Origin: a virus
Virus record (IMG/VR): IMGVR_UViG_3300010354_000211
Location: 1 to 39,425 of that record
DNA: 39,425 nt
Reading direction: 5' to 3' (one strand)
The translations under genes and the position numbers were made by a program. This document shows positions 1 to 39,425 of the stretch, in pieces (the first letter of the stretch is position 1; each line of letters starts with the position of its first letter). The notes under the pieces were generated by a model. It saw nothing but the letters and a program-made list of their open reading frames with translations, had not been told where the DNA came from and ran no database searches.

Positions 1-157
1 AGACGCAAAAGACGGGCAGATTGTCAGCGTCGGAATTGTCGGAAAACGTACGGGTGGAGAGTGGCAAACGTCAATGAGTCGCAGCGAGAACGCACTCGAA
101 GATGCCGCGATGCTGATCGAACTGGGCATGCGCCGTTTGGGTTTTGCGCAGCGATAA
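1..157 (+). CDS. Hypothetical phage protein, C-terminal part (5' end outside window)
   Basis: An open frame enters from the left edge (first full codon at 2) and stops with TAA at 155-157. The 51 visible residues run from DAKDGQIVSVGIVG to LGMRRLGFAQR. The first part looks like a short beta hairpin and the rest like an amphipathic helix. No family is recognised. A clear Shine-Dalgarno AAAGGAG starts on its stop codon and serves the next gene, so the two are probably co-transcribed. Confidence 0.6.
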   Translation, partial: DAKDGQIVSVGIVGKRTGGEWQTSMSRSENALEDAAMLIELGMRRLGFAQR

Positions 158-170
158 AGGAGCAATACAA

Positions 171-338
171 ATGACTGTACTAACACGCAAAGAAATGATT
201 GAGAGCATGATGAAAAGCATAAACGACATACTTGAAACAATCCCCCCAGAACGACGCGCAAAGGTTTTCGCGGCAATGTGCAATTCAATGGCCGGAATGC
301 CTATCGTTTATGACCCTGATGAGGAAAAGAACACATGA
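171..338 (+). CDS. Small hypothetical phage protein (55 aa)
   Basis: Starts MTVLTRKEMIESMMKS and ends DPDEEKNT. The ATG at 171 is preferred over an in-frame ATG at 144 because AAAGGAG lies at 157-163, eight bases upstream, and because 144 would overlap the previous gene. The protein is mostly helical, with one Cys and a charged C-terminus. Its stop overlaps the next start as ATGA. Function unknown. Confidence 0.65.
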   Translation: MTVLTRKEMIESMMKSINDILETIPPERRAKVFAAMCNSMAGMPIVYDPDEEKNT

Positions 339-610
339 CTGAGTACGAAACCGAAAAGATGCGCATGCTAGAGAGCGACGTCGAGCGCTACAAAACCTCC
401 GCTGGCATGTGGCGCAACCATGCATACAAGATGAGCGGCACACCGCTGCCCTGGGACGCCGATGAGCTACTTCAAAAGGCCATCGAGGCCGAGCGCGAAG
501 CGTGTGCGAGGGTGTGTGAAGCATATATTGCTGCAGGAATCGGCAAAGAAATGGCCGCCGCCATCCGAGCGCGGGGGTACAGGGAAAAGCAAGACTCAAC
601 CAATGTTTAA
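335..610 (+). CDS. Small hypothetical phage protein with Cys/Glu-rich helix (91 aa)
   Basis: Translationally coupled to the upstream gene by an ATGA overlap at 335-338. The C-terminal half carries AIEAEREACARVCEAY followed by AAAIRARG, a signature seen in many small phage proteins of unknown role. The rest is charged and helical. No enzymatic motif is visible. It overlaps the next gene by eight bases, as is usual in this operon. Confidence 0.7.
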   Translation: MTEYETEKMRMLESDVERYKTSAGMWRNHAYKMSGTPLPWDADELLQKAIEAEREACARVCEAYIAAGIGKEMAAAIRARGYREKQDSTNV

Positions 611-806
611 CCACATCATGCGCATACCCGTGCGGTTGTTTCGTAAGCCCACAGCGGCGGCATTGGCAGCCCAAGATCTTGAGGCAACAAAGAAGGAGTT
701 GCTGAGGCACCAAGCCGCATCGGACTATCACGCCAGGATGAGCGAGTACTGCATCGCATATATACGCCGCCTGGGCGTCTTCATCAAAGAGGAGCAGCAA
801 AAATGA
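603..806 (+). CDS. Small hypothetical phage protein (67 aa)
   Basis: The frame is open from further upstream, but the ATG at 603 fits the operon because it overlaps the end of the previous gene by only eight bases. The product starts MFNHIMRIPVRLFRKP and continues as a predicted helix (AAQDLEATKKELLRHQ), then YIRRLGVFIKEEQQK. An amphipathic basic N-terminus could touch membrane or nucleic acid; that is a guess. Its stop overlaps the next start (ATGA at 803-806). Confidence 0.6.
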   Translation: MFNHIMRIPVRLFRKPTAAALAAQDLEATKKELLRHQAASDYHARMSEYCIAYIRRLGVFIKEEQQK

Positions 807-1036
807 CCGGTTTTTTGTGGAGGCTTCGCCGATCTTTGCGGCGCTTGCTGCACGAAATATCCCACCGCCTGGGCAACAACTCCGGCACCATCACATCGTG
901 GTGGGAGGGTGACAGCAAAAACGAGCGGCTGATGCTAGGGTTCAAGTGCGACACATGCGGGAAGTTGAGCGGTGTGCATGAGTCCGTAATCTCCCAACGA
1001 CTAAGAGAACGTAAGGAACGCTACCGTGACCTTTAA
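803..1036 (+). CDS. Small basic protein with CxxC pair (77 aa)
   Basis: Starts MTGFLWRLRRSLRRLLHE, a strongly basic amphipathic helix. A CDTCGK CxxC pair with a nearby His (GVHES) follows and could bind one metal ion. The C-terminus (LRERKERYRDL) is again basic. Nucleic-acid binding is possible but not shown. Coupled to both neighbours by overlaps, so it belongs to the same transcript. Confidence 0.6.
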   Translation: MTGFLWRLRRSLRRLLHEISHRLGNNSGTITSWWEGDSKNERLMLGFKCDTCGKLSGVHESVISQRLRERKERYRDL

Positions 1037-1241
1037 TACCGACGCCCTGACGCTGACGCCCACCACCCATCTGCGGTTCGTTTTACGTGAAGTCACCGCC
1101 CTCGACACAAGCAAAAACAGATACGCCCCCACCACCATGCGCGTGCTGCAGCAATGGTTCGAGCCGCATCAACGCTACGCCGGGGTCTTCCCCGGAGAGT
1201 GGCGCGATGTCCCCCTGGTAACAAGTGACGACGAATCTTAA
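1026..1241 (+). CDS. Small hypothetical phage protein, GTG start (71 aa)
   Basis: The GTG at 1026 follows GTAAGGAAC at 1011-1019, a usable Shine-Dalgarno, and the gene overlaps the previous one by 11 bases. The product contains LRFVLREV and LQQWFEPHQRYAG, then GEWRDVPLV. This resembles small phage proteins that read '..LQQ.W....GEWRDVPLV', but I cannot assign a function. Confidence 0.6.
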   Translation: MTFNTDALTLTPTTHLRFVLREVTALDTSKNRYAPTTMRVLQQWFEPHQRYAGVFPGEWRDVPLVTSDDES

Positions 1242-1253
1242 AAGGTGCGCAGC

Positions 1254-1448
1254 ATGACGACCCCCGTAGAAGACGTTGATGCTGTACTGATCGAAGCAAA
1301 TTTGCCCACATACACCGAGGTCATGGGCGCACTCAAAAAGCTGGCACTAGAGGTAAATCTGGCCCCGCACGTAGACACGCATGTCGTGTACAAAACCTGG
1401 GTAATTTTAGACAGGTTCTCGGCACTTGCACAAAAACGTACCCCGTAA
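1254..1448 (+). CDS. Small acidic hypothetical phage protein (64 aa)
   Basis: The ATG at 1254 is chosen over the GTG at 1245 because AAAGG at 1241-1245 sits at proper distance from it. The product starts MTTPVEDVDAVLIEAN and is helical with an acidic N-terminus. No motif is recognised. It directly follows the previous gene and is likely co-transcribed. Confidence 0.55.
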   Translation: MTTPVEDVDAVLIEANLPTYTEVMGALKKLALEVNLAPHVDTHVVYKTWVILDRFSALAQKRTP

Positions 1449-1476
1449 TTAACACATCCTTTAATTGGAAAACATC

Positions 1477-1629
1477 ATGCGAAAGAAAATCATCATTGCC
1501 GCTATCGCCGCACTCACATCCGTCGCTGCCTGGGCAGCTTGCACGACGCACACCACTTGGTACAACGGGCGCGCTGTGACATGCACAACGTGCTGCTATT
1601 ACGGCAACTGCAACACCACCTGCAACTGA
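1477..1629 (+). CDS. Secreted Cys/Thr-rich micropeptide with signal peptide (50 aa)
   Basis: MRKKIIIAAIAALTSVAAWA is a textbook Sec signal peptide: a basic n-region, a hydrophobic core and an A-W-A-A cleavage zone around residues 20-21. The mature part is only about 30 residues. It carries six Cys, many Thr and a CCYYGNCNTTC core, so disulfide bonds in the periplasm are likely. The start is preceded by a weak GGAAAA. A two-base gap separates its stop from the next gene. No known family is recognised. It could modify the envelope, for example by superinfection exclusion; this is inference from location only. Confidence 0.6.
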   Translation: MRKKIIIAAIAALTSVAAWAACTTHTTWYNGRAVTCTTCCYYGNCNTTCN

Positions 1630-1630
1630 T

Positions 1631-1810
1631 ATGAAAGCCTACAACTACGCACAAAGCCAGACCTGCGTAATCTGTAACAAACGCATCAGTCCGGCAACAG
1701 ACCACGCGGCCTGCTCAAAAAAGAAGCAGCAACTTCACCGCGAAGCGAAGACTGACTTGAAGAAAGTCCTCGCCGAGTACCCACGCTTCTTCATTAGAGC
1801 AAAGCCTTGA
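1631..1810 (+). CDS. Small Cys-containing basic protein (59 aa)
   Basis: Starts MKAYNYAQSQTCVIC, giving a CVIC pair, with a third Cys at HAACSKKKQQ. Together with the His before the Ala pair this could be a small zinc finger. A Lys-rich helix and the tail AEYPRFFIRAKP follow. It runs without a gap from the secreted peptide and overlaps the zinc-knuckle start. Function unknown, but nucleic-acid binding is plausible. Confidence 0.55.
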   Translation: MKAYNYAQSQTCVICNKRISPATDHAACSKKKQQLHREAKTDLKKVLAEYPRFFIRAKP

Positions 1811-2127
1811 ACGACTTGATCTGTACGTACTGCGGAATGACGGGCCACCGTGCCAATAACTGTTCCCGGAGAGCATCTAGAAATGCCATCGAACTCAAAA
1901 CCACGCAAGCAGTACCGACCCAAGCCGAGAATGCTCAACGCGATGGGGCACGTCCTCGAAGGGATGGAGTCCGTCAGATCGCACGACTCGTATTTGCGCA
2001 CCCTGAAGATCAGAAACAGCGAGGCCGTGCTCGCGCTACTACGAGGCGAGGCGACGAAGGTAGACATGAACGTGCTCGTGGCGCTGAGCAACATGGTGGA
2101 GGTTTTTTGTGCAATGGGTTTTGGTAA
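1807..2127 (+). CDS. Zinc-knuckle protein, TTG start; C-terminal extent uncertain
   Basis: The first 20 residues contain CTYCGMTGHRANNC, an exact CX2CX4HX4C zinc knuckle as in retroviral nucleocapsid and RNA-binding proteins. The TTG at 1807 overlaps the previous stop and has only a weak ribosome site. The knuckle is convincing. The remaining frame (Arg-rich, ending at 2127) overlaps the next gene for about 245 bases and looks like a shadow of it. The real protein may therefore be short in function, end through a frameshift, or read through as annotated. Single-stranded nucleic acid binding is the likely role. Confidence 0.45.
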   Translation: MNDLICTYCGMTGHRANNCSRRASRNAIELKTTQAVPTQAENAQRDGARPRRDGVRQIARLVFAHPEDQKQRGRARATTRRGDEGRHERARGAEQHGGGFLCNGFW

Positions 2128-2392
2128 GGAGTACACCGACATCTCAGTAGAAGGCAGGACAGCGATACTGAAGATCATCTTCCGCGCTGTGGACAAGCAC
2201 AAGTTCATACCGATGGGGCCCGAGATCAAAGCGATCCAGGACTTGCTGGAGCTGCACGATCAGCAGATGGGCGTCATCACGATCAAAGAGCTAGACAACG
2301 CGATCGCACTGGCCAAGAAAAAACTCAGGCAGCCCGACGCGATCCGCTTGCCGGAGGTGGATGCCAAAGTGGGGTTAAGGAGTACAGGATGA
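1883..2392 (+). CDS. Hypothetical phage protein (169 aa), helical
   Basis: The ATG at 1883 is preferred to the upstream in-frame ATG at 1850 because GGAG lies at 1868-1871 and because it limits overlap with the zinc knuckle. The N-terminus is basic and Pro-rich (PSNSKPRKQYRPKPRM). The rest is long predicted helices (NSEAVLALLRGEATKVD, IKELDNAIALAKKKL). No known domain is recognised. Its stop overlaps the next gene's ATG. It may be a DNA-associated accessory protein; this is inference from charge only. Confidence 0.7.
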   Translation: MPSNSKPRKQYRPKPRMLNAMGHVLEGMESVRSHDSYLRTLKIRNSEAVLALLRGEATKVDMNVLVALSNMVEVFCAMGFGKEYTDISVEGRTAILKIIFRAVDKHKFIPMGPEIKAIQDLLELHDQQMGVITIKELDNAIALAKKKLRQPDAIRLPEVDAKVGLRSTG

Positions 2393-2709
2393 TTTCTAAA
2401 GCGATAAAGGTTAACCACTTGGTTTTAGCGCAGACCTTTAGGATGCTTCAAGCGGGGCCTGTGACCGCGCAGGCACTGGCAAAAGAGACCGGGGTTCACG
2501 TTGTCACAGCGCAGGACTGGCTCAGGGCGTTGAAGGCGGAGAAGACAGTACACATAGGCAGTTGGTTGCCAGACAGTCTCGGGCGTGACGCAGTGCCCGT
2601 ATACGAGCTAGGCGACGACAGGGATGAGCCGCGAAGGCGGCTTACGAGGGCTGAGATATCTCAGCGATATAGGGCACGGCAGAAGCTAAAGGAGAACGGA
2701 AATGACTAA
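2389..2709 (+). CDS. Winged helix-turn-helix-type DNA-binding protein (106 aa)
   Basis: Residues about 12-50 read as a helix-turn-helix: LAQTFRMLQAGPVTAQALA, then ETGVHVVTAQDWLRAL, then a beta wing (KTVHIGSWLP). The pattern matches the 'lowering activity through substitution of helices' seen in MarR/IclR-like folds, but no ligand domain follows. The tail RAEISQRYRARQKLKENG is basic. It is coupled by ATGA to the upstream gene and overlaps the DUF3310 gene by eight bases. It is probably a small phage transcription factor. Confidence 0.6.
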   Translation: MISKAIKVNHLVLAQTFRMLQAGPVTAQALAKETGVHVVTAQDWLRALKAEKTVHIGSWLPDSLGRDAVPVYELGDDRDEPRRRLTRAEISQRYRARQKLKENGND

Positions 2710-3010
2710 AGAAAAAGACCCCATTTTTGACTTTAATGTTTTCGACGACAAGGACTTTACGGTGCAGCTAGACACGGCAGCCCCCGCTGATCAGCAGCAG
2801 ATCGGCGGCACGCACTATAAGGACATGGGCATCCAGCCGTGGGCTGTGATGCAGGCTGTGCTGACACACGACGAGTGGATCGGCTACCTCAAGGGCAACG
2901 TCATCAAGTACGGCATGCGCCAGGGTAAGAAAGACTCGGACGATGCCAACAAGGCCAAGCATTACGCCAAAAAGCTGGCCGAAGAGTTGCGTAAAGGTTT
3001 CAAGTTCTAG
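2702..3010 (+). CDS. DUF3310 protein (102 aa)
   Basis: The core QIGGTHYKDMGIQPWAVM followed by GYLKGNVIKYGMRQGKKD and KAKHYAKKLAEEL is the typical DUF3310 signature, found in many tailed phages and sometimes named SaV-like nucleotide-kinase-associated. The family is small and helical, and its biochemical role is not established. The N-terminal 30 residues (acidic, Phe-rich) precede the domain. It is the last gene before the structured non-coding region and terminator at 3011-3198, so it ends a transcriptional segment. Confidence 0.85.
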   Translation: MTKEKDPIFDFNVFDDKDFTVQLDTAAPADQQQIGGTHYKDMGIQPWAVMQAVLTHDEWIGYLKGNVIKYGMRQGKKDSDDANKAKHYAKKLAEELRKGFKF

Positions 3011-3198
3011 GTCGGGTGTAGATGACAGAACGCGGCAAGCCTTGTAGATGTGACCCGCAGATCTGATCGGCACGTACCCGACGAACTCTGTTCGCGTGCC
3101 GACTCCACGTACCGCGAAACGAGGGGGCGCGGAATCTACATCCCCCCTCACCCCGTTCCGCCAGGAACCCCTACCACCTGCGCCACCGGCGCCTTTTT
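3011..3198 (+). ncRNA. Candidate structured RNA / leader between the DUF3310 gene and gene 3211
   Basis: This GC-rich stretch has no convincing gene but many complementary segments. P1 pairs 3014-3023 with 3134-3143 (10 bp, one G-U). P3 pairs 3067-3074 with 3095-3102 (8 bp) and is stacked directly on P3b, 3082-3086 with 3090-3094 (5 bp, loop TCT). P4 pairs 3112-3116 with 3128-3132 (5 GC pairs). P5 pairs 3155-3159 with 3164-3168 (tetraloop GCCA). A weaker P2 pairs 3032-3035 with 3055-3058. The P3 bulge 3076-3081 is complementary to 3012-3017, in competition with P1. The region ends in an intrinsic terminator. The pairings are visible in the sequence; that they form a functional RNA is inference. 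Confidence 0.5.
3180..3198 (+). terminator. Intrinsic terminator upstream of gene 3211
   Basis: The stem GCGCC (3180-3184) pairs with GGCGC (3188-3192) across loop ACC, followed by C and five T (3194-3198). The ribosome site AAGGA of gene 3211 begins immediately after the T run. It could be a plain terminator or the expression platform of the upstream RNA. Confidence 0.65.
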
Positions 3199-3210
3199 AA
3201 GGAAATTAAC

Positions 3211-3522
3211 ATGAACAAAATCACCATTAACGGTATTGATTACATCCCCGAATCAGAAGCGGCTGCACGCCCGACCGGCACCCGCGCTGTGGTCGTCGTT
3301 GATCGAGGCTGGATATTCGCAGGCGATGTGACGCGTGAGAACGGACGTATTCGGCTCACTCGGGCTCTATGGGTGTTTTCGTGGGAGTCTATCGGGTTTG
3401 ACGGAGTGATTGCCGACCCTAAAAACAAGCTGGCCAAAATCAAACCCATGCCAAACGGTGTGGACATTCCAGAAGGCGCTGAGGTGTTCTGCGTTCCAGT
3501 GTCAGACGATTGGGGGCTGTAA
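3211..3522 (+). CDS. Hypothetical beta-rich phage protein, DUF6948-like (103 aa)
   Basis: The ATG at 3211 has TTAAGGAAA seven bases upstream. The protein reads as successive beta strands: RAVVVVDRGWIFAGDV, GRIRLTRALWVFSWES, then EGAEVFCVPVSDDWGL. From memory this resembles DUF6948-type phage proteins ('valuing' a V-G-x-V...A-R-x-I-W-x-W pattern), which I recall next to Gly-rich repeat genes; this needs a search. The last codons overlap the start of the first repeat gene (TAATG), and copies of this junction occur before the other two repeat genes. Function unknown; it is probably a partner of the repeat proteins. Confidence 0.6.
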   Translation: MNKITINGIDYIPESEAAARPTGTRAVVVVDRGWIFAGDVTRENGRIRLTRALWVFSWESIGFDGVIADPKNKLAKIKPMPNGVDIPEGAEVFCVPVSDDWGL

Positions 3523-3785
3523 TGTTTCGACCAGTAGGCTGCGGCTACGGCGACGGCTGCGGCTACGGCGACGGCGACGGCGACGGCAACGGCAACGGCC
3601 ACGGCTACGGCAACGGCAACGGCGACGGCAACGGCGACGGCTACGGCTACGGCAACGGCGACGACAACGGCGACGGCAACGGCTACGGTTACGGCAACGG
3701 CTACGGCAACGGCAACGGCTACGGCTACGGCTACGGCTACGGCTACGGCTACGGCACAGTCAACAACTTAAGAACAAGGAAATAA
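3522..3785 (+). CDS. Gly-Tyr/Asn/Asp dipeptide-repeat protein, copy 1 (87 aa)
   Basis: The product is MFRPV, about 35 Gly-X dipeptides with X mostly Tyr, Asn or Asp (a few Cys, one His), then the tail GTVNNLRTRK. The DNA is a hexamer repeat GGC-NAC in which only the first base of the second codon varies. A GGGGG tract before the ATG acts as ribosome site, and the start overlaps the stop of gene 3211. Such a chain should be disordered. The basic tail and the aromatic, acidic and amide repeats suggest assembly or phase behaviour, which is inference. The five-residue head and ten-residue tail are shared with copy 2. Confidence 0.55.
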   Translation: MFRPVGCGYGDGCGYGDGDGDGNGNGHGYGNGNGDGNGDGYGYGNGDDNGDGNGYGYGNGYGNGNGYGYGYGYGYGYGTVNNLRTRK

Positions 3786-4275
3786 ACTGGGGGATGTAAT
3801 GTTTCGACCAGTAGGCTACGGCAACGGCTACGGATACGGCGACGGCGACGGCGACGGCGACGGCTACGGTTACGGCGACGGCAACGGCGACGGCTACGGT
3901 TACGGCTACGGCTACGGCAACGGCGACGGCAACGGCGACGGCAACGGCTACGGCAACGGCAACGGCTACGGCTACAGCTACGGCTACGGCAACGGCACAG
4001 TCAACAACTTAAGAACAAGGAAATAAATTGGGGGATGTGATGTTTCGACCAGTAGGCTACGGCAACGGCAACGGCTATGGCTACGGCTACGGCGACGGCA
4101 GCGGCGACGGCAACGGCAACGGCAACGGCGACGGCTACGGCTACGGCAACGGCGACGACAACGGCGACGGCAACGGCTACGGTTACGGCAACGGCTACGG
4201 CGACGGCTACGGCTACGGCTACGGCTACGGCTACGGTTACGGCTACGGTTACGGCAACGGCTACGGCAACGGCAC
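3540..4275 (+). repeat. GGC-NAC hexanucleotide repeat arrays in three blocks
   Basis: Three blocks (about 3537-3756, 3815-3999 and 4058-4275) of GGC followed by TAC, AAC or GAC. They are separated by near-identical linkers of about 60 bases, which hold the tail, stop, ribosome site and head of consecutive genes. The hexamer period makes the blocks prone to slippage and recombination. Confidence 0.9.
3799..4026 (+). CDS. Gly-Tyr/Asn/Asp dipeptide-repeat protein, copy 2 (75 aa)
   Basis: Same architecture as its neighbours: MFRPVGYG head, Gly-X repeats and the identical GTVNNLRTRK tail. It starts 13 bases after copy 1 ends, behind CTGGGGGATGTA, which preserves the ribosome site. The near absence of synonymous variation (GGC almost always, TAC/AAC/GAC) shows recent expansion or homogenisation. 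All six frames are open because of the hexamer, so the ORF alone proves nothing. The conserved head, tail and ribosome site are the evidence for translation. Confidence 0.55.
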   Translation: MFRPVGYGNGYGYGDGDGDGDGYGYGDGNGDGYGYGYGYGNGDGNGDGNGYGNGNGYGYSYGYGNGTVNNLRTRK

Positions 4276-4294
4276 AGTCAATAACAGAAAGTAA
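4040..4294 (+). CDS. Gly-Tyr/Asn/Asp dipeptide-repeat protein, copy 3 (84 aa)
   Basis: Head MFRPVGYG, Gly-X repeats with one Ser, and a shortened tail GTVNNRK. ATG 4040 is used rather than the in-frame TTG 4028 because the GGGGG ribosome site aligns with the other copies. The segment 4121-4201 is identical to 3627-3707 of copy 1, including an unusual Asp-Asp step. Copies 1 and 3 therefore share a recent origin or have recombined. Probably co-translated with copies 1 and 2. Confidence 0.55.
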   Translation: MFRPVGYGNGNGYGYGYGDGSGDGNGNGNGDGYGYGNGDDNGDGNGYGYGNGYGDGYGYGYGYGYGYGYGYGNGYGNGTVNNRK

Positions 4295-4297
4295 ATA

Positions 4298-4381
4298 ATG
4301 GCAATCAATCTTAAAACCACCGGCCAACTGGACGTTTCCGGGGTCAAGCTCTTGGTTCCCCCCTCACCCCATAACTTGTAA
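4298..4381 (+). CDS. Possible micropeptide (27 aa)
   Basis: The ATG at 4298 lies three bases after the stop of repeat copy 3 and opens a frame starting MAINLKTTGQLDVSGVKLL. The beta-like start resembles phage structural fragments, but the piece is short and lacks a good ribosome site. Most of the space to the next gene is covered by it. It could be a remnant or non-coding. Confidence 0.25.
   Translation: MAINLKTTGQLDVSGVKLLVPPSPHNL
4357..4370 (+). repeat. 14-nt direct repeat of 3141-3154
   Basis: TCCCCCCTCACCCC occurs at 3141-3154, inside the candidate RNA, and again at 4357-4370. The two copies flank gene 3211 and the three repeat genes. They may be flanking direct repeats of a cassette, a shared RNA element, or a low-complexity coincidence. 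Confidence 0.5.
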
Positions 4382-4388
4382 CTTACAA
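4376..4388. promoter_or_regulatory. Perfect palindrome before the nuclease gene
   Basis: TTGTAA-C-TTACAA is a perfect 13-nt palindrome about 20 bases before the VRR-NUC start, at the beginning of the replication block. It looks like an operator half-site pair; no cognate regulator is proven. Confidence 0.3.
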
Positions 4389-4407
4389 CTTGCTCGGAGC
4401 AACATCT

Positions 4408-4704
4408 ATGACAGCACTTACTCCTGAGGGTCGCGTGAAAGCGCACATCAAGAAGATCCTCAAAGACGCAGGCGCGTATTACTACATGCCTGTCAGCGGC
4501 GGTATGGGCAAGCACGGCGTCCCTGACTTCCTCGTGTGTTACCGAGGGAAGTTTATCGGCATCGAGGCCAAGGCAGGCAGAGGCACAACCACCGCGCTGC
4601 AGGACAGAGAGCTTGCCGAGATTGTGCAAGCCGGCGGCGTGTCGCTGATCATCAACGAGAACGATCTGGACTACCTGAAGGGGGTCTTCAATGAGGGAGC
4701 ATAA
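4408..4704 (+). CDS. VRR-NUC domain nuclease (98 aa)
   Basis: A stand-alone VRR-NUC nuclease of the PD-(D/E)XK superfamily. The catalytic set is visible: Asp40 in GVPDFLV, then Glu53 and Lys55 in GIEAKAG. Gly-rich SGGMGKHG comes before and a QDRELAEIVQAGG helix after, as in phage members. The family cuts branched or Holliday-type DNA and is common in phage replication modules. ATG 4408 with CGGAG at 4395-4399 is preferred to the upstream TTG 4390. It overlaps the next gene by 14 bases. Confidence 0.88.
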   Translation: MTALTPEGRVKAHIKKILKDAGAYYYMPVSGGMGKHGVPDFLVCYRGKFIGIEAKAGRGTTTALQDRELAEIVQAGGVSLIINENDLDYLKGVFNEGA

Positions 4705-4978
4705 GTCCGCTGAGAGCGACGAGAAGATGCTCAACCAACTCGCCGCATTGCCCGAGAAAGATCAAGAGCACTTCAAGATGCTCGTGCGGTTGATATCGCG
4801 GTGCTACGGCAAAGACGCAGCCGCATCAGGCGTGCTGATCGTGAGAGACAGCGAGCGCATCGCTCTGCTCTCCGTGAACGCCAACGACATCGACATGGCC
4901 GAGATCATTATGTGCGCTGCCGAGGCGACAGGCTCCGTGCTGATGGAAGACGCGCCACCCAAAGAGATGTTCAACTGA
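4691..4978 (+). CDS. Hypothetical protein between nuclease and polymerase genes (95 aa)
   Basis: Starts MREHKSAESDEKMLNQ and has a helical N-terminus. A strand-helix pattern (GVLIVRDSERIALLSVNAND) and an acidic C-terminus (EDAPPKEMFN) follow. No motif is recognised. It overlaps the nuclease gene and ends eight bases before the polymerase start, so it is probably made together with the replication proteins. Confidence 0.7.
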   Translation: MREHKSAESDEKMLNQLAALPEKDQEHFKMLVRLISRCYGKDAAASGVLIVRDSERIALLSVNANDIDMAEIIMCAAEATGSVLMEDAPPKEMFN

Positions 4979-4986
4979 AGCCCACC

Positions 4987-6972
4987 ATGAGCGCACCCTT
5001 CGACAGAATTCTGGCCATCGACTTCGAGACGGTGTACGACAGCCGCGAGTACACGCTACGCAAGCTCACCACGGAGGAATACATCCGAGACGTACGGTTC
5101 AAAGCCTTCGGCCTGTGCGTACACGAGCTGGGCAGTAGCGAGCCTGTCATCTGGATCAAAGGCCGAGATATCGCAGACTGGGCAGCCACCATCGACTGGA
5201 ACCGCACAGCAGTGCTGGCCCATAACGCTCAGTTCGACGTAGCGATCCTGGGATGGCACTACAACGCTCACCCCGCATTCATCTTCGACACGCTCTCGAT
5301 GGCCAGGGCGCTGCGTGGTGTCGAGGTTGGTAACAGTCTGGCCAAGCTTGCGGAAGAGTTCGGACTGCCGGCCAAGGGCACGGCGATCAACAGCACGGAT
5401 GGTCTGATCGAGTTGCCACCCCGGATTGAGAAGGAGCTTGCCGAGTACTGTGCGCATGACGTGTACCTGTGCGAGCAGATCTTCGAGCGCCTGGGCAAGG
5501 GCTACCCCAAGAGCGAGCTTCGTCTCATCGACATGACGCTCAAGATGTACACCCGCCCGCTGTTGGAGCTGGACTCGGACATGCTCACCGACGCGCTGTA
5601 TGCAGAGCGCGAACAACGCGAGGCACTGCTCAAGCGTCTGAACATTACGGACGGCGTGCTGGCAAGTAACCCGCAGTTTGCAGAGCTGCTGCGCACGCTC
5701 GGGGTGGAGCCCCCGATGAAGAACAAGCGCCCGACCGTCAAGACGCCGAACCCCGAGGGCAAGACGTTCGCCTTCGCCAAGAACGACGCGATGTTTCAGG
5801 CGCTGCTCAACGGATCGAACGAGGACGTAGCGCTGCTGTGCGAAGCCCGGCTCAAGGTGAAGTCAACAACGGAGCGCACACGGGCGCAGCGGTTCCTGGA
5901 GATATCTCAGCGTGGGCGGCTGCCTGTGCCGCTGTCTTATTACGGCGCGCTGTCGGGGCGCTGGACGGCATCAAAGGGGTCTGCGATCAACATGCAGAAC
6001 CTCAAGCGTGGGAGCTTCCTGCGCAAGGCGATCATGGCCCCCGAGGGGTATGTGCTGGCAGTCGGTGACTTGTCTCAGATCGAGCCGCGTGTGCTTGCAT
6101 GGCTGTCCGACTATGACGAGATGCTCGATATTTTCAGAGCAAAAGGAGACCCCTACGCAGAGTTCGGTGCTCAGATGTTCAATATACCGGGGATGACTAA
6201 GAAAAGCCATCCCGCTTTACGTCAGTCAGCAAAAAGCGCTTTACTAGGGGCAGGTTACGGTCTAGGGGGGGCTAGCTTCGCGGCTCAGTTGTTGGTCGGC
6301 TTCCTCGGTGCGCCACCTATCAGATACGACAAGGGCTTCGCCAAGCAGCTCGGCGTTACGTCGGACTACATCGACAGGTTCCTGGACTGGGACGAGAACA
6401 TCATCCGCATGCAGGAGATCCCGCGCGTGTGCTCCATGCAGGAGCTTCTCATTCACTGCGTGGCTGCCAAGAAGATCATCGACATCTATCGGTCAACTGC
6501 GTACCCGGTTGTCGGACTATGGGAACTCTGCGGCAGTCTTATCCAGCGCTCACTGGCAGATGGCGAAGAGTATCGCCACAAGTGTCTTGTGTTTCGCAAA
6601 GAAGAGATTGTGCTTCCCAACGGGATGAGCTTGCTGTATCCTAATTTACGCCAGCAGAAAGACGAGCGTGGGAGGCCGCAGTGGGTATACGGCTCAGAAG
6701 CCACGAAGTTGTACGCTGGAAAGATCACGAACAATATCACGCAGGCCACCGCGCGTATTGTGATGACGGACGGCATGCTCAGGACAGCTAAACGCTACCC
6801 TGTGGCAGGCACCGTGCATGATGAACAGATTGTTGTTGTACCTGAACACGAGGCTCAGGACGCACTGTCATGGGTGCTCGATCAGATGACAACAGAACCG
6901 AAGTACATGCCAGGGATTCCTCTGGCCGCTGACGGTGGCGTTCACCGACGTTATGGTCTTGCAAAGGACTGA
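4987..6972 (+). CDS. DNA polymerase, family A, with 3'-5' exonuclease (661 aa)
   Basis: This is the replicative polymerase. The exonuclease domain shows DFET (Asp12, Glu14), AHNAQFD (Asn80, Asp84) and YCAHD (Tyr154, Asp158). The polymerase domain shows motif A DLSQIEPR (Asp361), motif B R412-x3-K416-x7-Y424-G, and motif C TVHDE (Asp612). There is no 5'-nuclease domain, as in most phage PolA. ATG 4987 is chosen because the upstream frame extension is Arg/Ala-rich shadow sequence over the previous gene. The residue equivalent to E. coli Phe762 is Leu420. Codon use around motif B is richer in A/T-ending codons than elsewhere. The gene lies within a helicase, primase and nuclease block. Confidence 0.96.
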   Translation: MSAPFDRILAIDFETVYDSREYTLRKLTTEEYIRDVRFKAFGLCVHELGSSEPVIWIKGRDIADWAATIDWNRTAVLAHNAQFDVAILGWHYNAHPAFIFDTLSMARALRGVEVGNSLAKLAEEFGLPAKGTAINSTDGLIELPPRIEKELAEYCAHDVYLCEQIFERLGKGYPKSELRLIDMTLKMYTRPLLELDSDMLTDALYAEREQREALLKRLNITDGVLASNPQFAELLRTLGVEPPMKNKRPTVKTPNPEGKTFAFAKNDAMFQALLNGSNEDVALLCEARLKVKSTTERTRAQRFLEISQRGRLPVPLSYYGALSGRWTASKGSAINMQNLKRGSFLRKAIMAPEGYVLAVGDLSQIEPRVLAWLSDYDEMLDIFRAKGDPYAEFGAQMFNIPGMTKKSHPALRQSAKSALLGAGYGLGGASFAAQLLVGFLGAPPIRYDKGFAKQLGVTSDYIDRFLDWDENIIRMQEIPRVCSMQELLIHCVAAKKIIDIYRSTAYPVVGLWELCGSLIQRSLADGEEYRHKCLVFRKEEIVLPNGMSLLYPNLRQQKDERGRPQWVYGSEATKLYAGKITNNITQATARIVMTDGMLRTAKRYPVAGTVHDEQIVVVPEHEAQDALSWVLDQMTTEPKYMPGIPLAADGGVHRRYGLAKD

Positions 6973-6994
6973 TGGAGATCACTATGAGCGACGA
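6961..6994 (+). repeat. 34-nt direct repeat, copy 1 (second copy at 7146-7179)
   Basis: The two copies differ at one base. Each contains a stop, GGAG, ATG and the first MSDD/MSDE codons of a small gene. This is a duplicated translation-start cassette. Confidence 0.85.
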
Positions 6995-7157
6995 CAAAAT
7001 TCAAAAGGCATACGAGATCCTAGCCATGCTTCATACAGAAACAATGGCCGAGCTTGTGGAAACACAGCGACGTATGGATGCGATGTCCCGTTGTTGGTGG
7101 CCGATGCTTAAGCACAGGGTCAAGACCGTACTGGGTTTCAACAGCGCAAAGAACTGA
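6984..7157 (+). CDS. Small helical protein (57 aa)
   Basis: ATG 6984 (MSDDKIQKAYEILAML) follows GGAG at 6974-6977. The in-frame ATG at 6972 overlaps that ribosome site and is less likely. The product is a single long helix with a Trp-Trp segment (RCWWPMLKHRVK) and a basic C-terminus. It shares its start cassette with the next gene. Function unknown. Confidence 0.6.
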   Translation: MSDDKIQKAYEILAMLHTETMAELVETQRRMDAMSRCWWPMLKHRVKTVLGFNSAKN

Positions 7158-7179
7158 TGGAGATCACTATGAGCGACGA
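7146..7179 (+). repeat. 34-nt direct repeat, copy 2
   Basis: Matches 6961-6994 with one mismatch and supplies the ribosome site and start of the gene at 7169. Confidence 0.85.
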
Positions 7180-7300
7180 GTTCAAGCAGTGGGTGTGCAG
7201 TATCGAGAGCGGTGTTCCGCACGGCGTGGCCTGGGACAGCACGCTGGTGAAGATGTTGTGGAACTGCTGGCTTGCATCGCGGGAGATGGCCAATGTCTGA
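7169..7300 (+). CDS. Small hypothetical phage protein (43 aa)
   Basis: MSDEFKQWVCSIESGV followed by a helix ending NCWLASREMANV. The C-terminal W-x-x-W-x-A-S-R pattern is common in tiny phage proteins of unknown role. The ribosome site comes from the duplicated cassette. The end overlaps the start of the Cas4/RecB-like gene by eight bases. Confidence 0.6.
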   Translation: MSDEFKQWVCSIESGVPHGVAWDSTLVKMLWNCWLASREMANV

Positions 7301-7967
7301 GCGAATCATCCGCTGGTCGCACAGTGCGCTGAAGGACTACGAGGGGTGTGCCCGCCGGTACTATGAGGTCAAGGTGCTGGGCAAGTACCCGTTCCAGGAG
7401 ACCGACGCTACACGCTACGGCGTGGAGGTGCACAAGGCGCTGGAGAACTACATCAAGGACGGCACGCCCATACCGCCTGAGTATGCGCAGTTCAAGTCGG
7501 TGGTGGACGCGATCGTCAAGAAGCCTGGGCGCAAGTTGGCCGAGCATGAGATGGCGCTGAACAAACAGTTACAGCCCTGCGATTGGAAGGCTCCAGATGT
7601 GTGGGTGCGCGGTATTGCCGACATTTTGATCGTTGATGATGACGGGCTCGTGGCCTGGGTGGGTGACTGGAAGACGGGAAATGACAAGTACCCCGACAGA
7701 GATCAGTTGGTGCTCATGTCGATCATGGTGTTTGCACACTTCCCGCACATCCGCAAAGTGAACAGCGCGCTGTTGTTCATCGTCAAAGAGACGATGGTGA
7801 AGATGCAGATGATGCGTGAGCAGGCCGATGCCGCGTGGTGGAAGTATCGCGAACGAACCGCCCGCCTTGAGAACAGCTTTGCAAACAATGTATGGAACCC
7901 CACGCAGACACCGCTATGTAGGAAGCACTGTCCAGTTACGGGGTGCGAGTTCAACGGAAGACATTAG
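7293..7967 (+). CDS. Cas4/RecB-like PD-(D/E)XK nuclease (224 aa)
   Basis: The N-terminal box is IRWSHSALKDYEGCARRYY. Next come GVEVHKALENYI (RecB/Cas4-type His motif), Asp110 in RGIADIL, and Asp125-x-Lys127 in GDWKTG. This is the usual order for PDDEXK_1/Cas4 exonucleases. Cys19 plus Cys209, Cys213 and Cys218 near the C-terminus match the one-plus-three spacing of Fe-S Cas4/AddB enzymes, so a cluster is likely, though unproven. Such proteins resect DNA ends during phage replication or recombination. ATG 7293 overlaps the previous gene and starts at the conserved box. Confidence 0.85.
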   Translation: MSERIIRWSHSALKDYEGCARRYYEVKVLGKYPFQETDATRYGVEVHKALENYIKDGTPIPPEYAQFKSVVDAIVKKPGRKLAEHEMALNKQLQPCDWKAPDVWVRGIADILIVDDDGLVAWVGDWKTGNDKYPDRDQLVLMSIMVFAHFPHIRKVNSALLFIVKETMVKMQMMREQADAAWWKYRERTARLENSFANNVWNPTQTPLCRKHCPVTGCEFNGRH

Positions 7968-7976
7968 GAGCGACGA

Positions 7977-8216
7977 ATGACCCAGAAGAACGGCAAGAGG
8001 GACTACAAGCATGCGTACTCCTTGCAGAAAGCAAGTGGCGAGACCAAGGATCAGCTCGAGCGCCAGAAGGCGCGCCAAGCCTACGACAAGGCCGGCATAG
8101 ACCGCTCGGGTAAGCACATCGACCACATCAAGCCGCTGCGTGCTGGGGGCAAGACAACCAAGGGCAACCTGCGCCTGCGCAGTCCGAAAGCTAACGTGAG
8201 CGATAACGGGAAATGA
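7977..8216 (+). CDS. Small HNH endonuclease-like protein (79 aa)
   Basis: The C-terminal half has the HNH core: GKHIDHIKPLRAGG (His-Asp-His) then KGNLRLRSPKANVSDNGK (Asn). The N-terminal 40 residues are basic and helical. Phage members of this type may be packaging-associated nickases or free homing endonucleases. Here it sits between the Cas4-like nuclease and the helicase, so a replication or repair role is as likely. GGAGCGACGA precedes the ATG. Its stop is followed directly by the helicase start. Confidence 0.8.
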   Translation: MTQKNGKRDYKHAYSLQKASGETKDQLERQKARQAYDKAGIDRSGKHIDHIKPLRAGGKTTKGNLRLRSPKANVSDNGK

Positions 8217-8217
8217 G

Positions 8218-9783
8218 ATGGAGATTCTGGACAACAAGGCTGTGCTCATCAAGACGCGCAACCCTGCGAAGTACACCGTAATACCTAAGAGCCGCATCGT
8301 TGAGGATCACGGCAATGGCGGCTACACCGTCGCTGTTTTCTTCGGCCTCGACGAGATGCGGGTGCTCAAGAACCTGGGCGTCAAGAAGGTACTCTCGCCG
8401 ATCACGCGCAAGTACAACTGGCCCGGGCGCTACCGCCCGATGGAGCACCAAGTAGACACCGCGTCGTTCCTGACGCTGCACCGCCGAGCCTTCTGTTTTA
8501 ACGAGCCCGGCACAGGCAAGACGCTCTCAGCGCTGTGGGCGGCTGACTACCTGATGACGCGGGGTGAAGTGCGACGTGTGCTCATATTGTGCCCGTTGTC
8601 GATCATGCACAGCGCCTGGATGGGGGACATCATGAACTCGGTCATGCACCGCAGCGCAGTGGTAGCCCACCATGCGCAAGCATCGCGCAGAATCGAGCTA
8701 GTCCAGGGCGAGTACGAGTTCGTCATTTCGAACTACGAAGGGCTGAACCTGATCAGCAAGGAGGTGAATAACGATGGCCGATTCGATCTAGTAATCGTTG
8801 ACGAGGCGAACGCCTACAAGACCCCTACGACACAGCGCTGGAAGTCCTTGCAGTCGATTATACATCCGCACACCTACCTGTGGATGATGACGGGAACACC
8901 TGCATCGCAGTCGCCTGTGGACGCTTACGGTCTGGCCAAGCTGGTGAACCCCAACGGTGTGCCGAAGTTCTACACGGCATGGCGGGACAAAGTGATGAAC
9001 AAGATCACGCAGTTCAAGTGGGCACCCAAGCCAGAGTCCAAGAAGCTGGTGCACGAGGTCTTGCAGCCCGCCATCCGGTTCACCAAGGAGCAGTGCCTGG
9101 ATCTCCCACCCGTCACGACAGTCACCCGCGAAGTCGCGCTCTCACCGCAGCAGACGAAGTACTACAAGCTGCTCAAGGAACAGATGCTGGTGCAGGCCGC
9201 AGGCGAGACGATCAGCGCAGTGAATGCTGGCGTGATGGTGAGTAAGCTCTTGCAGGTCTCGTGCGGCGCAGCCTATACCGACGACAAGGAAGTTGTGGAG
9301 TTCGATGCAGCAGCCAGACTGAACGTGCTCATGGAGGTCATCGAGGAGACAGACCGCAAGGTCATTGTCTTTGCAATGTTCCGCTCAAGCATCAACACCA
9401 TCACGACGTACCTGGAGAAGCACGGCATCAACACCGCACAGATCCACGGCGACGTGAGCGCTACCAAGCGTGGGGCGATCATCAACGACTTCCAGCACAC
9501 GCCCAATGTGCGAGTCTTGGTCATGCAGCCGCAGGCCACAGCGCACGGGATCACACTCACTGCTGCCGACACGGTAGTGTTTTATGGCCCCCTGATGAGC
9601 GTCGAGATGTACTTGCAATGTATCGCGCGGGCTGACCGCAAGGGGCAAAACTCCGACAAAGTGACTGTAGTTCACATCCAAAGCAGCCCTATTGAACAAA
9701 AGATGTTCAAAGCTATGGCGTCCAAGGTAAGTGACCACGCACTGCTCGTTGGTATGTTTGATAGTGAGATGAGAAATATTTGA
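8218..9783 (+). CDS. SNF2/SF2-type DNA helicase (521 aa)
   Basis: Superfamily 2 helicase motifs appear in order. Motif I is NEPGTGKT (Lys101), motif II is VDEAN (Asp195, Glu196), and motif III is TGTP near residue 225. The C-terminal lobe reads KVIVFAMFRSSI, QIHGDVSATKRG, then motif VI CIARADRKGQ around residue 471. The second motif is DEAN instead of DEAH. The QxxxRxxRxGQ-like end fits the SNF2-like phage helicases. It likely unwinds or remodels DNA for the polymerase and nucleases encoded beside it. An 81-base gap follows. Confidence 0.92.
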   Translation: MEILDNKAVLIKTRNPAKYTVIPKSRIVEDHGNGGYTVAVFFGLDEMRVLKNLGVKKVLSPITRKYNWPGRYRPMEHQVDTASFLTLHRRAFCFNEPGTGKTLSALWAADYLMTRGEVRRVLILCPLSIMHSAWMGDIMNSVMHRSAVVAHHAQASRRIELVQGEYEFVISNYEGLNLISKEVNNDGRFDLVIVDEANAYKTPTTQRWKSLQSIIHPHTYLWMMTGTPASQSPVDAYGLAKLVNPNGVPKFYTAWRDKVMNKITQFKWAPKPESKKLVHEVLQPAIRFTKEQCLDLPPVTTVTREVALSPQQTKYYKLLKEQMLVQAAGETISAVNAGVMVSKLLQVSCGAAYTDDKEVVEFDAAARLNVLMEVIEETDRKVIVFAMFRSSINTITTYLEKHGINTAQIHGDVSATKRGAIINDFQHTPNVRVLVMQPQATAHGITLTAADTVVFYGPLMSVEMYLQCIARADRKGQNSDKVTVVHIQSSPIEQKMFKAMASKVSDHALLVGMFDSEMRNI

Positions 9784-9820
9784 AAAAGAGACAGTACAGG
9801 CCGGAGAATTAGGGTTATGA

Positions 9821-9838
9821 TTGTCAAACGTTAGACAA
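9821..9838. promoter_or_regulatory. 18-nt imperfect palindrome in the gap after the helicase gene
   Basis: TTGTCAAACGTTAGACAA is symmetric about AACGTT with one mismatched pair. It lies in one of the few intergenic gaps of the rightward operon, 27 bases before the next ATG. It is a candidate operator; no clear -35/-10 pair could be fixed around it. Confidence 0.35.
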
Positions 9839-9864
9839 ATAAAGACTCAAGACAGGAGAGAAAA

Positions 9865-10281
9865 ATGGAACACGGTAACGAACCCGCTAGCATTCCTATG
9901 GACAAGCTGGCCCGGGTGTATCGCAAGATGCAGGCCCGGATACAAGAACTGACAGCGGCCTACGAGACAGAGGTCGAGACGCTCAAGGCACAGCAAGAAG
10001 CTGTGAAGACGGCGCTCAAAGACCACATGCTGGCTCTAGGGCTCAAGTCGGTCAACACCCAGGAGGGGACAGTGATTCTCTCCACCAAGACGCGCTATTC
10101 GACCCAAGACTGGGACTCGTTTAAGGAGTTTGTGGTGGAGCACGACGCACTTGACCTGTTTGAGAAGCGTATCGCGCAGACCAACATGGCCACCTTCTTG
10201 AAAGAAAACCCCGGGGTTGTCCCACCCGGACTTAACAGTAACTCTGAGTACGCGATCAGCGTAAGAAAGCCCACAAAATGA
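9865..10281 (+). CDS. Coiled-coil replication-region protein, Gp157-like (138 aa)
   Basis: GACAGGAGAG precedes the ATG. Residues 15-58 form a long coiled coil (KLARVYRKMQARIQELTAAY and onward). The second half, GLKSVNTQEGTVILSTKTRY then DWDSFKEFVVEH, is a beta-strand pattern ending NPGVVPPGLNSNSEY. The order resembles siphovirus Gp157-like proteins placed next to single-strand binding proteins. This is a weak resemblance, and the role is inferred from place. It overlaps the next gene by four bases. Confidence 0.55.
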   Translation: MEHGNEPASIPMDKLARVYRKMQARIQELTAAYETEVETLKAQQEAVKTALKDHMLALGLKSVNTQEGTVILSTKTRYSTQDWDSFKEFVVEHDALDLFEKRIAQTNMATFLKENPGVVPPGLNSNSEYAISVRKPTK

Positions 10282-10439
10282 ACATGAACTTCACATTCAC
10301 CCAGCAGCAAGCCCAGGTCTTGCTTAACGCTTTGGCACAGCGCCCTTACGCTGAAGTCAGCGGTCTGATCGAGACGCTTATCTCACAAGCCCGTACACAA
10401 GAAGAAGCCGCAGCAAACACTAAGGAGGAACAACAATGA
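10278..10439 (+). CDS. Small hypothetical phage protein (53 aa)
   Basis: Starts MNMNFTFTQQQAQVLLNALA, coupled by ATGA to the upstream gene and overlapping the ssDNA-binding protein start the same way. It is helical with a hydrophobic face (SGLIETLISQA) and an acidic Gln/Glu tail. Similar small phage proteins ('..Q...vLnaLa.rPy.ev..li..i..Q') are common and uncharacterised. Its tail encodes the AAGGAGG ribosome site of the next gene. Confidence 0.65.
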   Translation: MNMNFTFTQQQAQVLLNALAQRPYAEVSGLIETLISQARTQEEAAANTKEEQQ

Positions 10440-11425
10440 GCAACGTAGCAATTTTCAACCCATCCCAAATACCCGCCTTCGCCCGTAAAGGCGAACTGTC
10501 GGACATGGCCAAGGCACTCGTTGGCGGTGCCGCCGGCGGCAAGCGTGTCTCTATCAAAGGCGGTGTGTTCCGCTTGATGTCTGGCGGCAAGGAAGTTGCC
10601 AACATCGAGGACAGGCACCTGGATATCGTCATGGTCAAGGCGGCCTCCAAGGTCAGCCGCGTGTTCTACGCCAAGAGTTACGACAGCGAAGCCGTCTCCG
10701 GCCCCGACTGCTGGTCTGCTGATGGTGACAAGCCCAGCCCTGACGCGGCCACCCCCCAGGCATCGCGCTGTGCAGATTGCCCCAAAAACGTCGCCGGGTC
10801 GGGTCAAGGCAATAGCCGCGCCTGCCGCTATCAACAGCGTCTGGCCGTTGTTCTTGAGAACGACATCAAGGGAGACGTGCTCCAGTTGGCTCTGCCTGCG
10901 ACTTCGATATTCGGGAAAGCCGAGGGGGATAACCGCCCACTGCAGGAGTATGCTCGTTGGCTGGTGGCCCAGGGCATCAACCCTGAAGCCGTTGTGACCC
11001 GTATGAAGTTCGACACCAAGAGCGAGTCGCCCAAGCTGCACTTCAAGGCGATGCGTTGGTTGAGCGATGAGGAGTACGAGATCGTTGAGCAGCAAGCCGC
11101 TTCTGACGACGCACTCAAGGCCATCACGATGACCGTGGCTAAGATGGACGCAGCGCCCGAGGCTCCTGCGGCTCTGGCCGGCAAACCGCCTGCTAAGGTC
11201 AAGCCTGCCCCTGCACCCGCTCCTGCAGTTGAGGAAGAGGACGAGGAAGTTGCAGCAGTAGCAGCCCCGAAAGCTGTGCGTAAAGCCAAGCCTACACCTG
11301 CTCCAGCAGTTGAGGAGCCTCAAGAGATCGAGGAGCCAGCGGTACGTAAAGAAGCACCCAAGAAGCCCGCTGTTGAAGGCAAGAGCACACTTGCTGACAT
11401 GGTGAGCGACTGGGACGACGAGTAA
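10436..11425 (+). CDS. Putative single-stranded DNA-binding protein (329 aa)
   Basis: The N-terminal 200 residues form a compact beta-rich region with four Cys: PDCWSADGD, RCADCPKN and SRACRYQQR. They could hold zinc. A long Pro/Ala/Lys/Glu linker follows (about residues 235-310), then the acidic tip MVSDWDDE. The plan of a folded domain, a disordered linker and an acidic aromatic tip is that of phage single-strand binding proteins. I assign this from architecture and position between helicase, Gp157-like protein and primase. It has a strong ribosome site, AAGGAGG. Confidence 0.6.
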   Translation: MSNVAIFNPSQIPAFARKGELSDMAKALVGGAAGGKRVSIKGGVFRLMSGGKEVANIEDRHLDIVMVKAASKVSRVFYAKSYDSEAVSGPDCWSADGDKPSPDAATPQASRCADCPKNVAGSGQGNSRACRYQQRLAVVLENDIKGDVLQLALPATSIFGKAEGDNRPLQEYARWLVAQGINPEAVVTRMKFDTKSESPKLHFKAMRWLSDEEYEIVEQQAASDDALKAITMTVAKMDAAPEAPAALAGKPPAKVKPAPAPAPAVEEEDEEVAAVAAPKAVRKAKPTPAPAVEEPQEIEEPAVRKEAPKKPAVEGKSTLADMVSDWDDE

Positions 11426-11437
11426 GGTTTTGGGGGG

Positions 11438-11460
11438 ATCGAGGACTTATGGCCCTCGAT
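11438..11460 (+). promoter_or_regulatory. Stem-loop after the ssDNA-binding protein gene
   Basis: ATCGAGG (11438-11444) pairs with CCTCGAT (11454-11460) over a nine-base loop, followed by TTAAA. The T run is too short for a strong terminator. It could attenuate transcription or stabilise the mRNA 3' end. Confidence 0.4.
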
Positions 11461-11464
11461 TTAA

Positions 11465-11782
11465 ATGCTTCAAACAAACGAACGCCCCCCGCCAATGAGT
11501 GTCGTCATGTACCACCCAAAGTTCATTGCACAAATAAAGGATCAGCCGCTTTCGCTGGGATCCCGCCTAGGAAAATGGGCTGTGGTCTTAGATGTACCTG
11601 TTGTCAGGATTGCGCGCGCAGTGGGATCAACGCGGCAGTCGGTGTACAACTGGATGAAGGGCGGTGAAGTATTCGTCGCTTACCGCCCTGCGGTTGAGCG
11701 GATCGTTGAGATATTACAGGCGTCCAAAACGTCTGAAGAAGCGTGGAGCAAGATATGCAAGGCATTCAACCTACATCACTGA
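11465..11782 (+). CDS. Helix-turn-helix DNA-binding protein (105 aa)
   Basis: A clear helix-turn-helix: VPVVRIARAVGSTRQSVYNW, then MKGGEVFVAYRPAVERIVEI. This is the Cro/XRE-like layout where the recognition helix ends in YNW. No ribosome site is good here. ATG 11465, 11495 or 11507 could each be the start, and the conserved part begins near MYHPKF. It is a candidate phage transcription regulator or replication accessory factor placed before the primase gene. Confidence 0.65.
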   Translation: MLQTNERPPPMSVVMYHPKFIAQIKDQPLSLGSRLGKWAVVLDVPVVRIARAVGSTRQSVYNWMKGGEVFVAYRPAVERIVEILQASKTSEEAWSKICKAFNLHH

Positions 11783-11916
11783 CTAACGAAGAGTTGCTGA
11801 AATACAGTTGGCTCACAGGGGCAGACAATCTGCCTGCGGCGTGGGTGTCGGAGCTGATGCTCCGACTGGAGAAGTTCGTGGACGCACTTGAGTCCGATCA
11901 AGCCGACTCCGAATAA
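11755..11916 (+). CDS. Small acidic protein (53 aa)
   Basis: ATG 11755 lies inside the end of the HTH gene, seven bases after GGAG. The product reads SLTNEELLKYSWLTGADNLP, then AAWVSELMLRLEKFVDALES, ending acidic. It is a phage-typical short helical protein. Its coupling to the HTH gene suggests a joint role. Confidence 0.65.
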   Translation: MQGIQPTSLTNEELLKYSWLTGADNLPAAWVSELMLRLEKFVDALESDQADSE

Positions 11917-11936
11917 CCCCTAGAAAAGGTCTCTAC

Positions 11937-14900
11937 ATGAAACCGCTTGAGTTTCTAGCGGAGGTGCTTCCGTCGCCAGGACACGGGTATTACTGCGTGG
12001 CGGAACTCAGCTCGTCAAGAAAAGAGCACGCTTTTGTTAGCGAGCTGGCTGACATTCGGCCAAAAGTTCGGGGTTGGTTGGGCAAGTCGAGAGACATATA
12101 CTTTGCTTTGGCCACGTTCAAGGAAAACCAAGGACGCAAGGCCGCCAACGCGCAGTTCATCAAGTCGATCTTCATCGACATGGATGGGTACGAGACAAAG
12201 CGCAGCGCCGCCGAAGCACTAGGTGAGTTCTTGGAGAAGACCGGCCTCGACGCATTCGGTATTCCGTTGATGGTCAGTTCTGGTGGCGGGCTGCACTGCT
12301 ATTGGCCACTGACGGAGGCCGTGGACGTCACGACCTGGAAACCTATCGCTGAGAACTTCAAGCGGTTGTGCAAGCAAGAGGGGTTGGCGATCGACATGAC
12401 CGTGACGGCTGACGCCGCGCGAGTCTTGCGCATACCGGGTACGTTCAACAACAAAGCCAAGTACGAGACACCGCGCCCCGTCAAGGTGATGTGCGGGGGC
12501 ACGGCCAAGGTAGACATTCGGCATTTCGGAGCCACTGTGCGCTCTCTCCTATCGGACGAGTACGCCCCGACGAGTAACAGATTCGTGGCAACCAGTGTTG
12601 ATCTAGCCGGGGTGCGCCCTAGCAAAGCAGCAGCGAAGCGGTCGGCAGCGGCTGAAGCGCTGATGAACAACAGCGCCACGCGGTTCGAGACCATCTGGAT
12701 CAAGTCTGAGAAGGGCGTGGGCTGCGCTCAGTTGGAGTTCTACCAAAACAACGCACAGCAGGACGGCATGGAGCCGCTGTGGCGCGGGATGCTGTCTTGG
12801 GCGAAGGTGTGTACGGACGCTGATCAGTTCACCCACAAGCTCTCGATGCTCCACCCGTATACGCCTGAGCGTATGCACCAGAAGCTGGCCGACATCAAAG
12901 GCCCGTACTCTTGCGCCAAGATGGACAGCGAGAACCCCGGCATCTGCCCCCGGTGCCCGTTCTGGGGGAACATTACCAACGCGCTCGCCCTAGGGCGGGA
13001 GGTCATCACAGACAACCGCGTCAAGGAGTTGGTGATTCCGATTCAGAGCAACTCGGACAACGAGGCTGAGAAGCCTGTTGAGCACCTGCCAGACGAGTTC
13101 GGTGTCGATGATGGGCTGCCAGAGAACACCAGCACGCGCAGAATCCTGCGCCCGTCACCACCTCGGGGGTTCGACTACGGCCAGCACGGCGGCGTGTACC
13201 GCACCGTCAAGGAGAAGGACGCCACAGGTGTCGAGATCAAGACGCAGATCCAGATCCTGCCGCACGACCTGTTCGTGGTGGACATGCTGCGCATGGAGCA
13301 AGACCATCAGGTGCACATGCTGGCGATCCGCTCGGTAGGGCTCGCGAAAGAAGATCAGCCGACAACGATCGAGCATCGCCCCGTCATCATGCCCAGCAAG
13401 GCGGTGGTGTCTAGAGACGAGTTGCTCAAGTGCTTGGCGGCCAACAACATCTACGCCTCGTTCGGACAAGCGACAGACAAGCACTTGTACGACTACATCC
13501 GTGCGTGCGTGGAGACAGCCGCTCAAGAGAAGAAAGTGGTGGACGTGCCGATCCAGTTCGGGTGGCAGAAGGACAAGTCCTTCGTCTACAACAACCGCGT
13601 GTTCAAGGCCGACGGCTCTGAGGTGGCAGTACCCATGCCCGGGATGGAGAACATCAACCGGAACACCAACAGCAAAGGGTCGCTTGACTGTTGGCGCAAG
13701 CCTTGGGAGTTGCTGATCTTCAAGGGTATGCACACGATGATGGCGCTCTGCTTGGACTCGTTCGGGTCTACGTTGATGCACTTCTCGGACCACAAGGGCT
13801 TTGTGTGGCACATCGGCTCGACATCGAGCGGCACGGGCAAGTCACTTTCTCTGAGCCTGAAGGCCGGTGTCTGGGGACATCCTGTGCACTACCGCACAGG
13901 TAAGGGCACGTCCTTCGTTGCACTGCAACAGCGCGCGGGGCTGCTCAACAGTCTGCCGCTGCTTATCGACGAGATCACAAGCAAGACGCGCAACGACACC
14001 GAGTGGGCCCCTGAGCTGATTTTCGACATCTCCGAAGGCCAGGGCAAGGAGCGCATGGAGGCCGGCACCAACCGCGAACGTGTGAACAACAGTACCTGGG
14101 CGCTGACCTGCACGATGACGTCTAACACCCACATGGTGGACTTGCTGACTGGAGGGCGCAAGCACTCCTCACACGGCGAGATGATGCGCATGCTGGAGTG
14201 GACACCTGAGCGCGAGTTGACGTTCGACACGGCTGAGCGCGACATCATCCGTGAGATGAGCGGCAACTATGGCGTTGCGGGCGAAGCGTGGGTGCGGTGG
14301 CTTGTGCAGAACTACGAGACCGCTCAGGCGATGTGGAAGAAGGTACATGAGCGTCTGCGCAGTGCGCTGGGTTTTGCCGATGAGGAGCGCTACTGGCATG
14401 CGGGCTGCACGTCTACTGTGACGGCGGCGATCCTGCTCGGAGGTAAGTACGCCAACATCCTGGACGTGCCTGTTGCGGCTGTTATGGACGCGCTGAAAGA
14501 CCTCGTGGCAAACGCCCGGATGTCGCACAAGAAGTCGCTGCGCACAGCGGAGGACATCCTCAACGCTTACACCCGTGAGTTCTACGGCAAGTTCGTTGTG
14601 CTGCGTTTCGACACGATGGGGCAGCTCATCGCTGACTTGGGCAAAGATGTGCAGGGCAAGACCAGCACGAAGAACACGGTGATGGGCCGTATTGAGCATG
14701 GGACGCACAGTCCCAACTTCGTCGAGTACTTCATTGAGGAGGCGCTGCTGCGTCGTCACTGCGCGTCTATGAGCTTCGGCTACGCCGACTTCAAGCGCCA
14801 GATTGAGGACATGCAGAGAGCGCCGCACAACTTCAAAGTGCAGTACATACGCAAAGACATGCTCGCTAAAACCGACGGCCCTTCAATGCGCGTGAAGGCC

Positions 14901-14960
14901 ATGCAGATCAGCATTCCGAAAGAACTATTTGATGGAGACGGTACGGTTTCCGTGGGATAG
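11937..14960 (+). CDS. Primase-helicase fusion: AEP-type primase plus DUF927-like helicase (1007 aa)
   Basis: The N-terminal domain is an archaeo-eukaryotic-type primase. It shows FIDMDGYE with the metal-binding Asp81 and Asp83, SSGGGLHCYWPL with His120, and ADAARVLRIPGTFNNK. A middle segment carries Cys326, Cys337 and Cys340 (likely zinc). The C-terminal part is a DUF927-like ATPase: Walker A STSSGTGKS (Lys635) and Walker B LLIDE (Asp678, Glu679). Phage proteins of this layout prime and unwind DNA at the fork. It starts after a gap with AGAAAAGG. The strong hairpin at 14967-14999 follows its stop. Confidence 0.9.
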   Translation: MKPLEFLAEVLPSPGHGYYCVAELSSSRKEHAFVSELADIRPKVRGWLGKSRDIYFALATFKENQGRKAANAQFIKSIFIDMDGYETKRSAAEALGEFLEKTGLDAFGIPLMVSSGGGLHCYWPLTEAVDVTTWKPIAENFKRLCKQEGLAIDMTVTADAARVLRIPGTFNNKAKYETPRPVKVMCGGTAKVDIRHFGATVRSLLSDEYAPTSNRFVATSVDLAGVRPSKAAAKRSAAAEALMNNSATRFETIWIKSEKGVGCAQLEFYQNNAQQDGMEPLWRGMLSWAKVCTDADQFTHKLSMLHPYTPERMHQKLADIKGPYSCAKMDSENPGICPRCPFWGNITNALALGREVITDNRVKELVIPIQSNSDNEAEKPVEHLPDEFGVDDGLPENTSTRRILRPSPPRGFDYGQHGGVYRTVKEKDATGVEIKTQIQILPHDLFVVDMLRMEQDHQVHMLAIRSVGLAKEDQPTTIEHRPVIMPSKAVVSRDELLKCLAANNIYASFGQATDKHLYDYIRACVETAAQEKKVVDVPIQFGWQKDKSFVYNNRVFKADGSEVAVPMPGMENINRNTNSKGSLDCWRKPWELLIFKGMHTMMALCLDSFGSTLMHFSDHKGFVWHIGSTSSGTGKSLSLSLKAGVWGHPVHYRTGKGTSFVALQQRAGLLNSLPLLIDEITSKTRNDTEWAPELIFDISEGQGKERMEAGTNRERVNNSTWALTCTMTSNTHMVDLLTGGRKHSSHGEMMRMLEWTPERELTFDTAERDIIREMSGNYGVAGEAWVRWLVQNYETAQAMWKKVHERLRSALGFADEERYWHAGCTSTVTAAILLGGKYANILDVPVAAVMDALKDLVANARMSHKKSLRTAEDILNAYTREFYGKFVVLRFDTMGQLIADLGKDVQGKTSTKNTVMGRIEHGTHSPNFVEYFIEEALLRRHCASMSFGYADFKRQIEDMQRAPHNFKVQYIRKDMLAKTDGPSMRVKAMQISIPKELFDGDGTVSVG

Positions 14961-15117
14961 GGTGTATCCAGGCAGTGGGTTTTTTGTCCCCTGCCTGGAC
15001 GTCCAAAAGATGCGCATGCTAGGGTTGCGCGCAGCCATGCACCACGGCATGGAGGCCGAGGCCACCGCAGGTATCTACGGTGGCCGTTTCGGTTTGTGGT
15101 TCGTCAGGGTTCGCTAG
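14932..15117 (+). CDS. Small protein overlapping the primase end (61 aa)
   Basis: ATG 14932 overlaps the primase gene by 29 bases. The product reads FPWDRVYPGSGFFVPCLDVQ, then MRMLGLRAAMHHGMEA and GIYGGRFGLWFVRVR. The GxGFFVPCLD...GLRAA pattern is familiar from small phage proteins of unknown function. The gene contains both stem-loops of the convergence zone. It is the last rightward gene, and its last 14 bases overlap the end of the leftward giant gene. Confidence 0.7.
   Translation: METVRFPWDRVYPGSGFFVPCLDVQKMRMLGLRAAMHHGMEAEATAGIYGGRFGLWFVRVR
14967..14999. promoter_or_regulatory. Strong stem-loop after the primase stop codon
   Basis: TCCAGGCAG (14967-14975) pairs perfectly with CTGCCTGGA (14991-14999). 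Inside, GGG (14977-14979) pairs with CCC (14988-14990), leaving one bulged T and a T-rich loop. No T run follows on either strand, so it is not a standard terminator. It could be an mRNA stabiliser or a processing site. Confidence 0.6.
15060..15085. terminator. GC-rich stem-loop at the convergent gene ends
   Basis: GGCCACCG (15060-15067) pairs with CGGTGGCC (15078-15085) over a ten-base loop, 20-45 bases from the end of both transcription units. It is followed only by GTTTCGGTTT, so if it terminates, the U tract is imperfect. It works symmetrically on both strands. Confidence 0.35.
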
Positions 15118-18100
15118 ACATCTGCCGGATCATCTGTGCGAGCCGCACCTGCATATCCTTTACCTGCTTCATCTGCGATTGCTTCTGCTCGGAAGACATC
15201 CTGGGATCCATCTCGATCTGCCGTCGGAGAGCCGCCAACTCACCCATCTTCTGCCGGAACGAGCCGCCGGTAGAGTTCAACGCTATCTCCCGGGCGTACT
15301 TGTCTGCGAAGGCTGCAGCATCTGCGCGGTTGCCTGCTTTGATCAGGTCTTGATACGTCCCCGCTGCTCTGCGGAACTCCTCGACGTCCTTGAAGGCCGC
15401 ATCAATCACACCGCGTCCCGTAGCAGGCTGGAACATCGAGCCGAAGACCGGCATCTCGTTCAGAGCGCGAGCAGGCTTGTCGGTAGCATCAGGACTAACG
15501 AAAGGCCGTAGTGGGTAGTTGGCCATGCTGGCAAGCAATATCCCCAGGCCGCCTGTGTAGCCGCGAATCAAGTGGTCAACGCTAACGGGAGAGATAGCGC
15601 CCGTCTTGCCCAGAAGCTTGGCAATCTCCGTGGTGTTATTGCGGAACTGCTGCGCCGTTGTCAGTCCTGACTCTCGCTCGGAAATGATGGGTGCGTCGGT
15701 GTAGAAGTTGTAGTTGGCCGCTAGTTCAATGAGCGGTTTGACGCCTGTTGGAAGTCCGATTGGTTGCGACATTGCGAGCATCTTGCCGAAGGCGTCCATG
15801 GCATCGCGTGCCTTGGTGTCACCAGCCGCCGTGTTAAAGATCATCTCGGGGATGACTTTGAACATAAGCCCCGGCTCGAATGGGATCGGGATGCGCAGCG
15901 GCTCATCAACGCCTGGAATACGCAAGAACCAGTACTGCGCACGCTCCAGCGGTGTAGCGGTCTTGTACGCCTCATCATCCTGCATCAGCGCCGCATACGC
16001 GAACGTCATGCCGAACATCAGTGCGCCACGTTTCCAGAGTTTGGCACGCGCGTCCAGCTTTGCTTGGAACGCGGTGTCGCCAGTAATAGCCGCACGGTAG
16101 ACCGCATCCAGACCCTGGAGCTGCGAGTTGAAGAACGGGATCATCGTGGAGAGCCAGTGCAGGCTGGCGGATGTCCCACGACGCGAGAAGTTCATGGACT
16201 CTGCAGCGCCGAGCACCGCTTCGAGGTGCGACATACCTTTCTTGCGGAAGTTGTTGTACAGCGCAGCGCGTGTGGCCGTGTCGGCCTTCAACCCCAGCGC
16301 GTCTAGCTTGGCCAAGACGCCGTTGATATTCCAGCCGTTCTTGCCGCTCGTAACGTCGCGCAGAGCGTTGACCATTTCTTCTTGGCTGCCCGGATAGATG
16401 TCGCTGCTAATCGCCCCGGCCTGCTTAAGGCTCAGACCTGCAGGTGTATCGCCTTTGAGCGATTTGGCGAACTCACGATAAGTATCAATCACCGCCGAGA
16501 AGTCACCGCCAGTGGTCATGTACGCATGGATCGGGTCGCGAATAAGCTGACGATAAGCGTAGGTCGGCAGGCGCGTGATGCCCTTGCGCAAAATGTTGGC
16601 CGGGAGCCCCATCAGCTTCACCGTTGTGGGGATAGCCGTCTTGATGCCTTGCAGCCCCATGATGACGACATCGGCGGGGATGTCTGGTGGGAACGCGGTC
16701 TCGTCTAAGCGAACATAGTACTTCTCGCCTTTGGAACTGAACCGTGCGGTGAACACATCCCGAGGCCCTTCGCCCTGGATGATCTTGGCCAGGCCCATGT
16801 CTTGCAGCATGTTTCCGACGTCACGCATTTGCATGTTTCGCACAGCCGAGCGGACGATGAGCGACGTGTTCTGCACCATGCCGGAGAAGACGGGCAGGAT
16901 CTTGTCTTCACCGCCGACAAGCTCTTTAAGCTGGGGCTGGTCAATGATGCTGCCAATAGTAATAGGTTTGCTGCTGCCAACGTATAGTTGCACAAGCCCT
17001 TTGTTGATGCGGTAGTACGGCACGTAGTCGCCGGAGGTCAGCGCGTTGGCCTTCTCTTGCGTCATGCTGCCGGAGTCAACAAAAAACTGCAGCAAGTCTT
17101 TGTTGTACTGGCGATAGATGGCGCGCGCGTCTTCGAAGGCCTTTTTAGTGTCGGCGTCAGACTCGACAAGCGCTTTGACCGCCTTGGCTTTCTCGGCGTT
17201 AAGGATCGGGTTGCCTTGCTTGTCGTTGCCGTAGTTCAGCTTGTCGTAGCCGATGCCGTCACGCTCCGCGCGAAGGATAGCCAGCCAACTTGTGAACAGG
17301 TCTTCCACAAAGTGTGCGTTGCCGAGCTTGGATCCGCTCAACGCCTGGGCCATCTTCTTTGCGCTGGGGCCGTCTGTCTGCCCCTCGATGGCTTTCACGC
17401 CGTCGGCGTTGCGCTTGATTTTCAGCGGGCCGTTACTAAGCGATCGTTGGGTCAGGCGTCCGGTGTCGTCGTAAACACGCATCAGGAGTCGCATTTGCAG
17501 CGCTTGGACTTCCGACAGTTTCCCTTTTGATACGCCGAGCTTGATCAGTGCTTCGCTCGGTGCCCAGTTGTCGGCGGCTATTGTGCGCATGCGCAGCCCC
17601 ATCGCGGAGGCTGTGATCTTGTCTCCTAGAGAAGCGGCTCTACCCACCAATGCGTTGACCGTGGCGACGGCACCTGGATCGACGTTTGCTGCTGCAACGG
17701 CCTTGGTGCCAGGGAACACACCGCGCATGATCGACGGCACCGTCACCGAGTCTTTGGCCATAGGGCTCGGCGGCTGGAAGATCTTGAGCGTAGCGGCGAT
17801 GGCCTTCTCGGACATGCTGTTCGGCTCCATGCCGAACAGTCGCATGATGGCTTCATAGATACGCCGCACAAGCCCGGGTTTAACGCTGTCCAGCTTGTCG
17901 CGAAGATTCGAGTTGGTCATGAGTTCAGCGACGAACTCTTCGACGTTCTTCTTGCCGTACTCACGGCTGAACGCTGGATCAGCTTGAATGCGCTTGTACA
18001 TAGCCTCAAGTTCCGACCGCGCAGCAAGCTGTTCAGCGGTGAGCGTCTTGGGATCTGCGCGCAGCACGCCGAGGGTAACGGCGTGAACCGCCTCGTGCAG

Positions 18101-21100
18101 CACGGTTTCCTCATGCATTGAGCGGTTGTCAATATAGATACGGTTCTTGACCGGATCGTAGAGACCCGCCACAGGCACGCCCTTGTCCGTTAGATTTTCG
18201 ACGAGGGTAAGTTTGGGACGACGACCAATTGCGCTGAGAGTGGTGCGAAGGTTCTTTACAAGCGTTCTGCTGAATTCGGTTGGGCTGTCGGCAAGAGCCT
18301 CAAGAACACCAGTCAGATTGCCATCTTCAGCAGCCGCGACTGCTTCAGCACTCATCTCGTTGGTCGGGAACGCGTCGTAGATGTCGTTGTTCTCACGCAG
18401 GGCGACATCGTTGTCTGTATCCGTATCCGAGTCGAACTTGTCATCTGAGAACAGATCCGGCTGCTCTTCCATGAGCCTTCTAGTCTCGGTCTCAGCTTTG
18501 GCTACTTCTTCAGCCTTGGTTTCTGCGGCGCGCTTTTCAGATTTAAGACCTGCTTTAGGCGCTGCTTTATTTTGTGCTTTAGACGCGTCAAGAATTTTTA
18601 AAATTCTAACGGCTTCGCCGGGGTTGATGTCGAGCGCATTGTGTATCTGGAACATCCAAGGTTTGATGCCTGCGTCAATCGCTTCTTGCACGTACTGGGT
18701 TGCAACAGCTAACGAAACAAACTTATTATTACCAAGGGCGACGTCCGTCTCATCCTTTTGTGGTTGGGATTTCCTGCGCAACTCCAAAGCTGCCGGAGAA
18801 ACCGCTCCGCCGTAGGGGCCTGCGTCGAATCTCGCAGGGATTTCCTGTGGGTTTAAATTGGTAGAATCTTCTGCAGCCGCAGCCTCAACCGCCGCAACTC
18901 GTCTAGCCCGCATATCTGCTGCGGCTTTTTCTCGCAATTCTTTTTTGGCTCTGGCGATACGCGCTTCATCCGCTTTTTTCTTTGCGGTCGCAACTTCAGC
19001 GTCCGCTTTTGCTTTAGATGCAGCGGCAGCCTCGGCGCGGACTTTAGTTGCTTGCGCCCGCTTCTCTTCAACAAGCCGCTGTGCTTCGGCTTTCCGCTCG
19101 TCAGCCGCCCGTTTAGCTTCTGCAGCTTTGCGTTGCCGTTCTTGTACTGGTGCTGCTTTAGGCGCGGCTTTAGGCTCTGCTTTAGGCTCTGCTTTAGGCT
19201 TTGCTTTTTCCGATTGCGCCTGCTTTGCCGCAGCACGTTTTTCTTCAACGGATTTTTTTGCAGCCGCTTGTTTCTCTACCGCATCTTGCTTGGCTTCTTC
19301 CCGTTTTTCTACAGGTGTCTGAGGCGTTTTTGGTGCGGGTGCAGGCGCCGCTGTAGGAGCCGCTTTCTCTTCTACAGGTGCCGTCTTGGCTGCTTTAGCA
19401 GCGCGCTCAACTGCAGTGTTTAATGGCCGGAGACCTCTTGTGGCGGCATTCGCTGCAGCCACACGTTGCTTCATAGCGTTGCGAGACTGTGTGATTGATT
19501 CGAGCAGGGCATTGGCTCGGGCCTCATCGGCGGCAGATGTGAATACCGACGGGCTCTCGTCTTCAAACCGAGCGATGTCTCGAAGAACTTGCCGAAGATC
19601 TTCCGTTTGCTTGGCTGCGGGCATCTTCGGCGTCACAGCGCCTGGGCCTTCGGCCTCGAACTGCGCAATATCGCGCTGCTGTTGCGCGATGTCTTGTTGC
19701 TTGCCGACACGGGCTTCTTTAACCAACGGGGCTGTCTCGGACGAGCGCATCAGTGCTTGGATGTCGGCCTTGGCCTTTGCCAGCGCAACATTGGCTGCCC
19801 GTTGACCTTCAACCGACTGCTCACGACCTGCGGCGATCTTTTCCGCCAGTGCCGTTTCGTATGCCTGCAGCGCGGCTGCGCCTTGTTCAAGATTGACCTG
19901 TGGAAACTCTGCAAGTTTTTCTTGAAGTTTTAAGACCTTGGCGTACTCAGCATCAGCCATTTCTCGATCGCCGACGGCTTGGGCTCTTTCAAACCGGCGC
20001 TGGGCTTGCGCTATTTTCTTTTCAATACTCGCCCTCTGCATGTCTTCCGTTTTTTCCGGAATAACGGCTGCCTGGGCTTTTAGATCTTCCACCTGCTTTC
20101 GCATCGCATCAACTTCTTGACGCATTTCATCCGCTTTTTTCCGTTCGGCATCGGCCGCTTTGCGCACCGCTGCATACGACTCAAACGGTGCCGTAGACGC
20201 CTTATCGTCGAGGTCGGCAACAACCGCTTCTTGCTTTTTAAAAAGCGCCTCTTTGCGATCCGCCATCATCGACAGCTTGCGGGCTTCTTCCTGCGTATCA
20301 AACGCCGTCGGTTCAGCCTCGGCCTCAACATCAAACTTGCGCGTGGGGAGCACGGGCTCCGTTAAACCGGGAATAAGCGTCTGCTGCATCGGCCCGGCGC
20401 CGCCTTCCAGTGCTTCTTGTTTCTGTCGTTCAGCACGCGCAGTTTTGTCAGCCGCAATCTCTTGAGCAGTGGGCTTAAACGCTAGTGTGCCTTGGCCTTC
20501 AACGGTAGGCGCTGCAAAGGTAGCGATCTGCTGACGAACCTCGACGAGCTTGCCCAACACCGCTTGTTTCTGTGGCGCTGTCTTGGCTTTTTCTGCGAGA
20601 TTGGTGAGTTCCACCTCTTTCTTTTGCAGCGCCTCAAGCGTAGGCAATTTACCGCCAAGATTCTTGATCTGGGCATCGGCTTCTGCCAGCGCGGTCTTGA
20701 CCTGCACAGCCTGATTGAACAGGGCGCGTTGCTCTTCAGGGACGGCACTCTTCATCGCCCGCCCAGAGATTTCGGTGTAGGCTTTAGCGAGCGTGTCCCG
20801 TTGCTGCATCAGCTCTACGCGCTGCTGTGTAGGCGTCAAGGTGGCCGGGGCAGGTGTAACTTCCGCAGGCTGTTGGAAGTACTGCTGATTCTCTTGTTCA
20901 GCCGCAAGTTGTTCAGCAGCGCCGGGTTGTTCAAAGCCCATTTCAAACCCAGGCAGCATGGGCTGCGCCATTGGGCCAGCACCGCCTTGCAGTGCTTCTT
21001 GTTTTTGATCCTCGGCCTGCATAGCCTGGATGTCTTTGAACCGTTCTTTGTACTCCTGCTTGACGGGTTTGTACCGTTCAAAGAATTCTTTGCGTGCAGC

Positions 21101-22255
21101 CTGAGCGTCTTGGTACGCTTGCACCGCGTCTTCATACGCGATCTCTTGAGCCGCCGTTGCGTCCTTGATTTTCTTGGGTTTCGTTACTTTCGGCAGGGCC
21201 TGCAGTTCCTGCTCAAGCGTCTGGTACTGCGTATTAAGCGCTCGCAAATAATCGGGCTGCTGCTTACGCTCAGCTTCAGCGGCGTCCAGTTTGGCCTGCT
21301 CGGCTTCGGCGACTGCGCGTTCTTCACCAAGGCGTTTTGCTTCTAGTATCTTGCCTTGCTTCTGAATGCTGCCGCGATCCATAGCGCGACCGAAGGGGCC
21401 GAGAACCGCTGCCAATGCGGCACCGCCCTGTAAGCTTTCGAGGTACTCTTTGCGGGCTTCTGGGTCACTGATGTCCAACCCGGCTTGCGCGCGTTCCAAG
21501 AGCTGCTGCGCCGCTTCGGTCAGACCTTCTGCGGTCATAGCCATGGTCGTGGCTTTTGTGTAGTCCCAAGCAATTTGTTTCAGCGTCTGGTTAGCGAGGG
21601 CTCTAGCGCCCGCTTCCGTGACTTCTCTGCCCGCCATACCCAGGAACTTCCCAAGCCCAGGAGCCAAAAGCATCGCGGCTGTATCGAGTGCTGCCTGTGG
21701 AACGGCAGTTAGCGCAGCTTTACCGAGGTCAGTTTCTTCCAGCGTCTTGCCGGTATCCATCTGACGTGCCAAGTTGGAGCCCGTGAACTGCCCGGTAGAC
21801 ACCGCACCAGCGCCCAAAGCCCCCAGCGCTGCCGCCGACAATGCCCCCGATACAGGCAGCGTCGCTGCCGCAGCACCCGCCACTATCGGTGCCGCCATGT
21901 ACGGCAGCGAGCCGCCTAGCGTCTCTCTAAACTTCAGCCAAGGAGACGTAGACCAGCCATCTTGCGTTGGGGTGAACCGTTGTGCAGCGGCGGCTTCCTG
22001 CTCCTTGTAATACTTCTCCGCTTCGGGCAGGCCCATCAAACCCATCTTGCCTAAAGTCAGCGCCCCTTCGCCTTTAAGACGTTTGAACCCCGCGCTTGCA
22101 GCAGCAATCCCGCCGGAGGTGTCTTCTTTAGGTTTCGACGGGGCAAAACCGAAGGCTTCGGGGTACTGCCGCAGCGCAGCCGACATAGCCTCCTGCGGTG
22201 ACTGCCCTTCTTGAATAGGATATCCAGAACCGTCAGGAAGAATTACGTAGGCCAT
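15104..22255 (-). CDS. Giant polyvalent virion protein with HExxH peptidase motif and LPD38-like C-terminus (2383 aa)
   Basis: The N-terminus (MAYVILPDGSGYPIQEGQ) is followed by an Ala/Gly hydrophobic stretch at about 113-155. Residues about 300-1230 are Ala/Glu/Gln/Lys-rich coiled coil, with KAEPKAEPKAAP repeats near 1020. A metallopeptidase-type HEAVHA (His1387, Glu1388, His1391) sits after VLHE-type context, with a likely third ligand downstream. The C-terminal region near 1885-2060, including NFSRRGTSASLHWLSTMIPF and FNSQLQGLD, resembles the LPD38 domain of polyvalent phage proteins. Such proteins are packed in the capsid and ejected with DNA. It is the last gene of the leftward operon. 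Confidence 0.8.
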   Translation of the reverse strand: MAYVILPDGSGYPIQEGQSPQEAMSAALRQYPEAFGFAPSKPKEDTSGGIAAASAGFKRLKGEGALTLGKMGLMGLPEAEKYYKEQEAAAAQRFTPTQDGWSTSPWLKFRETLGGSLPYMAAPIVAGAAAATLPVSGALSAAALGALGAGAVSTGQFTGSNLARQMDTGKTLEETDLGKAALTAVPQAALDTAAMLLAPGLGKFLGMAGREVTEAGARALANQTLKQIAWDYTKATTMAMTAEGLTEAAQQLLERAQAGLDISDPEARKEYLESLQGGAALAAVLGPFGRAMDRGSIQKQGKILEAKRLGEERAVAEAEQAKLDAAEAERKQQPDYLRALNTQYQTLEQELQALPKVTKPKKIKDATAAQEIAYEDAVQAYQDAQAARKEFFERYKPVKQEYKERFKDIQAMQAEDQKQEALQGGAGPMAQPMLPGFEMGFEQPGAAEQLAAEQENQQYFQQPAEVTPAPATLTPTQQRVELMQQRDTLAKAYTEISGRAMKSAVPEEQRALFNQAVQVKTALAEADAQIKNLGGKLPTLEALQKKEVELTNLAEKAKTAPQKQAVLGKLVEVRQQIATFAAPTVEGQGTLAFKPTAQEIAADKTARAERQKQEALEGGAGPMQQTLIPGLTEPVLPTRKFDVEAEAEPTAFDTQEEARKLSMMADRKEALFKKQEAVVADLDDKASTAPFESYAAVRKAADAERKKADEMRQEVDAMRKQVEDLKAQAAVIPEKTEDMQRASIEKKIAQAQRRFERAQAVGDREMADAEYAKVLKLQEKLAEFPQVNLEQGAAALQAYETALAEKIAAGREQSVEGQRAANVALAKAKADIQALMRSSETAPLVKEARVGKQQDIAQQQRDIAQFEAEGPGAVTPKMPAAKQTEDLRQVLRDIARFEDESPSVFTSAADEARANALLESITQSRNAMKQRVAAANAATRGLRPLNTAVERAAKAAKTAPVEEKAAPTAAPAPAPKTPQTPVEKREEAKQDAVEKQAAAKKSVEEKRAAAKQAQSEKAKPKAEPKAEPKAAPKAAPVQERQRKAAEAKRAADERKAEAQRLVEEKRAQATKVRAEAAAASKAKADAEVATAKKKADEARIARAKKELREKAAADMRARRVAAVEAAAAEDSTNLNPQEIPARFDAGPYGGAVSPAALELRRKSQPQKDETDVALGNNKFVSLAVATQYVQEAIDAGIKPWMFQIHNALDINPGEAVRILKILDASKAQNKAAPKAGLKSEKRAAETKAEEVAKAETETRRLMEEQPDLFSDDKFDSDTDTDNDVALRENNDIYDAFPTNEMSAEAVAAAEDGNLTGVLEALADSPTEFSRTLVKNLRTTLSAIGRRPKLTLVENLTDKGVPVAGLYDPVKNRIYIDNRSMHEETVLHEAVHAVTLGVLRADPKTLTAEQLAARSELEAMYKRIQADPAFSREYGKKNVEEFVAELMTNSNLRDKLDSVKPGLVRRIYEAIMRLFGMEPNSMSEKAIAATLKIFQPPSPMAKDSVTVPSIMRGVFPGTKAVAAANVDPGAVATVNALVGRAASLGDKITASAMGLRMRTIAADNWAPSEALIKLGVSKGKLSEVQALQMRLLMRVYDDTGRLTQRSLSNGPLKIKRNADGVKAIEGQTDGPSAKKMAQALSGSKLGNAHFVEDLFTSWLAILRAERDGIGYDKLNYGNDKQGNPILNAEKAKAVKALVESDADTKKAFEDARAIYRQYNKDLLQFFVDSGSMTQEKANALTSGDYVPYYRINKGLVQLYVGSSKPITIGSIIDQPQLKELVGGEDKILPVFSGMVQNTSLIVRSAVRNMQMRDVGNMLQDMGLAKIIQGEGPRDVFTARFSSKGEKYYVRLDETAFPPDIPADVVIMGLQGIKTAIPTTVKLMGLPANILRKGITRLPTYAYRQLIRDPIHAYMTTGGDFSAVIDTYREFAKSLKGDTPAGLSLKQAGAISSDIYPGSQEEMVNALRDVTSGKNGWNINGVLAKLDALGLKADTATRAALYNNFRKKGMSHLEAVLGAAESMNFSRRGTSASLHWLSTMIPFFNSQLQGLDAVYRAAITGDTAFQAKLDARAKLWKRGALMFGMTFAYAALMQDDEAYKTATPLERAQYWFLRIPGVDEPLRIPIPFEPGLMFKVIPEMIFNTAAGDTKARDAMDAFGKMLAMSQPIGLPTGVKPLIELAANYNFYTDAPIISERESGLTTAQQFRNNTTEIAKLLGKTGAISPVSVDHLIRGYTGGLGILLASMANYPLRPFVSPDATDKPARALNEMPVFGSMFQPATGRGVIDAAFKDVEEFRRAAGTYQDLIKAGNRADAAAFADKYAREIALNSTGGSFRQKMGELAALRRQIEMDPRMSSEQKQSQMKQVKDMQVRLAQMIRQMSSEP

Positions 22256-22277
22256 AGCTGTGGTGTCTGTTAGGTGT

Positions 22278-22306
22278 AAAACCGTCGGTACACGCCCGAC
22301 GGTTTT
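22278..22306. terminator. Bidirectional intrinsic terminator between two virion genes
   Basis: AAAACCGTCGG (22278-22288) and CCGACGGTTTT (22296-22306) pair over TACACGC. Both strands end in four T followed by A. It separates the 525-residue protein gene from the giant gene, within an otherwise gap-free leftward operon, and may lower or reset expression of the giant protein. Confidence 0.75.
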
Positions 22307-22338
22307 AGTTTAAATGCTCGTGGGCATAAAACCGTTGT

Positions 22339-23916
22339 TTAGGGCTTTGGGGGACGAATAACCGGAGGAGGCGTTTCTGAAACCGACGCATTGTTCATCG
22401 AGGCAAAGGTTGCCTTCATTGCTCTGTACTGTTCAACAGCTTCTTGAGGCGCCAGCGTTGGGTTTGCCTGCGCAAACTTCATAAGACCCTCTACATCCTC
22501 CGCACCGAGTTTTGCTTGTGCTGCTGCATAACGTAAATTATCGGCACGTTCTTCCGCTTGCAGACGCAGATTAGCGATACGTTCCTGAGACGTTATCTGC
22601 ATTTGCGCAAGCAACATGTCGTATGCCGCTTTCTGCGTTATCCCGTAGGCGGCTGCAACAGCATCAACCTGGGCCTTCATGCTGTTCTCGCTACGGGTAG
22701 CCATAGCGTCTCTACGCGCTTGCGCCTTCTCGAAGTCTCCGGCTTTTGCTGAGCGTTCCGCTTCGGCAAGCGCGGCCAAGCCCATCTTGCGTTCTTTCTC
22801 GGCTTTCTTGAGGTCTTTCTGCGCGCGCGAGTACTGCTCGCCCCCAGCAGACGCACCTTCAACAATCGCTTGAATGGTGTTCTTACCGGGTTGCACAACC
22901 TTGGATGCGAACGTCAGCCAAGCCAAGCCTTCGTTTGTTCGCTGCTCTTTCTCTACATCGGCACGGTCTTCTTCGAGCGCGGCCTTGCGTTCTTTGAACG
23001 ACTCGGACTCAGGGCGGTTTGCGAGATATTCCATCTCCCGCTGCGCATCGCGCTTTGCTTGCGCTTCTTCAGCGTCTGCATACACTTTGCGTATGCTTTT
23101 TATGAAGCTGTCATCCGCCGCCACGGGTGCGGCTCCGGCAGGAGCGCGAGGGATTGCACCTAGCCCTGCGCTAGGTTGTGCTGCTCCAGGGCCTCCGGGT
23201 GAAGTTGGGAGAGGGGGCATGGCTGCACCACCGCCAGTACGTGTTGCGTAGTCGGTTGGAAGGGGGCTAACGGGGCTAACGGGGGGTGCAGTACGATTCT
23301 TAAGTTTTGCGTATGTCCAATCCCCTTCGGGGTTCCCCTCGTTAGCTTTTTGCATCTCAGCAGACGTCTGCACGGAACGCACGAGAGGGATCTTTCTAAT
23401 ATCTTCTTCGCCAATTAGCGGCGTGTCTCGAACCGGGTTCGGTGCTGTCCAGTGCCGGCGTTTAGTGGGCGCGAACACGCCTTCTGGCCAATACTCGGAA
23501 CCCGGTATGCTGCCTCGGTTCTGAAACCGAATCGCTCCGCCGTCTGCGTAGGCAACACCGCCAGTGCCGAAATCGCGATCATCGGCGTGGGCATACGGGC
23601 CGGCTGTGGACTCACCACCACCTGCAAACGCGACCAAGCCGCCATCAGCAAAATGCATGTTGGGGTTCAGCGCGCCAATACCCTGGTCTTCTGGCAACCG
23701 CGCAGGCTGCATTGCAGCCAAGGCTTGCTGGTTCACTGGCGCCTGGGGGGCCGCGCCTTGTCCTTGCGGAGCAGAGCGCATCTCTTTGCGCATGTTGCTC
23801 TCGTTGAACGCCAAGGGGAACATGTACGGATCCTGCTTGTGCATCTCAGCGAAGCGCTGCAGTTCCTGGTCGCTCATCATCCGAAGACGGGCTGTGATCT
23901 GGTTCGCGTTAATCAT
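22339..23916 (-). CDS. Virion-associated protein with GGLVAFAGGG motif (525 aa)
   Basis: The N-terminus MINANQITARLRMMSDQELQ is helical. Then come Gly-rich boxes FADGGLVAFAGGGE and GGVAYADGGAIRF around residues 88-135. The middle is Pro/Ala-rich and low complexity. Residues about 270-480 are strongly charged coiled coil (EERADVEKEQ, KDLKKAEKERKMGLAALAEA). The boxes recur in unrelated structural proteins of marine and freshwater podovirus-like phages. An internal core or tail-associated role is inferred from this and from position. It overlaps nothing; a terminator follows its stop. Confidence 0.65.
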   Translation of the reverse strand: MINANQITARLRMMSDQELQRFAEMHKQDPYMFPLAFNESNMRKEMRSAPQGQGAAPQAPVNQQALAAMQPARLPEDQGIGALNPNMHFADGGLVAFAGGGESTAGPYAHADDRDFGTGGVAYADGGAIRFQNRGSIPGSEYWPEGVFAPTKRRHWTAPNPVRDTPLIGEEDIRKIPLVRSVQTSAEMQKANEGNPEGDWTYAKLKNRTAPPVSPVSPLPTDYATRTGGGAAMPPLPTSPGGPGAAQPSAGLGAIPRAPAGAAPVAADDSFIKSIRKVYADAEEAQAKRDAQREMEYLANRPESESFKERKAALEEDRADVEKEQRTNEGLAWLTFASKVVQPGKNTIQAIVEGASAGGEQYSRAQKDLKKAEKERKMGLAALAEAERSAKAGDFEKAQARRDAMATRSENSMKAQVDAVAAAYGITQKAAYDMLLAQMQITSQERIANLRLQAEERADNLRYAAAQAKLGAEDVEGLMKFAQANPTLAPQEAVEQYRAMKATFASMNNASVSETPPPVIRPPKP

Positions 23917-23918
23917 TT

Positions 23919-25820
23919 TTAACCCTTCATCCGAGACAAGGCCAGCTCAGCAAGCCCCGCAGACTTCACTTTACCGCCTTTGGCCATGCCTGCCATCTTG
24001 CTGACACCGTAAGCTGCCGAACCAAGCCCGATAAGGTTTTGCGCGGTGGTTGGCGGTGCTTCGTAAATTGAGCGGGTGGTGCCTTGCGTGCCTCGCAAGA
24101 TATCTGACAAGAACCCGAGCTGCTGCGTTGGGTAGTTCCGAGCCGCAGAGAAGTCGGCGTACTGCCGATTGAGGATGTCCTGTATCTGCTGCTGTTGGAA
24201 CCCGCCGAATCCGGCTTGCTGGCCCGTGATGGCCTGCTCTTGACCAAACTGTTGCTGGCCGAGCTGCCCAAGTTGCCCCGCGCCTTGCAGCGCCGTCTGT
24301 AACCCCTGCTGCCCGAACCCTGCGCCGTACTGCCGAGACTGCTCAGACAACCGCTGTGCTTCAAGACCGGCTTGCTGGTTCTGCTGCTGGGCCTGCATCA
24401 TGGCTTGCAGGTTTGCCTGCCCCGCCGTCAATCCGGCCTGCTGGTTAAGTTGTTGCGCCTGCATGTATGCGCCAAGCCCGGCTTGACCCGTGGTGAGACC
24501 CGCCTGCTGGTTGGCTAGCGCAGCACGCTGAGCTTCCTGCTGATTGGCAAGTTGCGCTTGCATGCTTGCTTGCTGATTGGCCAACCCCGCCTGCATATAC
24601 GACTGCAACCCCGCCTGTCCGGTCGTCAAACCTGCTTGCTGATTGGCCAGAGCGGCGCGTTGCGCTTCCTGCTGATTGGCAAGCTGCGCTTGCATGCCGT
24701 ACTGCTGATTGGCCTGCTGTGCCTGCATCATGGTCTGCAGGTTTGTTTGCCCCGTAGTAAGTCCAGCCTGCTGGTTGGCCAGAGCCGCACGCTGTGCTTC
24801 TTGCTGATTAGCGAGTGCGGCTTGCATGCTTGCTTGCTGGTTGGCTTGTTGCGCCTGCATATACGACTGCAGACCGGCTTGCCCGGCGGTCAGCCCCGCT
24901 TGCTGATTAAGCTGGCCGGCAGTCAGCCCGGCTTGTTGATTGGCTTGCTGTGCTTGCAATGCTCGCGCCTGATCGGACGTGAACATGCTCTGTGCTTGCT
25001 GGTAGGCCGACTGTAAACCTTGGGACTGGATATCGCCCTTCTGCATCGCTAGATTACGTGCAGCTTCGGCATCTAGGATGGCTTGGCGAGATCCGCCAAA
25101 AGCTCCGGCACCAACGGCCTGTGCTCCGCGCTGTGTACGAGCGATGTCAGCTTGCCGCTGCGCTTCGCGCTGCTGAACATTGACCACGTTCTGCATGTAC
25201 GGAGACATGTACGCTTCAGCAGCGCCTGGGGCTGTGAATCCTTGCGTACCGACGCTCCCCGCACCCACACGCTCAAAACCGATCTGCCCCCCAGAAATCC
25301 GGTCGGCTTGTACTTGTGGCCCAGACCCCACACGCTCAAAACCCATCTGACCCGCCGCAATACGGTCGGCCTGCACTTGCGGGCCAGCGCCCACGCGCTC
25401 AAACCCGAACCCGCTTGCGACTACTTGCGGCGCGTACACCTGCGGCCCAGCACCAACACGCTCAAAACCAAACTGTCCGGCGTTTACTTGCTGCGCACCG
25501 ATCTGTCCAGGACGGATTTGCCGCGCAAAGAACTGGCTCGGGTTGTATTGCTGCCCCATTGCGCGGCTGGCGGCGGAATATGCGAGATTGGATGCGTCGG
25601 CGATCTGCGGCGCTACCTGCTGGTTCTGCGCAGACTGGAATGCCTGCTGCTGCATAGGGGTGAACTGTGCAGCGCGCTCTCCTGTGTACTCTTGATAGGG
25701 TGCATTAGCGACAGCTTGCGCTTGCCCTACCAACTCCATGTACGGTTTTTTTGCGTACTCAGGAATATTGGTCTGATAAGACGTCGCTGTTGACCCGCCA
25801 CCACCGCTGCCACCGCTCAT
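23919..25820 (-). CDS. Gln/Ala-rich repeat virion protein (633 aa)
   Basis: Starts MSGGSGGGGSTATSYQTNIP. Residues about 110-200 contain four to five copies of a unit like FGFERVGAGPQVQADRI, and residues about 285-480 contain many copies of ANQQAGLTTGQ and LANQQEAQRAAL. The end is AGMAKGGKVKSAGLAEL. Repeats of this kind build elongated fibres or an internal scaffold. No enzyme motif is present. The start overlaps the GNAT-like gene by four bases, and its stop lies two bases before the next gene. I infer a structural role; the exact place in the virion is unknown. Confidence 0.65.
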   Translation of the reverse strand: MSGGSGGGGSTATSYQTNIPEYAKKPYMELVGQAQAVANAPYQEYTGERAAQFTPMQQQAFQSAQNQQVAPQIADASNLAYSAASRAMGQQYNPSQFFARQIRPGQIGAQQVNAGQFGFERVGAGPQVYAPQVVASGFGFERVGAGPQVQADRIAAGQMGFERVGSGPQVQADRISGGQIGFERVGAGSVGTQGFTAPGAAEAYMSPYMQNVVNVQQREAQRQADIARTQRGAQAVGAGAFGGSRQAILDAEAARNLAMQKGDIQSQGLQSAYQQAQSMFTSDQARALQAQQANQQAGLTAGQLNQQAGLTAGQAGLQSYMQAQQANQQASMQAALANQQEAQRAALANQQAGLTTGQTNLQTMMQAQQANQQYGMQAQLANQQEAQRAALANQQAGLTTGQAGLQSYMQAGLANQQASMQAQLANQQEAQRAALANQQAGLTTGQAGLGAYMQAQQLNQQAGLTAGQANLQAMMQAQQQNQQAGLEAQRLSEQSRQYGAGFGQQGLQTALQGAGQLGQLGQQQFGQEQAITGQQAGFGGFQQQQIQDILNRQYADFSAARNYPTQQLGFLSDILRGTQGTTRSIYEAPPTTAQNLIGLGSAAYGVSKMAGMAKGGKVKSAGLAELALSRMKG

Positions 25821-26221
25821 ATTTGCACCCCTACGATTCTGTATTTCTCTTCAAACCCGTACCGTCTCCATAGACGGGCAACAGATTCCCGAGCCGCGCC
25901 TTCCAATGAAGTAGCGCCAAATGAGGCCACCAGCACTTTTAATTGCATAACGGTGTCTCTGCTTGATATCAGTTTCCCACCAATAGCGGTTATGTGTGCA
26001 ACACGCGCTGTGGGGCGGTTGAACAGCTCTAAGACTGCACAACCGTGTATGACTTCACCCTCTGTGGCCACAATAAGCAACCGCTGCCCTGTAGTCAACA
26101 GCACTTGGATGTGCTCAGGGGTGTATTCGCCTTTTGCGTACTCAAGCGCGTCGGCAATGTACTTCTCAACCAGGGGCCACGTCCGTGGCACCCATTCGAT
26201 AGGTACGTGCTGGACTTTCAT
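25817..26221 (-). CDS. GNAT-fold internal virion-type protein (134 aa)
   Basis: The pattern is a GNAT fold: VPRTWPLVEKYIADALEYA helix, then strands RLLIVATEGEVIHGCAVLEL and RVAHITAIGG. It ends in SVARLWRRYGFEEKYRIVGV, which is the GNAT 'arm-GF' end. T7 internal protein A (gp13) has a comparable acetyltransferase-like fold in a similar place, beside big internal proteins. Catalysis may be lost, since the canonical acetyl-CoA loop (Q/R-x-x-G-x-G/A) is not evident. It is coupled to both neighbours by ATGA overlaps. An internal virion or assembly role is inferred. Confidence 0.65.
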   Translation of the reverse strand: MKVQHVPIEWVPRTWPLVEKYIADALEYAKGEYTPEHIQVLLTTGQRLLIVATEGEVIHGCAVLELFNRPTARVAHITAIGGKLISSRDTVMQLKVLVASFGATSLEGAARESVARLWRRYGFEEKYRIVGVQI

Positions 26222-28317
26222 CCCATCGCCTTGTTAGGATTGATCTGGCGCTGCTGTGTCGTCTTGCCGTGCGCGTTCTGGCGAATGCGGTCAAGCATGG
26301 CGTACAGTTTCTTCGTCCCGCCAGCCTGTTTAACTTGCTCTGGAGAGAGGTACGCTTCGCCGCGTGCGACGCGCGCCTTCTGCTTACCCTCGATCGTGGT
26401 TGGGATCGAGTCGCTCATGCCGTCACCAGGGCCGTCGATAGGCTGCGCGTTGTACTTGCGCATGAGGGCTTCCAGCCCTGCATCTGTGCTGCCGTTACCG
26501 AGTGCAGAGACAACGTCCGCAGGAATAACGAACCCACCTGTGCGCAGCATGCCGCCAGCCTTGTTGCCACCGCCGCGTTCTGCCTCTCGTCGGTTACTCT
26601 CGGCCATCATGGCGTCTTCAAACGCCAGACCTTCAGGACTTTTCTCCCCGCGTCCGGTATTTACGTAGTGACTCCACGCAAACATCTCCGGATCCATGCC
26701 GCTTTCTTCTGCGGCAGCAAGTACGTCGGGCTTTGACATCAAGTACGCACGGGCAGCGGGCGATATCGTAAACCGTTGCGCCTGCTCATCAAGCCAGCTT
26801 GACGATGCCGCTTTTGCTTTTTCCGCAGATTTTGGAGCGTTGGCCTGCACCATCTCGTCCAGCGTCAACGGCTTGCGAGAGGGGGCGGTCGTACCGGGCA
26901 CTGCAGGATTAACCGGCATCGTGGTAACACGATCACCAATTTCAGGCATTCCATACCGCTGTGCGTAACCTGCGTTCGTGCGTGAACTAGAAGACGGCAT
27001 CTGCCCATACAAATACATCATGGCGTCGGCACTAGCGCCGCTCATTCCTTGCGCAGGGCCGCGTGCGTAACGCCCCATTGCGCCGGGGTAGTATGCGGGT
27101 GCGTTTGCTTGCACAGGAGCTTGCACAGGAGCTTGCACAGGAGCTTGTACAGGCGTAGGTATACGCACAGGAGCTTGCACTGGAGCTTGTACAGGCGTAG
27201 GTATACGCACAGGGGCTTGCACTGGAGCTTGTACTGGAGCTTGTACTGGAGCTTGCACTGGAGCTTGTACAGGCGTAGGTATACGCACAGGGGCTTGCAC
27301 AGGGGCTTGCACAGGGGCTTGCACAGGGGCTTGCACAGGGGCTTGCACAGGGGCTTGTACGGGAGCTTGTACTTGGCGTCCCGTGGGAACAGGCTGTCCT
27401 GCTTGCGCGAAGGCCGCATTGTACGCAGCCCTGTTTGCGGCCTCTTTTGCTGCTATTTGCTCCATGACGACGCGCCCGCCGCCGGCCAAACTTACGAGCC
27501 CGCCTTCAGCCAACCGCGTGTAGGTGGGCCGGAAATAGCGCTTCTCGCCCGTGTAAGCAGAACCGGGCAAGTACTCCCCGCCGGTATAACCCGCGTCATA
27601 GCGGTAGCGCGGCGCGTCGCCGTACTCGTCTTCAGGGTTACGGAACGGCTCGGGCGGAGCCATGACGACCGGAGCCGCAGCCATAGACGCACTTCTGATA
27701 AGGCCGGATGTTCCGCCTACCCCCTTCATGAACTCCGCTGGGTTTTGCGCGGCAGCATCAACGCTCTGCAAGAACGTCGGCTTCGCAACGGGCGAGGTGG
27801 TTGTTTGCGGCCAAAACTCTTGACCTTGCCCTAGTTCTGCTGTTGGTAACGAAGGTGTAACTGGCGGCGCAGCCGCAGCAGCATCGGCAGCAGCCTGCGT
27901 CCATTCAGGGCTCACCATCTCAAGACCCGTTGGCGGAGTAACCGCAGCCGTGCCCGCCGCTTGCAAGCCAGCACCAATATTGGCACCACCATACGCACCC
28001 AGGCCGCCAGCGATAGCGCCCATCAGGGGGTTCTCTTTATTGGTCAAAGCGCCTGCGCCTGCGCCGAGAGCCGCCGCGCCAAGTGCGCCGATACCAGGAA
28101 GAAAGAAGTTCGCGCCGACACCGATCAGCGTGGGGAGGATGTTCTTCAGGAACCCGGCTTCAGGCAAACCTGTGTCAGGATTGCGCGTGAGGGAGCCGCC
28201 ATGCGCCATTGCAAGAGATTGCAACCCGCTGACTTCGCCGGGTGTCATGTGGACTAGCAGCGAGTCTTCGCCCCTTCCTTTAGACGCAAGATGGTGTGCA
28301 GCAGCTTGAAGGCTCAT
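26218..28317 (-). CDS. Virion-associated protein with VQAP minisatellite (699 aa)
   Basis: The N-terminus carries VHMTPGEVSGLQSLAM and the box NPDTGLPEAGF, a signature of phage structural proteins next to tail genes. A hydrophobic Ala/Gly stretch follows (about 55-125, possible membrane-interacting). Then come GGLVSLAGGGR at about 275-290, a V-Q-A-P / V-R-I-P-T-P repeat at about 315-405, and a C-terminal region with ADVVSALGNGSTDAGL and ARGEAYLSPEQVKQAGG. The last part is common in podovirus-like minor structural proteins. It is probably ejected or internal. A 59-base gap lies upstream, before the fibre-like gene. Confidence 0.65.
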   Translation of the reverse strand: MSLQAAAHHLASKGRGEDSLLVHMTPGEVSGLQSLAMAHGGSLTRNPDTGLPEAGFLKNILPTLIGVGANFFLPGIGALGAAALGAGAGALTNKENPLMGAIAGGLGAYGGANIGAGLQAAGTAAVTPPTGLEMVSPEWTQAAADAAAAAPPVTPSLPTAELGQGQEFWPQTTTSPVAKPTFLQSVDAAAQNPAEFMKGVGGTSGLIRSASMAAAPVVMAPPEPFRNPEDEYGDAPRYRYDAGYTGGEYLPGSAYTGEKRYFRPTYTRLAEGGLVSLAGGGRVVMEQIAAKEAANRAAYNAAFAQAGQPVPTGRQVQAPVQAPVQAPVQAPVQAPVQAPVQAPVRIPTPVQAPVQAPVQAPVQAPVQAPVRIPTPVQAPVQAPVRIPTPVQAPVQAPVQAPVQANAPAYYPGAMGRYARGPAQGMSGASADAMMYLYGQMPSSSSRTNAGYAQRYGMPEIGDRVTTMPVNPAVPGTTAPSRKPLTLDEMVQANAPKSAEKAKAASSSWLDEQAQRFTISPAARAYLMSKPDVLAAAEESGMDPEMFAWSHYVNTGRGEKSPEGLAFEDAMMAESNRREAERGGGNKAGGMLRTGGFVIPADVVSALGNGSTDAGLEALMRKYNAQPIDGPGDGMSDSIPTTIEGKQKARVARGEAYLSPEQVKQAGGTKKLYAMLDRIRQNAHGKTTQQRQINPNKAMG
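27106..27375 (-). repeat. 12-nt minisatellite coding V-Q-A-P
   Basis: On the plus strand the unit is ACAGGAGCTTGC-like, tandemly repeated with small changes. It is interrupted three times by a 30-base variant that encodes V-R-I-P-T-P. The period keeps frame, so length changes do not break the gene. Confidence 0.85.
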
Positions 28318-28376
28318 GAATGCCTCGCGGAAAGGGTATTGTTAAAGTTTAGCATGGTCAGGGCTATACGCCAAAG

Positions 28377-29750
28377 TTACTGTGTGAGGTCGTAGAAAGA
28401 GAGCGACCCCCATCCACCACCAGTACTGGCAAGCGTGCGGGCGCACAGCGTGTAGGTATCGCTAACCCCGGCCAAAGATACCCCGAGCTGCAAGTCCCAG
28501 TTGTAGTTACCTGAAGCAGTCAGCGGTATCCGCCCAGACTTACCCGAGGTGTACCCGCTAGAGACAATCGTGCCGCCTGATGTTGCCGTAGCTGTGTAGT
28601 CGACCTCGACGTTTGCATCGGATGCTGACGCTGTCCAAGATGCACCAGTGAGCGTAGTGTTCTTGATCAGGGCAACTTCGTAGTTGTCCACCGTTGTCGG
28701 CAAGAAGTCGTAGTTGAGCGGGAGAACAACGGCCCCCAACGCTGTCGAGGCCAGACGAATGGACGCCAACGGATAGAACGCCGTGGTGATGAAGTTGCCC
28801 GCAGGTACGGACGTCCGCCGCGCCATGTGCTCAATTGATGTCTGCTCGTACCCGCCGTCGGAGAGAACCGTCGAGCATATCTGGCGCATGCTAGATGCTG
28901 TAGCCGTTGCCGCCGTGTTCGTGATCTCGTAGCGCACGGGCAGGATAGCCGTGGTCATGTAGACCGTCGATATCTCGTTTGCATTTTGGAACGTGTGGCA
29001 AATTATCATCTGCCCGTCAATGAAGAATCCGCAGCGAACCGAGCCAACACCCAGCCACTCAAAGTCCATCCACAGAATCTGCGCTTTGGTTGTATCAAGC
29101 GTGATGCCGCTGGCACCTGTGCCGTCGAGCTTGTCGCCGTTCCAGTTTGCCTGGGCAACCGTGCGCACGTCAGAGACCGCACCGCTGATGTACGAACGCA
29201 GCACAAACGCCTTCGTGGAATCGTTTTGCTGGAAGAACACACCGTTCTGCGTGTTGAAGTACCCCACGCGCTGACGCAGCCCCGGCTTTGCCACGTTCAT
29301 TGCGAACGTCGCCATAAGCATCAAGCCCTTACCGGGCTGGTACGGGAAGTTACGGAAGGTCTGCCGAACAACCGAAGATCCAGACGACGTAGTTACATTT
29401 AGCTGAACTGACGACTCATTTGGCAGATATGTCGTCGTGCCACCCGTAACCAGCGTCGTATCAAACTGATTGTCTGTTGCGTAGCGGTTCTGGCTATCGA
29501 AGAGCGTGTACGGTTGGCTTACTTGCAGTCTGCCGAACGCATCGAGACTGGTGCTGTTGAACGATATCGGGAGTGTGCTGTTAGCGGCCACGAGCTGTCC
29601 TAAGATGTTGTCGAGTTGCCGGAAGTACAGGCGCAAGACGTTCGCGAATTGCTCTTGGTATCTGGCGTCGTAGTCGCTTGGGGCAGAGGGTAGCCGAGGT
29701 GCCACGACCCGGTTGATGGCGTCTTCTGAAGTAACGATCAGTGCGGCCAT
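28377..29750 (-). CDS. Putative fibre or virion surface protein (457 aa)
   Basis: An N-terminal module DAINRVVAPRLPSAPSDYDA, then RYQEQFANVLRLYFRQL (helical, probably virion-attaching). It is followed by SFNSTSLDAFGRLQVSQPYT and long beta-rich sequence rich in Ser, Thr, Asn and Gly. The middle shows QTFRNFPYQPGKGLMLMATF and RQRVGYFNTQNGVFFQ. This family recurs in structural regions of marine and freshwater phages and I know it only as 'virion structural protein'. The Gly/Ser/Thr C-terminus could carry receptor binding. It is followed closely by the nozzle-like gene. Confidence 0.6.
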   Translation of the reverse strand: MAALIVTSEDAINRVVAPRLPSAPSDYDARYQEQFANVLRLYFRQLDNILGQLVAANSTLPISFNSTSLDAFGRLQVSQPYTLFDSQNRYATDNQFDTTLVTGGTTTYLPNESSVQLNVTTSSGSSVVRQTFRNFPYQPGKGLMLMATFAMNVAKPGLRQRVGYFNTQNGVFFQQNDSTKAFVLRSYISGAVSDVRTVAQANWNGDKLDGTGASGITLDTTKAQILWMDFEWLGVGSVRCGFFIDGQMIICHTFQNANEISTVYMTTAILPVRYEITNTAATATASSMRQICSTVLSDGGYEQTSIEHMARRTSVPAGNFITTAFYPLASIRLASTALGAVVLPLNYDFLPTTVDNYEVALIKNTTLTGASWTASASDANVEVDYTATATSGGTIVSSGYTSGKSGRIPLTASGNYNWDLQLGVSLAGVSDTYTLCARTLASTGGGWGSLSFYDLTQ

Positions 29751-29752
29751 GC

Positions 29753-31909
29753 TTATCTCCGGCGACCGTCAGGACGGATGTTTATGCGAGTAGCGCCCAT
29801 CTGCCACGTCGTACCCAGCGCGGTGGACTCGATCTTGAACGCCATCTGCCGCCCACGCACCCGCACATAGACGAACTCTGTGAACCGTTGCACGAGATAG
29901 TTGTTCTGCACAGAGTAGTCGTTAACGCTAGCTACATCCGGGTTTGATGGCGCTGCACCGTACGCTGCGCCGGGGTTCTGACGGGGCTTGATTGTTAGGG
30001 TGACTTCCGGGGCCACTGCTGTCGAGCCGTCAAAACACAGGTCTGGAATGAGTGAGTCCACGTAGGCGTATTGGTTGCCGTCTCCGATATCGAAGTCGGC
30101 AGACTGCACGTAGGCTGCCAGCGGAGTCGCAGGGTTTGTTGACCCGTCATCATTGCCGTCTTCGTGGTACAGGATCTGGCCGTCATAGTTCAACGCGATA
30201 GGCGCTGCAAGATACGGGGAGTCGAGCCACGCAGTGCGCGCAAGATTGCCGTACGCCCAAACCCCTTCGAGGTAGTTGTAGATGGCGTAGCGGTCGATCG
30301 TTGTGGAGTTCTTGGAGCAATAGAACCACCATATCTCGTGGAAGCCCTCGTTGGTGCCTGCAAAGAACTGGAACCGCTGCGACAGGTTCAGATCGCCAAA
30401 AATATATTGTCGGAGCGTGCAGCTCAAGGACTCTACCCGGCCTGAGTAGATATAGAACTTGTCCACACCCATCCAGTACGTGATGTTGTTGGCCACCGCC
30501 GTCGAGTTTGGCGAGGCGATTGAGATGTTGTCAGCCAGGATGTCGAACTTCCACACATAGGGCGGGCCAAGGTACTGCATGGAGTACAGCGCTGCGTCTG
30601 TCCACACCAAGACTTCTTGACGGGTTTGCTGCGATGTTTGGATCTCACTGCCCCGGCTGAGCCGGAAGCTACCCGCCTGATTAGTGATGGCCGGCGTCCA
30701 GATGTTGTAGTTTTCTTGGTCTGACCAGCGCACCAGCATCGGATCACGCACACTGGAGTTGAAGTCGTTGACGCCAAACGCCAAGATGAACCGCGACCCG
30801 TCCGACACCGTAACGTGCGAACAAACGGTGGGGCAGTCTGCAACAGCCAGTGCGTGCACCCCGGTCTGTGCGCCGGCGGTGGTATCAATCGGAGGGCCTG
30901 CGAAGGTGGCTGAAAAGTTAGCCGTCAGCCCTGACACGTTCACAAGATAGTACGTAGTTCCCGCCACCAGATTTGTCGGCAGTGCGCCGTTGGTAGATGC
31001 AACAAACGACGTGTTCTCCTCAAGCGCGCTGGTCAGCGTAATGACGCCTGGGTTCGCATTGGTTACGGTGAAGGCTTGCTGTGTCAGCAGTGTAGCGCGG
31101 TTGATGATGGCCACAGACGCTGGGTCAGGGCTCCAGATGTAGAGCCCGCCATACCGGGGGTTGGTGATGAGCGCTTCGCCGTAGTTACACCCGCTCCACA
31201 ACTGCGCGTTCGAGCTGGCGGTGTTGGTTGACGTGTTGCCCCAAACGCCACTGCCCCAGGTTCCTGCCCCCCAGCCTGCGACGGAGTATGTGATATCCGG
31301 GCCTGGGTGTATCTGGAAAGTGCCAATAACCGATCCACCACCCGTCCCCGTGTCTGCAACCGTAGCGTTGACACCGACATTGATCGTGAACGTGTTAGTT
31401 GTGATGGACGTGACCAAGAACTCTGAGTTCAGCACCGCTGCCGTTATGTTTCCGCCGAGGCTAAGCGCCCCAGAGAACGTGACGAAGTCGTTGACTGTGC
31501 AGCCGTGGTTCGTGCAGTTGACCGTGACGATAGCCGTCAGACCAATCGTGTCGGCCGTAAACGTGACGTCGCCCGCCTTGGTCGTGTAGCGCAGTGGCGT
31601 GATGTCGGTGATGATTCCGCTGGAGCCTGACTGCAGGTACAGCTTGGAGTTGGTGCCGTACACGATCGGGTTGATGCCGGCAAGCGTCTGCCAAGTAAAC
31701 ATCCAACGCCCGACGCCCCAGAACGAGCCGTTATTGGCGGGCTTGAGGGGTTCTTCCGTAACGGTGAAGTCGCGTGTCCAACCGCCGATTTTTTCAGGCA
31801 CACCGGAGCGAAAACGGATCTTATCGCACTCGAACCATCCGCCTTTAGCGGTAAGCGCCGTGTTGTCGCGGTTGATGCCCGGCTTGAATAGTAGCTTTTG
31901 TATGGTCAC
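29753..31909 (-). CDS. Tail nozzle or stabilisation-type protein (718 aa)
   Basis: Starts LLFKPGINRDNTALTAKGGW and FECDKIRFRSGVPEKIGGWT, a strong signature of phage tail proteins with a beta-propeller body (nozzle or DNA-stabilisation class, by analogy with T7 gp12 and P22 gp10). Most of the chain is beta-rich, with repeated strand blocks and a YAYVDSLIPDLCFDG region. The C-terminus YVRVRGRQMAFKIES is a common end of this group. The class is from memory of sequence style; the assignment to nozzle rather than another tail part is inference. Confidence 0.6.
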   Translation of the reverse strand: MTIQKLLFKPGINRDNTALTAKGGWFECDKIRFRSGVPEKIGGWTRDFTVTEEPLKPANNGSFWGVGRWMFTWQTLAGINPIVYGTNSKLYLQSGSSGIITDITPLRYTTKAGDVTFTADTIGLTAIVTVNCTNHGCTVNDFVTFSGALSLGGNITAAVLNSEFLVTSITTNTFTINVGVNATVADTGTGGGSVIGTFQIHPGPDITYSVAGWGAGTWGSGVWGNTSTNTASSNAQLWSGCNYGEALITNPRYGGLYIWSPDPASVAIINRATLLTQQAFTVTNANPGVITLTSALEENTSFVASTNGALPTNLVAGTTYYLVNVSGLTANFSATFAGPPIDTTAGAQTGVHALAVADCPTVCSHVTVSDGSRFILAFGVNDFNSSVRDPMLVRWSDQENYNIWTPAITNQAGSFRLSRGSEIQTSQQTRQEVLVWTDAALYSMQYLGPPYVWKFDILADNISIASPNSTAVANNITYWMGVDKFYIYSGRVESLSCTLRQYIFGDLNLSQRFQFFAGTNEGFHEIWWFYCSKNSTTIDRYAIYNYLEGVWAYGNLARTAWLDSPYLAAPIALNYDGQILYHEDGNDDGSTNPATPLAAYVQSADFDIGDGNQYAYVDSLIPDLCFDGSTAVAPEVTLTIKPRQNPGAAYGAAPSNPDVASVNDYSVQNNYLVQRFTEFVYVRVRGRQMAFKIESTALGTTWQMGATRINIRPDGRRR

Positions 31910-31914
31910 GTTCT

Positions 31915-32370
31915 TTACCCAAGTAGTACGGCTTCCGCAGCGCGTCGCTTAACAAGGCCCGGCAGAACTTTACCGCCACCTCTTACCCAGCGGCTGAGTT
32001 CCAGCTTTGCCGCATCACGGTCGCCTGCGTTGATCTTCCTGCGCAGTGTCGATGCCTGTAGGTTACCCGTACCGAGATTAAACGCAAAGTCCAGGATCGC
32101 AGCAACCGCTCCGGGGCCCCAGGCGTCAAGCCCTGGGCACAGTCTCAGCACCGTTGGGCGCGTCTTACTCAGTTCATGGATCAGGAGTGCCTCTGCACGT
32201 TGCTTGGTAATCGGCGGGTCGGCTAAGCTGACCTTAATACCGTTCTCATACCGCGTTGAGCCGAAACCGATCGTGGCCACATTTGCCGGACAGAGGTACG
32301 GCTTGAGGAACAAGCCCTCAAACTGCCTGCACAGTCCTGCAGCAATGGCCAAGTCCGATTTAGCGTCCAC
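31915..32370 (-). CDS. Endolysin, GH24 lysozyme (about 151 aa)
   Basis: The catalytic box is QFEGLFLKPYLCPANVATIG followed by FGST: Glu18, Cys27 and Thr33 from the GTG start. This is the E-8-C-5-T variant of the T4-type E-8-D-5-T triad, known in other phage muramidases. The rest, LIHELSKTRPTVLRLCPGLD and AILDFAFNLGTGNLQASTL, is typical GH24. Start: GTG at 32370 lies 11 bases after GGAG (32382-32385). An upstream TTG at 32394 would give 159 aa but has no ribosome site. It cuts peptidoglycan at lysis after the holin acts. No signal peptide is seen, so it is probably holin-dependent. Confidence 0.88.
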   Translation of the reverse strand: MDAKSDLAIAAGLCRQFEGLFLKPYLCPANVATIGFGSTRYENGIKVSLADPPITKQRAEALLIHELSKTRPTVLRLCPGLDAWGPGAVAAILDFAFNLGTGNLQASTLRRKINAGDRDAAKLELSRWVRGGGKVLPGLVKRRAAEAVLLG

Positions 32371-32827
32371 GTTTCCCAAGGCTCCGATCGGCAAAGAAGA
32401 AACCGAGAATCGCCCCTACAAGCTCCATGTCCCAGTCCGCCATCTGGAAGTTCTGCGTGATCAGCTTACACACCCACAGACCTAGCGCGATGGTCGCGGC
32501 AGCAGGACGCACGATGCCGTTCCAGATGTCCACAGCGGAGTAGCCTGTCGGGCCGAATGCACGGGCCATCGCCTCACCGAAAGCATCGGCATCGGCTTTA
32601 TCCACCATCGCCTGGGACTGCGCTTCGATGGTCTTGATTCCAAGCTGCGCCTGCAACTGCATTGCTTCTTGATTGCGCGTGTGGGCGCGGTCGTCCAGGG
32701 TCATCTGCAACTGCAACATCTGCAACTCGTGCGCGTTGTCCTGGCGCTTGTTGATGAACGCGGAGATTTCTCCCCACAACATACGAAAGACCGAGCCGCC
32801 AAGGAAAGAAAGAAGTGCGCTGAGCAT
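32360..32827 (-). CDS. Holin, 3TM (GTA-holin-like) family (155 aa)
   Basis: A hydrophobic N-terminal helix (MLSALLSFLGGSVFRMLW), then a charged Gln-rich coiled coil (QMLQLQMTLDDRAHTRNQEA). Two C-terminal membrane segments follow: IVRPAAATIALGLWVCKLI and MELVGAILGFFFADRSLG. The ending GFFFADRSLGKRGR matches the 3TM holins used by gene transfer agents and phages. It overlaps the endolysin start by 11 bases and so forms a lysis pair. The membrane placement is predicted by eye. Confidence 0.78.
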   Translation of the reverse strand: MLSALLSFLGGSVFRMLWGEISAFINKRQDNAHELQMLQLQMTLDDRAHTRNQEAMQLQAQLGIKTIEAQSQAMVDKADADAFGEAMARAFGPTGYSAVDIWNGIVRPAAATIALGLWVCKLITQNFQMADWDMELVGAILGFFFADRSLGKRGR

Positions 32828-32835
32828 AGTGGCTC

Positions 32836-33195
32836 CTACTTAAACCGACGCAGCTTGTAGAGCGTGTGCAGGTACAGGCCAACGATCTCGTCAACGATGT
32901 TTTGAATGGGCGTGTCAGCTTTGTCGAACGCCTTGTACCGCATCTCTTCTACCTGTTCCATCTGGTACTCAAGCTCGTCGGCAACATCGGCTTCGCCTTC
33001 CGGCTCTAGGTATGGAATGTCCTTGAACATGCCGTAACGCTCTTGTGCCGTCTCAGTAAGCGTGTCGGCCAACTCGACGATTTCTTTGTAGAACGCTTCA
33101 AGCGCCAAGTGCCGTGCTAACGATGTTGTCCACAGGTGCTCACGATGGGCGATCCCTCTGGAGAGGAAAAGAATAGCGATTATGTTTTTGCCCAT
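32836..33195 (-). CDS. DUF5856-like helical phage protein (119 aa)
   Basis: Mostly helical: IIAILFLSRGIAHREHLWTT, LARHLALEAFYKEIVELADT, TETAQERYGMF. His and Glu residues are spaced as in the ferritin-like DUF5856 family of cyanophages, which I recall only approximately. The metal-binding use is not proven. It lies between holin and a small membrane protein, in the lysis neighbourhood. Its end is eight bases before the holin start. Confidence 0.5.
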   Translation of the reverse strand: MGKNIIAILFLSRGIAHREHLWTTSLARHLALEAFYKEIVELADTLTETAQERYGMFKDIPYLEPEGEADVADELEYQMEQVEEMRYKAFDKADTPIQNIVDEIVGLYLHTLYKLRRFK

Positions 33196-33206
33196 GAGGT
33201 GCCTTA

Positions 33207-33443
33207 TCAGATGCGCGCGGTAGCAAAAGCTCCGAGCATGACGCCAGCAAATGTGGCCAAAACGTCCAGCAGTTCGGGATTGCCTTTGCCAGAGACCTTG
33301 TCGTAGACCTCTTTACCGACGGCTGCTACTAGGCCAACCAAGAGCCCGGCAACAACCCCGAAAAAGAAGTGCGTTACAACAAAGATCGCCACGCCGTACA
33401 GCGCGTGGTTTGCCTTATCTTGCGGGAGTTGTGGAAGGTTCAT
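33207..33443 (-). CDS. Small membrane protein (78 aa)
   Basis: The order is PQDKANHALYG, hydrophobic segment VAIFVVTHFFFGVVAGLLVG, then GKEVYDKVSGKGNPELLD and a second hydrophobic segment ATFAGVMLGAFATA. The DKANHALYG and KEVYD...LLDVLAT spacing resembles YfiM/DUF2279-like membrane proteins. It may be part of the lysis group (holin- or spanin-like) or an envelope modifier. I cannot decide between these from sequence. It is followed in the operon by the DUF5856-like gene. Confidence 0.6.
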   Translation of the reverse strand: MNLPQLPQDKANHALYGVAIFVVTHFFFGVVAGLLVGLVAAVGKEVYDKVSGKGNPELLDVLATFAGVMLGAFATARI

Positions 33444-33445
33444 GT

Positions 33446-34630
33446 TTATGCTGGAGCAATGGTTGTGATGGTGCCAGACGAGCCTCTGAACTTCAAAGCG
33501 CCGGCTTCAACGTACAGTTGACCCATACCCGCAGGGCTTGTTGTTGGTGCCGTTGCGTTGGCCATGCCGATGACTTTGGCGGCTGAGGTGCCGAAAGCGG
33601 TTACGCCGAGGCCGAGATTGCCGGAGATGTCGATACGCAGTCGCTCTGTGACACCGGTGCCGAACGTAAGTGCTGTGTTATCGGTCCCAACAAAACCAAC
33701 AGCCCCGTTACCGTTTGCAAGGGCTATTTGCCTATCTGCGCCGGTACCGTTGAAATTGATGTAAATGCCGTTGGTCTTACCGGTGCCGTTGACTAAAACC
33801 TTTGCGCTTTCGCCGTACGCTCCCGGGACGGCTCCAACCCCAAGGTTGCCAGACGCATCGATTCGCATGCGTTCCGAACCACCGTACCCAAACAGTATCC
33901 CGCCCGTCGACGCGGTAATTGAACTTGTTACAGTCGTTCCGTTGTCGGAGTAGAACTCAACACCACCCGCCCACGCATTGTCCGATGTTGGGCCACTAAT
34001 ACGAATCCCCGTACTTGGCGACAAATTAGCGACGTGCAGTGCGCGAGCAGGAGCAGTCGTAGCGATCCCCACACTGCCGGCAGAAGTTACACGCAGCCGC
34101 TCAGACCCCGCCGTGCTCAGTGCAACGGTCGAGACTGCTGGACGCCAGAAGCCTGTGTTGGTGCTGCCGACAAACGAAATAGAAGGGGCGCTGACAGTGC
34201 CGGCATCAAACAAAATAGACGTGAAGCCCGTCGTCGCATCCAGCACATCCGTGCCGTTGCAGTACAGCATCTTGCGCTGACCGTTGGCGACTGTGATGCC
34301 CGCGCCTGCCGACGTCTTAAATACGATCGACTGGCTACCCGTCGTGCTGTTCGTCACCACATACAGCTTAGACACCGAAGGGCAGATCACATTGCGCGAG
34401 ACCGTCAGCGTGCCGGTCAACGTGATGAACATGTTCCGAGCCTGATCGGTCGTGCCGTTCGCCGTCGTCAGCGTATAGTCAGCATCCGTCATTGCCACCG
34501 CCGCAGTGCCTGCGATCGCAGTCTCAGTCAGCGTCGTGATGCCCGTGTTAACCGTTGCACCCCAGGTGCCGCCAAGCTCGTTCGTCGCCGGCAGCGTCAG
34601 ACGTAGGGAAGGTGTGTATGTACTAGGCAT
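33446..34630 (-). CDS. Tail fibre protein (394 aa)
   Basis: The N-terminus MPSTYTPSLRLTLPATNELG with GGTWGATVNTGI is a common start of phage tail fibres. The body repeats a beta pattern of the type SGNLGLGV and RLRVTSAGSVGIATTAP, so it is probably a trimeric beta fibre. It ends GSSGTITTIAPA. A strong ribosome site, AAGGAGG, lies just upstream. There is no clear chaperone tail. Receptor binding is likely but the tip domain is not obvious. Confidence 0.78.
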   Translation of the reverse strand: MPSTYTPSLRLTLPATNELGGTWGATVNTGITTLTETAIAGTAAVAMTDADYTLTTANGTTDQARNMFITLTGTLTVSRNVICPSVSKLYVVTNSTTGSQSIVFKTSAGAGITVANGQRKMLYCNGTDVLDATTGFTSILFDAGTVSAPSISFVGSTNTGFWRPAVSTVALSTAGSERLRVTSAGSVGIATTAPARALHVANLSPSTGIRISGPTSDNAWAGGVEFYSDNGTTVTSSITASTGGILFGYGGSERMRIDASGNLGVGAVPGAYGESAKVLVNGTGKTNGIYINFNGTGADRQIALANGNGAVGFVGTDNTALTFGTGVTERLRIDISGNLGLGVTAFGTSAAKVIGMANATAPTTSPAGMGQLYVEAGALKFRGSSGTITTIAPA

Positions 34631-34639
34631 GACGCCTCC

Positions 34640-34732
34640 TTATAGTGTTGTTACCGGCGTCCAGCTAGGTGTCTGGGTTGTAACGGTCTGCGTCCAGTTC
34701 GGGGTCTGCGTTGTGTCAACCAGTGTCCACAT
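34640..34732 (-). CDS. Tiny Trp-Thr repeat protein (30 aa)
   Basis: Reads MWTLVDTTQTPNWTQTVTTQ then TPSWTPVTTL. This is an internal repeat of a W-T-x-V/x-T-T-Q-T-P-x unit with Trp every 10-11 residues. Its ribosome site AAGGAG is eight bases upstream. It fills the gap between the tail fibre and the gene at 34744. Similar short W-x...Q-T-P proteins occur next to tail genes in other phages, as far as I recall. Function unknown. Confidence 0.6.
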   Translation of the reverse strand: MWTLVDTTQTPNWTQTVTTQTPSWTPVTTL

Positions 34733-34743
34733 GCAGGAACTCC

Positions 34744-35160
34744 TTATACAAATCGAATCAGGGCCGTGCTGACTGTGTTAGCGGGCATCTGCACAGTGAA
34801 GGTGTTAACCGCCGTCTTGTCAGCACCAAAGTCCAAGACCGCAATCGCCTTGTTGCTCTTGCTGGAGTTGTAAATCAACGCGCCCCGCGCTGTGAATGCC
34901 GCCGGTGTCCAGACCACATCGCTGAAGTCCAAGAGCACAGTCGTCCCGTCCGTTGTGAGCGTAACGCCTGTCAGCGTCTTGCCGCCTGCGGTGTAGCCCG
35001 TTCCCGATGTCTCGCCCGTCACGGTGTAGACCGTAGTGCCCGCATTCAGCGACGCAGCCCCCGTGTAGAGCGCGATTTTGAGGACGTCTGTTTCCAGGTT
35101 GTGAACGGCTTGCCAGCTCTCTTTTTTGAAGCTGGTGACGAGGGTTTGCGTAAGGGCCAT
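34744..35160 (-). CDS. Structural protein of the tail/decoration type (138 aa)
   Basis: Starts MALTQTLVTSFKKESWQAVH, then LKIALYTGAASLNAGTTVYT. It continues with Gly-Thr-rich strands and ends VNTFTVQMPANTVSTALIRF. The pattern MALTQ..VTSFK.E...G.H.F..D..KIALYT is known to me from phage structural modules. It lies between adaptor and fibre genes. The exact location in the virion is not known; it could be a decoration or tail-surface protein. Confidence 0.65.
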   Translation of the reverse strand: MALTQTLVTSFKKESWQAVHNLETDVLKIALYTGAASLNAGTTVYTVTGETSGTGYTAGGKTLTGVTLTTDGTTVLLDFSDVVWTPAAFTARGALIYNSSKSNKAIAVLDFGADKTAVNTFTVQMPANTVSTALIRFV

Positions 35161-35161
35161 A

Positions 35162-35818
35162 TCAGTTTACCGGCTGTCGATACTGCCCGGAACGGTACGC
35201 ATCTTGACGATCCATACCATCCCCAAGGCGTTTGGCCAATGCCAGGGCTTCCTTGTACTTGCCGTCGTACAGCGCCAAAAGATCTGCTTCGCCCTTGAGG
35301 AACGTGTACGCCTCAATGAGGCAGCCGTACAGCAGCACGGTGTCAAAGTTATCGCCGAGCCACGTTGTAGAAGCCGTAACGATCGACTCTGGGTAGAAGT
35401 AGTAGTGCATCTCCACCGAATACGCCGAGTCAGGCGTAGGGCCGAGAATGAACGACAGCTCAGTAGGCTGCGCGGAGCGAGGGCCAAAGATGGCGTAGTA
35501 TTTGGGTAAGCCCGTGGCAGCCACGGTGGGGTACGCTTCACGGATGAAGTTGACGTCCTTGTTGAGCAAGAACTGGTACTGCCCCGTACCATCAATGACC
35601 GCTACGGAATACGGAGCAAGGAAATCGTCAGGCGCTGCTAGGTACTGATTACTGGCCGTCATCGTCCCCGTTACGTTCTTGCGCAACGAAGGGAACTGCA
35701 CCGCGTTGTAGATGCGCTGTTCGGCCTGCTTAACAAACGTGGGAATATTCGCTACGAAGTCTGTCTCGTAGTTCTGCAAATAGGTACTAATGGTCGCAGA
35801 CAGCGTAGCGTAGTTCAT
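35162..35818 (-). CDS. Head-tail adaptor-like protein (218 aa)
   Basis: Helical N-terminus (LSATISTYLQNYETDF, VKQAEQRIYNAVQF) followed by beta-rich middle (YLAAPDDFLAPYSVAVIDGT) and helical C-terminus (LIEAYTFLKGEADLLALYDG, KYKEALALAKRLGD). This alpha-beta-alpha layout, with the AE-x-x-I helix and AP/LP-x-DF motif, is that of tail tubular A or adaptor proteins of podovirus-like phages. It is followed on the operon by the 34744 gene. Confidence 0.68.
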   Translation of the reverse strand: MNYATLSATISTYLQNYETDFVANIPTFVKQAEQRIYNAVQFPSLRKNVTGTMTASNQYLAAPDDFLAPYSVAVIDGTGQYQFLLNKDVNFIREAYPTVAATGLPKYYAIFGPRSAQPTELSFILGPTPDSAYSVEMHYYFYPESIVTASTTWLGDNFDTVLLYGCLIEAYTFLKGEADLLALYDGKYKEALALAKRLGDGMDRQDAYRSGQYRQPVN

Positions 35819-35824
35819 AAGTTA

Positions 35825-36025
35825 TCAACCCATAGGGCCGCGTGCCATTTTACCTTTGGTCGCAGCACCGCACCCACGAATGGTGATGCCGTCCGTCTTG
35901 GTAGGCTTGTACTCAGCGCTGCGATTGCCGGCCACAACAACAGGCGTGTCGCGCAGGTCTTGCTTCGCGGTCTTGTCTTTCAACACTGCCGGGGTGCAGC
36001 TTTTAGGATTACGGTAGGTCTGCAT
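35825..36025 (-). CDS. Small basic protein with RGCGAATKG-type tail (66 aa)
   Basis: ATG at 36025 has GGAGG five bases upstream, so the longer frame to 36052 is not used. The product starts MQTYRNPKSCTPAVLKDK and ends RGCGAATKGKMARGPMG. The R-G-x-G-A-A-T-K-G-x-x-x-R-G-P-M end recurs in small basic phage proteins from structural regions. It is basic and Gly-rich, maybe DNA-binding or virion-associated; unknown. Confidence 0.6.
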   Translation of the reverse strand: MQTYRNPKSCTPAVLKDKTAKQDLRDTPVVVAGNRSAEYKPTKTDGITIRGCGAATKGKMARGPMG

Positions 36026-36026
36026 A

Positions 36027-36185
36027 TCAGCCTCCGCGTTTCTGTGCAGCAACTCTGGCTAGGCCTCGGCCCATCTTGAGCATGTCTGCGTTGCTTTTGC
36101 CGGCGTTTCCGCCGCGCTTTACGCCGCCGTCTTGCGGGGCGCACTTGTCGCCAGACCTAGCTGCGGGTTGTTTAGCAGTTGCCAT
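36027..36185 (-). CDS. Small basic protein (52 aa)
   Basis: ATG at 36185 follows AAGGAG with good spacing; the open frame extends further upstream but only as shadow. The sequence MATAKQPAARSGDKCAPQDG then VKRGGNAGKSNADMLKMGRG is basic and Gly-rich. It belongs to the run of tiny basic proteins in this region and ends two bases before the next gene. No family is known. Confidence 0.55.
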   Translation of the reverse strand: MATAKQPAARSGDKCAPQDGGVKRGGNAGKSNADMLKMGRGLARVAAQKRGG

Positions 36186-36196
36186 GACTGGCTCCT

Positions 36197-36586
36197 TCAC
36201 GTAGTGATTACTGAGACTGTACCAATATTTCCTTGACCAACCAAGGAATTGGTCGTATTGCCGTCGATGACGCTGTTGCCGCCCCCGACAGGTAGCCATC
36301 CCCACTGGAAAATGCGACTGCCTTCACCAATGAGACCGTTGCTGAGCACGCCGGATGTGGCGTAGCTCCTATCAGGACGAGGGTTGCGAACCCCTTGGGG
36401 ATCGTCCACCGGAAACATGCCGAGCATCAATTGAGGATGATCTGGATCCCAGCACGAACGGCAGACCAGCATGTTGATGTTCTTGGTCTTGATAACCAGG
36501 CTTTTCAACAGTTTTAACTTGAACCGGAATGCGCAACGATCGCACTCTGCGATCGAGTTCTTGCCGGAGGAGAACCGGTTTCCCAT
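36197..36586 (-). CDS. Zinc-finger virion-region protein (129 aa)
   Basis: Contains SIAECDRCAFRFKLK and LVCRSCWDPDHPQ, two CxxC pairs with the spacing of a zinc ribbon. These are followed by DDPQGVRNPRPDRSY, and the C-terminus is Gly/Asn-rich and beta-like. Proteins with this CDRCgfrykL...LvCr.Cwd start occur in structural modules of other phages. The role is unknown. The start codon overlaps the stop region of the 36586 gene. Confidence 0.65.
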   Translation of the reverse strand: MGNRFSSGKNSIAECDRCAFRFKLKLLKSLVIKTKNINMLVCRSCWDPDHPQLMLGMFPVDDPQGVRNPRPDRSYATSGVLSNGLIGEGSRIFQWGWLPVGGGNSVIDGNTTNSLVGQGNIGTVSVITT

Positions 36587-37284
36587 TACACCCCGCCGCC
36601 GATGTACATCTGCCTAGGCACAAAACGTACTGCTGCTTTCTCGCGGTCTTCTTCAGATGCGAGCTGCCACGCTTCGTCGTATTGAGCCTTCAGGATCGGC
36701 AACCTCTCAGCACCACCAGGAACCTTCAATGCCAAGTAGTACGCCAGCCCAGCTACCATCGACGGCAAGAACCGGAACGGTACATCCATCGTGTTCACAC
36801 CCGTGCCCGCATCTTGCAGACGGCGCAGCCGCCAGTACACGAGCGTGTAGGTCTGACTGTCATCGGGAACCGGCCAAACCGTGAAGGTGGGCGTAGCCTG
36901 CCGGTTGATGTACACCTGGATGGGGCGTGCTTGTTGCAGCTTGTTCGGGATCGTGGCGTAGGTAGACACGCTGATCCGGGTGATCGTCAGATCCGCCTGC
37001 GTAGAGGCTACGCCAGCGCCTGTACGGATAACGTGCTCAAGCAAGTCAACGGTGTCAGCAGGCAGCGTGTAGGTGGCAGTACCAGGAGTTAGGACTTGGG
37101 AGCCCTGCTCGATCGTCCACATATTCACGCCGCGATTGGCGAAGTCTGCAAATAGGAGATTTAGAGAACGCCGCGCCGTTCTCAGGTCATATCCCGATCT
37201 GGCTTCAGAACCGCATCGCTCGAACGCTTCTTCGATGATTTCCGTTAAATCTAAGTTGAACGTCGTCGTACCCGATGTCGTCAT
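36586..37284 (-). CDS. Tail tubular / head-closure-type protein (232 aa)
   Basis: Starts MTTSGTTTFNLDLTEIIEEA and FERCGSEARSGYDLRTARRS. It continues with VNMWTIEQ, TLPADTVDLLEHVIRTG, RISVSTYATIPNK and VYWRLRRLQDAG, ending in a helical EDREKAAVRFVPRQMY. This set is familiar from podovirus-like phages as a tail tubular or closure component. ATG 37284 is taken because it overlaps the HNH stop as ATGA and has GGAG eight bases upstream. Confidence 0.75.
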   Translation of the reverse strand: MTTSGTTTFNLDLTEIIEEAFERCGSEARSGYDLRTARRSLNLLFADFANRGVNMWTIEQGSQVLTPGTATYTLPADTVDLLEHVIRTGAGVASTQADLTITRISVSTYATIPNKLQQARPIQVYINRQATPTFTVWPVPDDSQTYTLVYWRLRRLQDAGTGVNTMDVPFRFLPSMVAGLAYYLALKVPGGAERLPILKAQYDEAWQLASEEDREKAAVRFVPRQMYIGGGV

Positions 37285-37937
37285 TTTACGTACTCCAAAC
37301 GCCAACCTTTAGACCGAGCGCTTCGCCGGACAGCTTGTGCAACCGCCTGTAATGATACGTCAAGCTGTTGTGCAGCGGCCGTCGCAGTCTCCCAAACAAA
37401 TACTCCGTACCAAGGGTGCAGGCCGACCACTTTCCGCGCCATATGGTTTAGCGCCCCCGCTTGTAGCGAACCTTTACCATACCCAGGGTTTTTGTCCCCG
37501 CGTATCAACCCTTTCTCGCGCATTAACGCCGCATGTTCAGGGCGCTTCTTCCCAGCAAATGCGCTGTAGCAGTGTTCTCGTAGCTTTTTTCGGACTTCAG
37601 GACGCCTGGATACATTCCGATCCCCCCGCATGTCCTGCGCCATTATTTCTCGCGCGGCAGCGTAGTCTCGCCCTCGGCGGCGTGCTTGATCGTTGACCAT
37701 CAGCTTAAACGATCGCGCCATTGCGGGAGTCTTGTAGATGCGATACAAGAGCCAGTGCGCTAGAAAATGCTCTCGCGCCGTCAGGCGTACAAGGTTATCT
37801 GCTGTATCGGCTCCCCCCATGCTACGGGGGAGAATGTGGTGCGCTTCGACATACGTACCCACGTCGGTACGGGCTTTTGCTTTTGCAACAAGCGCTTCGT
37901 ACCGAGTCTGCGAAATACTTTTGCCGGAGGTTGCCAT
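37281..37937 (-). CDS. HNH homing endonuclease with NUMOD-like repeats (218 aa)
   Basis: The HNH core is YVEAHHILPRSMGGADTADN then LVRLTAREHFLAHWLL: His-His, Asn and His in order. After it come GKKRPEHAALMREKG and GDKNPGYGKGS, NUMOD3-like DNA-contact elements, and a C-terminal helix-turn-helix, ATAAAQQLDVSLQAVAQAVR. This is a free-standing homing endonuclease of the kind that invades phage genomes. It is inserted between two structural genes and is coupled by ATGA to the tail protein behind it. Confidence 0.88.
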   Translation of the reverse strand: MATSGKSISQTRYEALVAKAKARTDVGTYVEAHHILPRSMGGADTADNLVRLTAREHFLAHWLLYRIYKTPAMARSFKLMVNDQARRRGRDYAAAREIMAQDMRGDRNVSRRPEVRKKLREHCYSAFAGKKRPEHAALMREKGLIRGDKNPGYGKGSLQAGALNHMARKVVGLHPWYGVFVWETATAAAQQLDVSLQAVAQAVRRSARSKGWRLEYVK

Positions 37938-37939
37938 GC

Positions 37940-38191
37940 TTATCTCTTTGCGGTTTTTGCAGACTGCTTGAACGCGGCTGCTGTGGGCGCGCCAGGGGTG
38001 CCGGGCTTGCGCATCTTCTCGCCAGAACCTGCTGCGATTCTCTCTCGCTTAGCGTGGATGTTCGCATAGAGACCTGTTGGGCCCCCCTTGGCGTACATGT
38101 CCACGTCTTGCGGGCGATCCTTACGCACGACGGTTTTGGCTTTCGGCATCTTGCTGGGGGCTATCGCCCCCATGCCCCTAGACGCACGCAT
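37940..38191 (-). CDS. Small basic phage protein (up to 83 aa)
   Basis: Contains MPKAKTVVRKDRPQDVDMYA, GGPTGLYANIHAKRERIAAG, then SGEKMRKPGTPGAPTAAAF. It is strongly basic. Internal Met residues at 7 and 15 could also be the start, and homologues as I recall begin near MPKAK. It belongs to the run of small basic proteins of the virion region. It lies two bases upstream of the HNH gene, so the HNH gene probably borrows its transcript. Confidence 0.6.
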   Translation of the reverse strand: MRASRGMGAIAPSKMPKAKTVVRKDRPQDVDMYAKGGPTGLYANIHAKRERIAAGSGEKMRKPGTPGAPTAAAFKQSAKTAKR

Positions 38192-38193
38192 GA

Positions 38194-38499
38194 TTACTTG
38201 CAGCGCCCGCCGCTGGCCATCGTGACCATCTTGCCCTTGGTCTTGCCTTTGATCTCGATGCCGCCGCCACGAGCGTACTTGGCAGCAGGCTTTTTCTTCA
38301 TCATCTTCATCTCCTTGGACTCTTTATCCATGAAGGGGGGCATTTTTCCTTTGGTAGCCATAGTAGTACCTTTCTGCGCCTTATCGGCATTAACGAAGTC
38401 TTTACCCACTGACATCGGCACACCCGCCTTCTTTGCGAAGTCCGGGCTGTGTGCGACGGCAGCCATAAATTTGTGCTGTTTAGTCGATGAAGAAGGCAT
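38194..38499 (-). CDS. Small basic phage protein, probably two fused modules (101 aa)
   Basis: The first half, STKQHKFMAAVAHSPDFAKK then VPMSVGKDFVNADKAQKG, is a known small phage module. The second half begins at an internal ATG (MATKGKMPPFMDKESKEMKM) with AAAGG just before it. It is Lys/Met/Gly-rich, ending KGKMVTMASGGRCK. Either it is a fusion, or the second half is also made alone from the internal start. Positively charged; nucleic-acid or capsid interior is possible. Confidence 0.55.
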   Translation of the reverse strand: MPSSSTKQHKFMAAVAHSPDFAKKAGVPMSVGKDFVNADKAQKGTTMATKGKMPPFMDKESKEMKMMKKKPAAKYARGGGIEIKGKTKGKMVTMASGGRCK

Positions 38500-38504
38500 G
38501 CGTC

Positions 38505-38699
38505 TTACTTAGTATCGCGCGAAAACACGCGGCGAACAATCTTCTGAACCGTTTCGGTCTCCCAAATACGGATCAACGTCCAAAGAATGGTGAACACGGC
38601 AGCCACCGCAGGTAATTTATCCACAAGCGTCCCCACAACGGTAACAACTGAAACAGCGTCCACCACATGCTTTGTGGTCTCATCAACATGTGAACTCAT
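38505..38699 (-). CDS. Small membrane protein, holin candidate (64 aa)
   Basis: ATG 38699 overlaps the previous gene's stop as ATGA; a longer start at 38711 is possible. The sequence is HVVDAVSVVTVVGTLVDKLP then AVAAVFTILWTLIRIWETET, two hydrophobic segments with an LP break, and a basic tail KIVRRVFSRDTK. The plan fits small class II holins or antiholins. A second holin candidate is the 3TM protein next to the endolysin. Topology is predicted by eye. Confidence 0.6.
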   Translation of the reverse strand: MSSHVDETTKHVVDAVSVVTVVGTLVDKLPAVAAVFTILWTLIRIWETETVQKIVRRVFSRDTK

Positions 38700-38968
38700 T
38701 TGCAATTCCATCGTTTAAGGCTGGCAGCTTTACGCGTTGGGCGACCTTGCTCGTCTTTCATCGGCCCCGGCATCCCGCTCATTCTTGAACAAAACGACTT
38801 TTTTCGGCCAGCATCGGCTTTGGTTTTGGGGTTCGGGGCAGGTGCCTTCAAGTTCGACCCTGTGGCAGCGTTGTACTTCGCTCGGCCCTTGGCGGTCAAG
38901 CCAGCGCCTTTGCTGACCGGAAGCTTTTCCCCACGACCCACAGCAAGTGATACCGATTTTGAAGCCAT
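38696..38968 (-). CDS. DUF6321-like small basic protein (90 aa)
   Basis: Starts MASKSVSLAVGRGEKLPVSK, then GAGLTAKGRAKYNAATGSNL, KKSFCSRMSGMPGPM and KAASLKRWNC. This is the DUF6321 signature as I recall it, a small basic phage family of unknown function. ATG 38968 overlaps the upstream stop (TAATG) and has GAGG nine bases before; the longer start at 38977 would bury that site. Two Cys near the end are family-typical. Confidence 0.7.
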   Translation of the reverse strand: MASKSVSLAVGRGEKLPVSKGAGLTAKGRAKYNAATGSNLKAPAPNPKTKADAGRKKSFCSRMSGMPGPMKDEQGRPTRKAASLKRWNCK

Positions 38969-39222
38969 TATGCCCATCCTCTAACGGGTTCTGAAGGAAA
39001 AACCTGATATTTTGCAAGGCTCTCAACTTCATCCCCGCGCACGTTCACGTGCCATCCAGGAATTGGGGCCATGACAGGCACTAGCCCGTCTACGGTTTTG
39101 ACCGTCTTTCCTGAAGGCTCCTGAATGACGCCGATCACGTCGATGCGGTGCGTAGTAACGAACGGCTCCAGCACCTCGGTGGCTGTAGCCTCGTCAGGGA
39201 ACTTCAGTGTGTAGTCAATCAT
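38968..39222 (-). CDS. Small hypothetical phage protein (84 aa)
   Basis: Starts MIDYTLKFPDEATATEVLEP and ends SLAKYQVFPSEPVRGWA. The beta-alpha-beta pattern with the P-x-W-H-V-N-V-R segment is common in small phage proteins that follow tail or baseplate genes, but no function is known to me. It is coupled by overlaps to both neighbours. Confidence 0.65.
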   Translation of the reverse strand: MIDYTLKFPDEATATEVLEPFVTTHRIDVIGVIQEPSGKTVKTVDGLVPVMAPIPGWHVNVRGDEVESLAKYQVFPSEPVRGWA

Positions 39223-39425
39223 GTTGGGGGTTGCTTAGGTTGAACAAACACAATCTCAGAAGCATCCACCCCCGTGCCATCAGGCGAGGCAAACACCCAC
39301 TTGCCGTTGGCAATCTGCACAGGGATCGCCCACCTAGAAGTCACTGCACCAGGCACCACAGCACCCGTTGCAGCATTGACTCCCGGCTTTGCATACCCCA
39401 TGCCGTCGCTGATTGCTTTTTCAGC
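39219..39425 (-). CDS. Virion-region protein, C-terminal part (5' end outside window)
   Basis: An open frame enters from the right edge. The visible 68 residues include AEKAISDGMGYAKPGVNAAT and SRWAIPVQIANGKWVFASPD, ending VFVQPKQPPT. This is a beta-like segment of the kind seen at the end of phage tail or fibre proteins. It overlaps the next gene by four bases. The real start lies beyond 39425. The internal ATG at 39401 is not favoured, as it lacks a ribosome site. Confidence 0.5.
   Translation of the reverse strand, partial: AEKAISDGMGYAKPGVNAATGAVVPGAVTSRWAIPVQIANGKWVFASPDGTGVDASEIVFVQPKQPPT

What the first reader, a model, noticed from the sequence alone, without database searches (positions are those of the whole stretch)
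3011..3198. Multi-stem structured RNA with a switch-like alternative pairing, ending in a terminator
Between the DUF3310 gene and gene 3211 there is no good gene but an unusual number of complementary segments. The 10-bp closing stem 3014-3023/3134-3143 encloses an 8-bp stem with a stacked 5-bp extension (3067-3102), a 5-bp GC stem (3112-3132) and a weaker stem. A 5-bp tetraloop hairpin (3155-3168) and the intrinsic terminator follow. The bulge 3076-3081 can pair with 3012-3017, which would break part of the closing stem. The GGGGG loop of the GC stem can pair with the C6 at 3142-3147. The SD of gene 3211 begins at the end of the T run. This could be a riboswitch or attenuator, or an independent phage sRNA.
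Basis: partly seen in the sequence, partly recalled or inferred. Interest (0 to 1): 0.8.

Follow-up and report, generated by a model that had tools for sequence, protein, structure and literature searches.

The report
New pseudoknotted RNA in phage genomes
Just before its DNA-copying genes this uncultured phage carries a roughly 140-letter RNA that folds into interlocked knots, and the same fold, absent from the reference RNA library, recurs in more than a hundred other uncultured phage sequences, so it is a real and apparently undescribed RNA family whose job is still unknown.

Summary
It occurs once per record, on the strand of the replication genes, in most genomes within about 2 kb upstream of a PolA-type DNA polymerase. 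Compensatory changes support six helices and three pseudoknots: P1 (3011-3017/3076-3082), P2, P3 (3067-3074/3095-3102), P4 (3112-3116/3128-3132), P5 (3043-3049/3134-3140), P6 (3121-3127/3143-3149). Its "alternative" pairings (3012-3017 with the bulge; G5 with C6) are the conserved helices P1 and P6. The hairpin and "terminator" (3155-3197) are not part of the RNA. They are the coding 3' end of a Pro-rich ORF inside a 1,216-bp insertion flanked by a 14-bp repeat of the RNA's 3' end. No Rfam 15 family matches, no hit was found in phage isolates or 84,980 species genomes, and related phages have clean empty sites. Existence and fold are near certain. The mechanism is inferred: an mRNA-embedded regulatory element of the replication operon is favoured; a ribozyme or an independent ncRNA remains open.

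The parts
3011..3149 (+). The conserved structured RNA (P1 to P6), starting right after the DUF3310 stop codon (3008-3010)
   Evidence: homologues; covariation
3011..3017 (+). P1 5' strand GUCGGGU, pairs with 3076-3082 (in the loop of P3; pseudoknot)
   Evidence: P1 of at least 6 bp in 55/59 with 44 distinct 6-mers; A1 73.9% paired vs 62.4% shuffled and 36-48% slid
3026..3065 (+). P2 hairpin: 3026-3029/3062-3065 and 3032-3035/3055-3058, holding the conserved GCCU-c-GYGA loop
   Evidence: at least 5 contiguous pairs flanking c in 58/59, a liberal search; weakest of the six helices
3043..3049 (+). P5 5' strand (c) UGUAGAU in the P2 loop, pairs with 3134-3140
   Evidence: 98.8% paired, 5 of 7 pairs with both-sided changes
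3067..3074 (+). P3 5' strand UCGGCACG, pairs with 3095-3102
   Evidence: covarying in every parsed sequence; own vs swapped helix score 20.3 vs 9.8
3076..3082 (+). P1 3' strand ACCCGAC, inside the P3 loop
3095..3102 (+). P3 3' strand CGUGCCGA
3103..3111 (+). J3/4, conserved pyrimidine-rich CUCC..A joining segment
   Evidence: column counts
3112..3132 (+). P4 hairpin CCGCG/CGCGG (3112-3116/3128-3132) with loop A..GAGGGGG
   Evidence: 94.8% paired, 3 of 5 pairs with both-sided changes
3121..3127 (+). P6 5' strand GAGGGGG in the P4 loop, pairs with 3143-3149 (pseudoknot)
   Evidence: 96.8% paired, 3 of 6 pairs with both-sided changes; recovered independently by RNAalifold
3134..3140 (+). P5 3' strand (c') AUCUACA
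3143..3149 (+). P6 3' strand CCCCCUC, followed by conserved ACC (3150-3152)
3141..3154 (+). 14-bp copy 1 of the direct repeat TCCCCCCTCACCCC flanking the insertion (copy 2 at 4357-4370)
   Evidence: junctions
3155..4370 (+). Inserted 1,216-bp cassette (not part of the RNA): Pro-rich ORF remnant, gene 3211, three repeat ORFs
   Evidence: blastn against L002/L062; repeats
3153..3200 (+).
   Evidence: same coding end in L101 and L156
4408..4704 (+). VRR-NUC/phrog_93-like endonuclease, the usual first gene downstream of the RNA
   Evidence: tblastn 91% to L002 protein; phrog_93 and annotated VRR-NUC relatives

Best explanation
Shown: 3011-3149 is one copy of a conserved RNA that folds as two H-type pseudoknots (P1 with P3, hairpin P2 in between; P4 with P6) tied together by P5, which joins the P2 loop to the stretch between P4 and P6. 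The helices behave as RNA of the sense strand. Inferred: it is part of the phage mRNA and acts there as a regulatory element at the boundary between the upstream gene (usually DUF3310) and the endonuclease-polymerase part of the replication operon. Binding of a metabolite or phage protein, or ribosome arrival at the upstream stop codon that sits at or inside P1, would shift the folded state and so set how much expression passes on to the replication genes: at translation or mRNA processing in most lineages, at the following terminator where there is one.
For: Six helices with compensatory changes in 58-59 diverse homologues. More G-U than A-C mismatches in P1 (65 vs 23) and P3 (82 vs 50), as for sense-strand RNA. 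One copy in each of 19 positive records, none in negative records up to 62 kb. Same strand as the flanking genes, with PolA within about 2 kb downstream in most loci, even where Pol is 35-39% identical to the window's. 3' end a median of 22 nt before a start codon, with a Shine-Dalgarno in 42 of 53 versus about 51% at other ORFs. 5' end within about -13 to +17 nt of an upstream stop codon in most loci, whatever the upstream gene. Terminator directly after the RNA in L286/L309, L316, L393, L395, L398. No frame stays open through it in common and lengths are spread evenly mod 3.
Against: The Shine-Dalgarno is not visibly sequestered. In the window a 1.2-kb cassette separates the intact RNA from the endonuclease. 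In L276, L288, L393, L395, L397 and L398 a sigma-70-type promoter lies between the RNA and the next gene, so that gene does not depend on read-through. Close relatives live without the RNA. No ligand, protein partner or transcript was examined. Tight packing against genes is also what compact phage genomes give by default.
Confidence: 0.5

Rival explanations
1. An independent (trans-acting) phage ncRNA carried inside the operon or as a 3' UTR and released by processing; neighbouring genes are incidental.
For: Position does not depend on one downstream gene: cassette inserted next to it, terminator and separate promoter after it in several lineages, unrelated upstream genes. Self-contained fold, single copy per record.
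Against: No promoter of its own was found upstream in 13 of 15 loci examined, only weak 3-mismatch matches in L286/L309, and none in window 2600-4500. The 5' end lies at or inside the upstream stop codon, so it is probably co-transcribed. Long-range linkage to Pol is kept.
Confidence: 0.25
2. A new self-cleaving (or otherwise catalytic) RNA that cuts the polycistronic mRNA between the upstream gene and the replication genes.
For: Compact multi-pseudoknot fold with conserved unpaired residues (GCCU/GYGA in L2, A after P4a, AA before c', ACC after P6). Would work in every context seen, with or without a terminator.
Against: No Rfam ribozyme matches. No cleavage site can be inferred from sequence. 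No functional data.
Confidence: 0.15
3. A DNA-level element such as a replication origin whose single strand folds.
For: Nearly always in or near the replication module.
Against: G-U exceeds A-C in helices. Orientation matches the genes. GC skew shows no switch at the site. The phage has its own primase/helicase-like protein. Relatives lack the element.
Confidence: 0.05
4. One reading: riboswitch with the 10-bp closing stem switching to the 3012-3017/3076-3081 pairing and its own terminator at 3198.
For: The pairings are possible in the window and a few near relatives.
Against: Closing stem is unpaired elsewhere (48.9% vs 47.2% shuffled). The terminator is coding-derived insert and at chance level.
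Confidence: 0.03

Closest known systems
Rfam 15 (all 4,227 families)
   Same: Curated library of structured RNAs, many with pseudoknots and some from phages
   Different: No match at gathering threshold in the window or in 16 homologous loci except one tRNA elsewhere; only chance hits at E about 2-3 in the region
Phage autogenous translational operators with pseudoknots (such as the T4 gene 32 mRNA leader; from own knowledge)
   Same: Structured, pseudoknotted 5' leader of a phage replication gene
   Different: Here six helices and three pseudoknots, about 140 nt, start codon and SD outside the fold, terminator or promoter after it in some lineages; no protein partner known
Candidate structured RNAs from metagenomes (PMC2864571, PMC8040213; found by search)
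   Same: Found by comparative genomics in uncultured sequence, many without known function
   Different: This fold matches none that reached Rfam; the papers themselves were not read motif by motif
Riboswitches with terminator expression platforms (from own knowledge)
   Same: Compact aptamer-like fold, in some lineages followed by an intrinsic terminator
   Different: No overlap of the terminator or SD with the fold was seen, and in several genomes the next gene has its own promoter

Membership tests
Any Rfam family | Score at or above the family's gathering threshold | tested here: not met
Conserved structured RNA | Compensatory base-pair changes above shuffled and slid controls | tested here: met
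   0/500 shuffles on the covariation score
Conserved structured RNA | Not protein-coding | tested here: met
   no common open frame, lengths 111-164 nt evenly spread mod 3
Riboswitch | Aptamer fold in the 5' UTR of the regulated gene | tested here: inconclusive
   median 22 nt before a start codon in 53/59, but terminator and/or separate promoter intervene in some lineages and a cassette in the window
Riboswitch | Expression platform mutually exclusive with the aptamer | tested here: inconclusive
   the only switch pairing proposed is not conserved; no other was found by inspection, but none was searched for systematically
Riboswitch | Binds a small-molecule ligand | not testable with these tools
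   needs in-line probing or SHAPE with metabolites
Self-cleaving ribozyme | Site-specific self-cleavage | not testable with these tools
   needs in-vitro assay
Intrinsic terminator at 3174-3197 as part of the RNA | GC stem plus T run, associated with the RNA across homologues | tested here: not met
   inserted coding-derived sequence; scan at chance; 2 of 59 homologues have one within 130 nt
Independent sRNA | Own promoter and own 3' end | tested here: inconclusive
   3' terminator in several lineages, no convincing own promoter; transcripts not available

The most novel reading that the evidence does not exclude
A new class of functional RNA (a new ribozyme, or a new sensor of a nucleotide or replication protein) built from two H-type pseudoknots joined by a long-range helix, controlling the replication operon of a large group of uncultured phages.
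Probability: 0.4. Interest if true: 0.92.

Novelty: categorically new. Interest (0 to 1): 0.82.

Why it matters
A conserved RNA with three pseudoknots, kept in phages whose polymerases share only 35-39% identity, points to a real function that no database entry explains. Natural empty sites and a natural insertion beside it give ready comparisons, and the structure is well enough defined for probing, structure determination and activity tests. If it senses something, it would be a sensor used by phages to time DNA replication. If it cleaves, it would be a new ribozyme. As a broad kind (structured intergenic phage RNA) it is not unheard of; the family and the fold are what is new.

Tried and rejected
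Single-sequence folding gives the wrong closing stem and cannot show pseudoknots. The first viral contigs pattern had one G too many and found nothing; corrected. Genome contigs: the first pattern gave 0 hits; the second gave 14, all chance by the model (at most 7.2 bits). Isolate phages: blastn with nine homologues found none. Whole-record model searches of five near Pol relatives among isolates found none; the 16-bit Rhizobium phage hit lies antisense inside a long CDS. Origin of replication: no skew switch. Swap tests for P1 and P2 with wide search windows were weak; the constrained P1 test is clear, and P2 stays the least certain helix. Terminator as a regular part: 2 of 59. Literature searches found no description.

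Full report
What was checked. The region lies between the DUF3310 gene (2702-3010) and gene 3211 in an IMG/VR virus record of 39,425 bases. No Rfam family matches.

Homologues. blastn of 3011-3210 against 238 related IMG/VR loci split the region in two. Positions 3011-3154 match DNA upstream of an endonuclease and PolA in dozens of contigs. Positions 3150-3206 match only loci of the gene-3211 family. Some of these loci are the same contigs fetched twice. There is exactly one copy in each of 19 positive records and none in 11 records without it. The pattern fixes the G5, C5 and AATCTRC letters in the loci it fetched, so their invariance there is not evidence; the 23-sequence alignment A1, made without that pattern, shows the same covariation.

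Fold. Order along the strand: P1a, P2a, c, P2b, P3a, P1b, P3b, CUCC, P4a, G-rich loop strand, P4b, AA, c', C-rich strand, ACC. On 58 sequences (A2) P5, P4 and P6 are 97% paired, 11 of 18 pairs change on both sides, 101 cells, 0/500 shuffles, and sliding the partner by one column drops pairing to about 45%. RNAalifold recovers P6 without being told. P1 forms at least 6 bp in 55 of 59 with 44 different 6-mers, and scores 19.6 with its own partner against 12.2 with partners from other sequences. On the imperfect alignment A1 it still gives 73.9% against 62.4% shuffled. P3 covaries throughout. P2 flanks c in 58 of 59 by a liberal search and is the least certain. In L063 (read by eye) the G-rich/C-rich pair itself is replaced by GGCAGG/CCUGCC. 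In L255, L261, L263, L274 and L282 the P1 pseudoknot seems replaced by a local hairpin. Helices were partly located by maximising pairing, so the alignment-based counts carry the proof. G-U pairs exceed A-C mismatches (P1 65 to 23, P3 82 to 50), which fits RNA of the sense strand. No reading frame is shared and lengths are spread evenly mod 3.

The closing stem 3014-3023/3134-3143 pairs no better than shuffled (48.9% vs 47.2%), and a comparable pairing exists in 5 of 59. The true partner of 3134-3140 is 3043-3049. The 'alternative' 3012-3017/3076-3081 is P1 and the G5/C6 pairing is P6. The tetraloop hairpin and terminator belong to a 1,216-bp insertion: the window matches L002 up to 3154 and again from 4357, with the 14-bp repeat TCCCCCCTCACCCC at 3141-3154 and 4357-4370. 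In L101 and L156 the same stretch is the end of a Pro-rich ORF (by reading), here PFRQEPLPPAPPAPF*, whose last codons make the T run. The terminator scan is at chance level.

Context. The usual next gene is a small VRR-NUC-like endonuclease (phrog_93), in the window at 4408-4704. Pol follows within about 2 kb in most loci, even in divergent phages. In L297, L299 and L266 the RNA lies next to an AAA+ ATPase and an HNH-type gene. The 3' end of P6 is a median of 22 nt before a start codon in 53 of 59, with a Shine-Dalgarno in 42. The 5' end of P1 lies at the upstream stop codon, 5th to 95th percentile -12 to +15.5 nt in 56 loci (the nearest ORF was chosen, so some may be spurious). In L393, L395, L398, L286/L309 and L316 an intrinsic terminator follows, and L276, L288, L393, L395, L397 and L398 have a sigma-70-type promoter before the next gene.

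Presence and absence. Polymerase relatives without the RNA have no gap: the upstream ORF, in several cases DUF3310, abuts the endonuclease. On a quick tree of 103 polymerases presence needs 5 changes against 23 for shuffled labels. The sample was partly chosen by the RNA and the tree cannot tell gain from loss. In a sample of a second polymerase group fetched by the polymerase alone, 6 of 80 loci carry it. None was found in isolate phages by blastn with nine homologues, in five related isolates searched whole, or in 84,980 species genomes by the exact patterns used.

Interpretation. That this is a conserved RNA with this fold I hold at about 0.97. A DNA-level role is disfavoured. A plain translational riboswitch is hard to reconcile with the inserted cassette and with the terminator/promoter lineages. 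A regulatory element embedded in the transcript fits most observations, with translation or processing as the likely level where no terminator follows and attenuation where one does, but ligand, protein partner and effect are unknown (0.5). An independent ncRNA (0.25) or a ribozyme (0.15) would fit the same contexts. Novelty is claimed for the RNA family and fold, not for a function; only open-access papers could be searched, without result.

Noticed in passing
window 3155-4370: A 1,216-bp cassette (Pro-rich ORF remnant, gene 3211, three tandem repeat ORFs, a fragment MAINLKTTGQLDVSGVKLLV) is inserted beside the RNA and flanked by a 14-bp direct repeat of the RNA's own 3' end.
   Followed up: partly
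window 3522-4293: Three ORFs made almost only of a 6-12 bp repeat (CTACGGCAACGGCGACGG...), each starting ATGTTTCGACCAGTAGGCT; function unknown.
   Followed up: no
L276, L288, L329, L397: A near-perfect TTGACA-16-TATAAT promoter sits between the RNA and the endonuclease, with the start codon only a few bases after the -10 box.
   Followed up: partly
L065, L073, L077, L080, L284: The first gene after the RNA has a CA-rich leader without a Shine-Dalgarno.
   Followed up: partly
L255, L261, L263, L274, L282: The P1 pseudoknot appears replaced by a local hairpin (loops GAAA or GCAA in some) at the same place.
   Followed up: partly
L101 4870-4985, L156 4880-4990: Conserved small Pro-rich ORF (NWPFPTYKG...PFR.EPLP.A.PAPF*) upstream of gene-3211 relatives; not searched against family libraries.
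   Followed up: no
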